A stretch of DNA of 64,000 bases from Bacteroidota bacterium (lineage in GTDB: Bacteria > Bacteroidota > Bacteroidia > Chitinophagales > Chitinophagaceae). Positions within the stretch are counted from its first letter, which is position 1. Every line of letters starts with the position of its first letter. This document shows, piece by piece, positions 1-64,000 of the stretch. Under the pieces are notes generated by a model, which worked only from the letters and a program-made list of their open reading frames with translations, did not search any database and had not been told where the DNA came from. The translations under genes and the position numbers were made by a program. The DNA is taken from assembly GCA_018970395.1 (NCBI GenBank), contig JAGWWM010000004.1, forward strand, positions 1 to 64,000, given 5' to 3'.

Positions 1-152
1 CAAAGATCAAGGAACTGGGTATGTACACTTTTGTGCGGTGGGGATATATTTTCATTGCGCCGCCGCTGATTGTTACGAAAGAACAAATTGATGAAGGATT
101 AGCGATCATCAGTGAGGCTTTAAAAATTGCTGATGAACATTACAGTGAATAA
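1..152 (+). CDS. C-terminal end of a class III (omega-amino acid / beta-alanine type) aminotransferase, truncated by the window edge
   Basis: Frame starting at base 3 reads KIKELGMYTFVRWGYIFIAPPLIVTKEQIDEGLAIISEALKIADEHYSE*, typical of class III aminotransferase C-termini; lies 20 nt upstream of the NCS1 permease. Confidence 0.65.
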   Translation, partial: KIKELGMYTFVRWGYIFIAPPLIVTKEQIDEGLAIISEALKIADEHYSE

Positions 153-172
153 ATCATCATTAAGGTAAAAGC

Positions 173-1651
173 ATGTATGCAAATGATTCCATAGTGGATG
201 AATTAAAAGGATCTCCGCTAGCAGGCGAAGACCTTTCTCCTGTTCCGTCTTCCAAAAGAAGCTGGAGCACTTGGAACTATGCAGCTTTGTGGATCAGTAT
301 GAGCTTGTGCATTCCGACCTATATGCTTGCCAGTTCTTTGATAGAGGGCGGCATGAACTGGTGGCAGGCGATGATTACCATTCTGCTAGGCAACACCATC
401 GTATTGATTCCGATGATTTTGAACGGACATGCGGGCACAAAATACGGCATCCCCTTTCCTGTTTTTGCCAGAGCAAGTTTCGGCATTAAAGGGGCGAACA
501 TTCCTGCACTACTACGTGCTATTGTCGCCTGCGGCTGGTTCGGCATTCAAACCTGGATTGGAGGTTTCGCCATTTATCAGATGGCTCGTTTATGGATTCC
601 TTCTCTTGAAACCATACCGGATATTTTTCCTGCGTCTTTTGATTTACATACCGGACCTGCCATTTGCTTTATTCTATTCTGGTTGCTGAATATGTATGTT
701 GTTTACCTTGGCGTTGACAGCATCAAAAAATTATTGGTCTTCAAAGCCTTTTTTCTTCCTGTTGCCGCCATTGCATTATTAATATGGGCCATTCAGGCTG
801 GAAATGGGTTAGGACCAATTTTGGAAACGCCATCCAAATTTGCCAACAGCACTGCATTCTGGATTTATTTTTTTCCCGCACTCACCGGTATGGTTGGTTT
901 CTGGGCAACCCTTTCGCTCAACATTCCCGACTTTACCCGCTATGCTACATCACAACAAGCACAGATAAAAGGACAGGCACTTGGTCTACCGACCTCAATG
1001 ACTTTGTTTGCATTTATTGGCGTGGTAGTTACTTCTGCATCCACCATCATTTTTGGAACCACCATTTGGGATCCTGTAGTATTAGCAGGAAAGTTTGAAA
1101 ATAAGTTATTAGTGAGTATCGCGATGATTGCTGTAGCCATTTCAACACTGGCAACAAACATTGCAGCAAATATTGTCAGTCCTGCCAATGATTTTGCCCA
1201 CCTCTCTCCCAATAAAATCAGTTTTCGTACCGGCGGTTATATCACCGGCATTCTCGGCATTTTAATTTTTCCCTGGAAACTGATCGCCGATCCCACCGGA
1301 TACATCTTTACATGGCTGATTGCGTATTCAAGTCTGCTCGGTCCGGTAGGCGGCATTATGATCGCAGACTATTATTTCATCCGTAAAAAAGAACTTCAAC
1401 TCAAAGCATTGTATCAGCACAACGGCATCTATAGTTACACCAATGGATTTAACCGCAAAGCTGTGATTGCATTAGTACTTGGCATTCTTCCCAATATACC
1501 CGGTTTCTTATTGACCGTAAAACTGATTCAAAAGGATTTGTTTCCGGCATGGATCACGACACTGTACAACTACGCCTGGTTTGTAGGATTCGGAATTAGC
1601 GGCATAGTGTATTGGATGCTAATGAAAAAACCACAAACAAAACACGCCTGA
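173..1651 (+). CDS. NCS1-family nucleobase/hydantoin/allantoin permease
   Basis: 492 aa polytopic protein; NCS1-like motifs (WSTWNYAALWISMSLCIPTYMLASSL, FPVFARASFGIKGANIPALLRAIVACGWFGIQTWIGG, IPDFTRYA). Confidence 0.88.
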   Translation: MYANDSIVDELKGSPLAGEDLSPVPSSKRSWSTWNYAALWISMSLCIPTYMLASSLIEGGMNWWQAMITILLGNTIVLIPMILNGHAGTKYGIPFPVFARASFGIKGANIPALLRAIVACGWFGIQTWIGGFAIYQMARLWIPSLETIPDIFPASFDLHTGPAICFILFWLLNMYVVYLGVDSIKKLLVFKAFFLPVAAIALLIWAIQAGNGLGPILETPSKFANSTAFWIYFFPALTGMVGFWATLSLNIPDFTRYATSQQAQIKGQALGLPTSMTLFAFIGVVVTSASTIIFGTTIWDPVVLAGKFENKLLVSIAMIAVAISTLATNIAANIVSPANDFAHLSPNKISFRTGGYITGILGILIFPWKLIADPTGYIFTWLIAYSSLLGPVGGIMIADYYFIRKKELQLKALYQHNGIYSYTNGFNRKAVIALVLGILPNIPGFLLTVKLIQKDLFPAWITTLYNYAWFVGFGISGIVYWMLMKKPQTKHA

Positions 1652-1657
1652 AAAAAT

Positions 1658-3040
1658 ATGAGTATTTTAATCAAACAAGGAACAATTGTAACAGCTTCTG
1701 ATTTATATCAGGGAGATATTTATATTGAAGGAGAAACCATCAAAGCCATCGGCAATCATCTCAACATGTCGGCCGACCGTATCATTGATGCTAAAGGGAT
1801 GCTGGTGATGCCAGGTGGCATTGATCCGCATGTACATCTAGATATGCCGTTCATGGGCACTTTCTCCAGCGACAATTATGAAACCGGAACAAGAGCTGCA
1901 CTTTTTGGCGGCACTACGATGGTGATTGATTTCATTTTACAAAAACAAGGAAACAGTCTTCAAGCAGCTCTACAAGAATGGAAAGGCAGAAGTGACGGTC
2001 AAGCAGTTGGCGATTACAGTTTTCATATGGCGGTGACGGATTTTAATGAGGAAACCAAAAAAGAAATCCGGCATTTTATTGAAGAAGAAGGCATCATTTC
2101 CTTTAAAACATTTATGGCTTATAAAGGAGCTTTAATGATTGACGATCGACAAATGGTTGGACTGATGCAGGAAGTAAAAAAACATGGCGGTCTCATTAAT
2201 GTACATGCTACGAATGGAGATTTTATTGATTACCTGGTTGCCAAACATAAATCAGAAGGGAAATTAAGTCCTCTCTATCATTATCTCTCCCAACCCGAAG
2301 TAACCGAAGCAGAAGCAAGCGGACGTTTTGCGGATATGATCAACTATACCGGCTGTCAGGGTTATATCGTGCATCTTACCTGCGAAGGAGCGCTGAATGC
2401 AGTTCGCAGAGCTACATTACGCAATCAAAAAGTATTTGTAGAAACCTGTATTCAATATCTTCTCTTAGACGCAAGTTTATATGAAAAAGATTTTGAAGGT
2501 GCCAAATGGGTCATGAGTCCACCCCTGCGTGAAAAGAAAGATCAGGCGGCGCTGTGGTCAGGTATCGAACAGGGATTGGTGCAGGTAGTAGCAACAGATC
2601 ATTGTCCGTTTATGTGGGAACAAAAAATGATGGGTAAAGATGATTTTTCAAAAATACCCAACGGTCATCCCGCCGTTGAAAACAGAATGGAACTGCTATT
2701 CAGTGAAGGAGTAAAAAAAGGAAGAATCTCACTGAACAAATATGTGGAAGTGGCTTCTACCAACGCGGCAAAGATATTTGGCATGTTCCCTAAAAAAGGA
2801 ACGATCGCCGTGGGCAGCGATGCAGATATCATACTCATTGACCCAAATGAAAAACATACCCTCTCCGTGAAAACGCATCACATGAATGTGGATTACAGCG
2901 CTTATGAAGGCTGGGAATTAACGGGCAAAATCAAAACAGTTTTGCTGCGCGGAAAAGTAGCGATTGAAAACAACGAATGTAAAGTTGAAAAAGGATATGG
3001 TCAGTTTGTTAAACGTAGCAAAGTGGATGGGAAAATATAA
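1658..3040 (+). CDS. hydA: dihydropyrimidinase / D-hydantoinase
   Basis: 460 aa amidohydrolase; GGIDPHVHLDMPFMGTFSSDNYETGTRAALFGGTT, metal-site Lys region SFKTFMAYKGALM, ATDHCPF. Confidence 0.9.
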   Translation: MSILIKQGTIVTASDLYQGDIYIEGETIKAIGNHLNMSADRIIDAKGMLVMPGGIDPHVHLDMPFMGTFSSDNYETGTRAALFGGTTMVIDFILQKQGNSLQAALQEWKGRSDGQAVGDYSFHMAVTDFNEETKKEIRHFIEEEGIISFKTFMAYKGALMIDDRQMVGLMQEVKKHGGLINVHATNGDFIDYLVAKHKSEGKLSPLYHYLSQPEVTEAEASGRFADMINYTGCQGYIVHLTCEGALNAVRRATLRNQKVFVETCIQYLLLDASLYEKDFEGAKWVMSPPLREKKDQAALWSGIEQGLVQVVATDHCPFMWEQKMMGKDDFSKIPNGHPAVENRMELLFSEGVKKGRISLNKYVEVASTNAAKIFGMFPKKGTIAVGSDADIILIDPNEKHTLSVKTHHMNVDYSAYEGWELTGKIKTVLLRGKVAIENNECKVEKGYGQFVKRSKVDGKI

Positions 3041-3087
3041 AATGGTTATATAATCTAATTTATAAAAAATAAAAATAAATACACATC

Positions 3088-3954
3088 ATGCCAAGAATAA
3101 TCAGATCCGGTTTAATTCAAATGAGTCTTCCAATGACAGAAGGCGAAGGAAGCATCGAGCAAATCAAAGAAGCAATGGTGCAAAAGCACATTCCATTGAT
3201 TGAAGAAGCCGGCAAAAAAGGTGTTCAGATTCTTTGTTTTCAGGAAATTTTTAATACCCCTTACTTCTGCCCGGGTCAGGATAAAGCCTGGTATGAAAGC
3301 GCAGAGACAGTTCCCGGTCCAACCATTGAGCGCATGCAGGAATATGCCAAAAAATATCAGATGGTAATGATAGTACCGGTTTATGAAAAAGAACAAGCCG
3401 GAGTATTGTATAATACCGCCGCAGTGATAGATGCAGACGGAACCTATCTTGGCAAGTATAGAAAAAATCACATTCCGCATACCAGTGGTTTTTGGGAAAA
3501 GTTTTATTTCAAACCCGGGAATCTGGGCTATCCGGTTTTTCAGACCAAGTATGCCAAAGTGGGCGTCTATATCTGTTACGATCGCCATTTCCCTGATGGA
3601 GCAAGGATATTAGGATTGAATGGTGCCGAAATTGTGTACAATCCATCTGCGACCGTAGCCGGACTCAGTCAGTATTTATGGAAACTGGAGCAACCCGCTC
3701 ATGCTGCTGCTAACGGATATTTTATGGGATGCATCAATCGTGTGGGAGAAGAAAAGCCCTGGAATCTTGGAAAATTTTATGGCAGCTCCTACTTCGTAGA
3801 TCCGCGTGGACAAATATTTGCACAGGCCAGTGAAGACAATGATGAGTTACTGGTTGCAGATTTTGATCTGGACATGATTGAACAAGTGCGAAGCGTATGG
3901 CAGTTTTTCAGAGACAGAAGACCTGAAACTTATGGCAAACTGACTGAACTATAA
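3088..3954 (+). CDS. nitrilase-superfamily beta-ureidopropionase / N-carbamoyl amidase
   Basis: 288 aa; E-K-C nitrilase triad context (CFQEIFNTPYF, KYRKNHIPH, VGVYICYDRHFPDGAR). Confidence 0.88.
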   Translation: MPRIIRSGLIQMSLPMTEGEGSIEQIKEAMVQKHIPLIEEAGKKGVQILCFQEIFNTPYFCPGQDKAWYESAETVPGPTIERMQEYAKKYQMVMIVPVYEKEQAGVLYNTAAVIDADGTYLGKYRKNHIPHTSGFWEKFYFKPGNLGYPVFQTKYAKVGVYICYDRHFPDGARILGLNGAEIVYNPSATVAGLSQYLWKLEQPAHAAANGYFMGCINRVGEEKPWNLGKFYGSSYFVDPRGQIFAQASEDNDELLVADFDLDMIEQVRSVWQFFRDRRPETYGKLTEL

Positions 3955-3994
3955 CTGTAAAGCAAACAATCCAACTAACTTAATTTATATTCAA

Positions 3995-5335
3995 ATGGCT
4001 ATTCTCAACAATCGTTTATCCGCTGAACAGTACAAGGAGCATTTCTCCGATATCCATCCGCCCTTCGAGACCAAAGAAGCTGCAATGGTAGAAGCAAATC
4101 GTTGCTTGTTTTGCTACGATGCTCCTTGCATGAAAAGTTGTCCGACCAGTATTGATGTACCAAAATTCATCAAACAGATAACAACTGAAAACATCAAAGG
4201 ATCTGCTCGCACTATTTTCTCCAGCAATATCATGGGCGCAGGATGCAGTAAAGTTTGTCCGGTAGAAAAATTATGTGAAGGAGCCTGTGTCTATAATTTC
4301 ATGGATGAAGCGCCCATCCCTATCGCCAAATTGCAACGTTACAGTACGGAGACAGCTATGAAAAACAATTGGCATTTATTTGAACGGAAAAAATCCACCG
4401 GTAAAAAGGTTGCGATTGTAGGAGCCGGTCCTGCCGGATTAAGTTGCGCACATGTATTGTCAAGAGAAGGAATAGACGTAACGATTTATGAAAAAGAAAG
4501 CAAAGGTGGCGGATTGATGACCTATGGTATTGCCGCATATAAAGTGACCCCGGAATTTTGTGAGGATGAAGTCAACTACATTACAGCCATTGGCGGTATT
4601 GATATCAAATACAATCATGCATTAGGAAAAGAAGTTACACTTGAACAACTGCAGCAATCTTATGATGCGGTGTATCTCGCCTTTGGGGTTGGACTGGCTC
4701 GACAGCTTGACATTCCCGGTGAGCAACTCGAAGGTGTAGTTGATGCCATCCGTTTTATTTATCATTTACGCACGCAAGGATACTCCGCTATTTCTGTCGG
4801 CGATTCAGTAGCAGTTATCGGTATGGGCATGACAGCCATTGATGCAGCTACTCAGGCCAAACGATTAGGCGCTAAACATGTTACCCTGATTTACAGAAGA
4901 ACGGAAGCAGAAATGCCATGTACCCAACACGAGCTGGATATTGCCAAACTCGATGGATGTGAAATCATCTGGCTGGCAGCACCCAAAGAAATTATTGGCC
5001 AAAATGGGAAAGTAACACAATTGATTTGTGATGTCATGAAATTAGGCGAGGTAGATTCAGGCGGCAGACGCAGTCCCATTCCAACAGGGGAAACTTTTTC
5101 ACTGAATGTTGATATGGTGATTAAAGCAGCAGGACAAATCCCGTTTGAATCATTGGTGAGTCAAGAACAAATCGAACACAAACAAGGTAAAATAACAGTG
5201 AAGGAAAAAACGGCGACCAATCTGAAAGGAGTTTTTGCCGGAGGCGATTGCGTGAATGGCGGAAAAGAAGTCGTAGATGCTGTTCAAGCCGGCAAAGATG
5301 GTGCTGCAGCCATCATGAGATACATCACACTTTAA
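3995..5335 (+). CDS. preT: NAD-dependent dihydropyrimidine dehydrogenase subunit PreT
   Basis: 446 aa; N-terminal Fe-S cysteines (CLFCYDAPCMKSCPTSIDVPKFI, CSKVCPVEKLCEGACV), dinucleotide fold VAIVGAGPAGLSCA; adjacent to preA. Confidence 0.9.
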   Translation: MAILNNRLSAEQYKEHFSDIHPPFETKEAAMVEANRCLFCYDAPCMKSCPTSIDVPKFIKQITTENIKGSARTIFSSNIMGAGCSKVCPVEKLCEGACVYNFMDEAPIPIAKLQRYSTETAMKNNWHLFERKKSTGKKVAIVGAGPAGLSCAHVLSREGIDVTIYEKESKGGGLMTYGIAAYKVTPEFCEDEVNYITAIGGIDIKYNHALGKEVTLEQLQQSYDAVYLAFGVGLARQLDIPGEQLEGVVDAIRFIYHLRTQGYSAISVGDSVAVIGMGMTAIDAATQAKRLGAKHVTLIYRRTEAEMPCTQHELDIAKLDGCEIIWLAAPKEIIGQNGKVTQLICDVMKLGEVDSGGRRSPIPTGETFSLNVDMVIKAAGQIPFESLVSQEQIEHKQGKITVKEKTATNLKGVFAGGDCVNGGKEVVDAVQAGKDGAAAIMRYITL

Positions 5336-5362
5336 TTCATTACCACAACTTTAATCTTTTTT

Positions 5363-6631
5363 ATGGCAGATATTTCAGTCAATTTTCTCGGCATCAAATC
5401 ACCCAATCCATTTTGGTTGGCGAGCGCCCCTCCCACCGATAAAAAAATCAATGTTGTAAGAGCTTTTGAGGCCGGCTGGGGTGGCGTTGTTTGGAAAACG
5501 CTGGGCAGTCAGGTAAAGAATGTTTCTTCTCGTTATTCGTCCGTTGATTTCGGCGGACATCGGGTGATGGGATTTAATAATATTGAGCTCATCAGTGATC
5601 GTCCATTAGACATTAACCTCAAAGAAATTACTGAGGTGGTAAAAATGTATCCTGACCGGGCGATGATTGTTTCGCTGATGGCGGATAACAATCGAGCTTC
5701 CTGGCATGAATTGATTAAGAAATGTGAAGATGCGGGAGCCATGGGATTTGAACTCAATTTCGGCTGTCCGCATGGAATGACCGAACGTGGCATGGGTGCA
5801 GCAGTTGGACAAGATCCAGAGATTGCTAAGATGGTAGTTGAATGGGTGATGGAAAAAGCAACCATTCCTGTCATTACAAAGCTCACGCCCAATGTACATT
5901 CTGTTGTTCCTACCGGAAAGGCTTGTGTTGAAGCGGGCACGAATGCGCTCAGCTTAATCAATACCATTCAATCAGTAACGGGTATTGATCTCGATACATT
6001 GGTGCCCAATCCTTATGTAGCAGGAAAAAGTGTATTTGGCGGTTATTGCGGTCCGGCCGTGAAACCGATTGCTTTGAAAATGTTGACTACCATTAGCCAA
6101 AATGAAATTACCAAAAAAGTACCTATTTCCGGCATTGGAGGAATCAGTACTTGGAAAGATGCCGTTGAATTTATGTTGCTGGGTGCAACGACGGTACAGG
6201 TTTGTACAGCTGCCATGAAACATGGCTTCCGCATTGTGGAAGATATGTGCGAAGGACTCAGCAACTGGATGGATGAAAAAGGATATAAAACGGTGAAGGA
6301 TTTTGTAGGTAAATCAGTAGAAAAAATCACACATTGGGAAGACCTGGATATCAATTATCATCATGTAGCCAGTATCAATCAGGATAAATGTATTCATTGC
6401 GGACTGTGTTATATCGCCTGCGAAGACACATCGCATCAATCCATTAATTTAACGAAAGGGCAACCCTACAATACCTACACCATCAAAGAAGAAGAATGTG
6501 TCGGCTGTAATCTTTGCAAACTGGTTTGTCCCGTTGACAACTGTATTACTATGGTTGAAAAAAGAGTTGCACCTGAGTACATCAACTGGAAAGACTGGCA
6601 GCGCATGGGATTGCCGTTGAATGATCATTAA
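5363..6631 (+). CDS. preA: NAD-dependent dihydropyrimidine dehydrogenase subunit PreA
   Basis: 422 aa DHOD-like barrel (NFGCPHGMTERGMGAAVGQDP) with C-terminal ferredoxin clusters CIHCGLCYIAC and CVGCNLCKLVCPV. Confidence 0.92.
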   Translation: MADISVNFLGIKSPNPFWLASAPPTDKKINVVRAFEAGWGGVVWKTLGSQVKNVSSRYSSVDFGGHRVMGFNNIELISDRPLDINLKEITEVVKMYPDRAMIVSLMADNNRASWHELIKKCEDAGAMGFELNFGCPHGMTERGMGAAVGQDPEIAKMVVEWVMEKATIPVITKLTPNVHSVVPTGKACVEAGTNALSLINTIQSVTGIDLDTLVPNPYVAGKSVFGGYCGPAVKPIALKMLTTISQNEITKKVPISGIGGISTWKDAVEFMLLGATTVQVCTAAMKHGFRIVEDMCEGLSNWMDEKGYKTVKDFVGKSVEKITHWEDLDINYHHVASINQDKCIHCGLCYIACEDTSHQSINLTKGQPYNTYTIKEEECVGCNLCKLVCPVDNCITMVEKRVAPEYINWKDWQRMGLPLNDH

Positions 6632-6636
6632 AAAGC

Positions 6637-6685
6637 ATCGTTATTCGATTTTCGTTGATCGTTTATCGCGAAAATGCGTTGTATA
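6637..6685. repeat. short 7-bp-period array in the preA-moaA spacer
   Basis: In-register heptamers ATCGTTA TTCGATT TTCGTTG ATCGTTT ATCGCGA AAATGCG TTGTATA. Confidence 0.5.
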
Positions 6686-6713
6686 TTTACAGACAGGTTT
6701 TCGCTCAATATTC

Positions 6714-7694
6714 ATGCTTAAAGATTCATTTAATCGCGTTCACAATTACTTGAGGATCTCATTGACGGATCATTGTAATCTGAGGTGCTTTTATTGTATC
6801 CCTGAAGAAGGATATTTATTCAGCAAGCAAGATCAGTTGATGACAGCGGAAGAAATTATCACCTTAAGCTCCGTGTTTGTTCGTTTAGGCGTTGACAAAA
6901 TCAGGCTCACCGGAGGTGAGCCGCTGGTCAGAAAAGATTTTCCAATCATTTATGAAAAGCTGTCAGCATTACCCGTCAATCTTCATCTCACCACGAATGG
7001 TATTCTTATCCATGAACATCTGAATCTATTAAAAAAGTTTGGCTGTCGCTCCATTAATTTAAGTTTAGACACTTTGAACGCCGACACTTTTCTTTTATTA
7101 ACCAGAAGAAATCAGTTTCAGCAGGTGTATGACAACATGCTTTCTTTAGTCAATAGCGGATTTAATGTGAAAGTGAATGTAGTGGTTATGAAAGGAATCA
7201 ATGAGCATGAAATCAATCGATTTATAGGGTTGACTAAATTCATGCCTGTTGATATCCGTTTCATTGAATTCATGCCTTTTGAGGGAAACTACTGGGTAGC
7301 TGCGAAAGTATTTACCCTTTCCGAAATACTGGCAACCATTCAAACTGAATTTAACTTTGAAGCGCTTCCGCATGAAAAAAATGAAACCGCCAAACGTTTT
7401 AAAATCAATGGACACCGGGGTACGTTTTCAATCATCAGTACCATGAGTGCTCCCTTTTGCGGCGATTGCAATCGGATAAGATTAACAGCAGATGGCAAAC
7501 TTAAAAATTGTTTATTTTCAAAATCGGAAACAGACCTACGGACTCCGCTACGAGAAGGGAAGCCCGTTGACGAGCTGATACGGGATTGTATCCTACAAAA
7601 ATCAAAAATGCTGGGAGGGCAAATTAATGTGCATTATGAATCTCTATCCGCAGAAGAAATTAAAAACAGAAGTATGATCTCCATAGGAGGTTAG
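6714..7694 (+). CDS. moaA: GTP 3',8-cyclase MoaA (radical SAM); start moved downstream of the ORF-track start
   Basis: MLKDSFNRVHNYLRISLTDHCNLRCFYCIPEEG; C-terminal CGDCNRIRLTADGKLKNCLF and terminal GG (MISIGG). Confidence 0.93.
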   Translation: MLKDSFNRVHNYLRISLTDHCNLRCFYCIPEEGYLFSKQDQLMTAEEIITLSSVFVRLGVDKIRLTGGEPLVRKDFPIIYEKLSALPVNLHLTTNGILIHEHLNLLKKFGCRSINLSLDTLNADTFLLLTRRNQFQQVYDNMLSLVNSGFNVKVNVVVMKGINEHEINRFIGLTKFMPVDIRFIEFMPFEGNYWVAAKVFTLSEILATIQTEFNFEALPHEKNETAKRFKINGHRGTFSIISTMSAPFCGDCNRIRLTADGKLKNCLFSKSETDLRTPLREGKPVDELIRDCILQKSKMLGGQINVHYESLSAEEIKNRSMISIGG

Positions 7695-7699
7695 TATAA

Positions 7700-8893
7700 T
7701 TGGTTATGATCAGTGTAGCAGCAGCAAGACAACAAATAGCGTATTTCCACCGACCGTTGGGCATTCGAAAAGTTGGTCTGAGTGAAAGTTTTGGCAAAGT
7801 ACTGGCAGCTGATTTTTATGCACCCTTTCCACTCCCCCACTTTCCCCAATCATCCGTTGATGGTTATGCGGTTGCTTTTGGAGAAAAGGGAATCAATGAA
7901 TATGAATTATTAGCAGGAGAATCTTCAGCCGGCAGTCCATCCCATATTCACTTACAACCCGGACAAGCATTACGCATTTTCACCGGCGCTGCAGTTCCTG
8001 CAGGCGCCGATGCCGTGATCATGCAGGAAAAAATCATCAAAGAAAATAAGAAGATTTTTGTCAAGCACACCGATCCTGAAATTGGAATGAATATCAGAGC
8101 AACCGGCTCCGATCTACAACTTCACGAACTTGCCATACCCAAAGGCTCCCGCATCCATCCGGCTACCATTGGATTGCTCGCATCAATGGGGATACAGGAA
8201 GTAAATGTATTCAAAGCTCCTGTGGTATCGATCATCATTACCGGCAATGAATTCATGGAACCCGGTGAAACATTGAAAAATGGATATATTTATGAATCAA
8301 ATTCATGGATGCTCGAAGCAGCTCTACGCCAATCGGGGATTGAACAAATAAAGATTAAAAAAATCAAAGATGATCCCAACTTAATCTATGAAGCTTTGCA
8401 TGAATCCCTACCTCAAAGCGATATCGTAATAATTACTGGCGGCGTAAGTGTAGGTGATTATGATTATACAGTAGCAGCTGCAACGAAAGCAGGCGTACAA
8501 CAAATCTTTCATAAAATAGCGCAAAAACCCGGGAAGCCCATGTATTTCGGAATGAAAGAAGAGGTATTTGTATTTGGATTGCCCGGGAATATGTCCTCTG
8601 TCTTAACTTGTTTTTACATCTATCTCTCTCCGCTTCTCGCAGCGTTGCAACAATTACCCAACCCTGTCATTACAACTACTGCTAAACTTGCCGAATCCAC
8701 AAAAAGTCCTCAAGGATTGACAAGTTTTTGGAAGGGATTTTATAAACAGGGATTAGTGCACCCATTAGTCGGACAGGAATCTTATAAATTGAAAAGTTTT
8801 GCAGCTGCTAACTGTCTGATTGAAATTCCTGAAAATATTACCAGTGTCGAAAAAGACACGATCGTCAACATTCATTTATTGCCCAACTGCTAA
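7700..8893 (+). CDS. moeA: molybdopterin molybdenumtransferase MoeA
   Basis: 397 aa; FPQSSVDGYAV, RIFTGAAVPAGADAVIMQE, TGGVSVGDYDY, PGKPMYFG, FGLPGNMSSVLTCF. Confidence 0.92.
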   Translation: MVMISVAAARQQIAYFHRPLGIRKVGLSESFGKVLAADFYAPFPLPHFPQSSVDGYAVAFGEKGINEYELLAGESSAGSPSHIHLQPGQALRIFTGAAVPAGADAVIMQEKIIKENKKIFVKHTDPEIGMNIRATGSDLQLHELAIPKGSRIHPATIGLLASMGIQEVNVFKAPVVSIIITGNEFMEPGETLKNGYIYESNSWMLEAALRQSGIEQIKIKKIKDDPNLIYEALHESLPQSDIVIITGGVSVGDYDYTVAAATKAGVQQIFHKIAQKPGKPMYFGMKEEVFVFGLPGNMSSVLTCFYIYLSPLLAALQQLPNPVITTTAKLAESTKSPQGLTSFWKGFYKQGLVHPLVGQESYKLKSFAAANCLIEIPENITSVEKDTIVNIHLLPNC

Positions 8894-8896
8894 GTC

Positions 8897-9631
8897 ATGC
8901 CTATTGAAGAGTTTGTTTTTTTTATCCTTCTATTTTTAGTGGCGGCTGTTTATTCCTCCGTTGGACATGGAGGCGCCAGCGGTTATCTCGCCATCATGGC
9001 GATTTATAATTTCACTCCTGACTTTATTCGTCCAACCGCCCTGCTGCTGAACTTATTTGTGTCAATGGTTGCGTTTGTTCAGTTTTATCGAAAAGGTTTT
9101 TTTAATCTGAAAATTTTCTTGCCACTTGCGCTGACATCAATACCCTTTGCCTTCATCGGCGGAATGATACCTATTGAAACCGGATTATATAAAATATTAT
9201 TAGGTATATTTCTCTTGATCGCTGCTATCCGGCTGGCATTCTTCTCCGATCTTATCACTGATTCTGTTAAAAAGTTTCATCTGCCTACAGCATTGCTGAT
9301 TGGAGGAATCATCGGTTTTATCTCAGGCATACTTGGCATCGGTGGAGGCGTCATTTTATCTCCCGTCATTTTATTGTTAAGCTGGGCAAATCAAAAACAA
9401 GCAGCTGCCATCAGTGCCCTGTTTATTTTTGTAAATTCATTATCCGGATTAGCTGCACAGCTGAGTGTTGGAAATATATGGCAGTCGAGCATGTTTTGGT
9501 CTGTTGGGGTAGCTTTCTCTGGCGGGTTAATCGGATCCTATTATGGAGCGCACGTCTTTGCCCCAAAAACAGTCAAGCTTGTTTTAGCGGTTGTACTTGT
9601 AATGGCTTCAGTAAAATTAATATGCTTCTAA
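8897..9631 (+). CDS. TauE/SafE-family anion (sulfite-exporter-like) membrane protein
   Basis: 244 aa polytopic; SSVGHGGASGYLAIMA and duplicated GFISGILGIGGGVILSPVILL. Confidence 0.85.
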   Translation: MPIEEFVFFILLFLVAAVYSSVGHGGASGYLAIMAIYNFTPDFIRPTALLLNLFVSMVAFVQFYRKGFFNLKIFLPLALTSIPFAFIGGMIPIETGLYKILLGIFLLIAAIRLAFFSDLITDSVKKFHLPTALLIGGIIGFISGILGIGGGVILSPVILLLSWANQKQAAAISALFIFVNSLSGLAAQLSVGNIWQSSMFWSVGVAFSGGLIGSYYGAHVFAPKTVKLVLAVVLVMASVKLICF

Positions 9632-9642
9632 TCTATTCAATA

Positions 9643-9876
9643 ATGAAAATCAAGATCCAACTCTTCGGCCCGCTTACTGAAATCTGCAACGGTCATCAAA
9701 TCGAAACTGAATTGGTAGCAGACACCCATACGTTATTGGAAGTTTTAAAAAAACGATATCCGGCTCTCAAAAAGAGCGTTTTCGCAATTGCAGTCAACAA
9801 TCAATTACGAAAAGAGAATACTTTGCTTCAAGAGGATGACACAGTATCTTTACTTCCACCCTTTTCAGGAGGATAA
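9643..9876 (+). CDS. moaD: molybdopterin synthase sulfur carrier subunit MoaD (77 aa)
   Basis: ATG at 9643: MKIKIQLFGPLTEICNG... ending VSLLPPFSGG, the ubiquitin-like C-terminal GG. Confidence 0.9.
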   Translation: MKIKIQLFGPLTEICNGHQIETELVADTHTLLEVLKKRYPALKKSVFAIAVNNQLRKENTLLQEDDTVSLLPPFSGG

Positions 9877-9879
9877 ATC

Positions 9880-11007
9880 ATGCAGTACGAAGAAAACGAT
9901 AAAGAACGATATGCCTGTCAGCTGCAAATGAAAGACTTTGGCAGTGAAGCGCAGGATAAATTAAAAAATGGAAGCGTTCTCGTCATTGGAGCCGGCGGAT
10001 TAGGATGTCCTGTTCTCCAATACCTTGCCGGAGCCGGTGTAGGGCGCATAGGGATTGTTGATGACGATCACATTGAATTAGGCAATCTCCACCGTCAAGT
10101 TCTATATACAACGGAAGATATTGGAAAAAGTAAGACTGAATCGGCCGCGGCGCAATTACGAAAAATGAATCCGGCTATTTTGATTGAACCGCATCCTTTC
10201 AGAATTACCAACAAAGAAGCAATCAATCTTTTAACCCAATATGATTTGATCATCGACGGATCGGATAATTTCGCCACCCGCTTCATGATCAATGATGCCT
10301 GCGCGTTATTGAAAAAGCCACTGATTTTCGGAGCCATTGGATCCATTGAAGGACAAATTGGTTTCTTTAATCATACAACCGATCAACCATCCGCCAATCT
10401 ACGCGATCTCTATCCTACGCTTTTACCGGAAGAGGCTGCATTGTCCTGTCGTGACAGCGGAACAATTGGTGTAGTACCCGGCGTCATCGGCACCATGATG
10501 GCAGCGGAAGCAATTAAATTTTTTACTCAAAAAGGAACACTTCTTTCTAATCAATTACTCACCTACAACTTTTATACCCATCAAACCTGTCGCTTTGATA
10601 TTAGTCCATCCAAGCATGAACTTTCAAACAGACCAATTACAGCAGAGGCTTTTCTACAAAAAGACTATCTGCAATACATTTCTATCAATCAGGATTGGAA
10701 AGAAATTTCTGCTGAAACAATGGAAATATTAATTGAAAAAGAAAATTCACTTTTGATTGATATCAGAAGCGAAGCTGAATATCCACCCATTCAAATTGAA
10801 CCACATCTGCGAATTTCGGTTGAAGATATTTTAAACGAAACAGATAAATTAAAAGAAGCTGAACATTTGATTGTAATTTGCTCTTCAGGCAACAGAAGTA
10901 AATTGGGTGCTGATATTTTACAAAAGCATTTCGGAACTGCAAAAAAAATCTACTCATTGAAAGGAGGGATTCAAGCATGGAAAAACAAATCAAGAATATT
11001 TTCATAG
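9880..11007 (+). CDS. moeB: MoeB-type MoaD adenylyltransferase fused to a C-terminal rhodanese domain
   Basis: VLVIGAGGLGCPVLQYLAGAGVGRIGIVDDDHIELGNLHRQVLYT; C-terminal LIVICSSGNRSKLGADIL...LKGGIQAWK rhodanese loop; no CxxC pairs. Confidence 0.9.
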   Translation: MQYEENDKERYACQLQMKDFGSEAQDKLKNGSVLVIGAGGLGCPVLQYLAGAGVGRIGIVDDDHIELGNLHRQVLYTTEDIGKSKTESAAAQLRKMNPAILIEPHPFRITNKEAINLLTQYDLIIDGSDNFATRFMINDACALLKKPLIFGAIGSIEGQIGFFNHTTDQPSANLRDLYPTLLPEEAALSCRDSGTIGVVPGVIGTMMAAEAIKFFTQKGTLLSNQLLTYNFYTHQTCRFDISPSKHELSNRPITAEAFLQKDYLQYISINQDWKEISAETMEILIEKENSLLIDIRSEAEYPPIQIEPHLRISVEDILNETDKLKEAEHLIVICSSGNRSKLGADILQKHFGTAKKIYSLKGGIQAWKNKSRIFS

Positions 11008-11417
11008 AGGGTGCGATCACCCCTGATTTTATTGCAAAAAGCATTTGCGCTCATCAATCCAAAACCGGCATAGGAGCTCATCAGATTTTTTTAGGTCAAG
11101 TAAGAGCTGATTTGATCCAAGATAAAGCCGTCAAAGCAATTGAATATACGGCTCATACAGAAATGGCACTTTCAGCTATGCATGAAATACGGGAAGCCAT
11201 TTTCTCGCAACACAAACTTACTTGTATGCATGTGTATCATAGTCTGGGTAAAGTAGCAGCAGGAGAAATTTGCCTCTTTGTTTTTGTTTCCGCTCCTCAT
11301 CGCAATGCAGCAACAAAAGCTTGTGCCGAACTGGTAGAACGAATTAAATTTGAATTACCCATTTGGGGAAAAGAAATTTTTGAAGACAATACCCATCAGT
11401 GGAAAATAAATAATTGA
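10977..11417 (+). CDS. moaE: molybdopterin synthase catalytic subunit MoaE
   Basis: 146 aa; HSLGKVAAGEICLFVFVSAPHRNAATKACAELVERIKFELPIWGKEIFED; overlaps the moeB 3' end by 31 nt. Confidence 0.88.
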   Translation: MEKQIKNIFIEGAITPDFIAKSICAHQSKTGIGAHQIFLGQVRADLIQDKAVKAIEYTAHTEMALSAMHEIREAIFSQHKLTCMHVYHSLGKVAAGEICLFVFVSAPHRNAATKACAELVERIKFELPIWGKEIFEDNTHQWKINN

Positions 11418-11418
11418 C

Positions 11419-12327
11419 ATGGTCAACATTACCCATAAAAATAAATCATTACGTACCGCAGTTGCTATTGCGCAGGTTCATGTTTCGAAGAATGAAACAA
11501 TTATTGCAATTAAAAATAAAACAGTCCCTAAAGGTGATGTGTTTGAATTCAGTCGTGCAGCCGGACTATTGGCCGTAAAAAAGACAAGCGATGTGATTCC
11601 AGACTGTCACCCACTGCCGGTTGAATTCACCTCTATAACCTATTCCATTGAAGAACGTTGCGTAACGATTTCAGTTGAAGTACATACGATTTATAAAACC
11701 GGAGTGGAAGTGGAAGCCATGCATGGAGCGGCTATTACCGCCCTCACAATCTACGACATGCTCAAGCCAATTGATCCGAATGTTACAATTGGCACTATCT
11801 GTTTAAAAAACAAAACCGGCGGGAAATCAGATTTTAATCCTTCGAATGCTTCCCCGATTAAAGCTGCCATGATCGTTTGCTCCGATTCTATTTCCAAAAA
11901 AGAAAAGGAAGACAAAGCAGGGAAAGCAGTCATTGAAAAATTAAAAAAATATCATTTAGATTTTGATATATATGAAATCATTCCCGATGATTATAATATG
12001 ATACAGGAGCAAGCATTGACTGCTGAAAAAACCGGTATTCAATTACTGCTCTTTTGCGGTGGAACCGGCTTGTCGAAACGCGATGTAACCCCGGATGCTA
12101 TTCAACCCTTGATCACCCGACTGGTGCCCGGTGTAATGGAGCATGCCCGAGCTTACGGACAAGATCGCATGAACTATGCAATGTTATCAAGGGGCATAGC
12201 AGGCATGATCAATGATACATTAGTGATTACATTGCCGGGATCTCAGAGAGGTGCCATTGAAACGATTGACGCATTATTTCCTTCCGTACTGCATCTTTTC
12301 AATATGCTGAAAGATGGGAAGCATTGA
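11419..12327 (+). CDS. moaCB: bifunctional MoaC-MoaB/Mog fusion
   Basis: N-terminal KKTSDVIPDCHPLPVEF, TGVEVEAMHGAAITALTIYDMLK, KTGGKSDF (MoaC); C-terminal FCGGTGLSKRDVTPDAIQPLI, MLSRGIAGMINDTLVITLPGS (MoaB/Mog). Confidence 0.93.
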   Translation: MVNITHKNKSLRTAVAIAQVHVSKNETIIAIKNKTVPKGDVFEFSRAAGLLAVKKTSDVIPDCHPLPVEFTSITYSIEERCVTISVEVHTIYKTGVEVEAMHGAAITALTIYDMLKPIDPNVTIGTICLKNKTGGKSDFNPSNASPIKAAMIVCSDSISKKEKEDKAGKAVIEKLKKYHLDFDIYEIIPDDYNMIQEQALTAEKTGIQLLLFCGGTGLSKRDVTPDAIQPLITRLVPGVMEHARAYGQDRMNYAMLSRGIAGMINDTLVITLPGSQRGAIETIDALFPSVLHLFNMLKDGKH

Positions 12328-12329
12328 TA

Positions 12330-13736
12330 TTATTTCACTTTCGCCCCTTGTTCTATCCAGCAACGAATGATGTTTCTTTCTTCCGGGGTGATATTGGTCT
12401 TATTGTTTTGCGGCATCGTTTTGGTAACAACCACCCGCTGCATAATCAGATCTTTTTTACGAACAATATCTTCCGGCGTATCATACACGACTCCATTGGG
12501 TGGTGAAGTATAAACATCATCCGTAGGTTTGGAGGAATGACAACTCATACAGCGGGCTTGAAAAATTTGTTGTACTTCTGTAAATTGAATTTCCTCTTTA
12601 CAGGCATCCGGATTTTTAGCTGGCGCTGTTACAAAACTCACCGCCAGTAAGATGAGAACAGATACAGGCAATACCCAAACCGTATAACGCCCCTGCTCTT
12701 TTAAATTAAGGTAATGCTTAACCCCTGCTGTTCCCAACGTAATCGCAGCGAGTACTGCCCAGGGATATTGATAACCAAAAGTGCTTGGAAAGTGATTGCT
12801 CACCATTACAAACAACACAGGAAGCGTGAAATAATTATTATGTAGCGAACGCGCCAAAGCTTTTTTACCAAGTGTCCCATCCGGCGGCACACCTCTTTTG
12901 GCCGCATTCACCATGGCTTTCTGAGAGGGGATTATGACAAAAAAAACATTCCCGGCCATCAGCGTTCCAATCATTGCACCAAAGTGAATATAAGCCGCGC
13001 GGGCACTGAACACATGCGTATAGAAATAAGCAAATCCAACCGCTAGCAGAAAACCGACAATCGTAAAACTGATTTTATATTTTATAAGCGGAGATTTACA
13101 GAGCAAATCATATAGCATCCATGCAACAATAAAAGAACCGATACCAATACTAATAGCAGCAACACTTCCGATATTCAATACATTGGTATCAATCAACTGT
13201 GCTTTGGCATTAAAATAATAAACTACTGCGAGCAAGGAGAAGCCGGAAAGCCAGGTAAAATACGCTTCATATTTAAACCAGTGTAAATGTTTGGGGATGG
13301 TTTTCGGAGCCACTTTATACTTCTCAAGATAATAAAAACCACCTCCGTGCACGGCCCATAAATTCCCTGCTAATTCATCCCGAATATTTTCTGTGCGGTT
13401 CAATGCGTTTTCCAAAAAAACAAAATAAAAAGAGGCGCCAATCCATGCAATGCCAAACGTAATATGCATTACCCGAACCACAATATTCATCCACTCCATC
13501 AGATGACCTTCCCAAGGTGTATTCTTCACAAAAAACCAGGTGACAAATAAAATCAGCACAATCATCAGCAACACCCCTGCATAAGCAAAACCATAAAAAC
13601 TGGAAGAAAGAGATTTCTTTTCATCAGTTACTTCATCTTGTTCTGCCTTTTTTTCCAGTTTTTTGAATTGAAAGGTGAAGTAGATGAAAAATCCTAACAA
13701 GAAGAATAAAACACTATAGACAATAAGATAAAACAT
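12330..13736 (-). CDS. puuD: PuuD-type integral-membrane cytochrome c urate oxidase
   Basis: 468 aa; membrane domain EWMNIVVRVMHITFGIAWIGASFYFVFLENAL; C-terminal heme c motif CMSCH; flanked by urate-pathway genes. Confidence 0.87.
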   Translation of the reverse strand: MFYLIVYSVLFFLLGFFIYFTFQFKKLEKKAEQDEVTDEKKSLSSSFYGFAYAGVLLMIVLILFVTWFFVKNTPWEGHLMEWMNIVVRVMHITFGIAWIGASFYFVFLENALNRTENIRDELAGNLWAVHGGGFYYLEKYKVAPKTIPKHLHWFKYEAYFTWLSGFSLLAVVYYFNAKAQLIDTNVLNIGSVAAISIGIGSFIVAWMLYDLLCKSPLIKYKISFTIVGFLLAVGFAYFYTHVFSARAAYIHFGAMIGTLMAGNVFFVIIPSQKAMVNAAKRGVPPDGTLGKKALARSLHNNYFTLPVLFVMVSNHFPSTFGYQYPWAVLAAITLGTAGVKHYLNLKEQGRYTVWVLPVSVLILLAVSFVTAPAKNPDACKEEIQFTEVQQIFQARCMSCHSSKPTDDVYTSPPNGVVYDTPEDIVRKKDLIMQRVVVTKTMPQNNKTNITPEERNIIRCWIEQGAKVK

Positions 13737-13768
13737 ACTGTAACTGTTTACCTGAATTTTTAGTTATG

Positions 13769-13835
13769 ATTCACTAAAATTAACCATAAAAGAACTAAAT
13801 TTAACGATTAATTCACTAACGTATTCTTCATTAGA
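13769..13835. promoter_or_regulatory. candidate operator: direct repeats phased at 21 bp in the puuD/allB divergent promoter
   Basis: ACTAA begins at 13773, 13794 and 13815 (exact 21-bp steps); ATTCACTAA at 13769 and 13811 (42 bp apart); units 1 and 2 match at 15/21 positions. Confidence 0.45.
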
Positions 13836-15170
13836 TTGAAAATTCTACACTCATACCGAACTATCTTAAACAAGGAGATCAAAGAATCCTATGTTTGGAT
13901 AGAAAACGGCAAGATCACTGATATTACCTATTCATCTCCTACCACCAACATCAACTGCATTGAAGAACTCGGAAATCTGGTTTTAATGCCGGGCGTGATT
14001 GATCCGCATGTGCATATCAATGAGCCGGGGAGAACAGAGTGGGAAGGGTTTGATACAGCAACCAAAGCTGCTATTGCTGGAGGCATTACTTCTATGGTTG
14101 ACATGCCCCTCAATTCATCTCCCGTTACCACAACAGCAGAAGCATTTCAACAGAAAATTGCAGCGACAAAAAATCAACTGCATACAAATATTGGACTTTA
14201 CGGTGGCATTATACCCGGGAATTTGAATGAAATTGAAGGTTTGATTCAAGCCGGAGTATTGGGCTTCAAAGCCTTTCTTACCCATTCCGGCATTGATGAT
14301 TTCCCCAATGCTAGTGAAGATGATTTAGGTAATGCCATGCCCATTCTGGCAAAACACCGACTTCCTTTATTGGTACATTGTGAATGGTCGGATGATATCA
14401 TCCGTGCAAAGGGTGATCCCCGCTCCTACCAAAACTATCTTAGCTCTCGTCCGCGTCAATGGGAAGATGATGCAATTGCCATGATGATACGACTGTGTGA
14501 GCGACATCAATGTGCCGTTCATGTAGTCCATCTATCCTCTTCCAATGCCATCCCCATGTTGAAATCGGCAAAAGCAAAAGGATTACCCATAACAGTAGAA
14601 ACAGGACAGCATTATTTATACTTTAATGCAGAAACCATTCCGGATGGAAGGACAGAATATAAATGTGCGCCGCCCATTCGTGAAAAAGAAAATAATGAAC
14701 AGCTATGGAAGGCTTTGAAAGATGGATTAATTGATTTTGTGGCTACCGACCACTCTCCCGCTACTCCTACACTTAAAGAATTGGAATCAGGCAATCTGAT
14801 GAAAGCCTGGGGTGGTATTGCTTCCATTCAACTGGCGTTGCCTGTATTATGGACCGCCGCTGAAAGAAGAGGTTTTGAGCTCTCTGATTTAGTGCGTTGG
14901 CTGTGCACCAACCCCGCTCATCTCATTGGTAAAAATGAGTCGAAAGGAGCAATTGCTGTTGGCATGGATGCCGATTTTGCAGTGCTTGATCCGGAAGCTA
15001 CATTTCAGGTAGATGGCAATCAGCTTCATCATCGCCATAAAATCACGCCCTATCATGGGGAAATTCTAAAAGGGGTAGTCAAACAAACCTGGTTGTCTGG
15101 AGAGAAAGTGTATGCCGACAATCAGTTTCTCCAATTAAATAAAGGGCAAATTCTTTTCCGAAATAAATGA
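13836..15170 (+). CDS. allB: allantoinase
   Basis: 444 aa amidohydrolase; LVLMPGVIDPHVHINEPGRTEWEGFDTATKAAIAGGITSMVDMPLNSSP, FKAFL, ATDHSP; apparent TTG start. Confidence 0.92.
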   Translation: MKILHSYRTILNKEIKESYVWIENGKITDITYSSPTTNINCIEELGNLVLMPGVIDPHVHINEPGRTEWEGFDTATKAAIAGGITSMVDMPLNSSPVTTTAEAFQQKIAATKNQLHTNIGLYGGIIPGNLNEIEGLIQAGVLGFKAFLTHSGIDDFPNASEDDLGNAMPILAKHRLPLLVHCEWSDDIIRAKGDPRSYQNYLSSRPRQWEDDAIAMMIRLCERHQCAVHVVHLSSSNAIPMLKSAKAKGLPITVETGQHYLYFNAETIPDGRTEYKCAPPIREKENNEQLWKALKDGLIDFVATDHSPATPTLKELESGNLMKAWGGIASIQLALPVLWTAAERRGFELSDLVRWLCTNPAHLIGKNESKGAIAVGMDADFAVLDPEATFQVDGNQLHHRHKITPYHGEILKGVVKQTWLSGEKVYADNQFLQLNKGQILFRNK

Positions 15171-16423
15171 GCAATCAGCATACATATAGAGCTGAAAAGG
15201 TAGTGCAACGCATTGAACAGCTGGCAACTATCACAGAAGAACGGGGTTGTGTTACCCGTCGCTTCGGTACGCCCGCTTTTATCGAAGGTGCAGCATTAGT
15301 AAAAGAATGGATGGATCAAGCAGGACTTCAAACCAAGATTGATTCTATTGGCAACGTGAGAGGTCGTTGGCAAAGCAATCATTCCGGAGCAAAAACACTG
15401 GTAATCGCTTCCCATATTGATACGGTGGTTAACGCAGGAAAATATGACGGCCCACTTGGGGTCATTATGGCCATTGATCTGATTGAGCAAATCAAATCCA
15501 AAAACATCTCATTACCCTTCTCCATTGAAATTATTGCTTTCAGTGACGAGGAAGGCGTTCGCTTTCATACTACTTTTCTTGGAAGTCAGGTCATCACAGG
15601 TTCTTTTAACCATGAATGGCTGCAAAAAAAAGATGCTGATGGTATTTCCATGCAAGAAGTAATTGAGGGATTTGGCAAGAACGGAACTACGCTCGCCCAG
15701 GATGCCATTCCTCCAAATGAATGGCTTGGATATTTTGAAATGCATATCGAGCAAGGTCCGATTTTATATGATAAAAATATTCCGGTAGCAATCGTTCTTT
15801 CTATTGCCGGACAAAAGAGAATTGCCGTCACCCTAAACGGCATGGCCGGGCATGCAGGAACGGTACCCATGGATAAGAGAAGTGATGCCCTGACAGCCGC
15901 CGCTGAATGTATATTGAAGATTGAGAATTATGCAATCCAGCAAAAAGAAAGTCTGGTCGCAACGGTAGGCACCCTACAGATACCCCACAGTGCAGGCAAT
16001 GTGATACCAGGGGAAGTTCATTTCACAATTGATATTCGAAGCGGAGATAAAAATTTTCTCAACGAAGCGACTTCTTCCATCCATTCTATTTGTAATGAAG
16101 TTGTAACCAAACGCAACATTACAATACAATGGCAATTAGTACAAGAGACAGATCCTGTTGCAACTGACAAAAACCTGAAACATTTATTAAGAAAAGCCAT
16201 CACTGAATCTGATATCCCTGTGGTTGAACTCGTAAGCGGAGCCGGTCACGATGCGGTTCCTGTAGCCCGGATCGCACCGATAGCCATGATGTTTATAAGA
16301 TGTTTCAAAGGGATCAGTCACAATCCGCTAGAATTGGCCGCTCCGGAAGATATCGCACAGGCATTGAAAGTAGCGGATGCATTTATGGAAAATTTAATAG
16401 ACCATTATTCTTCATTCTCATAA
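15167..16423 (+). CDS. allC: allantoate amidohydrolase (M20 family)
   Basis: 418 aa; VIASHIDTVVNAGKYDGPLGV, SDEEGVRFHTTFLGSQ, GMAGHAGTVPMDKRSDAL, SGAGHDAV. Confidence 0.9.
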   Translation: MSNQHTYRAEKVVQRIEQLATITEERGCVTRRFGTPAFIEGAALVKEWMDQAGLQTKIDSIGNVRGRWQSNHSGAKTLVIASHIDTVVNAGKYDGPLGVIMAIDLIEQIKSKNISLPFSIEIIAFSDEEGVRFHTTFLGSQVITGSFNHEWLQKKDADGISMQEVIEGFGKNGTTLAQDAIPPNEWLGYFEMHIEQGPILYDKNIPVAIVLSIAGQKRIAVTLNGMAGHAGTVPMDKRSDALTAAAECILKIENYAIQQKESLVATVGTLQIPHSAGNVIPGEVHFTIDIRSGDKNFLNEATSSIHSICNEVVTKRNITIQWQLVQETDPVATDKNLKHLLRKAITESDIPVVELVSGAGHDAVPVARIAPIAMMFIRCFKGISHNPLELAAPEDIAQALKVADAFMENLIDHYSSFS

Positions 16424-16432
16424 AACAATCAA

Positions 16433-17179
16433 ATGGAAATTTCAGCTCTTACCAGAAGTGTAGTTAAAAGCAATTATGCCGTTATTGCACCCGATGGCTA
16501 TATCAATAGCAGAGTACCCGGATGGGAAAACTGTACAGTGAATGTAATCATCAACGAACAAATGGGCGCGCGCCTTTGTCAAACAATTATTACAGCTGCC
16601 GACAATTGTTTTCTGGAAGGGAATACCAAAGCTTCTCAAATTTTCTTCTATATCGTAGAGGGTTCAGGGGATGCAAAGGTTGGCGAGGAAAAAAAGTCAT
16701 TGACAAAAGGACATTTTGTGTATGTTCCCGTTGGTCAACAATATCGTTTTGATAAAATATCCGCAGGCACCAGCATCCTAACGTTTCACAAAGTATATGA
16801 ACCACTGGAAGGACAAGATTATCCTCCTGTAATTTTCGGAGATGCCAAAAATATACCCGGACCTGAATATATGGGTGACCCCGCGCTTCGCTTGCAGGTC
16901 TTACTGCCAGATGACCTCCGTTTTGATATGGCAGTGAATATCTTCACCTATGATAGTGGCGGACATTTACCAATGGTAGAGACGCATATTATGGAGCATG
17001 GTCTTCTTTACTTACAAGGTCAAGGAGTGTATATGCTTGATCATGAATGGTATCCAATCAAAAAGGGAGATTCTATCTGGATGGCACCATACTGCCAGCA
17101 ATGGTTTACGTCAATGGGCAAAGAGCCGGCTGTGTATATCTATTACAAAAACGTAAATCGTTTCCCCACGACCATCTAA
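16433..17179 (+). CDS. allE: (S)-ureidoglycine aminohydrolase (bicupin)
   Basis: 248 aa; ALTRSVVKSNYAVIAPDGYINSRVPGWENC, HLPMVETHIMEHGLLYLQGQGVYML, MAPYCQQWF; follows allC. Confidence 0.88.
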   Translation: MEISALTRSVVKSNYAVIAPDGYINSRVPGWENCTVNVIINEQMGARLCQTIITAADNCFLEGNTKASQIFFYIVEGSGDAKVGEEKKSLTKGHFVYVPVGQQYRFDKISAGTSILTFHKVYEPLEGQDYPPVIFGDAKNIPGPEYMGDPALRLQVLLPDDLRFDMAVNIFTYDSGGHLPMVETHIMEHGLLYLQGQGVYMLDHEWYPIKKGDSIWMAPYCQQWFTSMGKEPAVYIYYKNVNRFPTTI

Positions 17180-17186
17180 AAATCTT

Positions 17187-17690
17187 ATGACGCTGGAAAC
17201 ATTTAATCATCTTTCTAATGAAGCTTTGGAAGAGCAACTTACCCACTGCTGCGGATCCTCAACTTGGGTGAAGGGGATGATGAAGCATGTGCCTTTTCAA
17301 ACACAGGAAGAACTCTTCAATCGTGCTGATCAAATATGGCTCTCTACCTATGAAAACGACTGGAGAGAGGCATTTCTGCATCATCCTAAAATTGGAGATA
17401 TTGAATCCTTACAAAAAAAATTTGCATCTACTGCCAAATGGGCTGAAGGAGAACAAGGCGCCGTGAAGCAGGCTTCCCAACAAATTATTGAAGAACTGGC
17501 TGAGGGCAATCGCTTGTATGAACAGAAATTTGGATTTATATTTATAGTATGTGCCACCGGCAAATCTGCGGAAGAAATGCTGGCCTTACTAAAGGCAAGA
17601 CTTCCCAACAGCATGGAAGAAGAATTAAAGACCGCCATGCTTGAGCAACAGAAAATCACTCACATTAGATTACAAAAACTACTGGTATGA
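17187..17690 (+). CDS. uraD: OHCU decarboxylase
   Basis: 167 aa; HHPKIGD, FGFIFIVCATGKSAEEMLALLKARLPN. Confidence 0.9.
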   Translation: MTLETFNHLSNEALEEQLTHCCGSSTWVKGMMKHVPFQTQEELFNRADQIWLSTYENDWREAFLHHPKIGDIESLQKKFASTAKWAEGEQGAVKQASQQIIEELAEGNRLYEQKFGFIFIVCATGKSAEEMLALLKARLPNSMEEELKTAMLEQQKITHIRLQKLLV

Positions 17691-18025
17691 GTCAACTGAC
17701 AACCCATATTCTTGATACTACAAGAGGAAGACCGGCAACCAATGTATCCGTTACCCTTTTTTATCACAAAAATGAACATTGGGAAAAAGTTGTAACCGGT
17801 ATTACCAATCAGGATGGTCGTATTCCCGGGTTGATTCCGGCGGAGCAAGTATTGGATCACGGCACGTATAAACTTCTTTTTGAAACAAGTGCCTATTTTT
17901 CTAATCAAGGTATCAGTAGCTTCTACCCTTTTGTAGAAATTGTTTTTACAATCGATTCATCTGAACATTATCATGTCCCGCTTTTATTAAATCCTTTCGG
18001 CTATTCAACCTACAGAGGTTCATAA
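17687..18025 (+). CDS. uraH: 5-hydroxyisourate hydrolase (transthyretin-like)
   Basis: 112 aa; THILDTTRGRPATNV, HYHVPLLLNPFGYSTYRGS ending in the diagnostic YRGS. Confidence 0.93.
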   Translation: MSQLTTHILDTTRGRPATNVSVTLFYHKNEHWEKVVTGITNQDGRIPGLIPAEQVLDHGTYKLLFETSAYFSNQGISSFYPFVEIVFTIDSSEHYHVPLLLNPFGYSTYRGS

Positions 18026-18079
18026 AAAATATAATCGGTTTAAAGAACTATTCAATCATGCTGTCAAAAACAATATCGA

Positions 18080-19516
18080 ATGAAATTTTCAATTCCTGAA
18101 TCAGACAAAACACAATTATTAGAGACTTTAAAAGATGCCAATACCCGATTTCAAAAGATATATCCGGGCGACAAACCTGATCGTCAACCAGTCCATACGG
18201 TATATGGTGGCGCCAATCTTTTCAAATCGGATACGACGGAAAAAATGGGTGCTATTGCATTAAAGAATCTGAAAACTTATGCACCCAACTTTGTAGTGCT
18301 TGCGAAAGCATTGCAATTTCCTGGGCATGAATACCTTCCTACACTTGAAAAGGATATTCACTTACTGGAAAATAAATTGAAACAGCTTTCCAAAGAAGAA
18401 CAACAGATTGAACCAGCCTGGCTGCCCTACACCATTTATAATAAAATCATTCATAAACTGGAGACAGAAGCCGTTGAAGATTTTCGGATTGATTTTGAAG
18501 ACGGTTTCGGCAATCGTCCTAACGATGAAGAAGATACCACTGCTGTCAATGCTGCAAAAGAACTGGCTGTTGGGATGCGCGAAAAAACCATCTCTCCTTT
18601 CATCGGCATTCGGATCAAACCATTTACAGAAGATTTAAAGGGAAGAGGGGTTCGCACCCTTGATATTTTTCTGACGACACTGCTGGAAGAAACAGGCGGA
18701 AAGCTGCCCGACAATTTTGTCGTGATGCTACCGAAAGTTACCATTCCCGAACAGGTCATCACCTTGATTCGTATGTTCGAGATTATTGAAAAGAAACATC
18801 AGCTTGCACCCGGCACACTGAAAATGGAAACCATGGTAGAAGCGACGCAAATCATCATGGATGAGGAAGGAAGAAATCCACTTATGCGCATCATCCGTGC
18901 TAGTGAAGGACGTTGTATCGCTGCTCATTTCGGCACATATGACTATACAGCTTCTTGCAGTATAACAGCCAGATATCAAACGATGGCACACTCGGTTTGC
19001 GATTTCGCCCATCACATGACAAAAGTGGCTCTCGCACATACCGGCATTTTTCTGAGTGACGGTGCCACCAATGTAATGCCCATTGGTCCACATAGAGGCG
19101 ACCATCTCAGCTTTGAACAACTTAATGAAAATCGTGAAGCCGTACATAATGCCTGGAGAATCGGTTATGGCCATACGATGCATTCGCTCATTAATGGTTT
19201 ATATCAGGGATGGGATCTCAATCCGGCTCAATTGCCGATGCGCTATGCCGCAACTTATCATTTCTTTTTAAGCAGTTATGAGGATGCCGTTCACCGACTG
19301 AAAACATTCGTGGAACGTGCAGCCATCTCTACGCTTACGGGAGATATTTTTGATGATGCGGCAACCGGACAAGGACTGCTCAATTTCTTTTTAAAAGCAA
19401 TGAACTGTGGCGCCATTACTGAGCAGGAAGCACTGGCAACAGGTTTAACCATCGAAGAGATAAGAAGTCGCTCGTTCTATAAAATTTTAGAAGGAAGAAG
19501 AAGCAAAAGTCATTGA
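18080..19516 (+). CDS. HpcH/HpaI aldolase / citrate-lyase-like protein associated with urate catabolism (DUF6986-like)
   Basis: 478 aa; FRIDFEDGFGNRPNDEED, LKMETMVEATQIIMDEEG, HFGTYDYTASCSITARYQ, consistent with CitE/HpcH metal and substrate motifs. Confidence 0.7.
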   Translation: MKFSIPESDKTQLLETLKDANTRFQKIYPGDKPDRQPVHTVYGGANLFKSDTTEKMGAIALKNLKTYAPNFVVLAKALQFPGHEYLPTLEKDIHLLENKLKQLSKEEQQIEPAWLPYTIYNKIIHKLETEAVEDFRIDFEDGFGNRPNDEEDTTAVNAAKELAVGMREKTISPFIGIRIKPFTEDLKGRGVRTLDIFLTTLLEETGGKLPDNFVVMLPKVTIPEQVITLIRMFEIIEKKHQLAPGTLKMETMVEATQIIMDEEGRNPLMRIIRASEGRCIAAHFGTYDYTASCSITARYQTMAHSVCDFAHHMTKVALAHTGIFLSDGATNVMPIGPHRGDHLSFEQLNENREAVHNAWRIGYGHTMHSLINGLYQGWDLNPAQLPMRYAATYHFFLSSYEDAVHRLKTFVERAAISTLTGDIFDDAATGQGLLNFFLKAMNCGAITEQEALATGLTIEEIRSRSFYKILEGRRSKSH

Positions 19517-19519
19517 CAC

Positions 19520-20938
19520 ATGGTAAAATTTATTTTAAACAATAAAGAGGTCTCTACGGATCTTCCTAAAGGAACCTTATTGCTCGACTTTATCCGCTAT
19601 CATCAGCATTTATCGGGCACCAAGATTGGTTGTCGTGAGGGCGATTGCGGCGCCTGTACTGTTCTGATAGGTGAAAAGAAGAATGAAAAGATGAAATACC
19701 ATAGTGTTACATCCTGCCTGATGGCAATTGGGAATGTACACGGGAAACATATTGTTACCGTTGAGGGTGTCAACACAGCAGGATTGAATTTTGTACAGCA
19801 GGCATTTACAGATGAGGGTGCCTCGCAGTGCGGCTTTTGCACCCCCGGATTTATGGTATCCCTCGCCGGATTTTCATTGCAAGTGGAAACGCCAACCTAC
19901 GAAAAAGGAATCGAAGCAGTGAATGGAAATATTTGCCGCTGCACCGGATATAAATCGATTGAGCGCTCTATCCAAAAAATTGCTGACAAGCTAAGTGAGC
20001 GAGCAAATGAAAATGCAGTTGATTTCGCGGTGAACAACCATTTCTTGCCGGACTATTTCAAATCTATTCCCGAGCGCATGGAAGCACTTCAGGAATCAAT
20101 CTCAAAAGAAACCGAACAAGAATTAAAACTGGCAAAATTTATGGGTGGTGGGACTGATTTGTATGTGCAACAGCATGATGCCATGACAGAAGCTGAGATT
20201 CATTTTTTGGCTACCCGAAATCAATTACAACAGATTACACTCAATGGCAATACTTGTGAAATGGGAGGTGCCGTGACAGTAACCGAAATGGCGAACGCCG
20301 CATTCATTCAGGAAGCCATTCCTTCCCTGCCTGCCATCATCAAACTCATTTCATCAACACCCATCCGCAACATGGCTACAATAGCAGGCAATTTGGTGAA
20401 TGCCTCTCCAATCGGCGATTTTAATATTCTTTTTTTAGCACTGAATGCACAATTGTTATTAACTGATGAGCATCAGGAAAGAAAAGTAGCGCTGCGCAAT
20501 TTTTACAAAGGCTACAAAATCATGGATAAAGGAACTAATGAGTATGTGAAACAAATTTCTTTTCAGCTTCCCGACTCCGACACGCATGTCAATTTTGAAA
20601 AAGTGTGCAAACGTACCCATCTTGATATTGCCAGTGTCAACTCAGCTATTTCCATAAAAATAAATGAAGATCAAATTACAGAAGCCGGTTTGGCAGTGGG
20701 TGGTGTCGCCCCCATTCCACTTTTTCTCACAAAGACCAGCGAATGGCTGAAAGGGAAGCCCCTGAATCATGAATCAGTAATTGAAGCATGCGCCCTTGCT
20801 CAGACAGAAGTAACACCTATTACTGATGTACGCGGATCAATTGCCTATAAACGATTACTGATGGAGCAATTAATCAAAGCGCATTTTATCCGCCTGTTTC
20901 CTGAATTCATTCAACCCGACAAATTCTTATCTGCATGA
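19520..20938 (+). CDS. xdhA: xanthine dehydrogenase [2Fe-2S]+FAD subunit
   Basis: 472 aa; GCREGDCGACTVLIG, SQCGFCTPGFMVSL, NGNICRCTGYKSIE, then an FAD domain FMGGGTDLYVQQH. Confidence 0.93.
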   Translation: MVKFILNNKEVSTDLPKGTLLLDFIRYHQHLSGTKIGCREGDCGACTVLIGEKKNEKMKYHSVTSCLMAIGNVHGKHIVTVEGVNTAGLNFVQQAFTDEGASQCGFCTPGFMVSLAGFSLQVETPTYEKGIEAVNGNICRCTGYKSIERSIQKIADKLSERANENAVDFAVNNHFLPDYFKSIPERMEALQESISKETEQELKLAKFMGGGTDLYVQQHDAMTEAEIHFLATRNQLQQITLNGNTCEMGGAVTVTEMANAAFIQEAIPSLPAIIKLISSTPIRNMATIAGNLVNASPIGDFNILFLALNAQLLLTDEHQERKVALRNFYKGYKIMDKGTNEYVKQISFQLPDSDTHVNFEKVCKRTHLDIASVNSAISIKINEDQITEAGLAVGGVAPIPLFLTKTSEWLKGKPLNHESVIEACALAQTEVTPITDVRGSIAYKRLLMEQLIKAHFIRLFPEFIQPDKFLSA

Positions 20939-23205
20939 AGAATATAGATTCCTATACTCATACACGCGGCGAGTCTGTGTATTTAGATGATATTCCATTG
21001 CTGGCAGGCACTTTATTTGCGTGTTGTTTTGATTCACCTGTTGCCAACGGTATCATTGAAAATCTGGACTTGAGTGAAGCGGAGCAAAGCGAAGGCGTCG
21101 TAAAAATCCTGACTCATCAAGACATTACAGGAGAAAATCAGATCGGGGGTATCATTCCGGATGAGCCATTATTTGCAGAGCATCATGTTCACTTCTGCGG
21201 CATGCCGATTGCACTTGTCATTGCAGAGAGCGACCATCTGGCCAAAAAAGCCGTTAAAAAAATTAAAGCCACTATCAAAGCATTACCGGCAATCACCGAT
21301 CCGCGCGAAGCTTTTGCAAGAGGGGAACTCACTTTACCTCCCCGCAGTTTTGTACTTGGCAATACAGCATCTGCCTGGAAAGATTGTACGCATATATTTG
21401 AAGGAAGAGCAGACACCAACGGGCAGGAACATTTGTATATAGAAACACAAGGCGCTTATGCCATCCCTGCTGAAAATGGTGCTTTGCGGATTTATTCATC
21501 TACACAGGGTCCCACTGCTGTACAACGAACAGTAAGCAGGGTTACCGGATTACCGATGCATAAAGTAGAGATTGATGTAACGCGTTTAGGCGGGGGATTT
21601 GGCGGCAAAGAAGATCAGGCGAATACCTGGGCTGCACTTTGCGCATTGGCAACGCATCATCTCAAACGTCCTGTTAAATATTCCTTACATCGTATGGAGG
21701 ACATGCGAATGACAGGAAAGAGAAATCCTTATTCCTCTGATTTTAAGATTGGACTGGATAAAGATTTAAAAATAATTGCTTACGAAGCCACTTTCTACCA
21801 AAACTCCGGTGCTGCTGCCGATCTTTCACCGGCGATACTGGAAAGAACACTTTTTCATTGCAACAACACCTACTTCATTCCGAATGTAAAAGCAACCGCC
21901 ATCAGTTGTAAAACGAATCTTCCTCCCAATACTGCCTTTCGAGGATTTGGTGGCCCACAGGGAATGTTTGTAATCGAAGCGTCTATCGTACATGCCGCTG
22001 AACAATTAGGAATTGCTCCTGCTGTCATTCAGCAAAAAAACCTGATGCAAACAGGTGATGAATTTCCTTATGGACAAAAAGTAGTAAGTGAAGCCAATGA
22101 ATGCTGGGAAAAAGCAATGCATTTATACCAAAATGAATCCTTGCTCAACGACATAGACGTTTTTAATAAAAGCAATACGTGGTCTAAGAAAGGTTTGGCG
22201 ATGATGCCCATTTGTTTTGGCATTTCCTTCACCAATACTTTAATGAATCAGGCTCGAGCGCTGGTTCATATTTACACAGATGGTTCGGTAGCAATCAGCA
22301 CCGGTGCTATTGAAATGGGGCAAGGTGTGAATACAAAAATTGCTCAGGTAGCAGCACAGATTTTTTCCATTCCAATTGGGCAGGTCAAGCTGAACACTAC
22401 CAACACCTACCGTATTGCCAATACCTCTCCTTCCGCTGCAAGTGCAACCGCAGATTTAAATGGGAAAGCCACGCAGATTGCGTGCAATACTTTGTTGGAC
22501 AGATTGAAAAATGTAGCCGCTGAATTGCTTCATACAGTCGCAGATGAAATAGAACTGAAAGAAGAATCCATTTATATAAAGTGGCAAAAAACTGATTTAA
22601 CCTGGAAGCAGTTAGTGCTTAGCGCTTATAACAAAAGAATCAGTTTATCGGAGCATGCCCATTATGCAACGCCCGAAATACATTTTGATAAAACAAAAGA
22701 AAAGGGACATCCATTTGCCTATCATGTATTTGGAACAGCGATTACAACGGTTACCCTCGATTGCTTACGCGGGACTTATGAAGTGGATGCTGTTCGTATT
22801 GTGCATGATGCTGGCAGCAGTATGAATGAGCTGATAGATCGTGGTCAAATTGAAGGCGGACTGGTACAGGGAATTGGCTGGATGACATTGGAAGAAATTG
22901 TTTATGATAAAGACGGCAAGCTTCGATCCAATGCGCTTTCCACTTATAAGGTGCCCGATATTTATGCTGTACCTAAAGAAATAAGCATTGATTTTCTGCA
23001 TACAGAAAAAAACAATCTCGCCATCTTTCGTTCCAAAGCGGTGGGTGAACCTCCTTTAATGTACGGTATCGGTACTTATTTTGCCATTCGTGATGCTATC
23101 AGGCAATTTAATCCAAAGAGCAATCCGGCATTTGATGCGCCCTTCACACCGGAGAAAGTTTTACTCGCATTATATCCGGATCGTGCCGCTGAATTGAAAA
23201 ATTAA
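20935..23205 (+). CDS. xdhB: xanthine dehydrogenase molybdopterin-binding subunit
   Basis: 756 aa; VTRLGGGFGGKEDQ, NTAFRGFGGPQGMFVIE, IEMGQGVNTKIAQVAAQ, FRSKAVGEPPLMYG. Confidence 0.95.
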   Translation: MKNIDSYTHTRGESVYLDDIPLLAGTLFACCFDSPVANGIIENLDLSEAEQSEGVVKILTHQDITGENQIGGIIPDEPLFAEHHVHFCGMPIALVIAESDHLAKKAVKKIKATIKALPAITDPREAFARGELTLPPRSFVLGNTASAWKDCTHIFEGRADTNGQEHLYIETQGAYAIPAENGALRIYSSTQGPTAVQRTVSRVTGLPMHKVEIDVTRLGGGFGGKEDQANTWAALCALATHHLKRPVKYSLHRMEDMRMTGKRNPYSSDFKIGLDKDLKIIAYEATFYQNSGAAADLSPAILERTLFHCNNTYFIPNVKATAISCKTNLPPNTAFRGFGGPQGMFVIEASIVHAAEQLGIAPAVIQQKNLMQTGDEFPYGQKVVSEANECWEKAMHLYQNESLLNDIDVFNKSNTWSKKGLAMMPICFGISFTNTLMNQARALVHIYTDGSVAISTGAIEMGQGVNTKIAQVAAQIFSIPIGQVKLNTTNTYRIANTSPSAASATADLNGKATQIACNTLLDRLKNVAAELLHTVADEIELKEESIYIKWQKTDLTWKQLVLSAYNKRISLSEHAHYATPEIHFDKTKEKGHPFAYHVFGTAITTVTLDCLRGTYEVDAVRIVHDAGSSMNELIDRGQIEGGLVQGIGWMTLEEIVYDKDGKLRSNALSTYKVPDIYAVPKEISIDFLHTEKNNLAIFRSKAVGEPPLMYGIGTYFAIRDAIRQFNPKSNPAFDAPFTPEKVLLALYPDRAAELKN

Positions 23206-23209
23206 TTTT

Positions 23210-24175
23210 GTGCAAAAGCAATTCGCATTATGGAGTTTTGTACAGGAAAAATTACTATCGGAAATTCCTGTTGCTTTGCTCTACGTTCTGGAAAGTAAAG
23301 GAAGCAGTCCGGGACGACAAGGCTTTGGCATGGCAATAACGGCAACCGGTGAGATGATTGGTTCTATTGGCGGGGGAATGATGGAACACAAAATGGTAGA
23401 GCTGGCTAAGACATTGTTGCATGCCAAGCAACCCGAAAGCATTTATCAAAAACAGATACATAATAAATCTGCCGCTAAAAATCAGAGCGGCATGATTTGT
23501 AGTGGAGAGCAGTCTGTTTTCTTGCAAGTTATTCCATCCTCATCCCTATTAGACATCAACAGATTAGTAGCCGCTCTTACCAATCAGCAGAATGGAACGT
23601 TAGAGATAACGAATTCAGGAATTTCTTTTCATGAATCATTGCCGGAGAGTGATTTTTATTTTCAATTTAAAGACGAAAGAGATTTTTTATATCGAGAGAA
23701 AACAGGTTACCGACAACAGCTTTACGTAGTGGGGGGTGGACATTGCGCTCTTGCATTTTCCAAACTCATGCGCGATCTTGATTTCAAAATCTATTTGATT
23801 GAAGAGCGTCCGAATTTAAACACCTTACTAAAAAATGAATATGCGCATGAAATTATTTTAGTAAATAATTATAGTGAAATCGGAGATCACATTCCTGACG
23901 GGAAAAACCATTACGTAGTCATCATGACTTTTGGTTATCGTACAGATGCTATTGCCATTCGCAGCTTACAGTATAAGAAACTGGCTTATCTGGGCATGCT
24001 GGGAAGCAGAAATAAAATCGATACTTTATTTAATGAGATGGAAGCAGATAATCTATTATCTAATTTCACCACTCCGGTACACGCTCCCATTGGCCTATCC
24101 ATCAACAGCCGAACACCGGAAGAGATAGCAGTAAGTATTGCGGGGCAGATTATTCAAGTGAAGAATAACAGATAG
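23210..24175 (+). CDS. xdhC: XdhC-family Mo-cofactor maturation/insertion protein (GTG start)
   Basis: 321 aa; GSSPGRQGFGMAITATGEMIGSIGGGMMEHKMV, LYVVGGGHCALAFSKL, YLGMLGSRNKI, PIGLSINSRTPEEIAVSIAGQII. Confidence 0.9.
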   Translation: MQKQFALWSFVQEKLLSEIPVALLYVLESKGSSPGRQGFGMAITATGEMIGSIGGGMMEHKMVELAKTLLHAKQPESIYQKQIHNKSAAKNQSGMICSGEQSVFLQVIPSSSLLDINRLVAALTNQQNGTLEITNSGISFHESLPESDFYFQFKDERDFLYREKTGYRQQLYVVGGGHCALAFSKLMRDLDFKIYLIEERPNLNTLLKNEYAHEIILVNNYSEIGDHIPDGKNHYVVIMTFGYRTDAIAIRSLQYKKLAYLGMLGSRNKIDTLFNEMEADNLLSNFTTPVHAPIGLSINSRTPEEIAVSIAGQIIQVKNNR

Positions 24176-24182
24176 GAAAGCA

Positions 24183-24287
24183 AGTTCTAGGTTCTAGGTT
24201 GTAGGTTGTAGGTTCTAGGTTCTAGGTTATTGGTTATTGGTTGTAATTACTAATTATTAATTATTAATTATTAATTATTAATCATTG
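24183..24287. repeat. uninterrupted 15-unit heptanucleotide array with drifting unit sequence
   Basis: AGTTCTA GGTTCTA GGTTGTA GGTTGTA GGTTCTA GGTTCTA GGTTATT GGTTATT GGTTGTA ATTACTA ATTATTA x4 ATCATTG, all in one 7-bp register. Confidence 0.9.
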
Positions 24288-24841
24288 ATCCCCCTTCTCA
24301 TCTGTACCATTTTCTTATACAGATGAAAGGGCTTATACACTCTCCAGTCAGCTAATTCAAATAAAGGCAGATAACGGTCAAGTTTTAATTTTTTATAATC
24401 ATGCTGCGTGGCTTCAGGCATATTCAGGATCACCGCCCAGCCTTCCTGTTCATGCAATTCTTCCGCCCACTCTTCATAATAATCACGTTCACTGCCATGA
24501 AAATTAAGTACATTTTCCGCAATGAAAATAAACTGAGTGATGCCGGCATTCATAAGAGGTGCAATAAACTCCATCTTCAAAGTCATGATATCATTTTCAA
24601 TCGCATCATTCCATTCACCAATCATTTCAACAATAGCATATTGCTCTGTGTAATCGGCCATCAGTACTTTTACATACAGGGTCTTGCTGCCAAACTCATC
24701 CCACTGCGGATGGATATAGTAGTTGTAGATGGTCTGGGAAAATTCAAATTCAGAATAAACCCTTCCGTAAAAGGGAGATTGCGCGTCTTCCTCACTGATA
24801 TAAATATGTCGCCAGTTGTAATAGGGTTCAATATCGTGCAT
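24278..24841 (-). CDS. conserved hypothetical protein, 187 aa, acidic/aromatic-rich
   Basis: Intact ORF immediately downstream of thrC on the same strand; no recognised motif. Confidence 0.7.
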   Translation of the reverse strand: MHDIEPYYNWRHIYISEEDAQSPFYGRVYSEFEFSQTIYNYYIHPQWDEFGSKTLYVKVLMADYTEQYAIVEMIGEWNDAIENDIMTLKMEFIAPLMNAGITQFIFIAENVLNFHGSERDYYEEWAEELHEQEGWAVILNMPEATQHDYKKLKLDRYLPLFELADWRVYKPFHLYKKMVQMRRGIND

Positions 24842-24850
24842 GAGAACTCG

Positions 24851-26179
24851 TTAACGTCTCAACAAATAATCACGCAAAGTTAGATAATCCGCTTCCCTTT
24901 TTTCAGCGGTTCCAGGCTGATCCATAATTTTTTGAATCGCCGGCGGTACGGGAACTTTTTCTCCGATCACCGGTTCAATCACATCATAAAATTTTACTGG
25001 ATGGGCTGTCTCCAGAAAAATTCCTTTTTTACCGGGATGATTGGTCAAGTAATTTTCCAATGCAAGATACCCAACTGCACCGTGCGGATCGGCAAGATAA
25101 TGATGGGTTTGGTAGAGCCGCAGCAAAGTGGATTGGGTGGCTTCATCACTGATACTCACGGAAGAAAACTTCGATGCCAGTGCGGGCAGACTTTGATGGA
25201 AGAGTTCAAGAATACGAATAAAATTACTGGGATCAGCCACATCCATCGCATTGGATATCGTGGGTATTGCTTTGGAGGGTTCATAGTTTCCGCTTTGCAT
25301 AAACCTTGGAATCACATCGTTGGCATTGCAGGCAGCAATGAAATGATCCACCGGCATTCCGCTTATATGCGCCAGTATGCCGGCACAAATATTGCCGAAA
25401 TTCCCACTAGGTACTGAAATTACCGGCGGTTGATTTTTATCCTTCCATTGACGATACGCCAACAAATAATAAAGTTGTTGGGGCAACCATCGGGCCACAT
25501 TGATGGAATTAGCGGAAGTCAGCAGACGTTGTTGGGTTAGCGTAGCATCTGCAAATGCCTGTTTCACCATTTGCTGACAATCATCAAAATTTCCATTGAC
25601 AGCAATGGCTTGAATATTATGGCCAAAGGTGGTGAGCTGCTGTTCCTGTACCTTACTCACTTTACCGGCAGGATAAAGGATCACCACTTCTACCCCATCC
25701 ACCTGATAAAATCCACTCGCCACCGCGCCACCGGTATCGCCGCTAGTGGCTACCAACACGGTGATATTCGAATGACGATTGTTGAAATTATTTTGAATGT
25801 AGGTACCCTGTTTTACAAAATAGCCCAAGCACCGACTCATGAATCGCGCTCCTACATCTTTAAATGCGAGGGTTGGACCATGAAACAATTCCAGAGTACT
25901 GATGCGATCTGTAACTGGCACAAGGGGTATAGGAAAATCAATCGTTTCTTCTACGATGCGACGAAAACTTTTTTGATCAATCTCTTCACCCACATAAGGC
26001 TCCATTACTTTTACTGCGAGATCCACGGGATCCCAATTATCAAGTTGGGTTATAAATTCCGAATCAAACTGAGGAATACATTCCGGAAAATAAAGTCCTT
26101 TATCGGGCGCCTGTCCTAATATGGTAGCGGTTTCAAAATTTACGGGTGGACTTTGCTTCTTTAAGCTATAGTATTGCAT
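24851..26179 (-). CDS. thrC: threonine synthase
   Basis: 442 aa; GPTLAFKDVGARFMSRCLGYF, VATSGDTGGAVASGF, SVPSGNFGNICAGILA. Confidence 0.93.
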   Translation of the reverse strand: MQYYSLKKQSPPVNFETATILGQAPDKGLYFPECIPQFDSEFITQLDNWDPVDLAVKVMEPYVGEEIDQKSFRRIVEETIDFPIPLVPVTDRISTLELFHGPTLAFKDVGARFMSRCLGYFVKQGTYIQNNFNNRHSNITVLVATSGDTGGAVASGFYQVDGVEVVILYPAGKVSKVQEQQLTTFGHNIQAIAVNGNFDDCQQMVKQAFADATLTQQRLLTSANSINVARWLPQQLYYLLAYRQWKDKNQPPVISVPSGNFGNICAGILAHISGMPVDHFIAACNANDVIPRFMQSGNYEPSKAIPTISNAMDVADPSNFIRILELFHQSLPALASKFSSVSISDEATQSTLLRLYQTHHYLADPHGAVGYLALENYLTNHPGKKGIFLETAHPVKFYDVIEPVIGEKVPVPPAIQKIMDQPGTAEKREADYLTLRDYLLRR

Positions 26180-26182
26180 ATA

Positions 26183-27112
26183 CTAAGATTCTGTACAGGT
26201 AACGCCTTGCTGACTCAACTTGCTGACATAAGATTTATATTCAATCCCCAGCTGAATAAAAACTTCTTTCATCGCTCCTTCAACTTCGATGGCTGTATTT
26301 TTTTCTTTGCAAAGCATGAATAAGGATGGACCACTTCCAGAGATGCCGCCTCCCAATGCGCCGGCTTCTTTGCTTTTTTGTTTGACGGCTTCAAATCCGG
26401 GTATGAGCATGCTTCTTACCGGCTCTACAATCACGTCTTCCAGACTTCTGCTGATGAGATCATAATTGCCTTGCTCCAGTCCGGCAACCAGTCCTGCAAT
26501 ATTTCCCCATTGACGAATAGCATCTTTGAGTTGCACTTCCTTGCGAAGAATCTGACGTGCATCGCTGGTCTTCACTTCAATCTGCGGATGTACTACTGCC
26601 ACATACATTTCCGGTGCATTTAGTCGAACGATATCTAACGGATGAATAGAGCGCACCAATGTTACGCCACCCATGATGCAGGGCGTAATATTATCTGCGT
26701 GCTTCACGCCGCATGCGAGCTTCTCTCCAAACATGGCAAACTGAATCAATTCATCTTTACTGAATTTATGATTCAGCAAATGATTCGCCGCTACCGCTGC
26801 TCCTGCCGCACTGGCAGCGCTTGATCCTAATCCACTGCCTGGCTTAATACTTTTTTGAATCATTACTTCAAAACCAAATGCATTCCCCTCATGTTGCATA
26901 ATTTCTTTAAATACTACTCCGGCAACATTTTTCTCCGGTTCTGTCGGCAAGCCATAATCATCCAGATTCTGAATGATGATGGTTGGCTCATCTATCAAGC
27001 GCACATGCATGATATCATTGGGAGATTCTAACGCAAATCCCAGGATATCAAAACCACAAACCATATTGGCAACCGTGGCCGGACAATGAACTTTTATAAA
27101 TGCGTTGTTCAT
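26183..27112 (-). CDS. thrB: homoserine kinase (GHMP)
   Basis: 309 aa; KSIKPGSGLGSSAASAAGAAVAAN, GALGGGISGSGPSLFML. Confidence 0.93.
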   Translation of the reverse strand: MNNAFIKVHCPATVANMVCGFDILGFALESPNDIMHVRLIDEPTIIIQNLDDYGLPTEPEKNVAGVVFKEIMQHEGNAFGFEVMIQKSIKPGSGLGSSAASAAGAAVAANHLLNHKFSKDELIQFAMFGEKLACGVKHADNITPCIMGGVTLVRSIHPLDIVRLNAPEMYVAVVHPQIEVKTSDARQILRKEVQLKDAIRQWGNIAGLVAGLEQGNYDLISRSLEDVIVEPVRSMLIPGFEAVKQKSKEAGALGGGISGSGPSLFMLCKEKNTAIEVEGAMKEVFIQLGIEYKSYVSKLSQQGVTCTES

Positions 27113-27114
27113 AC

Positions 27115-29559
27115 TTAAATAGTTCTTAGTATATCGGCAAAGACACCGCTGGCGGTAACATCGGCACCGGCACCGGCACCTTTAATCACCATCGGCTGAT
27201 CACGATAACGATCGGTGTAAAATAATACCAGATTATCCTTGCCATACAAATGATAGAAATCGCTTTCAGCTGGAATATGTTTCAATCCTACTGATGCTTT
27301 CACGTTTCCGTTGTCTGATTTTTCAAAAGAGGCGACAAATTTTAATTTCGCCTGTTGCGCTTTAGCCGCTTGCAGCAAGGAAAGAAAATGCGCTTCCTCC
27401 TGCTCCATGGCGCGATAAAAATCTTCCACAGAACCTTCCTGACAGGATTCAGGCAGAAATCCATTGCAAACAATATCATTCATCTCCAACACTTCACCAG
27501 CTTCTCTGGCAAGAATCATGATTTTACGCATCACATCGGTACCACTCAGATCCAGGCGCGGATCCGGTTCGGTATAACCTTCTTCCTGCGCCTGTCTGAC
27601 TACCGATGCGAAAGAACGACTGCCATCATAATGATTAAAAACAAAATTCAAAGTACCGCTTAGTACAGCTTCCATTTTATTCACCCGATCTCCGCTCTTG
27701 CATAAATCATTTAAAGTACCAATCAACGGCAAGGCAGCCCCCACATTGGTTTCAAATAAAAATGGCGCATTGAATTCTCTAGACAAATGTTTTAATTCAC
27801 GATAGCGCTGATAGGAGGACGATGCAGCAATTTTATTGCATGCCACCACCGCCACACTTTTTTCAAGCAGGCGATGATACTGAGCAGCGACTTCCCCATT
27901 GGCAGTGATATCAGCAAAAACAGAATTAGGTAAATTCTTCTCCAGTATTTTCTGAATGAATTGATCTAAATCCGCCTCTGTGCCATTTTGCAAATCCTCT
28001 TCCCAATTTTGAAGATTGAGTGCCTGTTCCGCCATGAGCATTTTTCTGCTATTGGTAATTCCGGTGATGTTGAGTTGTAAATTCATCTCTCGCTCCAGAA
28101 AAGCCTGCTGGTTTCGGATTTGCCCAATCAACTTCTTCCCTACATTCCCCGCTCCTACCACAAAAAGATGCACTTGTTTTTTGACCGCTTCAAAAAATTC
28201 TTCATGCAATACATTGATGGCTTTTTTGACATCTTTTGAAAAAACAACCGCTGTAATATTTCTTTCGGTTGAGCCCTGGGCGATGGCACGGATATTGACA
28301 CCATGTCTGCCCAATGTACTGAACATGCGACCGCTGACACCCGTATGCAATTTCATATTATCTCCTACTACTGCCACCACCGACAATCCGGTTTCCACTT
28401 GCAGGGGTTGTATTTTTCCCGTAGAGATTTCCAGTTCAAATGCTTTATTCACTGCTTCGCTCGCCTTTTCCGTTTCGCTTTCATTGATCCCCACGCAAAT
28501 GGAATGTTCGGAAGATCCTTGCGTAATGATAATGACATTGATTTTAGCAGCAGCAAGCGCTTCAAACAGGCGTGCTGAAAATCCGGGAATACCGATCATG
28601 CCGCTACCTTCTAGACTAATTATCGCAAGAGCATTGATACTGGAAATACCGCGAATGATATGTTTGTTGTCGGAATGTTGACTGATGCGGGTGCCATCAT
28701 CTTCCGGAGCAAAAGTATTTTTTATAAGAATTGGAATATTCAGATCGAGCGCCGGCTGAATAGTAGGCGGATAAATCACTTTAGCACCAAAATGAGAAAG
28801 CTCCATCGCTTCTTGATAGGATATGGATGGGATGATGCGGGCGTTTGCTACCCAACGCGGATCGGCAGTCATCATGCCACTTACATCAGTCCATATTTCG
28901 AGAACACTGGCGTGAACGGCTGCTGCCAGAATAGCGGCTGTGTAATCTGACCCTCCTCTTCCCAGTGTGGTGGTAATCCCTTTATCATCAGAAGCAATAA
29001 AACCGGGTATGATAGTAGTGGTAGCGGTTTCGGATTTAAAATATGCTTTTACTTGTGCACCGGTTGCTGAAAAATTCACCTGTGCATTGCCGTATTGCTG
29101 ATTGGTTCGAATGAGTTGACGCGCATCTGCCCATGCGGCTTTAATACCACTATATTGCAGTGCGGCCGTAAATATGACGGAAGAAAGCCATTCACCATAG
29201 CTCATCAGCTTGTCTTTCGTTTTAAGCGAAAACTCATTAATGAGTAAAATACCGTTGCATATATCCTCGATCTCATTGCAACTTTTTTTAACCTGACTCA
29301 ACAATCCGCTTTGATGTTGGATAGGTATAAGGGCTTTTACCGTTTCGAGATGACGGTTTTCAATATCGCGTAAAATTCCTTTAAATCCATCATCGCCTCC
29401 TGCTGCCAACTCGCCACTTTTGATCAACTGGTCGGTGGTGCCGCTCATGGCGCTGACGACTACAATCAACGGCTCAGTGCAGGAGGAAAGAATCGCCATT
29501 GCCTGCTTCATGGCCTGCGCAGATCCCATCGAAGTACCCCCAAATTTAAGTACCCGCAT
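27115..29559 (-). CDS. thrA: bifunctional aspartate kinase / homoserine dehydrogenase I
   Basis: 814 aa; MRVLKFGGTSMGSA, LGRGGSDYTAAILAAA, ACT domains, FVVGAGNVGKKLIGQI, GTLNFVFNHYDG. Confidence 0.95.
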   Translation of the reverse strand: MRVLKFGGTSMGSAQAMKQAMAILSSCTEPLIVVVSAMSGTTDQLIKSGELAAGGDDGFKGILRDIENRHLETVKALIPIQHQSGLLSQVKKSCNEIEDICNGILLINEFSLKTKDKLMSYGEWLSSVIFTAALQYSGIKAAWADARQLIRTNQQYGNAQVNFSATGAQVKAYFKSETATTTIIPGFIASDDKGITTTLGRGGSDYTAAILAAAVHASVLEIWTDVSGMMTADPRWVANARIIPSISYQEAMELSHFGAKVIYPPTIQPALDLNIPILIKNTFAPEDDGTRISQHSDNKHIIRGISSINALAIISLEGSGMIGIPGFSARLFEALAAAKINVIIITQGSSEHSICVGINESETEKASEAVNKAFELEISTGKIQPLQVETGLSVVAVVGDNMKLHTGVSGRMFSTLGRHGVNIRAIAQGSTERNITAVVFSKDVKKAINVLHEEFFEAVKKQVHLFVVGAGNVGKKLIGQIRNQQAFLEREMNLQLNITGITNSRKMLMAEQALNLQNWEEDLQNGTEADLDQFIQKILEKNLPNSVFADITANGEVAAQYHRLLEKSVAVVACNKIAASSSYQRYRELKHLSREFNAPFLFETNVGAALPLIGTLNDLCKSGDRVNKMEAVLSGTLNFVFNHYDGSRSFASVVRQAQEEGYTEPDPRLDLSGTDVMRKIMILAREAGEVLEMNDIVCNGFLPESCQEGSVEDFYRAMEQEEAHFLSLLQAAKAQQAKLKFVASFEKSDNGNVKASVGLKHIPAESDFYHLYGKDNLVLFYTDRYRDQPMVIKGAGAGADVTASGVFADILRTI

Positions 29560-29644
29560 GTGTTATTTTTTTGCTTCCTATGCAAGGTAAAAGTCTTACG
29601 GAACACAACAATTGTTAGTCGGTAAAAAACATTTAGTGAGTCGC

Positions 29645-29687
29645 AAAAAAAATCCCCCTCTTGGAGGGGGACTAAGGGGGAGGGAAA
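29645..29687 (-). terminator. Rho-independent terminator downstream of the T9SS-sorted protein gene, within a C-rich repeat element
   Basis: Minus strand: CCCCCTC CAA GAGGGGG stem (plus 29654-29670) followed by TTTTTTTT (plus A-run 29645-29652). Confidence 0.8.
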
Positions 29688-29689
29688 TC

Positions 29690-30874
29690 TTAATTCCCTT
29701 GCAATATCAGCTTATCCGTATAAATTGATTTGGAAGCAGGATCTGTTAATTTCAACAAATACGTTCCTCTGGCGATTTTAGCGGGAATATTTAGCTGGAA
29801 TGTCTGGGCTCCGTTATTCAGATTTACATTTTGCTGATGCACCAGCTTGCCCGACAAATCCATTAATTGCACCTGATGATTGCCACTAACCGCTTTTGTC
29901 ATACTGATCTGTACCCGGTTTCCAACTACAGGGTTCGGATAAAGCTGAATTAGTGCATTGGAAGCTGCAATGTTATTAGTTGGGTTAGACTTCGCTTTTC
30001 TGGCCAGTAAATGTCCGCTTGCAAGATCGGAAAGATTTAACTTGGGAACATGATTAACAAAATAAGGTCGGGCTTCCCAGTTTTTGGGATCAACCACATA
30101 ACTGTTTTGATCGCCATTGCTGCAACTTAAAATCAACTCTCCGCTTGCAAGAGCAGCAGCGCCATTAGAGGTGAAGGAGGCAGGCAATCCCTTAATTGCA
30201 CCCAAATAATGAGTGATTTTATTAGCGGGATTGAATTGATAAATATGATTTCTCATGGTAATCAGGTAAAGATTATCATCATCTCCCATTACCATATCCC
30301 CACCGAAAGAAGCACAGGAACTATGAACAGAATTTTGTCCATTGCTGCGTGCATCTACCAGTTGACCGAGGTCTTTTATGCTTGGTGTATTCCCGGTAGT
30401 AAATTCAATCAAATGCATTGCATCGTTGGTAAGTGCGTATCCAACCCCTTTATTGCCAATGGCCATACGGGTGATCTGATGTTCAACTTTATTAAAATCC
30501 AGTTGATCCAGGACGGGTGAAGTAATGGAAAAGAATTTAGAAACGCCGTTTTCTTCCAAATTTGTCCAACGTAATTCTTTTTGAAACATTGGAATAAAAA
30601 AGAGTTTTTGTGAAGCAGCCGCATATCCTGCAGCAGCAACCATTTCTCCTGAATAGTTTCTTCCGCTGTTGCGTTGTGTAAAGCCATTCATCAGCGGGAC
30701 CGACTGTTGATGATCATAAACCAATTTTACAGAAGCATCATCCGGTGCAGAAAAAGACTGGATACTTTTCCATTGTTGAGGGGCATCTGTGGCTCCGAAT
30801 CCATAAATAGCAGCCCTTTGTGCAAAAGCGGCAGTCGTTGTTACCATTAGAAAAGGCAGGATAAAACGTTTCAT
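29690..30874 (-). CDS. secreted protein with T9SS type A C-terminal sorting domain
   Basis: Signal peptide MKRFILPFLMVTTTAAFAQ; C-terminal LYPNPVVGNRVQISM...VQLMDLSGKLV...GTYLLKLTD. Confidence 0.85.
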   Translation of the reverse strand: MKRFILPFLMVTTTAAFAQRAAIYGFGATDAPQQWKSIQSFSAPDDASVKLVYDHQQSVPLMNGFTQRNSGRNYSGEMVAAAGYAAASQKLFFIPMFQKELRWTNLEENGVSKFFSITSPVLDQLDFNKVEHQITRMAIGNKGVGYALTNDAMHLIEFTTGNTPSIKDLGQLVDARSNGQNSVHSSCASFGGDMVMGDDDNLYLITMRNHIYQFNPANKITHYLGAIKGLPASFTSNGAAALASGELILSCSNGDQNSYVVDPKNWEARPYFVNHVPKLNLSDLASGHLLARKAKSNPTNNIAASNALIQLYPNPVVGNRVQISMTKAVSGNHQVQLMDLSGKLVHQQNVNLNNGAQTFQLNIPAKIARGTYLLKLTDPASKSIYTDKLILQGN

Positions 30875-30940
30875 AATTAAGGTGGTTTTAATTCAGAATA
30901 AAATTAAATACTTTCTCGTAAAAATAAAAACAGATTTTCA

Positions 30941-31822
30941 TCAGATATTAAAAGAATTTCGATAGAACCGGATCAATCCATCCATCGGTTCTTTGAGGAT
31001 GTGTCCGCAGGTAAATCCGTATTGTTTACATAAAGCCTGAATTGTATCCTTAAATGCATCTGCGATACTGCCTGTAAAATGAATGGGTAGTTTTCTGCTT
31101 TGAGGATATTGGGTGAGATGGGTGAAAAAGAAATCATTGAGTCCATCTTCAATCATATTTTCAATCATGTAATGCCCTCGGTTTTCTGCCAGAAACTTTG
31201 CAAAACCAGCCAGATACCTGTTTGCCAGGGGTTGTCGGTAAACCCGATTTAAAATTTCATCTTTATCTGTTTCGAATTGTCTGTCAAAACGCTGCATTAA
31301 TTCCTGGTCGAAAGTTTGATAAAGGTAATGCTGTAGGACTATTTTCCCCAGATAGGCTCCGCTGCCCTCATCTCCCAGCACATAGCCCAGGCCCGGACTA
31401 TTTCGCTTAATCTTTTTACCGTCATAATAACAGGAATTGGAACCCGTGCCTAGGATGCATGCAATCCCGGGCTCTTGTCCGCATAAGGCATGTGCCGCGC
31501 CCATCAGATCGTGATAGATGGAAATATCGGGACAATGAGATTGAAAAACAAGTTGCAGTGCTTTTTTTACTTTATTGGAATTGACTTTATTGGAACAACC
31601 CGTGCCATAAAAGACAATACGGTCAATTTTATTTTTTTTGAGGGCAGGAACCAGAGCAGATTGCAGTAGCGAGACGATCTCCTGTTCTTCCATGAAATAA
31701 GGACTAATCCCCTCAGTATAAATGATTTTTTTTTGGCTGCCGGATAACAGGCACCAAGTTGTTTTGGTGGAACCGCTGTCTGCGAGCAGCAGTTGTTGGG
31801 ATTTGTTTTTAGTTGCTCTCAT
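30941..31822 (-). CDS. BadF/BadG/N-acetylglucosamine-kinase-type ATPase
   Basis: 293 aa; LLADSGSTKTTWCLL, ILGTGSNSCYYDG, LGYVLGDEGSGAYLG. Confidence 0.88.
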   Translation of the reverse strand: MRATKNKSQQLLLADSGSTKTTWCLLSGSQKKIIYTEGISPYFMEEQEIVSLLQSALVPALKKNKIDRIVFYGTGCSNKVNSNKVKKALQLVFQSHCPDISIYHDLMGAAHALCGQEPGIACILGTGSNSCYYDGKKIKRNSPGLGYVLGDEGSGAYLGKIVLQHYLYQTFDQELMQRFDRQFETDKDEILNRVYRQPLANRYLAGFAKFLAENRGHYMIENMIEDGLNDFFFTHLTQYPQSRKLPIHFTGSIADAFKDTIQALCKQYGFTCGHILKEPMDGLIRFYRNSFNI

Positions 31823-31996
31823 TGTTGAGGTGTAATTTAATAAGTTTTTTTAATGCGTTTTTCTTTCAAAATGATTGTTTTTCTTGATGTAGGTTAATTA
31901 TACCGATCTAAATATATACCATTTTGCATAATAACAATCATTCTTACGCTCCAATTCCCCATTAATTCATGAACTTTGCCGGCATTAATACGAAAT

Positions 31997-32881
31997 ATGA
32001 ACGCAAATAAAAAACAAACCTGGCTTCCTGTCATCTTTACACTAATCTTAATTTTAGGAATGGTTTTTGGCTATAAACTCCGGGATGATATGGGTGACTT
32101 CACTCCGGGTTTTCTGAAATCTTCCTCCAAAGATCTTTATGAAGATGCGATCGGATTGATTGAAAAAAAATATGTGGACACCATTCAAAAAGATTCGCTG
32201 GAAACAGTTGCAATAAAAAGTTTTTTACAATCACTCGATCCTTATTCCGACTATACTCCTTTGATCGCTAATCAAACTGCACCGGCTAAGATTGCTACCG
32301 ATGGCATTGATAGTGCGGTTCTCCTCAAACCCACCATTGGTTATATTCGTATCAGTGAGTTCACAGAAAAAACCTACGAGTCCTTCATGAAAAAAATGGA
32401 GATGTTGAATCAATCCGGGATGCAACAACTCATTCTTGATTTAAGCAATAATAAAGGAGGAATCATCGAGGAGGCGGTGGAAATAGCAGATGAATTTATT
32501 GAAAGCAATAAAATCATCGCTACCGTTAAAGGCAAAGCTCTACCAGATAAAAGCTTTATCACTAAAAGACCCGGACAATTTGAAAAAGGGAAAGTGGCGG
32601 TAATCATCAATGAACATACAGCCTCCGCAGCAGAATTGCTAGCTGCTGCTTTGCAGGACTATAAACGAGCGACCATTATTGGTAAAAATTCAGGAGGTAA
32701 CGCCTTCATTCAGGAATCGTTTACTTTAAAAAACGGAAGCATCATACAACTTTCAGTAGCCCGTTTTTACACTTCGCAAGGACGATGTTTGCAACCATCT
32801 GATACCGGCAGACTAAAACCCGAAATTATAGCATCAGATGTGGATGCCATTCAACAAAGTCTGGAATGGTTGAAGCGCTAA
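31997..32881 (+). CDS. S41-family (C-terminal processing-like) peptidase
   Basis: TM anchor; IGYIRISEFTEKTYESF, LILDLSNNKGGIIEEAVEIADEFI, VAVIINEHTASAAELLAAAL; start moved to ATG 31997. Confidence 0.85.
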   Translation: MNANKKQTWLPVIFTLILILGMVFGYKLRDDMGDFTPGFLKSSSKDLYEDAIGLIEKKYVDTIQKDSLETVAIKSFLQSLDPYSDYTPLIANQTAPAKIATDGIDSAVLLKPTIGYIRISEFTEKTYESFMKKMEMLNQSGMQQLILDLSNNKGGIIEEAVEIADEFIESNKIIATVKGKALPDKSFITKRPGQFEKGKVAVIINEHTASAAELLAAALQDYKRATIIGKNSGGNAFIQESFTLKNGSIIQLSVARFYTSQGRCLQPSDTGRLKPEIIASDVDAIQQSLEWLKR

Positions 32882-32900
32882 CTTGCACTTAAATTTAGTT

Positions 32901-32908
32901 TACCTTTG
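32901..32908 (+). promoter_or_regulatory. Bacteroidota -7 box TACCTTTG upstream of the cysteine/cystathionine synthase-like gene
   Basis: Exact match to TAnnTTTG 18 nt before ATG 32927; possible TTG at 32884, spacing shorter than typical. Confidence 0.5.
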
Positions 32909-32926
32909 CGTTTAGAATTAAACTGA

Positions 32927-33907
32927 ATGGATATTAAAAACAACATACTTGAAACCATTGGACACACCCCAATTATCCGTCTCAATAAAGTAACAGCTCA
33001 CCTACCCTGTGTGGTGACTGCCAAAGTGGATTATTTCAACCCGGGTCATAGTATTAAAGACCGCATGGCATTGAAAATGGTAGAGGTTGCTGAAAAAGAA
33101 GGCAAGCTCAAACCAGGTGGAACCATCATTGAATGTACCAGTGGCAATACGGGTATGGGACTGGCTCTTGCCGCTATAGTCAAAGGATACAAATGCATTT
33201 TTGCTACAACCGACAAACAAAGCAAGGAAAAAATTGACATCCTCCGTGCGGTGGGTGCCGAAGTAATTGTTTGCCCAACTAATGTAGAACCCGAGGATCC
33301 GAGAAGTTATTATTCCGTTGCCAAACAACTGGCCAAAGAAATTTCTAATTCCTATCACTTCAATCAATACGATAACCTGGCGAATCGGTTGGCACATTAT
33401 GAAACCACCGGTCCGGAAATTTGGAATCAAACAGAGGGAAAAATAACCCATCTCGTTTGTACGGCAGGCACAGGAGGAACTGTTACCGGAACGGCTCAAT
33501 TTCTGAAAGAAAAAAATCCCAATGTTCAAATCTGGGCCATTGATGTGTATGGCTCATTACTCACGAAATATTTCAGAACGGGAGAAATCGATATGAATGA
33601 AGTACACCCTTACGTAAGTGAAGGGTTTGGTGAAGATTTTGTTCCCGGCAACTACGACATGAGTGTAATCGATCATTTCGAACAGGTTACGGATAAAGAC
33701 GGTGCTATCATGGCAAGAAGACTCGCCAAAGAAGAAGGATTATTCTGCGGCTATAGCGCCGGCAGCTGTGTACAAGGCTTGCTACAATTAGCAGATCGTC
33801 TCAAACCGGAAGACCTGGTGGTTTGTATTCTTCACGATCATGGGAGTCGTTATGTGGGGAAAGTGTATAATGATGAGTGGATGAAGGCAAAAGGGTTTTT
33901 GGAATAA
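32927..33907 (+). CDS. PLP-dependent cysteine synthase / cystathionine beta-synthase-like enzyme
   Basis: 326 aa fold-type II; IGHTPIIRLNKV, NPGHSIKDRMALKM, ECTSGNTGMGLA, GTGGTVTGTAQFL, DHGSRYVGKVYNDEWM. Confidence 0.88.
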   Translation: MDIKNNILETIGHTPIIRLNKVTAHLPCVVTAKVDYFNPGHSIKDRMALKMVEVAEKEGKLKPGGTIIECTSGNTGMGLALAAIVKGYKCIFATTDKQSKEKIDILRAVGAEVIVCPTNVEPEDPRSYYSVAKQLAKEISNSYHFNQYDNLANRLAHYETTGPEIWNQTEGKITHLVCTAGTGGTVTGTAQFLKEKNPNVQIWAIDVYGSLLTKYFRTGEIDMNEVHPYVSEGFGEDFVPGNYDMSVIDHFEQVTDKDGAIMARRLAKEEGLFCGYSAGSCVQGLLQLADRLKPEDLVVCILHDHGSRYVGKVYNDEWMKAKGFLE

Positions 33908-33910
33908 TTT

Positions 33911-33942
33911 CCTCCCCCTGAATCCCCCTCCAAAGGGGGGAT
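33911..33942 (+). repeat. C-rich hairpin element, related copy of the element at 29650-29687
   Basis: CCTCCCCCTGAATCCCCCTCCAAAGGGGGGAT vs minus-strand CCTCCCCCTTAGTCCCCCTCCAAGAGGGGGAT (about 28/32 identical). Confidence 0.7.
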
Positions 33943-33999
33943 AAATCCTAACTGTATTCATCGACAACTTGACAACCGGACAACACTTTTTTATCCACC

Positions 34000-35748
34000 T
34001 TATTTTCTGTTGAGTTTACTGTGTTTTCTCCCATATAGAAAATACACGAACAGTCCCAACAATAACCATCCCAAAAACCAGGCCCAGTTCGTCTTGGTCA
34101 TACCTGTTAGCAAATAAAGACAGGTGCTTATGCCCAGCAGAGGTATTAAACTAAATCGCTTTACAAAAGTAACCACACTCAACAGTACCATTACCAACCA
34201 AAAGATCAATAGCGATATTGGAGCGGTTGCTAAATCCATCAAACTGAGTTTGCCCGCAACAAAATCAGAGTTTTTAGAAAAATCAAAATCAGTCAGATTA
34301 CTCCAGTAAGCCGGATTTTGACGTGTTACCAAAACAATACTCAACAACACCAGTACAGGGAAAATGAATTTTGAATTGATATAGGGTAAATGAAAACGAC
34401 CGGGTTCTTTTTTTCTCGCAGGAATCAACAATACGCCTCCGCATACTAATACAAAAGCAAATAAGGTTCCAATACTGGTAAAATCTAGCACAAAAGTTTT
34501 GTCCGTAAACAAAATCGGGAGACCCACCACTAATCCTGTTAGTATGGTTGAAAAAGAAGGCGTTTTGTATTTCGGATGAATTCGATGAAAAACCTTAGGC
34601 AACAACCCATCCCTGCTCATGCTCATCCAGATTCTGGGTTGCCCCATTTGAAATACCAGCAACACACTGGTCATGGCAATAACTGCCGCTACTGCCACCA
34701 CCAATTGCATCCAGCCTATGTTCAAATGTTCTTTCTCAAAAATGAAAGCCAATGGATCGCCTACTCCTTCAAATTGCTGATAAGGTACCGCACCCGAAAG
34801 CACGAGGGTTAACAGAATATATACCACCGTACAAATAACCAGCGAGTAAATCATTCCCTTAGGAAGATCTCTTTGCGGATTTTTACTTTCTTCTGCCAGC
34901 ACACTCACGGCATCAAAACCGATATATGCAAAAAACACGCCACTCACAGCTGCCATCACACCGCTAAATCCATTGGGCATAAAATGAGCTTCTCCATTCG
35001 AGTTTAAAGGCATCCAGTTATGGGTTAACCCTTTTGAAAGCACCAGATAACCTCCGGCAATAATTACAAGGGCTATCACTGCCATCTTCAGCCAAACCAT
35101 CAGATTGCTAAAATTCCGACTCTCCTGGATACCCTTATACACTAGAAAAGTAATGATGAAGTTGATAAGCAAAGCAGGTAAATCAACAATGCATTTAACC
35201 CCTCCAACAACAGGAGCATCCGTCCATGCTGCAATCGTTTCGGCATGGGTGGTTTGATTCAAAAATCCATTTTGAGCTTCCTTATAACTGGTAGAAAGCC
35301 AGGCCGGAAAATGAATATCCAATTGATGTAGTAAAGAAGTAAAATAATCACTCCAGCTGAAGGAAACATAAATATTCCCCACTGAATATTCCATCACCAA
35401 TGCCCAGCCAATGATCCAGGCAAACAATTCTCCAAAACTTGCATAGGCATAAGTATAAGCACTTCCGGCAACCGGTATGCGACTGGCAAATTCTGAATAA
35501 CAAAAAGCGGTAAATCCACAAGCAATGGCAGTGATGATAAACAAAAATACTACTCCCGGCCCTCCATTGAAAATAGCACTGCCCAGACTACTGAAACTTC
35601 CCGCACCTAAGATGGCTGCTATCCCAAAAAAAGTAAGGTCTTTGGCATTGAGTATCCGCTTTAATCCACCGCCTCCATGCCCCTCTCCTCCCTCTGTATG
35701 TTCAGCTAAAATAGATTCAGTTGATTTCGTACGAAATAATTGCTTCAT
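34000..35748 (-). CDS. APC-family amino acid permease (cationic amino acid transporter-like)
   Basis: 582 aa polytopic; LTFFGIAAILGAGSFSSLGSAIFNGGPGVVFLFII, FCYSEFASRIPVAGSAYTYAYASFGELFAWIIGWALVMEY. Confidence 0.9.
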   Translation of the reverse strand: MKQLFRTKSTESILAEHTEGGEGHGGGGLKRILNAKDLTFFGIAAILGAGSFSSLGSAIFNGGPGVVFLFIITAIACGFTAFCYSEFASRIPVAGSAYTYAYASFGELFAWIIGWALVMEYSVGNIYVSFSWSDYFTSLLHQLDIHFPAWLSTSYKEAQNGFLNQTTHAETIAAWTDAPVVGGVKCIVDLPALLINFIITFLVYKGIQESRNFSNLMVWLKMAVIALVIIAGGYLVLSKGLTHNWMPLNSNGEAHFMPNGFSGVMAAVSGVFFAYIGFDAVSVLAEESKNPQRDLPKGMIYSLVICTVVYILLTLVLSGAVPYQQFEGVGDPLAFIFEKEHLNIGWMQLVVAVAAVIAMTSVLLVFQMGQPRIWMSMSRDGLLPKVFHRIHPKYKTPSFSTILTGLVVGLPILFTDKTFVLDFTSIGTLFAFVLVCGGVLLIPARKKEPGRFHLPYINSKFIFPVLVLLSIVLVTRQNPAYWSNLTDFDFSKNSDFVAGKLSLMDLATAPISLLIFWLVMVLLSVVTFVKRFSLIPLLGISTCLYLLTGMTKTNWAWFLGWLLLGLFVYFLYGRKHSKLNRK

Positions 35749-35768
35749 GCGTTGGTTTCGTATTTTGA

Positions 35769-36740
35769 TTAGTAGGAACGTTGCACTAAGAAAGATGCCA
35801 GCTCCCGCAGCGGCTCTTTTCTTTTATTCATGACCGCAATGCGTTCAAGATGATCGTATGCCTTTTCAAGATATTCATTTTTGAGCGACATGGCCCATTC
35901 GTCTATTCCTGTTTTCTTAAATAACTTCAAGACTTCCGACACTTTATCTGCTCCCGAATAATTTTGCAACTCCAATAAGCGATTTCTGTCAGCCTCACCT
36001 GCAGTCTCCATCGCGTGAATCATTAAAAAAGTTTTTTTATTGGCAATGATATCACCTCCTACCTGTTTGCCGAATTTTGCGGGATCTCCAAATGCATCCA
36101 GATAATCATCCTGTACCTGAAAAGCGATTCCCAGATACTTGCCGAATTCATACAAATGATGCGCATTCCCCTCTCCTGCTCCGCCTATCAGCGCTCCCAT
36201 CTTTAAGGATGCAGCGATCAGCACTGAAGTTTTTAGCGTAATCATTTCAAGATATTCAGACAACAACACACTGTCGCGTTTTTCAAAATCCATATCCAAC
36301 TGTTGTCCTTCGGATACCTCCAGTGCCGTTTTATTGAACACTGTAAGAATGGAAGGCAATAAGACGGGATCCACTTTGCGCAGGTATTCATAAGCCATAA
36401 TCATCACTACATCTCCTGCAAGCAAAGCAGTATTCGTTCCATATTTGGTATGAACCGTTTCCATCCCTCTTCGTAGCGGTGCCTGATCCATAATATCATC
36501 ATGAATCAACGTGAAATTGTGAAAGAGTTCCACCGCCGTAGCAACCTCCCAGGCTGCATCTTTGATGTGATCGAATAATTCATTGCCCATCAGACACATC
36601 ACGGGACGAACTCTTTTGCCGCCTATACCCAAAATGTATTGAGAAGGGTCATATAAAGTAGCGGGCTGTTCCGGGAAGTGGCGGACTTTAAACCGCATTT
36701 CAAAAGATGTAATGAGTTGTTCAAAAGAATGCATCGTCAT
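35769..36740 (-). CDS. polyprenyl (isoprenoid) diphosphate synthase
   Basis: 323 aa; GGKRVRP, FTLIHDDIMDQAPLRRG, FQVQDDYLDAFGDPAKFGK. Confidence 0.93.
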   Translation of the reverse strand: MTMHSFEQLITSFEMRFKVRHFPEQPATLYDPSQYILGIGGKRVRPVMCLMGNELFDHIKDAAWEVATAVELFHNFTLIHDDIMDQAPLRRGMETVHTKYGTNTALLAGDVVMIMAYEYLRKVDPVLLPSILTVFNKTALEVSEGQQLDMDFEKRDSVLLSEYLEMITLKTSVLIAASLKMGALIGGAGEGNAHHLYEFGKYLGIAFQVQDDYLDAFGDPAKFGKQVGGDIIANKKTFLMIHAMETAGEADRNRLLELQNYSGADKVSEVLKLFKKTGIDEWAMSLKNEYLEKAYDHLERIAVMNKRKEPLRELASFLVQRSY

Positions 36741-38695
36741 TATTTTTTTCTATCTGGCACCCATTCATAATCCAGTTGCCTTTTTTCCAGATTGGCAGCA
36801 ACTACCAGGATGCTTACCGGATCCCCGATTCTGAAAGAACGTCCGCTTCTTTTGCCAGTTAAGCGGTAGTCTTCTTCTACAAATATAAAATCATCTACAT
36901 GACTGATGGAAAGCAAACTTACCAGTCCTTCGCATTTGTGCTCAACTGTTTCTACCCAAAAACCAAAAGCAGCTACGCCGCTGATGACACCTTCAAATGT
37001 TTCTCCCACAAACTGACGCATATATTCAACCTGTTTGTATTTGTTGGCAGCACGTTCACTTTCCATAGCGGCACGTTCCCGCTCACTGCAATGCTTACAT
37101 TGCTGCTCCATTTTTTTATCCACTTTCAATGTTCCATTCAAACATTGTTCGAGTATGCGGTGTACCAGCACATCCGGATATCTTCGGATGGGAGAAGTGA
37201 AATGACAATAGTGCTTAAATCCTAAACCGTAATGCCCTGTATTGTTTGCCGTATAAACAGCTTTTGCCATCGTACGAATGCCAAGGGTTTCCAACACATG
37301 CTGCTCGGGTTTGCCTTTCACATCCCGCAGCATTTGGTTGAAAGAAGCAGCAATTTTTTCGGGTGAAGAAGTGTCAAAGGTATGTCCATACTTGCGTGCA
37401 AAAGCCGAAAAGATGCCCAACTTGGCTTCATCGGGCGTATCGTGAACGCGATACGGGAAAGGGATAGGCTTGTTATTCACTTGAAGTCCTCCGATATACA
37501 ATGCCACCTGTTTATTGGCCAATAGCATGAACTCTTCAATTAGCTGATGCGCGGCTTTACTCTCTTTTACCATAATACCAACTGGCACCTGTTTGTCATC
37601 CAAAACAAAACGCACCTCCTGCGAAGAAAAATTAATCGCTCCTTTTTGAAATCTTTCCGAGCGCAATTGTTGCGCCATTTGATTTAACAGAAGAATTTCA
37701 TCTCTATACAAACCCGCCCCGCTTTCAATAATATCCTGCACTTCTTCATAAGTAAAGCGATGATCGGAATGAATGAGTGTTTTGCCCAACCATACTGATT
37801 TTACTTCCGCATCCTTTGTCATGGTAAACACAGCGGAAAAAGTATATTTATCCTCATGCGGCCGCAACGAACACAATTCATTTGAAATTTTTTCCGGCAA
37901 CATCGGCAATACACGATCAGGCAGATAGACAGAAGTAGCGCGGAAATAGGCTTCCTCATCGAGGAGAGAACCGGGTGTAATAAAGTGACTAACATCTGCA
38001 ATATGTACCCCAACTTCGTAGGTACCATCAGGTAAGAATTGAATGGAGAGGGCATCATCAAAATCTTTTGCATCTACCGGATCAATGGTAAAAGTGAGTG
38101 TTTTGCGGAAGTCCTTCCTTTTTGCAATAGCTTCTTCCGTAATGCGATCTGACAGTCTTAATGATTCCTCCAATTGTTCGGGAGAGAACTGCAGGGTAAA
38201 GCCGGATTGCATCAGAATCTGCTTCATCGCAAGATCATTTTCCGCATCTGCAGTAATCAATTCTACAATAATCCCTTCCGGCATTTTCATTTTAGGTTCC
38301 CACTTTGAAAGCCGGGCAATTACTTTTTGCTGATGAGAAGCCCGATTCAGCGCCTCAAGCGGAATAGAAAAATCAGGCATAGGGCGCTCGGACTGCGCAA
38401 TAAAAAAAGCCTGCTGTTTGTGAATAGCAACATGTCCGATAAAAGTAAGCTGTTTGCGATGCAATACCCTCCGGATTACTCCTTCTGTTTTACCGCTTGA
38501 ACTCTGTTTCACAATTTCCACTTCCACCGTATCGCCGTGGAGGGCACAACCAAAATGCTGGGGTTTCACCATCACATCTTTTTGCAGATTGTCAACGGTT
38601 ACATAGCCCATGCCGCTTCGGGTAATTTCAATGATTCCCCGATGCAAACCATTACCGGGTGCTTTTACTTTTATTTTTTTCTTTTTGTTTTTCAA
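36740..38695 (-). CDS. rnr: ribonuclease R
   Basis: 651 aa; TIDPVDAKDFDDALSIQFLPDGTYEVGVHIADVSHFI, HFTSPIRRYPDVLVHRIL, C-terminal S1 domain. Confidence 0.93.
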   Translation of the reverse strand: MKNKKKKIKVKAPGNGLHRGIIEITRSGMGYVTVDNLQKDVMVKPQHFGCALHGDTVEVEIVKQSSSGKTEGVIRRVLHRKQLTFIGHVAIHKQQAFFIAQSERPMPDFSIPLEALNRASHQQKVIARLSKWEPKMKMPEGIIVELITADAENDLAMKQILMQSGFTLQFSPEQLEESLRLSDRITEEAIAKRKDFRKTLTFTIDPVDAKDFDDALSIQFLPDGTYEVGVHIADVSHFITPGSLLDEEAYFRATSVYLPDRVLPMLPEKISNELCSLRPHEDKYTFSAVFTMTKDAEVKSVWLGKTLIHSDHRFTYEEVQDIIESGAGLYRDEILLLNQMAQQLRSERFQKGAINFSSQEVRFVLDDKQVPVGIMVKESKAAHQLIEEFMLLANKQVALYIGGLQVNNKPIPFPYRVHDTPDEAKLGIFSAFARKYGHTFDTSSPEKIAASFNQMLRDVKGKPEQHVLETLGIRTMAKAVYTANNTGHYGLGFKHYCHFTSPIRRYPDVLVHRILEQCLNGTLKVDKKMEQQCKHCSERERAAMESERAANKYKQVEYMRQFVGETFEGVISGVAAFGFWVETVEHKCEGLVSLLSISHVDDFIFVEEDYRLTGKRSGRSFRIGDPVSILVVAANLEKRQLDYEWVPDRKK

Positions 38696-39789
38696 CTTTG
38701 AATTGTTTGTTGCTGAGGAAAATCAAAATGCTCCACAAATCTTTCGATGGAACGCATCAACACTTCTTCCTCGTTAAATAAAATTTCATGCTCAATCGGA
38801 ATGACAAAAATCGGCAAGCTCTTCAGTGCCTCTTTGAATTTAATCAGTCTAACCGCATCTTTTTCTGTCGTTAAAATCATCTTGTCCTTTCCGGTTAATT
38901 TTTGATACCGATGATGCAGCTCCTCCACATCATCTATGGTAAAGATATGATGATCGCCATAGCTCAGCTGGTCATACCCGTGCGCCTGTTCTGTCAGCAT
39001 TTTTTTGAGCGGTTCAAAATTGGCGATACCGGTTACGAGCAGCACATCAGTATATGCCGACAATGTTCGTGAAATCTGTTTATCCAAAAAATGATACGGC
39101 TTACCATATACAATTTTAGAAAATAAGACTTTCTGATGCGGCAACGGATTCATTTCATTTTTGATTTTTGCCGCCGCTTCGGCACTCAGGTTCTCCGGAC
39201 ATTTGGTTACCACAATGATATCCGCTCTTTTATAACTGCTTTTCTGATCTCTCAGATTGCCGGTAGGCAAATAAAAATCCCGGGTAAATAAATCGGCTGC
39301 TTCAGTAAGTAGGATGGAAAATCCAGGCTGTATACTGCGGTGCTGAAAAGCATCATCCAATAAAATGATTCTGGTATCAGGACGATCATGCAGGATTTGC
39401 GGAATGGCAACCACCCTTTCTTCTCCTACTGCAACAGGAACTGTTGGGAATTTTTGAAAGAACTGCATGGGCTCATCCCCAATTTCAATGGCGGTTGTCT
39501 GTTCATTTGCCATCAGATATCCTTTGGTTTTTCTTTTATAGCCTCTGCTAAGGACCGCGACAGGATATTTGTGAGCCAATCTTCTGATTAAAAACTCAAT
39601 CATGGGTGATTTACCCGTACCGCCCACGCTTAAGTTGCCAACGCAAATAATCGGAAAATTAAAATAAGCTGAAGTGAGCCATTGCTTATCAAAAAAATAA
39701 TTACGCAGATGAATGATTCCTCCGTAAATAAGCGCCACCGGCAGCAATACGATTCGAAAAGATTGTAAAAAGAAATTAGCCAAATTCAT
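38692..39789 (-). CDS. lpxK: tetraacyldisaccharide 4'-kinase
   Basis: 365 aa; VGNLSVGGTGKSPMIEFLI, VLSRGYKRKTKGYL, LLDDAFQHRSIQPGFSILL. Confidence 0.92.
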   Translation of the reverse strand: MNLANFFLQSFRIVLLPVALIYGGIIHLRNYFFDKQWLTSAYFNFPIICVGNLSVGGTGKSPMIEFLIRRLAHKYPVAVLSRGYKRKTKGYLMANEQTTAIEIGDEPMQFFQKFPTVPVAVGEERVVAIPQILHDRPDTRIILLDDAFQHRSIQPGFSILLTEAADLFTRDFYLPTGNLRDQKSSYKRADIIVVTKCPENLSAEAAAKIKNEMNPLPHQKVLFSKIVYGKPYHFLDKQISRTLSAYTDVLLVTGIANFEPLKKMLTEQAHGYDQLSYGDHHIFTIDDVEELHHRYQKLTGKDKMILTTEKDAVRLIKFKEALKSLPIFVIPIEHEILFNEEEVLMRSIERFVEHFDFPQQQTIQS

Positions 39790-40342
39790 ATATACGTTCC
39801 GGCGTGATGCAAAGATTTAAAGATATATCAAAATCATCAGTATCACTGATTTCTTTTAGGGGTTCAAAATAGGAAAGACCTATTTTCAGCGCCTTTGGAT
39901 TACAGTGCGCTAAAAACCGATCGTAATACCCTTTCCCGTACCCAACCCGATTTCCATTTTCATCAAAAGCCAGCAGCGGGACTAGAATCACATCAATTAA
40001 TTCAGGATGAATGATTTCGCCCTCCACAGGTTCCTCTACTCCCCATCTGTTTGGAAGAAGAATGGTGTTTTCATTATAAATCACCGCTTCGAGTTCATTG
40101 CCCTTGATGCGGGGAACCGCTTTAATCAGTTCAGGAAACTGAACCTCTAAATGGTGAACCAAATTATAGGGAGGTAATTCATGAAGTAAATCAGAAGAGA
40201 GGTAGTGATGAAGATATCGGATGGAAGGAAAGGAAAGTTTGCCAAAATGCCGCATTATATTCAGGAGCGCATTTTCTTTATCCGAAACCATTAATTCAGC
40301 TCTCTTTTGTTTAAAATGTTCACGTATCTGTTTTTTCTTCAT
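39776..40342 (-). CDS. 5-formyltetrahydrofolate cyclo-ligase; start moved to MKKKQIREHF
   Basis: VDVILVPLLAFDENGNRVGYGKGYYDRFLA motif. Confidence 0.9.
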   Translation of the reverse strand: MKKKQIREHFKQKRAELMVSDKENALLNIMRHFGKLSFPSIRYLHHYLSSDLLHELPPYNLVHHLEVQFPELIKAVPRIKGNELEAVIYNENTILLPNRWGVEEPVEGEIIHPELIDVILVPLLAFDENGNRVGYGKGYYDRFLAHCNPKALKIGLSYFEPLKEISDTDDFDISLNLCITPERIYEFG

Positions 40343-40883
40343 TAGAATCGGTTTGAGAAAAGATGGAAAAAACAGTCGTCCCGTAGTGCCGCTCTGCAAG
40401 AAAGTACGGATGATTTTTATATTGATTTCTTGGAGTGTGTTCCAGTACAAACCAACCTCCTTTTTTCAGAAGTCCGTGTTGAAAAACAAGGATGGGTATC
40501 TGATCTATAGTGGTCAATGCGTAAGGCGGACCCGCGAAAATAAAATCATAGGATGCGTTTGCCTGCGACATGAATTTAAACACATCCATTTTTACCAGCT
40601 GCAGCGGAACGCCCAGTTGCTTTGCCGTTTGTTGGATGAAAGCAGCCATAGCGGGATCTTTTTCCACAATGGTCAACTCCGCAGCGCCTCTGCTGGCAAG
40701 TTCATAACTGATACTTCCTGTTCCCCCAAACAAATCGAGTGTATGAATGCCCTCTAAGTTGAATTGATGATTCAGGATATTAAATAAACCGGTTTTCGCT
40801 ACATCGGTAGTCGGACGGGTGTAAGGCATTTTGGCGGGAGGACGGATCATTCTGCCGCCCAAAGTTCCACTTATGATACGCAT
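40320..40883 (-). CDS. rsmD: 16S rRNA (guanine966-N2)-methyltransferase RsmD
   Basis: 187 aa; MRIISGTLGGRMIRPP, RPTTDVAKTGLFNIL, TLDLFGGTGSISYELASRGA, FIFAGPPYAL. Confidence 0.9.
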   Translation of the reverse strand: MRIISGTLGGRMIRPPAKMPYTRPTTDVAKTGLFNILNHQFNLEGIHTLDLFGGTGSISYELASRGAAELTIVEKDPAMAAFIQQTAKQLGVPLQLVKMDVFKFMSQANASYDFIFAGPPYALTTIDQIPILVFQHGLLKKGGWFVLEHTPRNQYKNHPYFLAERHYGTTVFSIFSQTDSNEEKTDT

Positions 40884-41776
40884 GTCAGAATTCTGTCTAT
40901 ATGAGCAAGGGGTTGGGTAAAAGAAAATTCATCCGTTAGTGGGAACTTAAATTGCTGAACCGGAATCCAACTGATATTTCGGATATACTGTTTGAGTAAC
41001 CGGGTTATGGCGGATTCCGTATCTATAAAACCGTCCAGTTCAACTACAATGGTTTCGGGATCCAATGAAAAAGAAGCAATGATTTTTAATAAGAGATAGA
41101 GCATATCCTCGGGTGTTTCAAAAGGATACGACTGATGTAGTAACCACTTTTGTTCTTTTTGAACAGCGACAAACATAGTGTGCCCGATGACAGTCAACCT
41201 GATTAAAGCAGAAAGTCCTGCTGTTTGTAATTGGGTTGCTGCATACGGCATCCATACTACATTAGAAAATCGGGTTGTTACCGCATCAAAAAAATCTTTT
41301 TCAATCCCTTGCAGAAATTTCCCCTCCAAAGACGGCATGGGATATGGCTGGATGATTTCATCCGGATCAATACCCAGAGTAAAATTCCAACAGGCATTTT
41401 CTTCAGCAGCCGTTTTTAAAACTTCAGGAATAAAAATTGTCCTTGGGGAATAATGAACCACAAGCACCCGATTAAAGGAATGATGCAGCAGGTTTGCCGG
41501 CAAAAAGGATTTCAACTGATCCGCAAAAGAGCTATCACTTGATTTTCGGTCAAAGATCTTCCATTCGCAGACTGAAGATGTCGTTGTATTGTAAACAACA
41601 TAACCCCAGAATGAACGACTGTATTGAATCAGCAAAGCGTCATTGACTGAATAATCGGGGTTGGTATCCGTTACTATTTCGAAAAAAGGATGATGCACGT
41701 TCAATATTCTATGCAATAATAACGATAATTTCGCCAAAAATGATTTTGAAACAAGTGAAGTATGAATGAGGGACAA
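40871..41776 (-). CDS. DUF3822-like protein next to rsmD
   Basis: 301 aa; position beside rsmD and overall sequence resemble the Bacteroidota DUF3822 family; not confirmed by search. Confidence 0.6.
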   Translation of the reverse strand: MSLIHTSLVSKSFLAKLSLLLHRILNVHHPFFEIVTDTNPDYSVNDALLIQYSRSFWGYVVYNTTTSSVCEWKIFDRKSSDSSFADQLKSFLPANLLHHSFNRVLVVHYSPRTIFIPEVLKTAAEENACWNFTLGIDPDEIIQPYPMPSLEGKFLQGIEKDFFDAVTTRFSNVVWMPYAATQLQTAGLSALIRLTVIGHTMFVAVQKEQKWLLHQSYPFETPEDMLYLLLKIIASFSLDPETIVVELDGFIDTESAITRLLKQYIRNISWIPVQQFKFPLTDEFSFTQPLAHIDRILTCVS

Positions 41777-43111
41777 TATATCGCTCCAAAAAATGAGTAT
41801 GCGAATATTCTAAAGGTTTCCCTACCCGTGAGCATGGCACTGGTTATCCCTTTTGTCAATATACTGGCCAATAATTATTTCCTGGGCAAATTGGGTGAGC
41901 TTGAACTGGGCACAGCAGGCATTACCGGTGTATTTTATCTTTTGCTGGCAATGCTGGGCAACGGATTACACAATGCCATTCAGTCTATTATTGCCCGCAG
42001 AACAGGGGAAGGAAGAAAAAATGAAATCGGAAGAACTTTCGGTCAGGGAATGCAAATCAGTTTAGCATTTGCAGTGTTGGTCATTTTGCTAACCTACCTG
42101 TTGCTGCCTCTATTTTTACCGGCCATTTTAAAAAATCAAATCGTTTCAGCAAAAGCTCTTTCGTTTATTTATATCCGGCTTTGGGGAATTCCTTTTCTTT
42201 ATCTGTTTCAATTAGCGAATTGTTTTTTTATGGGAACAACCCACTCCCGTTTCATTGTATGGGGAACTATTTTTCAGGCAGGATTCAATATTTTGCTGGA
42301 TTATTTACTGGTATTCGGAAACTGGGGGTTTCCCAACTTAGGATTCAATGGTGCGGCATGGGCTTCGGTGATAGCAGAAGTTATTGGATTTATAGTCGCC
42401 TGGGTTGTAATGTATGTAAGAAAATTTCCTCAGCAATTTGAACTATTCAAGCATTTTAAGCGACATGCATATACCATTCGGCTGATTATTAAGACAGCCG
42501 CTCCATTAATGGCGCAATATGCAATCAGTATTTTCTGCTGGCTACTCTTTTATATGCTCATTGAACATCAGGGAGAAAGATCGCTCGCTATTTCAAATCT
42601 GATGCGGACATTGTTTAGTCTGACCGGAATTTTTATCTGGGCATTCGCTTCAGCCACCAATACTCTGGTGAGCTATAAAATCGGCAAGGGGGAAAAGGAT
42701 CAGGTAATTAGACTCGTTCATCAGATCACCCATCTTAGTTTGGGTATTTGTTTGTGCATTTTTATTACCTTAAATGTATTTGCTTCACAGGCATTTGAAT
42801 GGTTTGGGTTGAGTGATTCTTTTACACAGGATGGCATTCCGGTGTTACGAATTGTAAGTTTTGCGATTTTATTTCAGAGCGTTGCGGTCGTTTGGCTCAA
42901 TGCCGTTACCGGCACCGGTGATACGCGCGTCAATCTGTTGATTGAAATTGCCGCCATCTTCTTTTATGGGATTTATGTATATGCCGTCATTGAGATCTAT
43001 CACCTGAGTCTGTCCTGGGCATGGGCATCAGAAATTATTTATTGGGTATTTATATGGGGATTTGCAAAGGCTTACATGATTACCGGCAAATGGCGAAAGT
43101 TAAGTTATTGA
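41762..43111 (+). CDS. MATE-family efflux transporter
   Basis: 449 aa, about 12 TM; LELGTAGITGVFYLLLAMLGNGLHNAIQSIIARRTGEG. Confidence 0.9.
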   Translation: MNEGQYIAPKNEYANILKVSLPVSMALVIPFVNILANNYFLGKLGELELGTAGITGVFYLLLAMLGNGLHNAIQSIIARRTGEGRKNEIGRTFGQGMQISLAFAVLVILLTYLLLPLFLPAILKNQIVSAKALSFIYIRLWGIPFLYLFQLANCFFMGTTHSRFIVWGTIFQAGFNILLDYLLVFGNWGFPNLGFNGAAWASVIAEVIGFIVAWVVMYVRKFPQQFELFKHFKRHAYTIRLIIKTAAPLMAQYAISIFCWLLFYMLIEHQGERSLAISNLMRTLFSLTGIFIWAFASATNTLVSYKIGKGEKDQVIRLVHQITHLSLGICLCIFITLNVFASQAFEWFGLSDSFTQDGIPVLRIVSFAILFQSVAVVWLNAVTGTGDTRVNLLIEIAAIFFYGIYVYAVIEIYHLSLSWAWASEIIYWVFIWGFAKAYMITGKWRKLSY

Positions 43112-43860
43112 GGATTGGCGTTCCATATTTTCCAACTTTCCTCCGCCTGAATGATTAGCATTTCATGACCATTCAGAATAGTTGCTCCTTTCATTTCAGC
43201 TTGTTCTAAAAATAAAGTCTTGGCCGGATTATAGATTAAATCTACACATAGATGATTTACGTTTATGAATTGCATCGGAACCGGTGGACGGCTATGAATA
43301 TCCGGACTCATTCCAAGTGGTGTAGTATTGATGATTAAAAGATGTTCAGCGATGCCTGTTTCATCAAGCTCCTCATAGGCAATGTGTTGATAACCGGGCT
43401 TGCGCGAAACATATTGAAAAGAGATTTGTAATTGTTGCAGGACCCAGGCAACTGCTTTGGCAGCACCTCCGGTACCCAGGATTAGCGCTTTCTTATGAAT
43501 TGGCTTTAGGTAAGGCAGTAACATTTTTTCAAAACCGATTACATCGGTATTAAAACCGTACCGTTCACCATTGACGATTTTAATACAATTGCAGGCACCT
43601 ATATCTTTGACCACTTGACTGGAATGATTTAAAAAAGGAAGTACCGATTCTTTATAGGGAATCGTCACATTCAAACCGCAAAGTGTTGGTTGAGCGTGTA
43701 TCAATTCAGGGAAAGCAGCGATGTCGGCAATTGGAAAAAGTTCATAATGAACATTAGATATTCCTTCCTTCTGAAATTTATCCGTAAAGTATTTTTTTGA
43801 AAAGGAATGACTCAGCGGATAACCGATTAATCCGTATAATTTTTGCAGCGACTCTTTCAT
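43105..43860 (-). CDS. aroE: shikimate dehydrogenase
   Basis: 251 aa; YGLIGYPLSHSFSKKYFTDKF, CGLNVTIPYKESVLPFL, ILGTGGAAKAVAWVL, INTTPLGMSPD. Confidence 0.92.
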   Translation of the reverse strand: MKESLQKLYGLIGYPLSHSFSKKYFTDKFQKEGISNVHYELFPIADIAAFPELIHAQPTLCGLNVTIPYKESVLPFLNHSSQVVKDIGACNCIKIVNGERYGFNTDVIGFEKMLLPYLKPIHKKALILGTGGAAKAVAWVLQQLQISFQYVSRKPGYQHIAYEELDETGIAEHLLIINTTPLGMSPDIHSRPPVPMQFINVNHLCVDLIYNPAKTLFLEQAEMKGATILNGHEMLIIQAEESWKIWNANPQ

Positions 43861-43876
43861 TTACACTTTACAAACT

Positions 43877-44644
43877 TTATAAACTCTTATCCAAAAAGAA
43901 AAAGAAGGAATCCCCTCTCAAACCAACCCTCATAGCTTCCAGCGCAATGATTTCAGAAGGAGCAATATTGCCCAGATTGACATTGCAGCCCAGGAGATCA
44001 ATAAAATAAAGTTGTTGTGCTTTTTGAGGGGCTTCCCAAATGATTTTTTCACCCGGTATTTGGGTAAGAATTTCCTGCACCAGACCTTCTCTTACCTCTC
44101 CGCTTCCCCTATAAATACCGACATTGCCGGCTTCTCTTGCTTCAGCAATCACAAAGCTCGCTCCCGCATCCAACTCCGCCCGCATCAGCTCGATCCATTT
44201 ATAGGGAGGAATAATATGGGTTGCATCTTTGCTACCGACTTCACTTAACACGGTTCCGTATTGTGTAAGCTTTTCGATATAGCCACATTTTTCAGCGTGA
44301 GGAATGGTAATAGATCCATCACTGACCTCCATATACCGGATTCCATAATCCTTACACAGTTGAATATAATCTTCGAATTGATTTCTGATCAGGAAGGCTT
44401 CGAAAAGCGTACCGCCAAAGTAAACCGGAATATCATAGGAAGCATACAATTCAATTTTTTCTCTGAGGTTAGGCGTAACATAGGACGTGCCGAAACCGAG
44501 TTTTACAATATCGGTATGAATAGTAGCGATCGAAAGAAAATTTTTGGTTTCTTCCAGACTAAGCCCTTTGTCCATCACCATAGTAAGACCATTGGTTCTG
44601 GGCTTTGCTAACCTTTCCGGCATTTGATTCAGATGAAAGTTCAT
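43877..44644 (-). CDS. phosphosulfolactate synthase (ComA-like)
   Basis: 255 aa; KPRTNGLTMVMDKGLSLEE, DIVKLGFGTSYV, FGGTLFEAFLI, YMEVSDGSITIPH, FVIAEAREAGNVGIY. Confidence 0.83.
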   Translation of the reverse strand: MNFHLNQMPERLAKPRTNGLTMVMDKGLSLEETKNFLSIATIHTDIVKLGFGTSYVTPNLREKIELYASYDIPVYFGGTLFEAFLIRNQFEDYIQLCKDYGIRYMEVSDGSITIPHAEKCGYIEKLTQYGTVLSEVGSKDATHIIPPYKWIELMRAELDAGASFVIAEAREAGNVGIYRGSGEVREGLVQEILTQIPGEKIIWEAPQKAQQLYFIDLLGCNVNLGNIAPSEIIALEAMRVGLRGDSFFFFLDKSL

Positions 44645-44706
44645 GCCTGCAAAAATAAAGAACGCAGGCAGAAAGACAAGGATTGTTCATATTTCAATTC
44701 AATCTA

Positions 44707-46122
44707 TTACTTTTTCTTCTTGAATTGGGCAATAATTTCAATGGCTTTGGGGTGTTGCATAATTCTGGGACAACTGTCTGTCAGTTTTTTCAATTGACGC
44801 GAATCTGCACTCATCGCAAGTTCAAGCATAGAAAAAGCGGCTTTTGATTTGCCGGCGGAAAAAAGAATACCTACTTTATAGAATAGAAAAACAGGTTTAT
44901 TGGCGGTCGCCTCATATGCAAGACTGGCATAATCATCGGCTTTATCCCAATTTTCAGCTGCCATGAAACATTCAATCAAAGCTATCCATCCTTTAGGATT
45001 TTTAGGTCTGGCTTTTATGAATTTCGCAAAATAAGGTACAGCTTCCGCATATTGAAATTGAGCCGCTAAAGAAAAGCCCATGCCTAAGTTATAGTCGGCA
45101 TTGGAAGGACTTAAATGCAGGGCTTGCTCCAGTTGTTTGACAGCCTGAGAGAAGCGACCTTCATTATGATAGGTGCAGGCAACCTTGTAATAAAGTTTGC
45201 TGTCGGTAGGATTGAGATGAGAGGCTTTCCGGTAATGAAAACGAGCTTGTGCCCACTGTTTGAGTTTTTCGTAACAATAACCAATGGCATCATGTATTAC
45301 TTCTTCAGGACGACTCAACTCTAATACTTTCTCCAGCATTTCAATCGCATCCTTATATTTTCTCATCCGAATGTAGGCATCGCCCATATTGCGATAGGCA
45401 TAGTCCATTTTTTCATCAATGGCAATGCAATACATGTAGGCATCGATGGCCTTCTCATAAAGTTTCAAACCCTGATAAGCGGCAGCCAGATTGAACCAGG
45501 CCAGTTCAGAATAAGGATATTCATCAATAATTTGCTTATGAATACGGATGGAGGCTTCATTTCTGCCTGTAAAATCAGTCCAGAAACAAATTTTATACAA
45601 AGCCTCCTCATTCAAAGGATCTTCTTTGAGGATAAGCTCCAGACAATCAAATATCTTATCAAACTCTTCATAATCGTCATACACATCCGCCAGTTCAAAG
45701 AGCAACTCAATTCTGTCTTCCCCATCGAATTGTGGCATCACTCTTTCCAGAAATTCGATCGCCTGTTCTTGTTGATCGAGCGCAAGAAAGACTTCTGTTT
45801 TGAGAACACAGAGATCCGGGCTGATTCCATCCAGCATTTCGGCTCTGTCCAGTATATCCAGGGCTTCTTCATAGCGCCTGAAATCCAGTAATAAATCAGC
45901 TTTTTTAACCAGCAAAAGTCCTGAATAATTAAAAATGGAAATGCCTATTTCACAGGCCTGTAAAGCTTTATCCAGCTGCTCCTGTTCTTCAAAATGATGG
46001 ATGATTTTTTCAAACTGCTCTTCTTCCAGAAAAGCAGAAGATCTGCCGGTTTTAAGGTTTTCATATTGCCGGAGCAATTCCTCGAACGCCGCCTTATTGT
46101 CTTCCGGTAAACGCTTACTCAT
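44707..46122 (-). CDS. tetratricopeptide-repeat protein
   Basis: 471 aa with multiple TPRs (AWFNLAAAYQGLKLYEKAIDAYMYCIAID, AYRNMGDAYIRMRKYKDAIEMLEKVLEL). Confidence 0.9.
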   Translation of the reverse strand: MSKRLPEDNKAAFEELLRQYENLKTGRSSAFLEEEQFEKIIHHFEEQEQLDKALQACEIGISIFNYSGLLLVKKADLLLDFRRYEEALDILDRAEMLDGISPDLCVLKTEVFLALDQQEQAIEFLERVMPQFDGEDRIELLFELADVYDDYEEFDKIFDCLELILKEDPLNEEALYKICFWTDFTGRNEASIRIHKQIIDEYPYSELAWFNLAAAYQGLKLYEKAIDAYMYCIAIDEKMDYAYRNMGDAYIRMRKYKDAIEMLEKVLELSRPEEVIHDAIGYCYEKLKQWAQARFHYRKASHLNPTDSKLYYKVACTYHNEGRFSQAVKQLEQALHLSPSNADYNLGMGFSLAAQFQYAEAVPYFAKFIKARPKNPKGWIALIECFMAAENWDKADDYASLAYEATANKPVFLFYKVGILFSAGKSKAAFSMLELAMSADSRQLKKLTDSCPRIMQHPKAIEIIAQFKKKK

Positions 46123-46265
46123 ACAGGAGGATTTTTCTAAAGTTGAAAGATTTATTTAAATGTACGACATTCCGGTAAACATTTAGTTATGCACATGGCT
46201 GTTAACATTAAAATATCTTCCCAAAAATTTCGTTTTTAACAATGTATTCATTAAATTGCAGTACC

Positions 46266-46616
46266 ATGATTCAAAACATTTCAACATATACACTAAAAAC
46301 GATTTTAACAATTTTCGTTTTATCTGTTTTCGTTCAGCTTGCTTCTTCTTCCAGTTTAACTTCCGGGAAAACAAAGAAGAAAACAGCTGCCAAGTCCAAC
46401 GTATCCCATAGTTTATATCATAAAAGCGCTAATTTTTCCTTGCATGATGGATTTAAGTTAAAAGGTGTCTTCAGCACTTACAAAGAAAATACCGCTCATG
46501 TTACTTTTCGCATGCAATCTGCTTATTTTGAAAAAGGGAATTCCATCTACGTAATGCCGCTAAAGCAAAAAGTAATTTTAAGTAAGTTTAAAACTCCCGA
46601 AAAATCAATTTATTGA
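46266..46616 (+). CDS. small secreted hypothetical protein (about 116 aa)
   Basis: MIQNISTYTLKTILTIFVLSVFVQLASSSS signal-like N-terminus; Lys-rich; isolated + strand ORF between minus-strand genes. Confidence 0.55.
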   Translation: MIQNISTYTLKTILTIFVLSVFVQLASSSSLTSGKTKKKTAAKSNVSHSLYHKSANFSLHDGFKLKGVFSTYKENTAHVTFRMQSAYFEKGNSIYVMPLKQKVILSKFKTPEKSIY

Positions 46617-46624
46617 TTTTTTAC

Positions 46625-47326
46625 TCAATTTTTTGGCAACTCATCATATTTCATTTCTCTGTAACCTGAAGTAGGCACTTCAAATAAATCTGTATTGACA
46701 GGATCCATAGAAATTTTTACCGCCTGATAGGTAACTTTAAGCTTATTGATTTCAGCCTCATACTCTAGGGGAAATCCATTGATTTCTTTTGTTGGGATGC
46801 CATAATTAGTGTTTTGAAATTTTAAATCCGGGGTATAATAGACTGAAAAAGTAGTTCCATTCTCAAATCGAATAATAGCATGTTTACAAAGATATCCGGC
46901 AATTGATTTTGTTGCTGTTGTGTACTCAATAGCCGGATTTTGATTTTTCTTATTTGCCTCTATGGATTGTTCGGCATTCAACCTGATCAGCATTTTTTGA
47001 TTGCCGTACTCGTTCAATATTACCGACTCCCCTGTTTTTTGATCAGCAATGGTAATTGTATTGCCAAAAGATGTTTTGATCTCCATCCTGGAGTGATTGC
47101 CTTTCAGATAATAATTCATCGTGGCGTCTTTAAAGTAAGGAGCTACAGAAGACTGGCCCTCTTCACCGGAAATAATGATTCGGTATTGGATCATTCCGTC
47201 ATTATATACTTTTTGTGCAGCAAGCGGTTTAAAAGAAAGAATAATAAACAAAAAAAGAATCGCTTTGATTGTAGAAAAAATGCATTGCATCGTGGGTAGA
47301 TTTTTAATAAAGATATTGGAATTCAT
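46625..47326 (-). CDS. secreted DUF4412-like / GLPGLI-like protein
   Basis: 233 aa; signal peptide FLFIILSFKPLAAQ; YYLKGNHSRMEIKTSFGNTITIADQKTGESVILNEYGNQKMLI, TKSIAGYLCKHAIIRF. Confidence 0.65.
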   Translation of the reverse strand: MNSNIFIKNLPTMQCIFSTIKAILFLFIILSFKPLAAQKVYNDGMIQYRIIISGEEGQSSVAPYFKDATMNYYLKGNHSRMEIKTSFGNTITIADQKTGESVILNEYGNQKMLIRLNAEQSIEANKKNQNPAIEYTTATKSIAGYLCKHAIIRFENGTTFSVYYTPDLKFQNTNYGIPTKEINGFPLEYEAEINKLKVTYQAVKISMDPVNTDLFEVPTSGYREMKYDELPKN

Positions 47327-48112
47327 TTAAAATAGATATTGGTTATTGGTTATTGAAGTTATAAAAACATGCGTAGTTTCATCGATTGACTTGCCTTGAT
47401 TCAATGCCTGAATATAAGCCGTACCAATGATGGCGCCATTGGTATAAGTGCAGGCGCGATTGAAGCTGGCTTTATCCTTAATACCGAAACCTACCAGCGC
47501 CGGATTATTGAGTTTCATGGATTGTAATCTTTTCAAATATGCTTCTACCCCATCATTGTTTTGTTGGGAGCCGGTGGTAGCAGAAGAAGAAACTGCATAA
47601 AGAAATCCGCTGCTTAAAGCATCAAATTTTTGAATCCGCTCCGCTGATGTTTCAGGAGTAATCAGAAAAGTAAAGGACAAATTGTTTTGCTTCAATATCG
47701 GCGCATAAAATTTTTCATACTCATACTCAGGAAGATCAGGTAAAATCAATCCGTCTATACCACAAGCAGCTGCATCGGCACAAAACTTTTCAAAACCATA
47801 CTGCAATACCGGATTCATATAGCCCATTAGGATAACCGGAAGGGATATTTCATTTCTGAAATTTTTCAGCTGCTCAAACAGCACCTGAATCGTCATTCCA
47901 TTGGCAATCGCTTTGGCACTGCTTTCCTGAATCACAGGGCCGTCTGCCAGCGGATCACTGTAGGGCATGCCCAGTTCAATCAAATCTGCACCGTGTCTTT
48001 GTAGCGAACGCATCACTTCAAGGGTACTGTTCAATTCAGGGAATCCTGCTGTGCAGTACATATTGAGGACACGTTTGGATTTATTTTGAAAGAGGTTCTC
48101 CAGGCGATTCAT
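47327..48112 (-). CDS. trpA: tryptophan synthase alpha chain
   Basis: 261 aa; DLIELGMPYSDPLADGPVIQESSAKAI, GIDGLILPDLPEYE, FLYAVSSSATTG. Confidence 0.94.
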   Translation of the reverse strand: MNRLENLFQNKSKRVLNMYCTAGFPELNSTLEVMRSLQRHGADLIELGMPYSDPLADGPVIQESSAKAIANGMTIQVLFEQLKNFRNEISLPVILMGYMNPVLQYGFEKFCADAAACGIDGLILPDLPEYEYEKFYAPILKQNNLSFTFLITPETSAERIQKFDALSSGFLYAVSSSATTGSQQNNDGVEAYLKRLQSMKLNNPALVGFGIKDKASFNRACTYTNGAIIGTAYIQALNQGKSIDETTHVFITSITNNQYLF

Positions 48113-48143
48113 AAAATATAATTTTTTGTATTGCTCCTATGTC

Positions 48144-48156
48144 ACCCCTTCGGGGT
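48144..48156 (-). promoter_or_regulatory. intercistronic GC hairpin between trpB and trpA
   Basis: ACCCC-TTC-GGGGT perfect 5-bp arms in the 55-nt trpB-trpA spacer. Confidence 0.5.
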
Positions 48157-48167
48157 TATTTTTAATC

Positions 48168-49370
48168 TTATTTTAGTTTTTCCATATAAGTTGCCAGGTC
48201 TTTATCCCCTCTGCCACTCAGACAAATCACTACCCGATCTGAAGGTTTCCATTGCATTTTTTTCAAGACTGCAAAAGCATGGGCAGTTTCAAGTGCGGGG
48301 ATGATGCCTTCCGTGCGACTTAATTCCGATGCAGCTTCCAAGGCTTCTTCGTCCGTTGCATGCAAATATTTCCCTCTCTTCGAAGTGTGCAGATGCGCAT
48401 GCAACGGCCCGATGCCGGGATAGTCCAGTCCTGCCGAAATACTGTGCGGCTCCACCACCTGCCCGTCTGCGGTCTGCATTAACAGACTCTTGCTTCCATG
48501 CAAAATACCGGGTGTACCCAACGCCGTCGTAGCAGCCGATTTGCCGGAATCCACTCCTTCTCCTGCAGCTTCCACTGCAATCAATTCAACTGATACACTT
48601 TCTAAAAAATGATAGAAAGCTCCGGCAGCGTTGCTGCCTCCGCCCACACAGGCAATCACATGTGTAGGCTCTTCATTACCTGTCGCATCCTTCAACTGCC
48701 ATTTGATTTCTTCGCTGATTACACTCTGAAACCTCGCCACCATATCGGGATAAGGATGCGGCCCTACTACACTGCCTATGATATAATGCGTATCCTCCGG
48801 ATGATTGATCCAGTCGCGGATGGCTTCATTCGTTGCATCTTTCAATGTCTTACTTCCGCTTGTAGCAGGAACCACTTTGGCACCCATCATGCGCATGCGT
48901 GCCACATTCGGCGCTTGTCGCTGCATATCCTTTTCGCCCATATACACAATACACTCCAGTCCTTTCAATGCACAGACTGTTGCGGTAGCCACGCCATGCT
49001 GACCGGCACCGGTCTCCGCAATAATTCTTTTCTTACCTAAGCGCTCTGCCATTAGGATTTGTCCAACGGTGTTATTCACTTTATGGGCGCCGGTATGACA
49101 AAGATCTTCGCGCTTCAACCAGATCTGCGTGCCATATTTTTCACTCAGTCGCTTCGCATAAAACAACGGCGTGGGTCTCCCTACAAAATCTCGTAGCAAG
49201 TCCTGAAAATCTTTTTGAAAGGAAGCGTCATTCATGTGCTGAAGATATTGCGTGCGCAACTCCTCTACATTCCGATACAACATCTCCGGTATAAACGCTC
49301 CTCCAAACATACCGTAATAACCGTGGTGGTCGGGGTGGAATTCAGATATTGAATTGGTTGATTTATTCAT
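48168..49370 (-). CDS. trpB: tryptophan synthase beta chain; start moved to [11 protein letters not shown]
   Basis: [64 protein letters not shown]. Confidence 0.95.
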
Positions 49371-49398
49371 AAAAAAATATTGATCATTAATATGTTTT

Positions 49399-49503
49399 AA
49401 GTCAAAACTCAAAGGGCAAAACCAAAAAAATACAACCTACAACATACAACCAACAACCTTCAACTTTTAACATTTATGGTTTTGACTTTTGACCTTTGGC
49501 TTT
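49399..49503. repeat. 15-unit heptanucleotide-period array spanning the trpF 3' end and trpF-trpB spacer
   Basis: AAGTCAA AACTCAA AGGGCAA AACCAAA AAAATAC AACCTAC AACATAC AACCAAC AACCTTC AACTTTT AACATTT ATGGTTT TGACTTT TGACCTT TGGCTTT in one register. Confidence 0.8.
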
Positions 49504-50177
49504 ATCTCATTCACCCCCTCAAAAAACGCCCTCACCTTCCCCAAATCCTTCACACCCGGACTGATTTCAAAACCGCTGTTTACATCAACTGCAAATAAAT
49601 CCTTCGCCACAGGTTGCTGAGAAAAATTTATGATGGCATTCGCATCTCCAGGTTCTATTCCTCCGCTCAGAAAAAAAGGCTTTTGAATATTCAAATTATT
49701 CAACACTTCCCAGTTGAATTTCTTTCCCGTTCCACCATAGCCTGCCCCCATGGTATCAAACAAATACATATCGCAACAGTCTTTGTAATTTTTAATCATC
49801 CAGGGAATATTCTCGTTCTCGCCGAGGCGAAATGCTTTGATCGTTTGAATGTACAATGAAACCTGTTCACAGAAACGCGGCGTTTCATCTCCGTGCAACT
49901 GCACCATATCGAGTCCGAAATTGTCCACCTGATTCACAATCTCCTCATAGCTTGCATTTACAAAAACACCTACTTTATACACTTTCAACTTCGCTTTTCT
50001 GACCATCTCGCCATTGAGCGTTTTGAGGACGAAGCGAGGAGACTTATGATAGAAAATCATACCGGCAAACTGCACCCCTATCTCACCTAGCGCTTCCATC
50101 TGCGACAAGTCGGTCATGCCGCATACTTTTACACGTATGTGGGGATGCGGTGATGATATGTTTACTGTGTCGCTCAT
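49467..50177 (-). CDS. trpF: phosphoribosylanthranilate isomerase
   Basis: 236 aa; VKVCGMTDLSQMEAL, DMVQLHGDETPRFC, FLSGGIEPGDANAI, DVNSGFEISPGVKDLGKVRAFF. Confidence 0.93.
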   Translation of the reverse strand: MSDTVNISSPHPHIRVKVCGMTDLSQMEALGEIGVQFAGMIFYHKSPRFVLKTLNGEMVRKAKLKVYKVGVFVNASYEEIVNQVDNFGLDMVQLHGDETPRFCEQVSLYIQTIKAFRLGENENIPWMIKNYKDCCDMYLFDTMGAGYGGTGKKFNWEVLNNLNIQKPFFLSGGIEPGDANAIINFSQQPVAKDLFAVDVNSGFEISPGVKDLGKVRAFFEGVNEIKPKVKSQNHKC

Positions 50178-50231
50178 TATTTTTAAAGTATTGTGCTATT
50201 AGAAATCCTTGCCAGCGCCACAGATTTCGGA

Positions 50232-50316
50232 AGCGTCATCCTGAACCTATACGAAGGATCTCCTGATGGAGTACGAGTAAAATATGAGATGTTTCGCTGA
50301 CGCTCAACATGACGCT
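50232..50316. repeat. REP/MITE-like imperfect inverted repeat between trpC and trpF
   Basis: Perfect terminal arms AGCGTCAT (50232-50239) / ATGACGCT (50309-50316); inner GAAGGATCTC vs GAGATGTTTC imperfect arms. Confidence 0.75.
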
Positions 50317-50453
50317 CTTTGCGACCTTTGTCTCTTTGTGAACTTTGCGTGAAATAATTAAACATTATAAAAAATTAATTGATTCAATAAATTTATACTG
50401 CACTATATATTTATTAAAACTCATAGTACGATACGTAATTTATTTTTATATCT

Positions 50454-51230
50454 CTAGAGCAATTTCACGAAATCTTGAAATGCTGTACCTGGGTTATGCT
50501 GTTTCATAAAATACTCACCCATCAAAAAACCTTTAAACCCTTTTGATTTAAAATATTTTACCTCATTCACACTACTGATGCCACTCTCCGCAACCAATAC
50601 TTTTGATGCATCAATCTGACCAGCCATGCGAATGCTTTGCTCGATATCTACTTCAAAGGTTTTCAGATTTCTGTTGTTGATGCCCACAATGGATATTTCA
50701 TCGCAGACATGCTCCAACTCCGATTCATCATGCAATTCGAGTAGGACTTCAAGACCTAATTGAATCGCATATTTTGCGAGCAACTGCACTTCCTCCGGGG
50801 TCAGACAAGCGGCGATTAATAAAATAACATCCGCACCGATAGATTTAGCTTCTTCAATCTGATAGGGATCAATGATGAAATCTTTTCTGAGAATTGGGAT
50901 GTTATTTTTTCGAGCGAGCATCAAATCCTGATTGTTTCCACCAAAGAAATTTTGATCAGTGAGTACACTCAAAGCAGATGCACCACCATCAGTATAAGCA
51001 GCGGTTATATTTAAAACATCGGGATTGGGATGAATGATTCCTTTGCTCGGAGAACGTCTTTTGAATTCAGCAATGATGCCGGTTTTGGAAGAATCGAGCA
51101 AGGAAGACTTTAGTGAGAAGCAAGTGTGACCATACCATTCAGACTGACGCAATACCTTAACCGGAGTCTGCGCTTTGTTTTGTGCAACCTCTTTTCTTTT
51201 ATGTGCGATGATTTGATCGAGAATATTCAT
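50454..51230 (-). CDS. trpC: indole-3-glycerol phosphate synthase
   Basis: 258 aa; IIAEFKRRSPSKGII, ILRKDFIIDPYQIEEAKSIGADVILLIAA, VGINNRNLKTFEVD, LVAESGISS. Confidence 0.94.
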   Translation of the reverse strand: MNILDQIIAHKRKEVAQNKAQTPVKVLRQSEWYGHTCFSLKSSLLDSSKTGIIAEFKRRSPSKGIIHPNPDVLNITAAYTDGGASALSVLTDQNFFGGNNQDLMLARKNNIPILRKDFIIDPYQIEEAKSIGADVILLIAACLTPEEVQLLAKYAIQLGLEVLLELHDESELEHVCDEISIVGINNRNLKTFEVDIEQSIRMAGQIDASKVLVAESGISSVNEVKYFKSKGFKGFLMGEYFMKQHNPGTAFQDFVKLL

Positions 51231-51238
51231 GCTTTTAT

Positions 51239-52237
51239 TCAGTTAAGTGATAAAAGTGTTTTGAGTGCCTGCAATGCTTTTTTGCTTTGCAGACTTTCCA
51301 TAGCAGCCATAAAGGCATCTTCATACTGTTCGTACACCCCCGCGCATTGCAATCCCATTGCCGCATTGGCAGTCACTACATGATTTTGTGCAGGTGTGCC
51401 ATTGCCTTCAAGAATTTGCATAAAGATTTTTGCAGCTTCTTCGACAGAATTTCCGGCTTCCAGTTCATGTGGCTTCACCGTTATTTTTCCCAATGCCATC
51501 GGTGTTTTGATAGATTCACCGTTTTGCGTAATGACTTTCGTATCGGAGGTGAGGGAGATTTCGTCGTAGCCGTCGAGACTATGAATGACCGTGAAGCGAG
51601 GAGCGATTTGTTGTAATAAGTAGGTATAGATACGAGCCATTTCTAGATTGTAAACGCCGAGCAGCTGCGCCGAAGGCGCAGCGGGATTCACGGTGGGGCC
51701 GAGCATATTGAAAAAAGTACGTACCGCCAGATTTTTACGAATGGGCGCCACGGTTTTCAACGCCGGATGAAATAAGGGCGCGTGCATAAAACAGATACCT
51801 GCTTTTTCAACCTGCCGATTCAATTTGTCATTATCATTGGTAAATTGATAGCCTAATTGCTCCATCACATTACTTGCACCACTAATGGCAGAGGCTCCAT
51901 AGTTCCCGTGCTTGGCAATTTTCGCACCTGCACCTGCTGCCACAAAACAGGCCAACGTAGAAATATTGAATGTATTCTTCCCATCTCCTCCTGTTCCGAC
52001 AATATCCAAAAGATTATCCTGTTCAATGCGCACTTTCACCGCCAGCTCAAGTAAAGCAGCTCTGAATCCCAGCAATTCTTCGATAGTGATACTGCGCATG
52101 AGATATACCGTCATAAAGGCACTCAGTTCATGCTCATTGAAGGCTCCCCGACTCATCTGCAACATCACTTCTCTCGCCTGCACTTGACTCAACGGTCGGT
52201 GTTCAAACAATTGTTTTAATATTTTATGCATTTCCAT
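51239..52237 (-). CDS. trpD: anthranilate phosphoribosyltransferase
   Basis: 332 aa; DIVGTGGDGKNTFNISTLACFVAAGAGAKIAKHGNYGASAISGASNVMEQLG, TFFNMLGPTVNPA. Confidence 0.94.
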   Translation of the reverse strand: MEMHKILKQLFEHRPLSQVQAREVMLQMSRGAFNEHELSAFMTVYLMRSITIEELLGFRAALLELAVKVRIEQDNLLDIVGTGGDGKNTFNISTLACFVAAGAGAKIAKHGNYGASAISGASNVMEQLGYQFTNDNDKLNRQVEKAGICFMHAPLFHPALKTVAPIRKNLAVRTFFNMLGPTVNPAAPSAQLLGVYNLEMARIYTYLLQQIAPRFTVIHSLDGYDEISLTSDTKVITQNGESIKTPMALGKITVKPHELEAGNSVEEAAKIFMQILEGNGTPAQNHVVTANAAMGLQCAGVYEQYEDAFMAAMESLQSKKALQALKTLLSLN

Positions 52238-52238
52238 T

Positions 52239-52817
52239 TTATGCGTTTAACCAGTTGCGTATGAGTTGTTCGCCGGATGGAGTGAGTACACTCTCCGGAT
52301 GAAACTGTACGCCTGTTACATCAAAAGTTTTATGCTTCATTGCCATGATATAACCGTTTTCATCCTCTGCCGTTATTTCCAGGCAATCCGGCAATCCATC
52401 TTTATCCACCACCCAGGAATGATAACGACCCACTTCAAACGAAGCAGGAAAGCCATTAAAAATATTTCCAGAAACAGAAGCATCATTTAATATTCGTATC
52501 GGCGTCGCCACTCCATGAAAAACCTGATCGAGATTAACCAGCTTTGCACCAAAAGCCTCTCCTATTGCCTGGTGCCCCAGACAAACACCGAGTATGGATT
52601 TAGAAGGAGCAAATCTTTTGATCAGCGGTAGCAATAGTCCTGCCTCTTCAGGAATTCCCGGACCGGGAGAAAGAATAATTTTATCATAAGCTTCCACTTC
52701 ATCCAGCGTAATCTGATCGTTGCGATGCACTTCTACCTTCAGATGCAGCATCTTCTCTACCAAATGCACGAGATTGTAGGTAAAGGAATCGTAGTTGTCG
52801 AAGACGAGTATTTTCAT
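52239..52817 (-). CDS. trpG: anthranilate synthase component II (glutamine amidotransferase)
   Basis: 192 aa; FDNYDSFTYNLVHLVE, ILSPGPGIPEEAG, ILGVCLGHQAIGEAFGA, VQFHPESVLT. Confidence 0.94.
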   Translation of the reverse strand: MKILVFDNYDSFTYNLVHLVEKMLHLKVEVHRNDQITLDEVEAYDKIILSPGPGIPEEAGLLLPLIKRFAPSKSILGVCLGHQAIGEAFGAKLVNLDQVFHGVATPIRILNDASVSGNIFNGFPASFEVGRYHSWVVDKDGLPDCLEITAEDENGYIMAMKHKTFDVTGVQFHPESVLTPSGEQLIRNWLNA

Positions 52818-52823
52818 AAAAAA

Positions 52824-52921
52824 TTCAAAAGTTAAAAGTCAAAACCAAAATTCGTTGTTCGTTGCTGGTTATTCGTTCTTCGAAAAACGAGAAACGAAAG
52901 ACGATAAACGACAAAAATTGC
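52824..52921. repeat. 14-unit heptanucleotide-period array filling the trpE-trpG spacer, locally palindromic
   Basis: TTCAAAA GTTAAAA GTCAAAA CCAAAAT TCGTTGT TCGTTGC TGGTTAT TCGTTCT TCGAAAA ACGAGAA ACGAAAG ACGATAA ACGACAA AAATTGC, all in register. Confidence 0.85.
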
Positions 52922-52928
52922 ATAAAAA

Positions 52929-54371
52929 TCAATTAGTAATCCTAAATAACTCCCCCGCCGTCTTTACCGCCTTATGCAAGGCACCGAGTTTGTTATTCAC
53001 TTCCTGCAATTCACTTTCCGGATTACTGGAGATGACCACGCCGGCACCGGCCTGAGAGATCAGTTGATTGTTCATGCTTAAAAAACTTCGAATCAGGATA
53101 GCGTGGTTGAAGCTACCGTCTAATCCGACAAATCCAATTGCTCCTCCGTAAAATCCACGCGATAACGGTTCGTATTGATTGATGAGCTGCATCGCTTTGA
53201 TTTTGGGAGCACCGCTGAGCGTTCCCGCAGGAAAAGTTTTGGTGAGCAGATGAAAAGGATGTGCGCCTGGTTTGACTTTTCCGCGTACTTCACTAACAAG
53301 GTGAATCACGTGACTGAAATACTGAATTTGTCGATAACGTGATACTACCACTTCATTGCAAACCCTGCTCAGATCATTACGGGCGAGATCCACCAGCATG
53401 ACGTGTTCTGCATTTTCTTTTGCATTTTCCAACAGTCGTTCCGCCTCCCTTCGGTCGGCGGCCTCATCACCACTGCGCTTGAAAGTACCCGCAATGGGAT
53501 GCACAATCGCTTCTCCGTTTTCAATGAGTAACTGCGATTCAGGAGAGGAACCCATCAGTTTGTAATCACCGTAATCAAAATAAAACAAGTACGGAGACGG
53601 GTTGATGCTGCGCAACGCACGATAAACATTAAAATCGTCGCCGCTGAACGCTTGCGTGAAGCGGCGGCTCAATACAATCTGAAACACATCTCCGCGCTGA
53701 CAACTCGCAATGCCCTTTCGCACCATCTCCCGATAATCTTCATCGCTCATGTTGGATGTCTGCAATCCTTTCAGTGCAAATGGATAGCTCGGCACATCTT
53801 TATGTCGAATCAGATGTTCAATCACATCCATTTCCGAGGACTGTCCCTCTATCTGATTCTCACATAAATACAATTGATCCTTGAAGTGATGAATCGCAAT
53901 CACATACTGATAAAACCGATAGCGCATTAATCCGACCGGCAAGGGCGAATTTTCTTCCAGCTTCAACTCTTCCAGCAAATCAATTGCATCAAAAGCAGTA
54001 TAACCATAAAAACCCTGCGCATACCTGATCGCTTTTTGCATAGAGGCATCTTCCGGCACTTCAGCACTGGGTTTGAATTGCTGCATGTAATTCCATAATT
54101 TGTCTGCTACGTTCTCCTGATTCGCTATGGAAATCTTTTGCGGTTCAGACCCCGGTACTTTAGTTTCAATTTCATGGTGGTTGAGAATCTCAATCCCCGC
54201 AATCGCATTCACACAAATAAAACTCCAGCTATTTTCCGCAGCATGATAATCGGTACTTTCCAGCAGCAGCGTATCCCTGAAACGATCACGCAGTCGCAGG
54301 TAAATCCCCACCGGCGTATACACATCCGCCAGCAATTTTCTGCATCTTGTAGTAAAGTTAATGTTCTGCAT
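52929..54371 (-). CDS. trpE: anthranilate synthase component I
   Basis: 480 aa; FQIVLSRRF, HPIAGTFKRSGDEAADRREAERLLENAKENAEHVMLVDLARNDLSRVC, GTLSGAPKIKAMQLI, FYGGAIGFVGLDG, AGAGVVISSNPESE. Confidence 0.94.
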   Translation of the reverse strand: MQNINFTTRCRKLLADVYTPVGIYLRLRDRFRDTLLLESTDYHAAENSWSFICVNAIAGIEILNHHEIETKVPGSEPQKISIANQENVADKLWNYMQQFKPSAEVPEDASMQKAIRYAQGFYGYTAFDAIDLLEELKLEENSPLPVGLMRYRFYQYVIAIHHFKDQLYLCENQIEGQSSEMDVIEHLIRHKDVPSYPFALKGLQTSNMSDEDYREMVRKGIASCQRGDVFQIVLSRRFTQAFSGDDFNVYRALRSINPSPYLFYFDYGDYKLMGSSPESQLLIENGEAIVHPIAGTFKRSGDEAADRREAERLLENAKENAEHVMLVDLARNDLSRVCNEVVVSRYRQIQYFSHVIHLVSEVRGKVKPGAHPFHLLTKTFPAGTLSGAPKIKAMQLINQYEPLSRGFYGGAIGFVGLDGSFNHAILIRSFLSMNNQLISQAGAGVVISSNPESELQEVNNKLGALHKAVKTAGELFRITN

Positions 54372-54385
54372 AATTCATATTAAAT

Positions 54386-54411
54386 CAAAATGCCCCGAAG
54401 TACGGGGCATT
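54386..54411 (-). terminator. attenuator terminator hairpin upstream of trpE
   Basis: Minus strand AATGCCCCG-TACTT-CGGGGCATT followed by U-rich TTGATTT, between the Trp-rich leader ORF and trpE. Confidence 0.82.
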
Positions 54412-54436
54412 GATGAATATTATTAATGGAATAACA

Positions 54437-54496
54437 TTACAGCCCCAGAGGGTTTGTCATCCACCACCATTGTTGATTATTTAATTTTGTAATCAT
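54437..54496 (-). CDS. trpL: trp operon leader peptide, 19 aa: MITKLNNQQWWWMTNPLGL
   Basis: Minus strand ATG ATT ACA AAA TTA AAT AAT CAA CAA TGG TGG TGG ATG ACA AAC CCT CTG GGG CTG TAA; three consecutive Trp codons (54461-54469), followed by a terminator hairpin. Confidence 0.85.
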   Translation of the reverse strand: MITKLNNQQWWWMTNPLGL

Positions 54497-54511
54497 TTAA
54501 GCAAATTTGTT

Positions 54512-54536
54512 TCATTCCAATGGAATGACAAAATTA
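54512..54536 (-). promoter_or_regulatory. putative trp operon -7 box (TAATTTTG) abutting a palindrome
   Basis: Minus strand TAATTTTG (plus 54529-54536) matches TAnnTTTG; palindrome TCATTCC-AAT-GGAATGA at 54512-54528 lies where transcription would start. Confidence 0.6.
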
Positions 54537-54699
54537 TTTTTAATCTTTTAAACGAACGGTCATTATTATAAATTCCAAATCCATATGCCAGTAGAGCCGC
54601 ACTATTGTGCGTATCCAATTAATGATATAACCAACAAAATATGTAATTTCAATTTTTATCACTATTCAGCTGCTTATTGCTTGTTCTGAAAAATCGTTT

Positions 54700-56454
54700 A
54701 TGCAAACTAAAAATCAATCTACTAACTATGCTGCGCTGGGCACACTGGTTACTGTATTTTTCTTCTGGGGATTTATTGCTGCCGGCAATAGCGTCTTCAT
54801 TCCTTTTTGTAAACACTATTTTAAACTCGATCAGTTTCAGAGCCAGCTGATTGATTTTGCATTTTATACCGCCTATTATGTTGGCGCCTTGATCTTATTT
54901 GCAACCGGTGCTTTAAGTGGAAAAGATCCGGTAGGCAGTTGGGGCTATAAGAAAAGTATCGTGTACGGATTATTATTCTCAGCAATGGGTGCTGCAGCTA
55001 TGATCATAGCCGTCAATGCCAATCTTTTTGCAGGCATGCTGACCGGACTTTTCATTGTAGCACTCGGATTTTCTTTGCAACAAACTTCTGCTCAACCCTT
55101 TGCCATTTCACTGGGAGATCCTGCTACCGGCACGAGTCGCGTGAATCTCGGAGGAGGTATTAATTCCTTAGGAACAACCATCGGCCCTTTGGTTGTGGCG
55201 CTTGCCTTATTTGGCACTTCATCTGCTATTACCGATGAACAGATTCAATCGCTCCCCCTCAGTAAAGTGATTGTGTTATACAGCTGTGTTGGTATTTTAT
55301 TTTTAGCAGCAGCCGCTCTGTTCTTCTTCTCCAAAAAAGTACCGGCAGGCATTCATGCAGAAGCCATAGAAAAAGAAAACAAAGCATTGTGGTTGCTAGT
55401 TTGCATTACCATCTTACTTGGCTTGTTTTTCACGCCTGTATTTCAAAGTTATAAGAGTGAAGAAGCGCAACAGATTGTTCAATTCGCCAATGAAATCAGT
55501 GCGCTTGAAAAAACAAACACGAACAATGATCCTACTGTAGTAGCACAAATCGAAAGAATCAAAACTACTATTCAGGAAATCAAACTACCACTCGAGCAAT
55601 CGCGTATGCGCTGGCTGAGCGCTGCACTGATTACGATTGTAGTTGGGCTTTTGATAGCCAACCAAAGGGCAAAAAGGAATCCCACCGGCTGGGGAGCAAT
55701 GAAATATCCGCAACTTATTCTGGGGATGCTGGGCATTTTTGTATATGTGGGGGTAGAAGTTTCTATCGGAAGTAATTTGGGAGAACTGTTGAAGCAATCC
55801 GATTTCGGAAGCTATCCTTCCTCTCAGATTGCTCCTTTTATTTCGATGTACTGGGGCAGCTTAATGATTGGCAGATGGGCTGGTGCCATCAGTGCTTTTC
55901 AGTTTACTGCATCCACAAAAAAAATTTTACTCATTATCGTTCCCTTAATTGCCTATGGTGTCATCATTGGCGCAAACACGCTGGCGGGGTATAACATGAG
56001 TGATTTATATCTGTATGTCAGTTTTGTATTTATTCAAATTATGGCCTTCTTTTTCAGCAAAGAAAAACCCGCAAGAACCTTACTCATCTTCAGCATATTG
56101 GGAGTATCAGCCATGATATTGGGTTTATTCTCTACCGGTACATTAGCCATCTATTCTTTTTTAAGCGGCGGACTGTTTTGCTCCATCATGTGGCCTTGTA
56201 TTTTTTCTTTGGCCATTGCAGGACTAGGCAAATACACCACACAAGGTTCCGCCTTTTTAATCATGATGATATTAGGCGGCGGAATCATTCCTCCTATCCA
56301 GGGAAAGCTAGCAGATCTGATCGGCATTCATCAGTCTTATTGGGTAGCCGTCCTCTGCTTTGGCTATCTTGCTTTTTTTGCCTGGAGAGTCCGTCAGATT
56401 TTATACAAACAAGGCATTAATTACGAAACAGAAAATACAAGTTCAGCGCATTAA
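54700..56454 (+). CDS. sugar MFS transporter (FucP/glucose-galactose transporter-like) with a central insertion
   Basis: 584 aa; [82 protein letters not shown]; extra loop [24 protein letters not shown]...[12 protein letters not shown]. Confidence 0.87.
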
Positions 56455-56469
56455 ACAGATATTTGCGGC

Positions 56470-57432
56470 ATGGAAAAGAAATTAGCAATCGGTATTGATA
56501 TCGGCGGAACGACCACCAAATTTGGGATTGTAGATAACAGCGGACATATTCTTGAGCAAGACCGCATCCCAACAAATGAACACGAAGTAGCCTCTTTATT
56601 TATAGAGGACTTGTATGCAAAGCTATGGCCGATGATTTTGCGCCATGGTCAACCTGAAAATTATATCGGGATCGGCGTTGGCGCACCGAACGGCAATTAT
56701 TATACCGGCACCATTGAATATGCCCCTAACCTGAAATGGAAGGGTATTATCCCCATGGCAAAAATGCTGGAAGAAAAATTCGGACTGCCTGCCCGTCTAA
56801 CCAATGATGCCAATGCAGCAGCCATGGGAGAAATGATCTATGGTTGTGCGAAAGGAAAAAAACATTTCATTACCATCACCCTCGGTACAGGCGTAGGAAG
56901 CGGAATTGTGATAGACGGAAAAATTGTACTCGGACATGATGGATTTGCAGGGGAACTCGGTCATACTATTATTCGTCCGGGCGGACGCGTACACAAGGGC
57001 ACCGGCATTAAAGGTAGCCTGGAAGCTTATGCTTCAGCAACCGGCGTTAGAGAAACCGCAATTGAATTTCTGACCAATGAACCCAATTCAGACAGTCTAC
57101 TCAGAAATTTTTCCATTGATGATCTGACCAGTCAGACCGTTTATGAATGTGCCATTAAGGGAGATAAAATCGCCAATCGGATTTTTGAATTCACCGGACA
57201 AATACTCGGAGAGGCATTAGCCAATTTTGTGATGTTCTCTTCTCCGGAAGTAATTGTCTTATTTGGGGGATTAACAAAAGCAGGCGATCTCATTCTGAAT
57301 CCTACCATCGAAGCAATGGAAGCCAATCTGATTAAAGTCTTCAAGAATAAAGTGAAAGTTGTATTCAGCAATCTCAAGGAAGCTGACGCAGCAATTCTTG
57401 GCGCATCCGCATTGGTTTGGGAAACAGCCTGA
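56470..57432 (+). CDS. ROK-family glucokinase-like sugar kinase
   Basis: 320 aa; IGIDIGGTTTKFGIVD, NDANAAAMGEM, ITLGTGVGSGIVIDGKI, GELGHTII. Confidence 0.9.
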   Translation: MEKKLAIGIDIGGTTTKFGIVDNSGHILEQDRIPTNEHEVASLFIEDLYAKLWPMILRHGQPENYIGIGVGAPNGNYYTGTIEYAPNLKWKGIIPMAKMLEEKFGLPARLTNDANAAAMGEMIYGCAKGKKHFITITLGTGVGSGIVIDGKIVLGHDGFAGELGHTIIRPGGRVHKGTGIKGSLEAYASATGVRETAIEFLTNEPNSDSLLRNFSIDDLTSQTVYECAIKGDKIANRIFEFTGQILGEALANFVMFSSPEVIVLFGGLTKAGDLILNPTIEAMEANLIKVFKNKVKVVFSNLKEADAAILGASALVWETA

Positions 57433-57456
57433 ACGAATTAAAGTTCAGCAAAGTTT

Positions 57457-60400
57457 CTATTTACCTTTGAGTTCTGCGTCTATCCGTTGCAGTAATTGCT
57501 GTGCAACCTGATATTCATATTCCTGCACGTTCCCGATTTGACCTTCACTAAGAGAAGCATAATAAGCCACTTGCTGCTGACAGTCTTTTCGCACGTAGTT
57601 CAACACCTTCTTTCCTAACGCAACATCACCGGCTTCCATTGCGGTTATGCCGAAATAAAAACTTTTCTCGTTGTGATCGTTACCGTAACGACTTGCCATT
57701 CCATAGGGAAGACCGGAGTTGGGTAGTTTAGCATCACAATGTTGCAGTACTTTTTTTGCTTCTGCTTTTCGGTTTTCAGCATTCAGATTCATCGCAAGAA
57801 TCGTATGTGCGTTACGGATACTAACTAGATGACGACGATTTTCTTCATCATAGTAAATGCCTTTTGATGTAGCTCCTCCGTAACGAAACTTATTCAATAT
57901 TTTATCCAGCATCCAGTCGCTATTGGCACGCTGACGTGCATTCGCAACAGGCACCAGGCGGTAGGTTAACCCATCCTGACGCAGGTACTCATCAAAACCT
58001 ATTTGTAAGGGTTGCGTGAAATAGATGGGACGGTTCCACTGGTTAGCGGCGATGATATTCAAAATAGCAGCATCGTTTTTAAACAGATAGCTTTTGGATA
58101 TTTCAAAGCGAATCGCATCCATTACTGAATCTTTAGTTTGTACTGTTCCGTTTTTCTGCACTTTGGATTTATCCACCGGCACCATCACTTTGTTATGTGC
58201 GAAGTAATTGAGCAACTCGCCGGAAGGAGCTCTATACATGTTACCGGGATCCTCACTGCCTGCCTGATTTTTCATTTCATCATACAAGTTGTACCAGGTA
58301 CTGTCTTCTCCTTCTCCCGTTGGTATATGATAGACTACATTTCTTTTATCTCCTGCAATCTGGCTTTCAGACCAAATCACATCTATAGGCGCGCTTTCAT
58401 TTACTTTATATCGAAGCTGATTGATGTACCAGTCGGTACCTAGCAGACTGGTATTGATTACCCTGATATCCGGACGAATGCCTTTCACTTCCTGGGCATA
58501 CCATAAGGGATATGTATCGTTATCGCCAACCGTAAACAGGATAGCATTGGGTGCACAGCTTTCCAGATAATTGGCAGCTAAATCAGCGGCGATGGTCTTC
58601 TTGCTTCTGTCGTGATCGTCCCATTCTTCGGAAGCCATCAATACAGGTGCTGCCAATAAACAAAGTAAAGCGGCGAGATATCCGCCTGTAGTTCCTTTGA
58701 TCATTTTTTCGAGCCATTCTTTAATCTGGAAATAACCCAATCCAATCCAGATAGCAAAGGCATAAAAACTACCCACATAGGCATAGTCACGCTCCCTTGG
58801 CTGAGGCCCGGCCTGATTCAAATAAAGTACAATGGCAAGACCGGTAAAGAAGAAAAGCAAGCCGGCCACAATCCAATCCTTACGATGACGGTAATACTGG
58901 TATGCAAATCCAAGCAATCCAAGAATAAGAGGAAGAAAATAGAGTTTATTATTGGCATTATTTTCTTTCAGACTATCGGGCATTAACTCTTGTTTACCAA
59001 GGCGGATGTTATCAAGAAAAGAGATCCCGGAAATCCAGTTTCCGTTTCTTCTCTCACCCACCCCTTGCAAATCATTTTGTTTGCCGGCAAAATTCCACAT
59101 GAAATAACGCCAGTACATGATGTTAATCTGATAACCGAAAAAGAATTTAATATTATCCGACATATCCGGATCGCGCTCATAATAGGTCCGTCCGGTTTGG
59201 TTATCCTGTAATTTTTCTATGCCAAGAAACTGAGCATAATAGTCGGCATGCCCCTGTTCATTGCTCGCATCCCACACACGAGGAAATACCATAGTCTGTT
59301 CGGGAGGATATACCGCTTTTCTTTTTTTGCCGGTGATTTCGTATTTGTCACCAACTCTTTGGTAGCTGTCGCCTACATCTTCATAATCAGGCTCAGCAGT
59401 AAAAGTTTGTCCTTTCAACAAGGGAATATCTCCGTATTGTTCGCGACTGAGGTAGCTAACCAAAGACAGCGGATTATTGACATCATTCATATCAATACCG
59501 GGATCTGCATTGGCACGAATCATCGTCGTTAGATAAGTAGAATATCCGATCAGCATAAAAACGAAGCTCCATACGCCCAGGCGAAGGAAGCGAAGATGAC
59601 GCTGATGCGCAAAGCGCAACACAAAAAATATTGCTACTGCAAGCAGTATAAAAAAGAATATAAAGCCGCTGAAAAAAGGAAGACCGTAAGAATTAACAAA
59701 AGTTCGGTCGAACCAACCCGCCAGACTGATACTCCATTGAATCACTGCGACCTGAACAACACCCGTAATGATACAACCAATCAGAAAAGCAAACAGCCCC
59801 CCTTTAAGGGAAGGGGTATATCTTCTGAAATAATAGACCATTACAATGGCAGGTATGGTCAGCAGGTTCAGCAAGTGAACCCCGATACTTAATCCCATCA
59901 TGAAGAAAATCAGAATAATCCATCTTTCCGCATGGGTTCTTTTCGCATCATCGTTACCTGCTTTTACATCTTCATGTTCCCAGCGAAGAATGGCCCAAAA
60001 AACAATCGCAGTAAAGAAAGAAGAAAGGGCATATACTTCACCTTCAACCGCACTGTACCAGAAAGAATCACTGAAAGTATAGGCAAGCGCCCCAATAACG
60101 CCTGCAGCCATGATATTAAAGACAGACTGATTGCTCAGGTTTTCTTCACTCTGCTGAATAAATCTTCTTCCAAAATGGGTGATCGTCCAGAACAAAAATA
60201 AAATCGTGAAGCCGCTCGCTACTGCGGATAATGCATTGACTCCAATAGCCGCATCTTGTGGCGTAAAAAGCGAGAATAATCTGCCCAGTAAAATAAAAAG
60301 TGGCGCACCCGGAGGATGCGGGATACCCAGCTTAAATGCACAGGATACGAATTCACCACAATCCCATAAGCTACCGGTGCGTTCCATAGTAGTGAGGTAA

Positions 60401-60462
60401 ACACCGCAGGCGATTAAGCATACAATCCACCCCGTTATATTATTGACTTTTTGAAAATTCAT
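57457..60462 (-). CDS. DUF2723-family multi-pass membrane protein (glycosyltransferase-like)
   Basis: 1001 aa; TMERTGSLWDCGEFVSCAFKLGIPHPPGAPLFILLGRLFSLF, FTVGDNDTYPLWYAQEVKGIRPDIRVINTSLLGTDWYINQLR. Confidence 0.87.
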   Translation of the reverse strand: MNFQKVNNITGWIVCLIACGVYLTTMERTGSLWDCGEFVSCAFKLGIPHPPGAPLFILLGRLFSLFTPQDAAIGVNALSAVASGFTILFLFWTITHFGRRFIQQSEENLSNQSVFNIMAAGVIGALAYTFSDSFWYSAVEGEVYALSSFFTAIVFWAILRWEHEDVKAGNDDAKRTHAERWIILIFFMMGLSIGVHLLNLLTIPAIVMVYYFRRYTPSLKGGLFAFLIGCIITGVVQVAVIQWSISLAGWFDRTFVNSYGLPFFSGFIFFFILLAVAIFFVLRFAHQRHLRFLRLGVWSFVFMLIGYSTYLTTMIRANADPGIDMNDVNNPLSLVSYLSREQYGDIPLLKGQTFTAEPDYEDVGDSYQRVGDKYEITGKKRKAVYPPEQTMVFPRVWDASNEQGHADYYAQFLGIEKLQDNQTGRTYYERDPDMSDNIKFFFGYQINIMYWRYFMWNFAGKQNDLQGVGERRNGNWISGISFLDNIRLGKQELMPDSLKENNANNKLYFLPLILGLLGFAYQYYRHRKDWIVAGLLFFFTGLAIVLYLNQAGPQPRERDYAYVGSFYAFAIWIGLGYFQIKEWLEKMIKGTTGGYLAALLCLLAAPVLMASEEWDDHDRSKKTIAADLAANYLESCAPNAILFTVGDNDTYPLWYAQEVKGIRPDIRVINTSLLGTDWYINQLRYKVNESAPIDVIWSESQIAGDKRNVVYHIPTGEGEDSTWYNLYDEMKNQAGSEDPGNMYRAPSGELLNYFAHNKVMVPVDKSKVQKNGTVQTKDSVMDAIRFEISKSYLFKNDAAILNIIAANQWNRPIYFTQPLQIGFDEYLRQDGLTYRLVPVANARQRANSDWMLDKILNKFRYGGATSKGIYYDEENRRHLVSIRNAHTILAMNLNAENRKAEAKKVLQHCDAKLPNSGLPYGMASRYGNDHNEKSFYFGITAMEAGDVALGKKVLNYVRKDCQQQVAYYASLSEGQIGNVQEYEYQVAQQLLQRIDAELKGK

Positions 60463-60503
60463 GTAAATAAATTTAAGCTTCGCAAAAATAAGGGATTTCC
60501 CTC

Positions 60504-61325
60504 CTATTCGAATTGTACCCGAACCAATTGATAAGAGAGCCGGGACTGACCATACTGCGCTTTGTTGTTTTCCGAGTAACCCTGCAGTCCAAACAAGCCG
60601 GCAGCATTGCCTTTATTAATGGCTATTTCCAGGTAATTGGCAGCGTTGAATAATGCCAGTGTTTCTCCGGGTGGCACATCGGAGTAGCTGTTGCTGATTT
60701 TTTCAATCGAATGATGCCTTTTAAAGATAATTTTGAAAGGTCTCGATTTTCTGTTTGCATCAAATTCCTGGCGGGTAATATTGATGATCACATTTTCAAA
60801 AGCGTCAATGTATAAAATCTGGCCATCTAAATATTCTTCAGTTACAACAGACTTCAAAGGCTTTTTTCCTTTGTAAGATGCCAGCGGGATGCCTACCTCC
60901 TGTAACGTTCTTCCCTTTTCAATCATACCAATTGCATTCGAAAAAACCTCCATGAAATAAAAGAGACCATTTTTTTTGGAAGGATCCAGAGGAAGCGCCA
61001 CAATTTCCTCCGGTGCAGCATTCAAAATCATTGTAATCAATCCATTGTCGGCTAGCAACAAATATTGATGATGATGTTTTACCATCAGCAAATGATCAGA
61101 TGTTTCATGGAAAAGATTACTAAGGATGAGGTGATAACTGTTACGCGGATAATGAAACACCGAATTACACACCACATGAGCCGCTTTATGATCATTAAAA
61201 GGTTCAAGTCGGTGAGAGATATCAACCAGTTGACAATCGGGAAAAGATTGCAACAACATACCCTTCACGGCTCCCGCGAGATAATCGGCTTCCCCAAAAT
61301 CAGAGGTAAGGGTTATGATTGGCAT
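60504..61325 (-). CDS. SAM hydroxide adenosyltransferase-family protein; start moved to MPIITLTSDFG
   Basis: MPIITLTSDFGEADYLAGAVKGML, DISHRLEPFNDHKAAHVV, LYIDAFENVIINI. Confidence 0.85.
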   Translation of the reverse strand: MPIITLTSDFGEADYLAGAVKGMLLQSFPDCQLVDISHRLEPFNDHKAAHVVCNSVFHYPRNSYHLILSNLFHETSDHLLMVKHHHQYLLLADNGLITMILNAAPEEIVALPLDPSKKNGLFYFMEVFSNAIGMIEKGRTLQEVGIPLASYKGKKPLKSVVTEEYLDGQILYIDAFENVIINITRQEFDANRKSRPFKIIFKRHHSIEKISNSYSDVPPGETLALFNAANYLEIAINKGNAAGLFGLQGYSENNKAQYGQSRLSYQLVRVQFE

Positions 61326-61357
61326 AATGAAGGAGTTGTTCAAAAAAATTGATCCAA

Positions 61358-63784
61358 CTATGGTTGCAAAGGTAATGTAGAAAAATCCGGATTTGCAACC
61401 AAATTGGCCCATAATCTATAGGCGCCCGGCACCCCTGCAGCAAGCTGCCGGAAGAAAGTAAGTCCTGTATAAATAAAGCGACCTTTACCCAAATCATTCA
61501 CGAGCAAACTTCCCTGTTGTGATGCTTCGCCGGAATCATTCATAGACAACAAGGGAATGAACCCCTCTCCTTTGGGTTGTGCTTCATAAATACTCCGTTC
61601 CTGCACCCAGCCCTCAAAATCCACCTGGGTAATTTTATTGGGAAAACAAAGTAAAGGGTGGGACGGTTGCAATAAAGTAACCGGTGTATTTTCTTCACAA
61701 ACACGCTGCCTTGAAATCGTGAAAGCAAAAGGCCATTGTTTGTTTTTCAACGGACCGACAGAGGAGGCGGTATTATACTGAAGCAACACCACCCCACCTT
61801 GCTTTACATAAGACTCAAAAACCTTGTGTGCATCAGTAAGCCAGGCATGAACATTATAGGCCCTTATACCCATAACAATAGCGTCGAATTGTTTGATGCG
61901 GGATAATGTCATATCTGCTTCCGTCAGCTCCTCGACCATCAATCCCAACTGACGCATAGCTTCCGGCACTTCATCTCCCGCACCATTGATATATCCAATC
62001 TTTTTAGCGGCCACATTCACACTAACTTTTACGGGATTCAATTTCACGTCACTACGATACACCATGCGGGGGATATGGTCGTATTCAATTTGACGGACTG
62101 ATTGATGATAGGTATTACCGGATTCGGTCAGCCGAATGAAAGGCGAGTCTCTTAAAAATTGTTGCGACAATTGTAACGATAACTTGACCTGTCGCTGTTG
62201 AGCCGTCAAGAAAATACTATCCAATAAACAACTCTCTTTTCTGTTCTGTAACCAAATATTAAGCTTTCTATCAAATTGATTAGCATATCTTTTAATTTCC
62301 AGTTGAACCGTAGGAGCGCCTGTATCTTTTAAAATCAGCAGTGAAGGCTGAATGCTGAATGCAATGGGGGGAACAACCGTCAAAGGCCATCGAATTTCTC
62401 CTTTAACGGGATCTGTGAATTTATAAACTACCGGTTTGGTTAGAGTGTATTTCATGCCGTCAATTTCCAGCTCAAAAACAATTGAACAAGCAGGATCGAT
62501 TTCAGGAGAGTGAGCGTTGACATAGCATGAGAAAGTATCTTTCAAGATAACATTTGGGATTAATAACCGATTCAAATTATGTGTATCATCCTGCATTCCC
62601 GACAGTCGAATGCTTCGTAAGCGAATGGGCAAACCACTGTGATGAAGCACGGTGCATTGAACCTGTAAGGAATCGTTTTTTACTGCAAACTCTTGTTGGG
62701 TAAACGCGTCTGCCTGCAAGCCAAGACAAGCTTCCAACAAGGTCAGTAATTCATTTAATTTTTGGTTTTTCCATTCGGTATTTGATTGACTTTTCAGAAA
62801 TTGATAAAGCTTAGAAATTTTTGAAACGGATGCCGCAGGATGCGTCAACTGAAAAGATTTTTCGATTTTTTCTACCTGGCGCAAAAAAGGAATCGTGTAG
62901 GCTGGCCTATAATGATCCAACTGAAGGATAAAATCTTTTTCGGTACTATCTCCTTTTACATTGACGAAATATTCCTTCATTTCACCTTCCTGAGCCGACA
63001 CACCAAAGCCCTGACTTTTATGACAAGATCTGCTAAGGGCAGCAATCGTACCATAAGTTTTTCCAAGCAATGGATTATATCCACCTACATTGATATGAAA
63101 CTGATCGGAACCCGTTGTGTTACCGCTGCCAAACTGATAGGTATTCCAGAGGAGTCGAGTTGTTTTCCAGGGTTTAACTCCGTATTGAAATTGTTCCGGA
63201 AATTGAGTACTATCCGCAGCTACATCAAATGCTTCTGCAGCCAGCAAAGCGGAAGCCGCATGATGACCATGACCGGCACGCTGATCGGGCGGGAATCGGG
63301 TTATAATGACTTGCGGGCGGAACTGCCGGATAACCCAAACCACTTCTGCCAGTATTTTTTGACGATCCCATTGTTTCAAAGTTTCTTCCTTGGTTTTGGA
63401 ATATCCGAAATCATGCGCGCTGGTAAAAAATTGTTCCGCTCCGTCAATCCTTCTTGCTGCCAGCAATTCCTGGGTACGAATAAGCCCCAAAGCAAGACCT
63501 TGTTCTTTTCCAATGAGATTTTGTCCACCATCCCCTCTGGTTAAACTCAGATAAGCTGTACGATATTTTTTTTCTTTGGAGAGATAAGTCAACAAGCGGG
63601 TATTTTCATCATCGGGGTGAGCGGCAATATACAAAACGGAAGCAGCTACTTTCAGTTTTTGAATACCGTGTAAAATTTCACCGGAAGAATAAGTGGCAGG
63701 TGATTGCGCAAGTACATGAGTCACCTGATGAAAAGACAAAAGCAAGAAGATCGATCTAAAAAACGAGCCGCAATTCATCCACAT
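61358..63784 (-). CDS. large secreted PIG-L family deacetylase with C-terminal amidotransferase/ThuA-like region
   Basis: 808 aa; signal-like N-terminus; LYIAAHPDDENTRLLTYLSKEKKYRTAYLSLTRGDGGQNLIG; FPPDQRAGHGHHAASALLAAEAF. Confidence 0.85.
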   Translation of the reverse strand: MWMNCGSFFRSIFLLLSFHQVTHVLAQSPATYSSGEILHGIQKLKVAASVLYIAAHPDDENTRLLTYLSKEKKYRTAYLSLTRGDGGQNLIGKEQGLALGLIRTQELLAARRIDGAEQFFTSAHDFGYSKTKEETLKQWDRQKILAEVVWVIRQFRPQVIITRFPPDQRAGHGHHAASALLAAEAFDVAADSTQFPEQFQYGVKPWKTTRLLWNTYQFGSGNTTGSDQFHINVGGYNPLLGKTYGTIAALSRSCHKSQGFGVSAQEGEMKEYFVNVKGDSTEKDFILQLDHYRPAYTIPFLRQVEKIEKSFQLTHPAASVSKISKLYQFLKSQSNTEWKNQKLNELLTLLEACLGLQADAFTQQEFAVKNDSLQVQCTVLHHSGLPIRLRSIRLSGMQDDTHNLNRLLIPNVILKDTFSCYVNAHSPEIDPACSIVFELEIDGMKYTLTKPVVYKFTDPVKGEIRWPLTVVPPIAFSIQPSLLILKDTGAPTVQLEIKRYANQFDRKLNIWLQNRKESCLLDSIFLTAQQRQVKLSLQLSQQFLRDSPFIRLTESGNTYHQSVRQIEYDHIPRMVYRSDVKLNPVKVSVNVAAKKIGYINGAGDEVPEAMRQLGLMVEELTEADMTLSRIKQFDAIVMGIRAYNVHAWLTDAHKVFESYVKQGGVVLLQYNTASSVGPLKNKQWPFAFTISRQRVCEENTPVTLLQPSHPLLCFPNKITQVDFEGWVQERSIYEAQPKGEGFIPLLSMNDSGEASQQGSLLVNDLGKGRFIYTGLTFFRQLAAGVPGAYRLWANLVANPDFSTLPLQP

Positions 63785-63796
63785 AGTATCATCGCT

Positions 63797-64000
63797 TTAT
63801 TGAAAGAATACTGCGTTACAAAGCATTAGCTTACCGTTTTCCCAAAAACTTCTGAAAATAATATCATCTGCGAGATAGACCACTGAGCCCTGTCCTACCG
63901 GCTGTACGCCGAATATCAAACCATCTTTTAATTTAGGTGCTAACGTGGCTCCAACAAATCCAGCTTTGCGTGCTTCTTTTTTTATAACGCCTACATTCCA
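63797..64000 (-). CDS. C-terminal end of a probable M14-type zinc carboxypeptidase, truncated by the window edge
   Basis: Minus frame reads WNVGVIKKEARKAGFVGATLAPKLKDGLIFGVQPVGQGSVVYLADDIIFRSFWENGKLMLCNAVFFQ*, like Bacteroidota M14 peptidase C-termini. Confidence 0.55.
   Translation of the reverse strand, partial: WNVGVIKKEARKAGFVGATLAPKLKDGLIFGVQPVGQGSVVYLADDIIFRSFWENGKLMLCNAVFFQ

Follow-up and report, generated by a model that had tools for sequence, protein, structure and literature searches.

A functional-looking, unannotated trp attenuator present throughout the Chitinophagaceae

We describe a genuine, hitherto unannotated attenuator that precedes the trp operon throughout the family Chitinophagaceae and looks functional. 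The element is almost certainly a ribosome-mediated transcription attenuator of the operon that works as in E. coli. It was analysed in a single stretch of 64,000 nucleotides from a Bacteroidota bacterium of this family (contig JAGWWM010000004.1), further referred to as the window, which carries a complete trp operon, trpEGDCFBA, on the minus strand, with a leader and an intrinsic terminator ahead of trpE. Comparison with related genomes and folding established the leader open reading frame (ORF) with its conserved run of codons, the promoter boxes and three helices that exclude one another, and the mechanism proposed for the site in the original prediction, made from the sequence alone, proved to be largely right.

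The first gene of the operon, trpE (52929..54371, minus; ATG at 54371), has TIGR00564 trpE_most as its best NCBIfam match (2.4e-116, 389.5 bits, which is under the curated cut-off of 517.7); the other genes, trpG, trpD, trpC, trpF, trpB and trpA (47327..52817, minus), were assigned from NCBIfam matches and ORFs. Upstream of trpE we confirmed the predicted minus-strand leader peptide ORF, trpL, MITKLNNQQWWWMTNPLGL (54437..54496, minus), which comprises 19 codons from the ATG at 54496-54494 to the TAA at 54439-54437. The sensor is a run of three consecutive Trp codons, (TGG)x3 (54461..54469, minus), kept in relatives. The intergenic region is common to the trp leader and a divergent sugar-transporter-like (MFS) gene (54700-56454, plus), which is followed by a ROK-family glucokinase-like gene (56470-57432); both were named by eye from their translations.

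The search of 121 related genomes yielded 67 trpE orthologues, clearly set apart from weaker paralogue-like matches. An ATG-led mini-ORF with three consecutive Trp codons (WWW) was found upstream of trpE in 55 of these 67 genomes within 300 nt, and in 59 within 500 nt. No such mini-ORF was present on the reverse strand upstream of trpE in any of the 67 genomes, none arose in dinucleotide-shuffled upstream DNA over 100 rounds, and any other codon triple was observed in at most 2 of the 67. The Trp run tends to have a near-fixed position: in 43 of 55 family leaders it starts 9 codons past the ATG. The peptide usually ends in QWWWHTTLRGL or QWWWHTNSxRGL. A second search covered 80 named loci (Niastella, Terrimonas, Sediminibacterium, Flavihumibacter and Chitinophagaceae metagenome-assembled genomes (MAGs); this set partly overlaps the 67) and gave a WW or WWW leader in 73 loci, with WWW in 71. 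Hence the leader Trp codons, whose conservation in related Chitinophagaceae had been suggested as a check of the element, are indeed conserved. In one group of Chitinophagaceae MAGs (L184, L186, L187, L188, L189, L190, L196) the leader reads ..NGWH.., a single Trp codon replacing WWW, and the G-run and the terminator are retained; these leaders provide a natural test of the number of Trp codons needed.

The leader is preceded by two promoter boxes at conserved spacing. In the window, the -33 element TTTG (54529..54532, minus) is followed after 19 nt by the -7 element CAAATTTG (54502..54509, minus; the consensus in relatives is yAtaTTTGC) and after a further 5 nt by the leader ATG. Of 52 relatives, 47 have a box of the form A..TT[TC]G placed 3-9 nt ahead of the ATG, as compared to a mean of 1.2 in shuffled sequences; 43 of 52 family leaders also have TTTG 18-21 nt upstream of this second box, the count never exceeding 1 in shuffles. 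The original prediction had taken TAATTTTG (54536-54529) for the -7 box; this assignment is one element too far upstream, as the two-box pattern of relatives, 19-20 nt apart, puts TAATTTTG at -33, and it is this octamer that holds the TTTG. Flavobacterium psychrophilum has its sigmaA box at -12 to -5, and leaderless transcripts make up only 5.5% of its mRNAs (PMC9723704); of the 5' UTRs of Bacteroides thetaiotaomicron, about 3.7% measure less than 10 nt (PMC7366714). Since the -7 box lies 5 nt before the ATG, the published sigmaA box spacing leads to the prediction that the leader mRNA is nearly leaderless, with a 5' UTR of about 1 nt in the window and about 3 nt in the commonest family layout. 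The predicted transcription start in the window, as judged from the position of the box, is at 54497 (minus), about 1 nt before the leader ATG.

The RNA downstream of the Trp codons may form three alternative helices, designated 1:2, 2:3 and 3:4. The last of these is the terminator, which the original prediction had placed before trpE as AATGCCCCG-TACTT-CGGGGCATT followed by a U-rich tail, and which we confirmed. Segment 3, the 5' arm AATGCCCCG (54403..54411, minus), is also the alternative partner of segment 2; segment 4 is the 3' arm CGGGGCATT (54389..54397, minus), with the loop TACTT between the arms, and the U-rich tail is TTGATTTAAT (54379..54388, minus). The terminator scan reported one site as against 0.2 expected. 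In the MAFFT alignment (A1) the G-run slips out of register between leader classes, and therefore covariation of the 2:3 and 3:4 helices was counted on hand-anchored composites (A2), in which each segment is aligned on its own motif. On these, 97.1% of cells in the 3:4 helix are paired and 8 pairs are changed on both sides (0/500 shuffles), so that the terminator is both conserved and covarying among relatives, which had been the second suggested check.

The antiterminator, 2:3, is formed by segment 2, GGGGCUGU (54439..54446, minus), which spans the last leader codons and the first base of the stop codon and simultaneously constitutes the 3' side of the 1:2 hairpin and the 5' side of the antiterminator. 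The GGGGC that had been noticed in the last leader codons is indeed there, at 54446-54442. Between segments 2 and 3 there is a spacer (54416..54438, minus) in which a further helix, AAUGUUAUU/AAUAAUAUU, lengthens the antiterminator; this inner helix differs between relatives. The proposed pairing of the leader GGGGC with the terminator GCCCC turned out to be conserved and covarying in relatives by swap, sliding and nascent-fold tests alike. The pairing energy between the leader end and the terminator is -17.9 kcal/mol for native combinations as compared to -14.9 kcal/mol when partners are swapped between genomes (0/20000); relatedness (phylogeny) is only partly removed in such permutation tests, and the set with one genome per genus (-18.0 vs -15.9 kcal/mol; 0/20000) and the outgroups from outside the family (39/20000) agree. 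In the composite alignment 84% of cells in this helix are paired, as against at most 58% when the helix is slid, and it appears in the nascent fold of 36 out of 37 relatives, with the mean energy of -16.7 kcal/mol vs -9.6 kcal/mol in shuffles. Thus, segment 2 tracks segment 3 across genera. The GGGG:CCCC core itself varies little within the family, and hence the covariation signal comes from the flanking pairs and the outgroups.

Leaders from six genomes (G020, G028, G044, G048, G059, G068; loci L053, L050, L051, L037, L035, L054) differ in length and ending and do not have the family GGGGC. Several of them stop right after the Trp codons, leaving segment 2 beyond the stop codon. The pairing of these leaders is with other parts of the terminator, e.g. 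GUGCCG:CGGCAC and CGCUGUGA:UCACAGCG.

The third conserved hairpin, 1:2, lies past the Trp codons and ahead of the stop codon, and in the window has the form ACA..CCC/GGG..UGU. Its 5' side is segment 1 (ACA AA CCC; 54450..54457, minus), as indicated by the fold, the A1 consensus (ACA..CUC....GGG..UGU), sliding and chimeras: 97.3% of cells are paired, compared to 29-50% when the helix is slid, and chimeric hairpins are weaker, with none of 5000 sets matching the native stability. The hairpin persists despite differing sequence in distant relatives, e.g. G103, G115, G116 and G104, and within the family in G028. The original prediction had missed this hairpin and described the element as a compact form of the E. 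coli logic. We reject this description, since the presence of the conserved hairpin means that the full 1:2 / 2:3 / 3:4 logic is in place and is not reduced.

To see how these helices could respond to translation, the window RNA was folded with assumed ribosome footprints, the edge being 12-15 nt past the A site. With the A site on the first, second or third TGG, GGGGC is free, and RNA extending as far as the terminator loop adopts the 2:3 helix together with its inner helix (-14.1 kcal/mol for this nascent fold). When the footprint edge passes the stop codon, the 2:3 helix is prevented and only the terminator is left, and in the fold with no ribosome the 1:2 hairpin forms first. In these simulated states, the footprint folding reproduced the proposal that a ribosome stalled at the Trp codons would free GGGGC and a ribosome at the stop codon would mask it. 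For the full-length RNA at equilibrium the terminator is favoured in every ribosome state, so the switch must be kinetic. The choice in the E. coli attenuator is likewise accepted as kinetic.

The sequence of events that we infer, from use of the promoter and translation of the leader to stalling, termination in vivo and a Trp response, would be as follows. Transcription would begin at the leader ATG or approximately 1 nt before it, and hence the ribosome would load at the very start of the emerging transcript. When charged tRNA-Trp is scarce, the ribosome would stall on the UGG run, covering segment 1; segment 2 (GGGGC) could then pair with segment 3 (GCCCC), with the inner helix forming between them, the terminator would be blocked and trpE would be transcribed. 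With ample Trp, the ribosome would reach the stop codon and cover both segments 1 and 2, the 3:4 helix would form, and transcription would terminate. If the leader is not translated at all, the 1:2 hairpin would sequester segment 2, and the terminator would be expected to form as well. As for other modes of Trp sensing, no PF02081 match that could indicate TRAP was found in the genome, and no T-box RNA was found at the trp leader site.

When the window was left out of the training of a model, this site was nevertheless the top match in the genome (44.1 bits, the next match having 34.4), the other matches in the genome being about 10 bits or more weaker. At the same time, none of the other good matches diverges as much as the window copy, which scores 51.9 bits even when included in the training set, while the others score 65-86. 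Given this lowest score, the leader WWWM where nearly all relatives have WWWH, an interrupted U-tail that is weaker than in most relatives, and a distance from the Trp run to trpE that is among the shortest, one could suppose that an ancestral attenuator is now decaying in this small-genome lineage (2.4 Mb vs 4-5 Mb in most congeners). We consider such decay unlikely: every part is intact and the parts are mutually complementary, the inner stem of the window 1:2 hairpin has three G-C pairs where most relatives have G-U, and another congener with a 2.4 Mb genome, G005, scores well.

Even less probable is the alternative that the leader operates by translational coupling, with reinitiation at trpE, and not by transcription attenuation. 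For Bacteroidetes, reinitiation after leader genes has been put forward where stop and start are 11-14 bp apart (PMC4833913), yet in the window the leader stop is located 65 nt before the trpE start, and in relatives the Trp run is separated from trpE by anything from 94 to 445 nt, while the terminator and the U-tail are kept in nearly all of them. Finally, a simple terminator that acts constitutively (or marks where some other transcript ends), accompanied by a WWW ORF by chance, would be in line with the terminator alone being the strongest structure of the region, but is hardly credible given the WWW ORF in 59 of 67 genomes at the near-fixed position and none on the reverse strand, the tracking of segment 3 by segment 2 across genera, and the interval between the promoter and the terminator hairpin, which holds only the leader.

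Ribosome-mediated attenuation being the preferred reading, the element may be compared with known systems. It shares with E. coli trpL (RF00513) the short leader with a run of Trp codons, the three helices, the stall/stop-codon logic and the position before trpE of a full trp operon. Unlike trpL, both segments 1 and 2 in the window are inside the ORF, past the Trp codons; the promoter is of the Bacteroidota type, the start is predicted to be near-leaderless, and there are three Trp codons. Also unlike E. coli, TrpR was not found in the genome of the window. A leaderless start, with the transcript beginning at the leader ATG, is a feature of trpL/rnTrpL of Sinorhizobium meliloti (PMC7298713), a Trp attenuator that the window element resembles in its predicted start; the S. 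meliloti attenuator differs in being alphaproteobacterial and in preceding trpE(G) only, and its sRNA and peptide have trans-acting roles. For Flavobacterium psychrophilum, transcriptome clues point to leader-peptide attenuators before amino-acid operons (PMC9723704). These belong to the same phylum and, by such clues, to the same kind of mechanism, but to other operons and another family, and the main text of that paper names no trp element.

The Bacteroid-trp RNA motif, RF01692 (Weinberg et al. 2010, PMC2864571), comes from the same phylum, is located upstream of trp genes and has a WWW leader and a terminator. At the gathering threshold, Rfam yielded no match anywhere in the window, nor in 18 relatives; at the trp leader site no Rfam family, RF01692 included, matched even at E up to 10, and running RF01692 and RF00513 against the genome likewise gave no match there. 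Among 148 genomes of the phylum RF01692 matched 13, each of them belonging to a single different family of the class (f25), as well as a Bacteroides control. In family f25 the end of the leader, GUCGUGA, matches the terminator loop and the 3' arm, whereas GGGGC of the Chitinophagaceae pairs with the 5' arm. Across the phylum (loci L083-L099, L102-L106) the leader end pairs either with the terminator 5' arm or with the loop and the 3' arm, so that the geometry of the antiterminator seems to have changed in the course of evolution. In the open-access literature we found no earlier description of a Chitinophagaceae trp attenuator, which does not by itself establish priority.

We probably deal with a distinct family-wide attenuator of the Chitinophagaceae without an Rfam model, in which the RNA begins with the leader ORF, loading of the ribosome would take place on emergence of the first codon and would involve neither a Shine-Dalgarno site nor a 5' UTR, and the stretch from the Trp codons to the stop codon accommodates the entire 1:2 hairpin. 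Since almost every class-level genome examined, and several more distant ones, have a WWW or WW leader before trpE, the Trp-leader strategy is widespread in the phylum: classical trp attenuation extends in Bacteroidota well beyond the Rfam model, with at least two evolved geometries of the antiterminator pairing, leader:5' arm and leader:loop + 3' arm. With a covariance model (R1 or R2) the element could be annotated in many genomes. As Shine-Dalgarno sites are rarely used in this phylum, the leader, predicted to be near-leaderless, lends itself to a clean test of how the ribosome keeps up with RNA polymerase.
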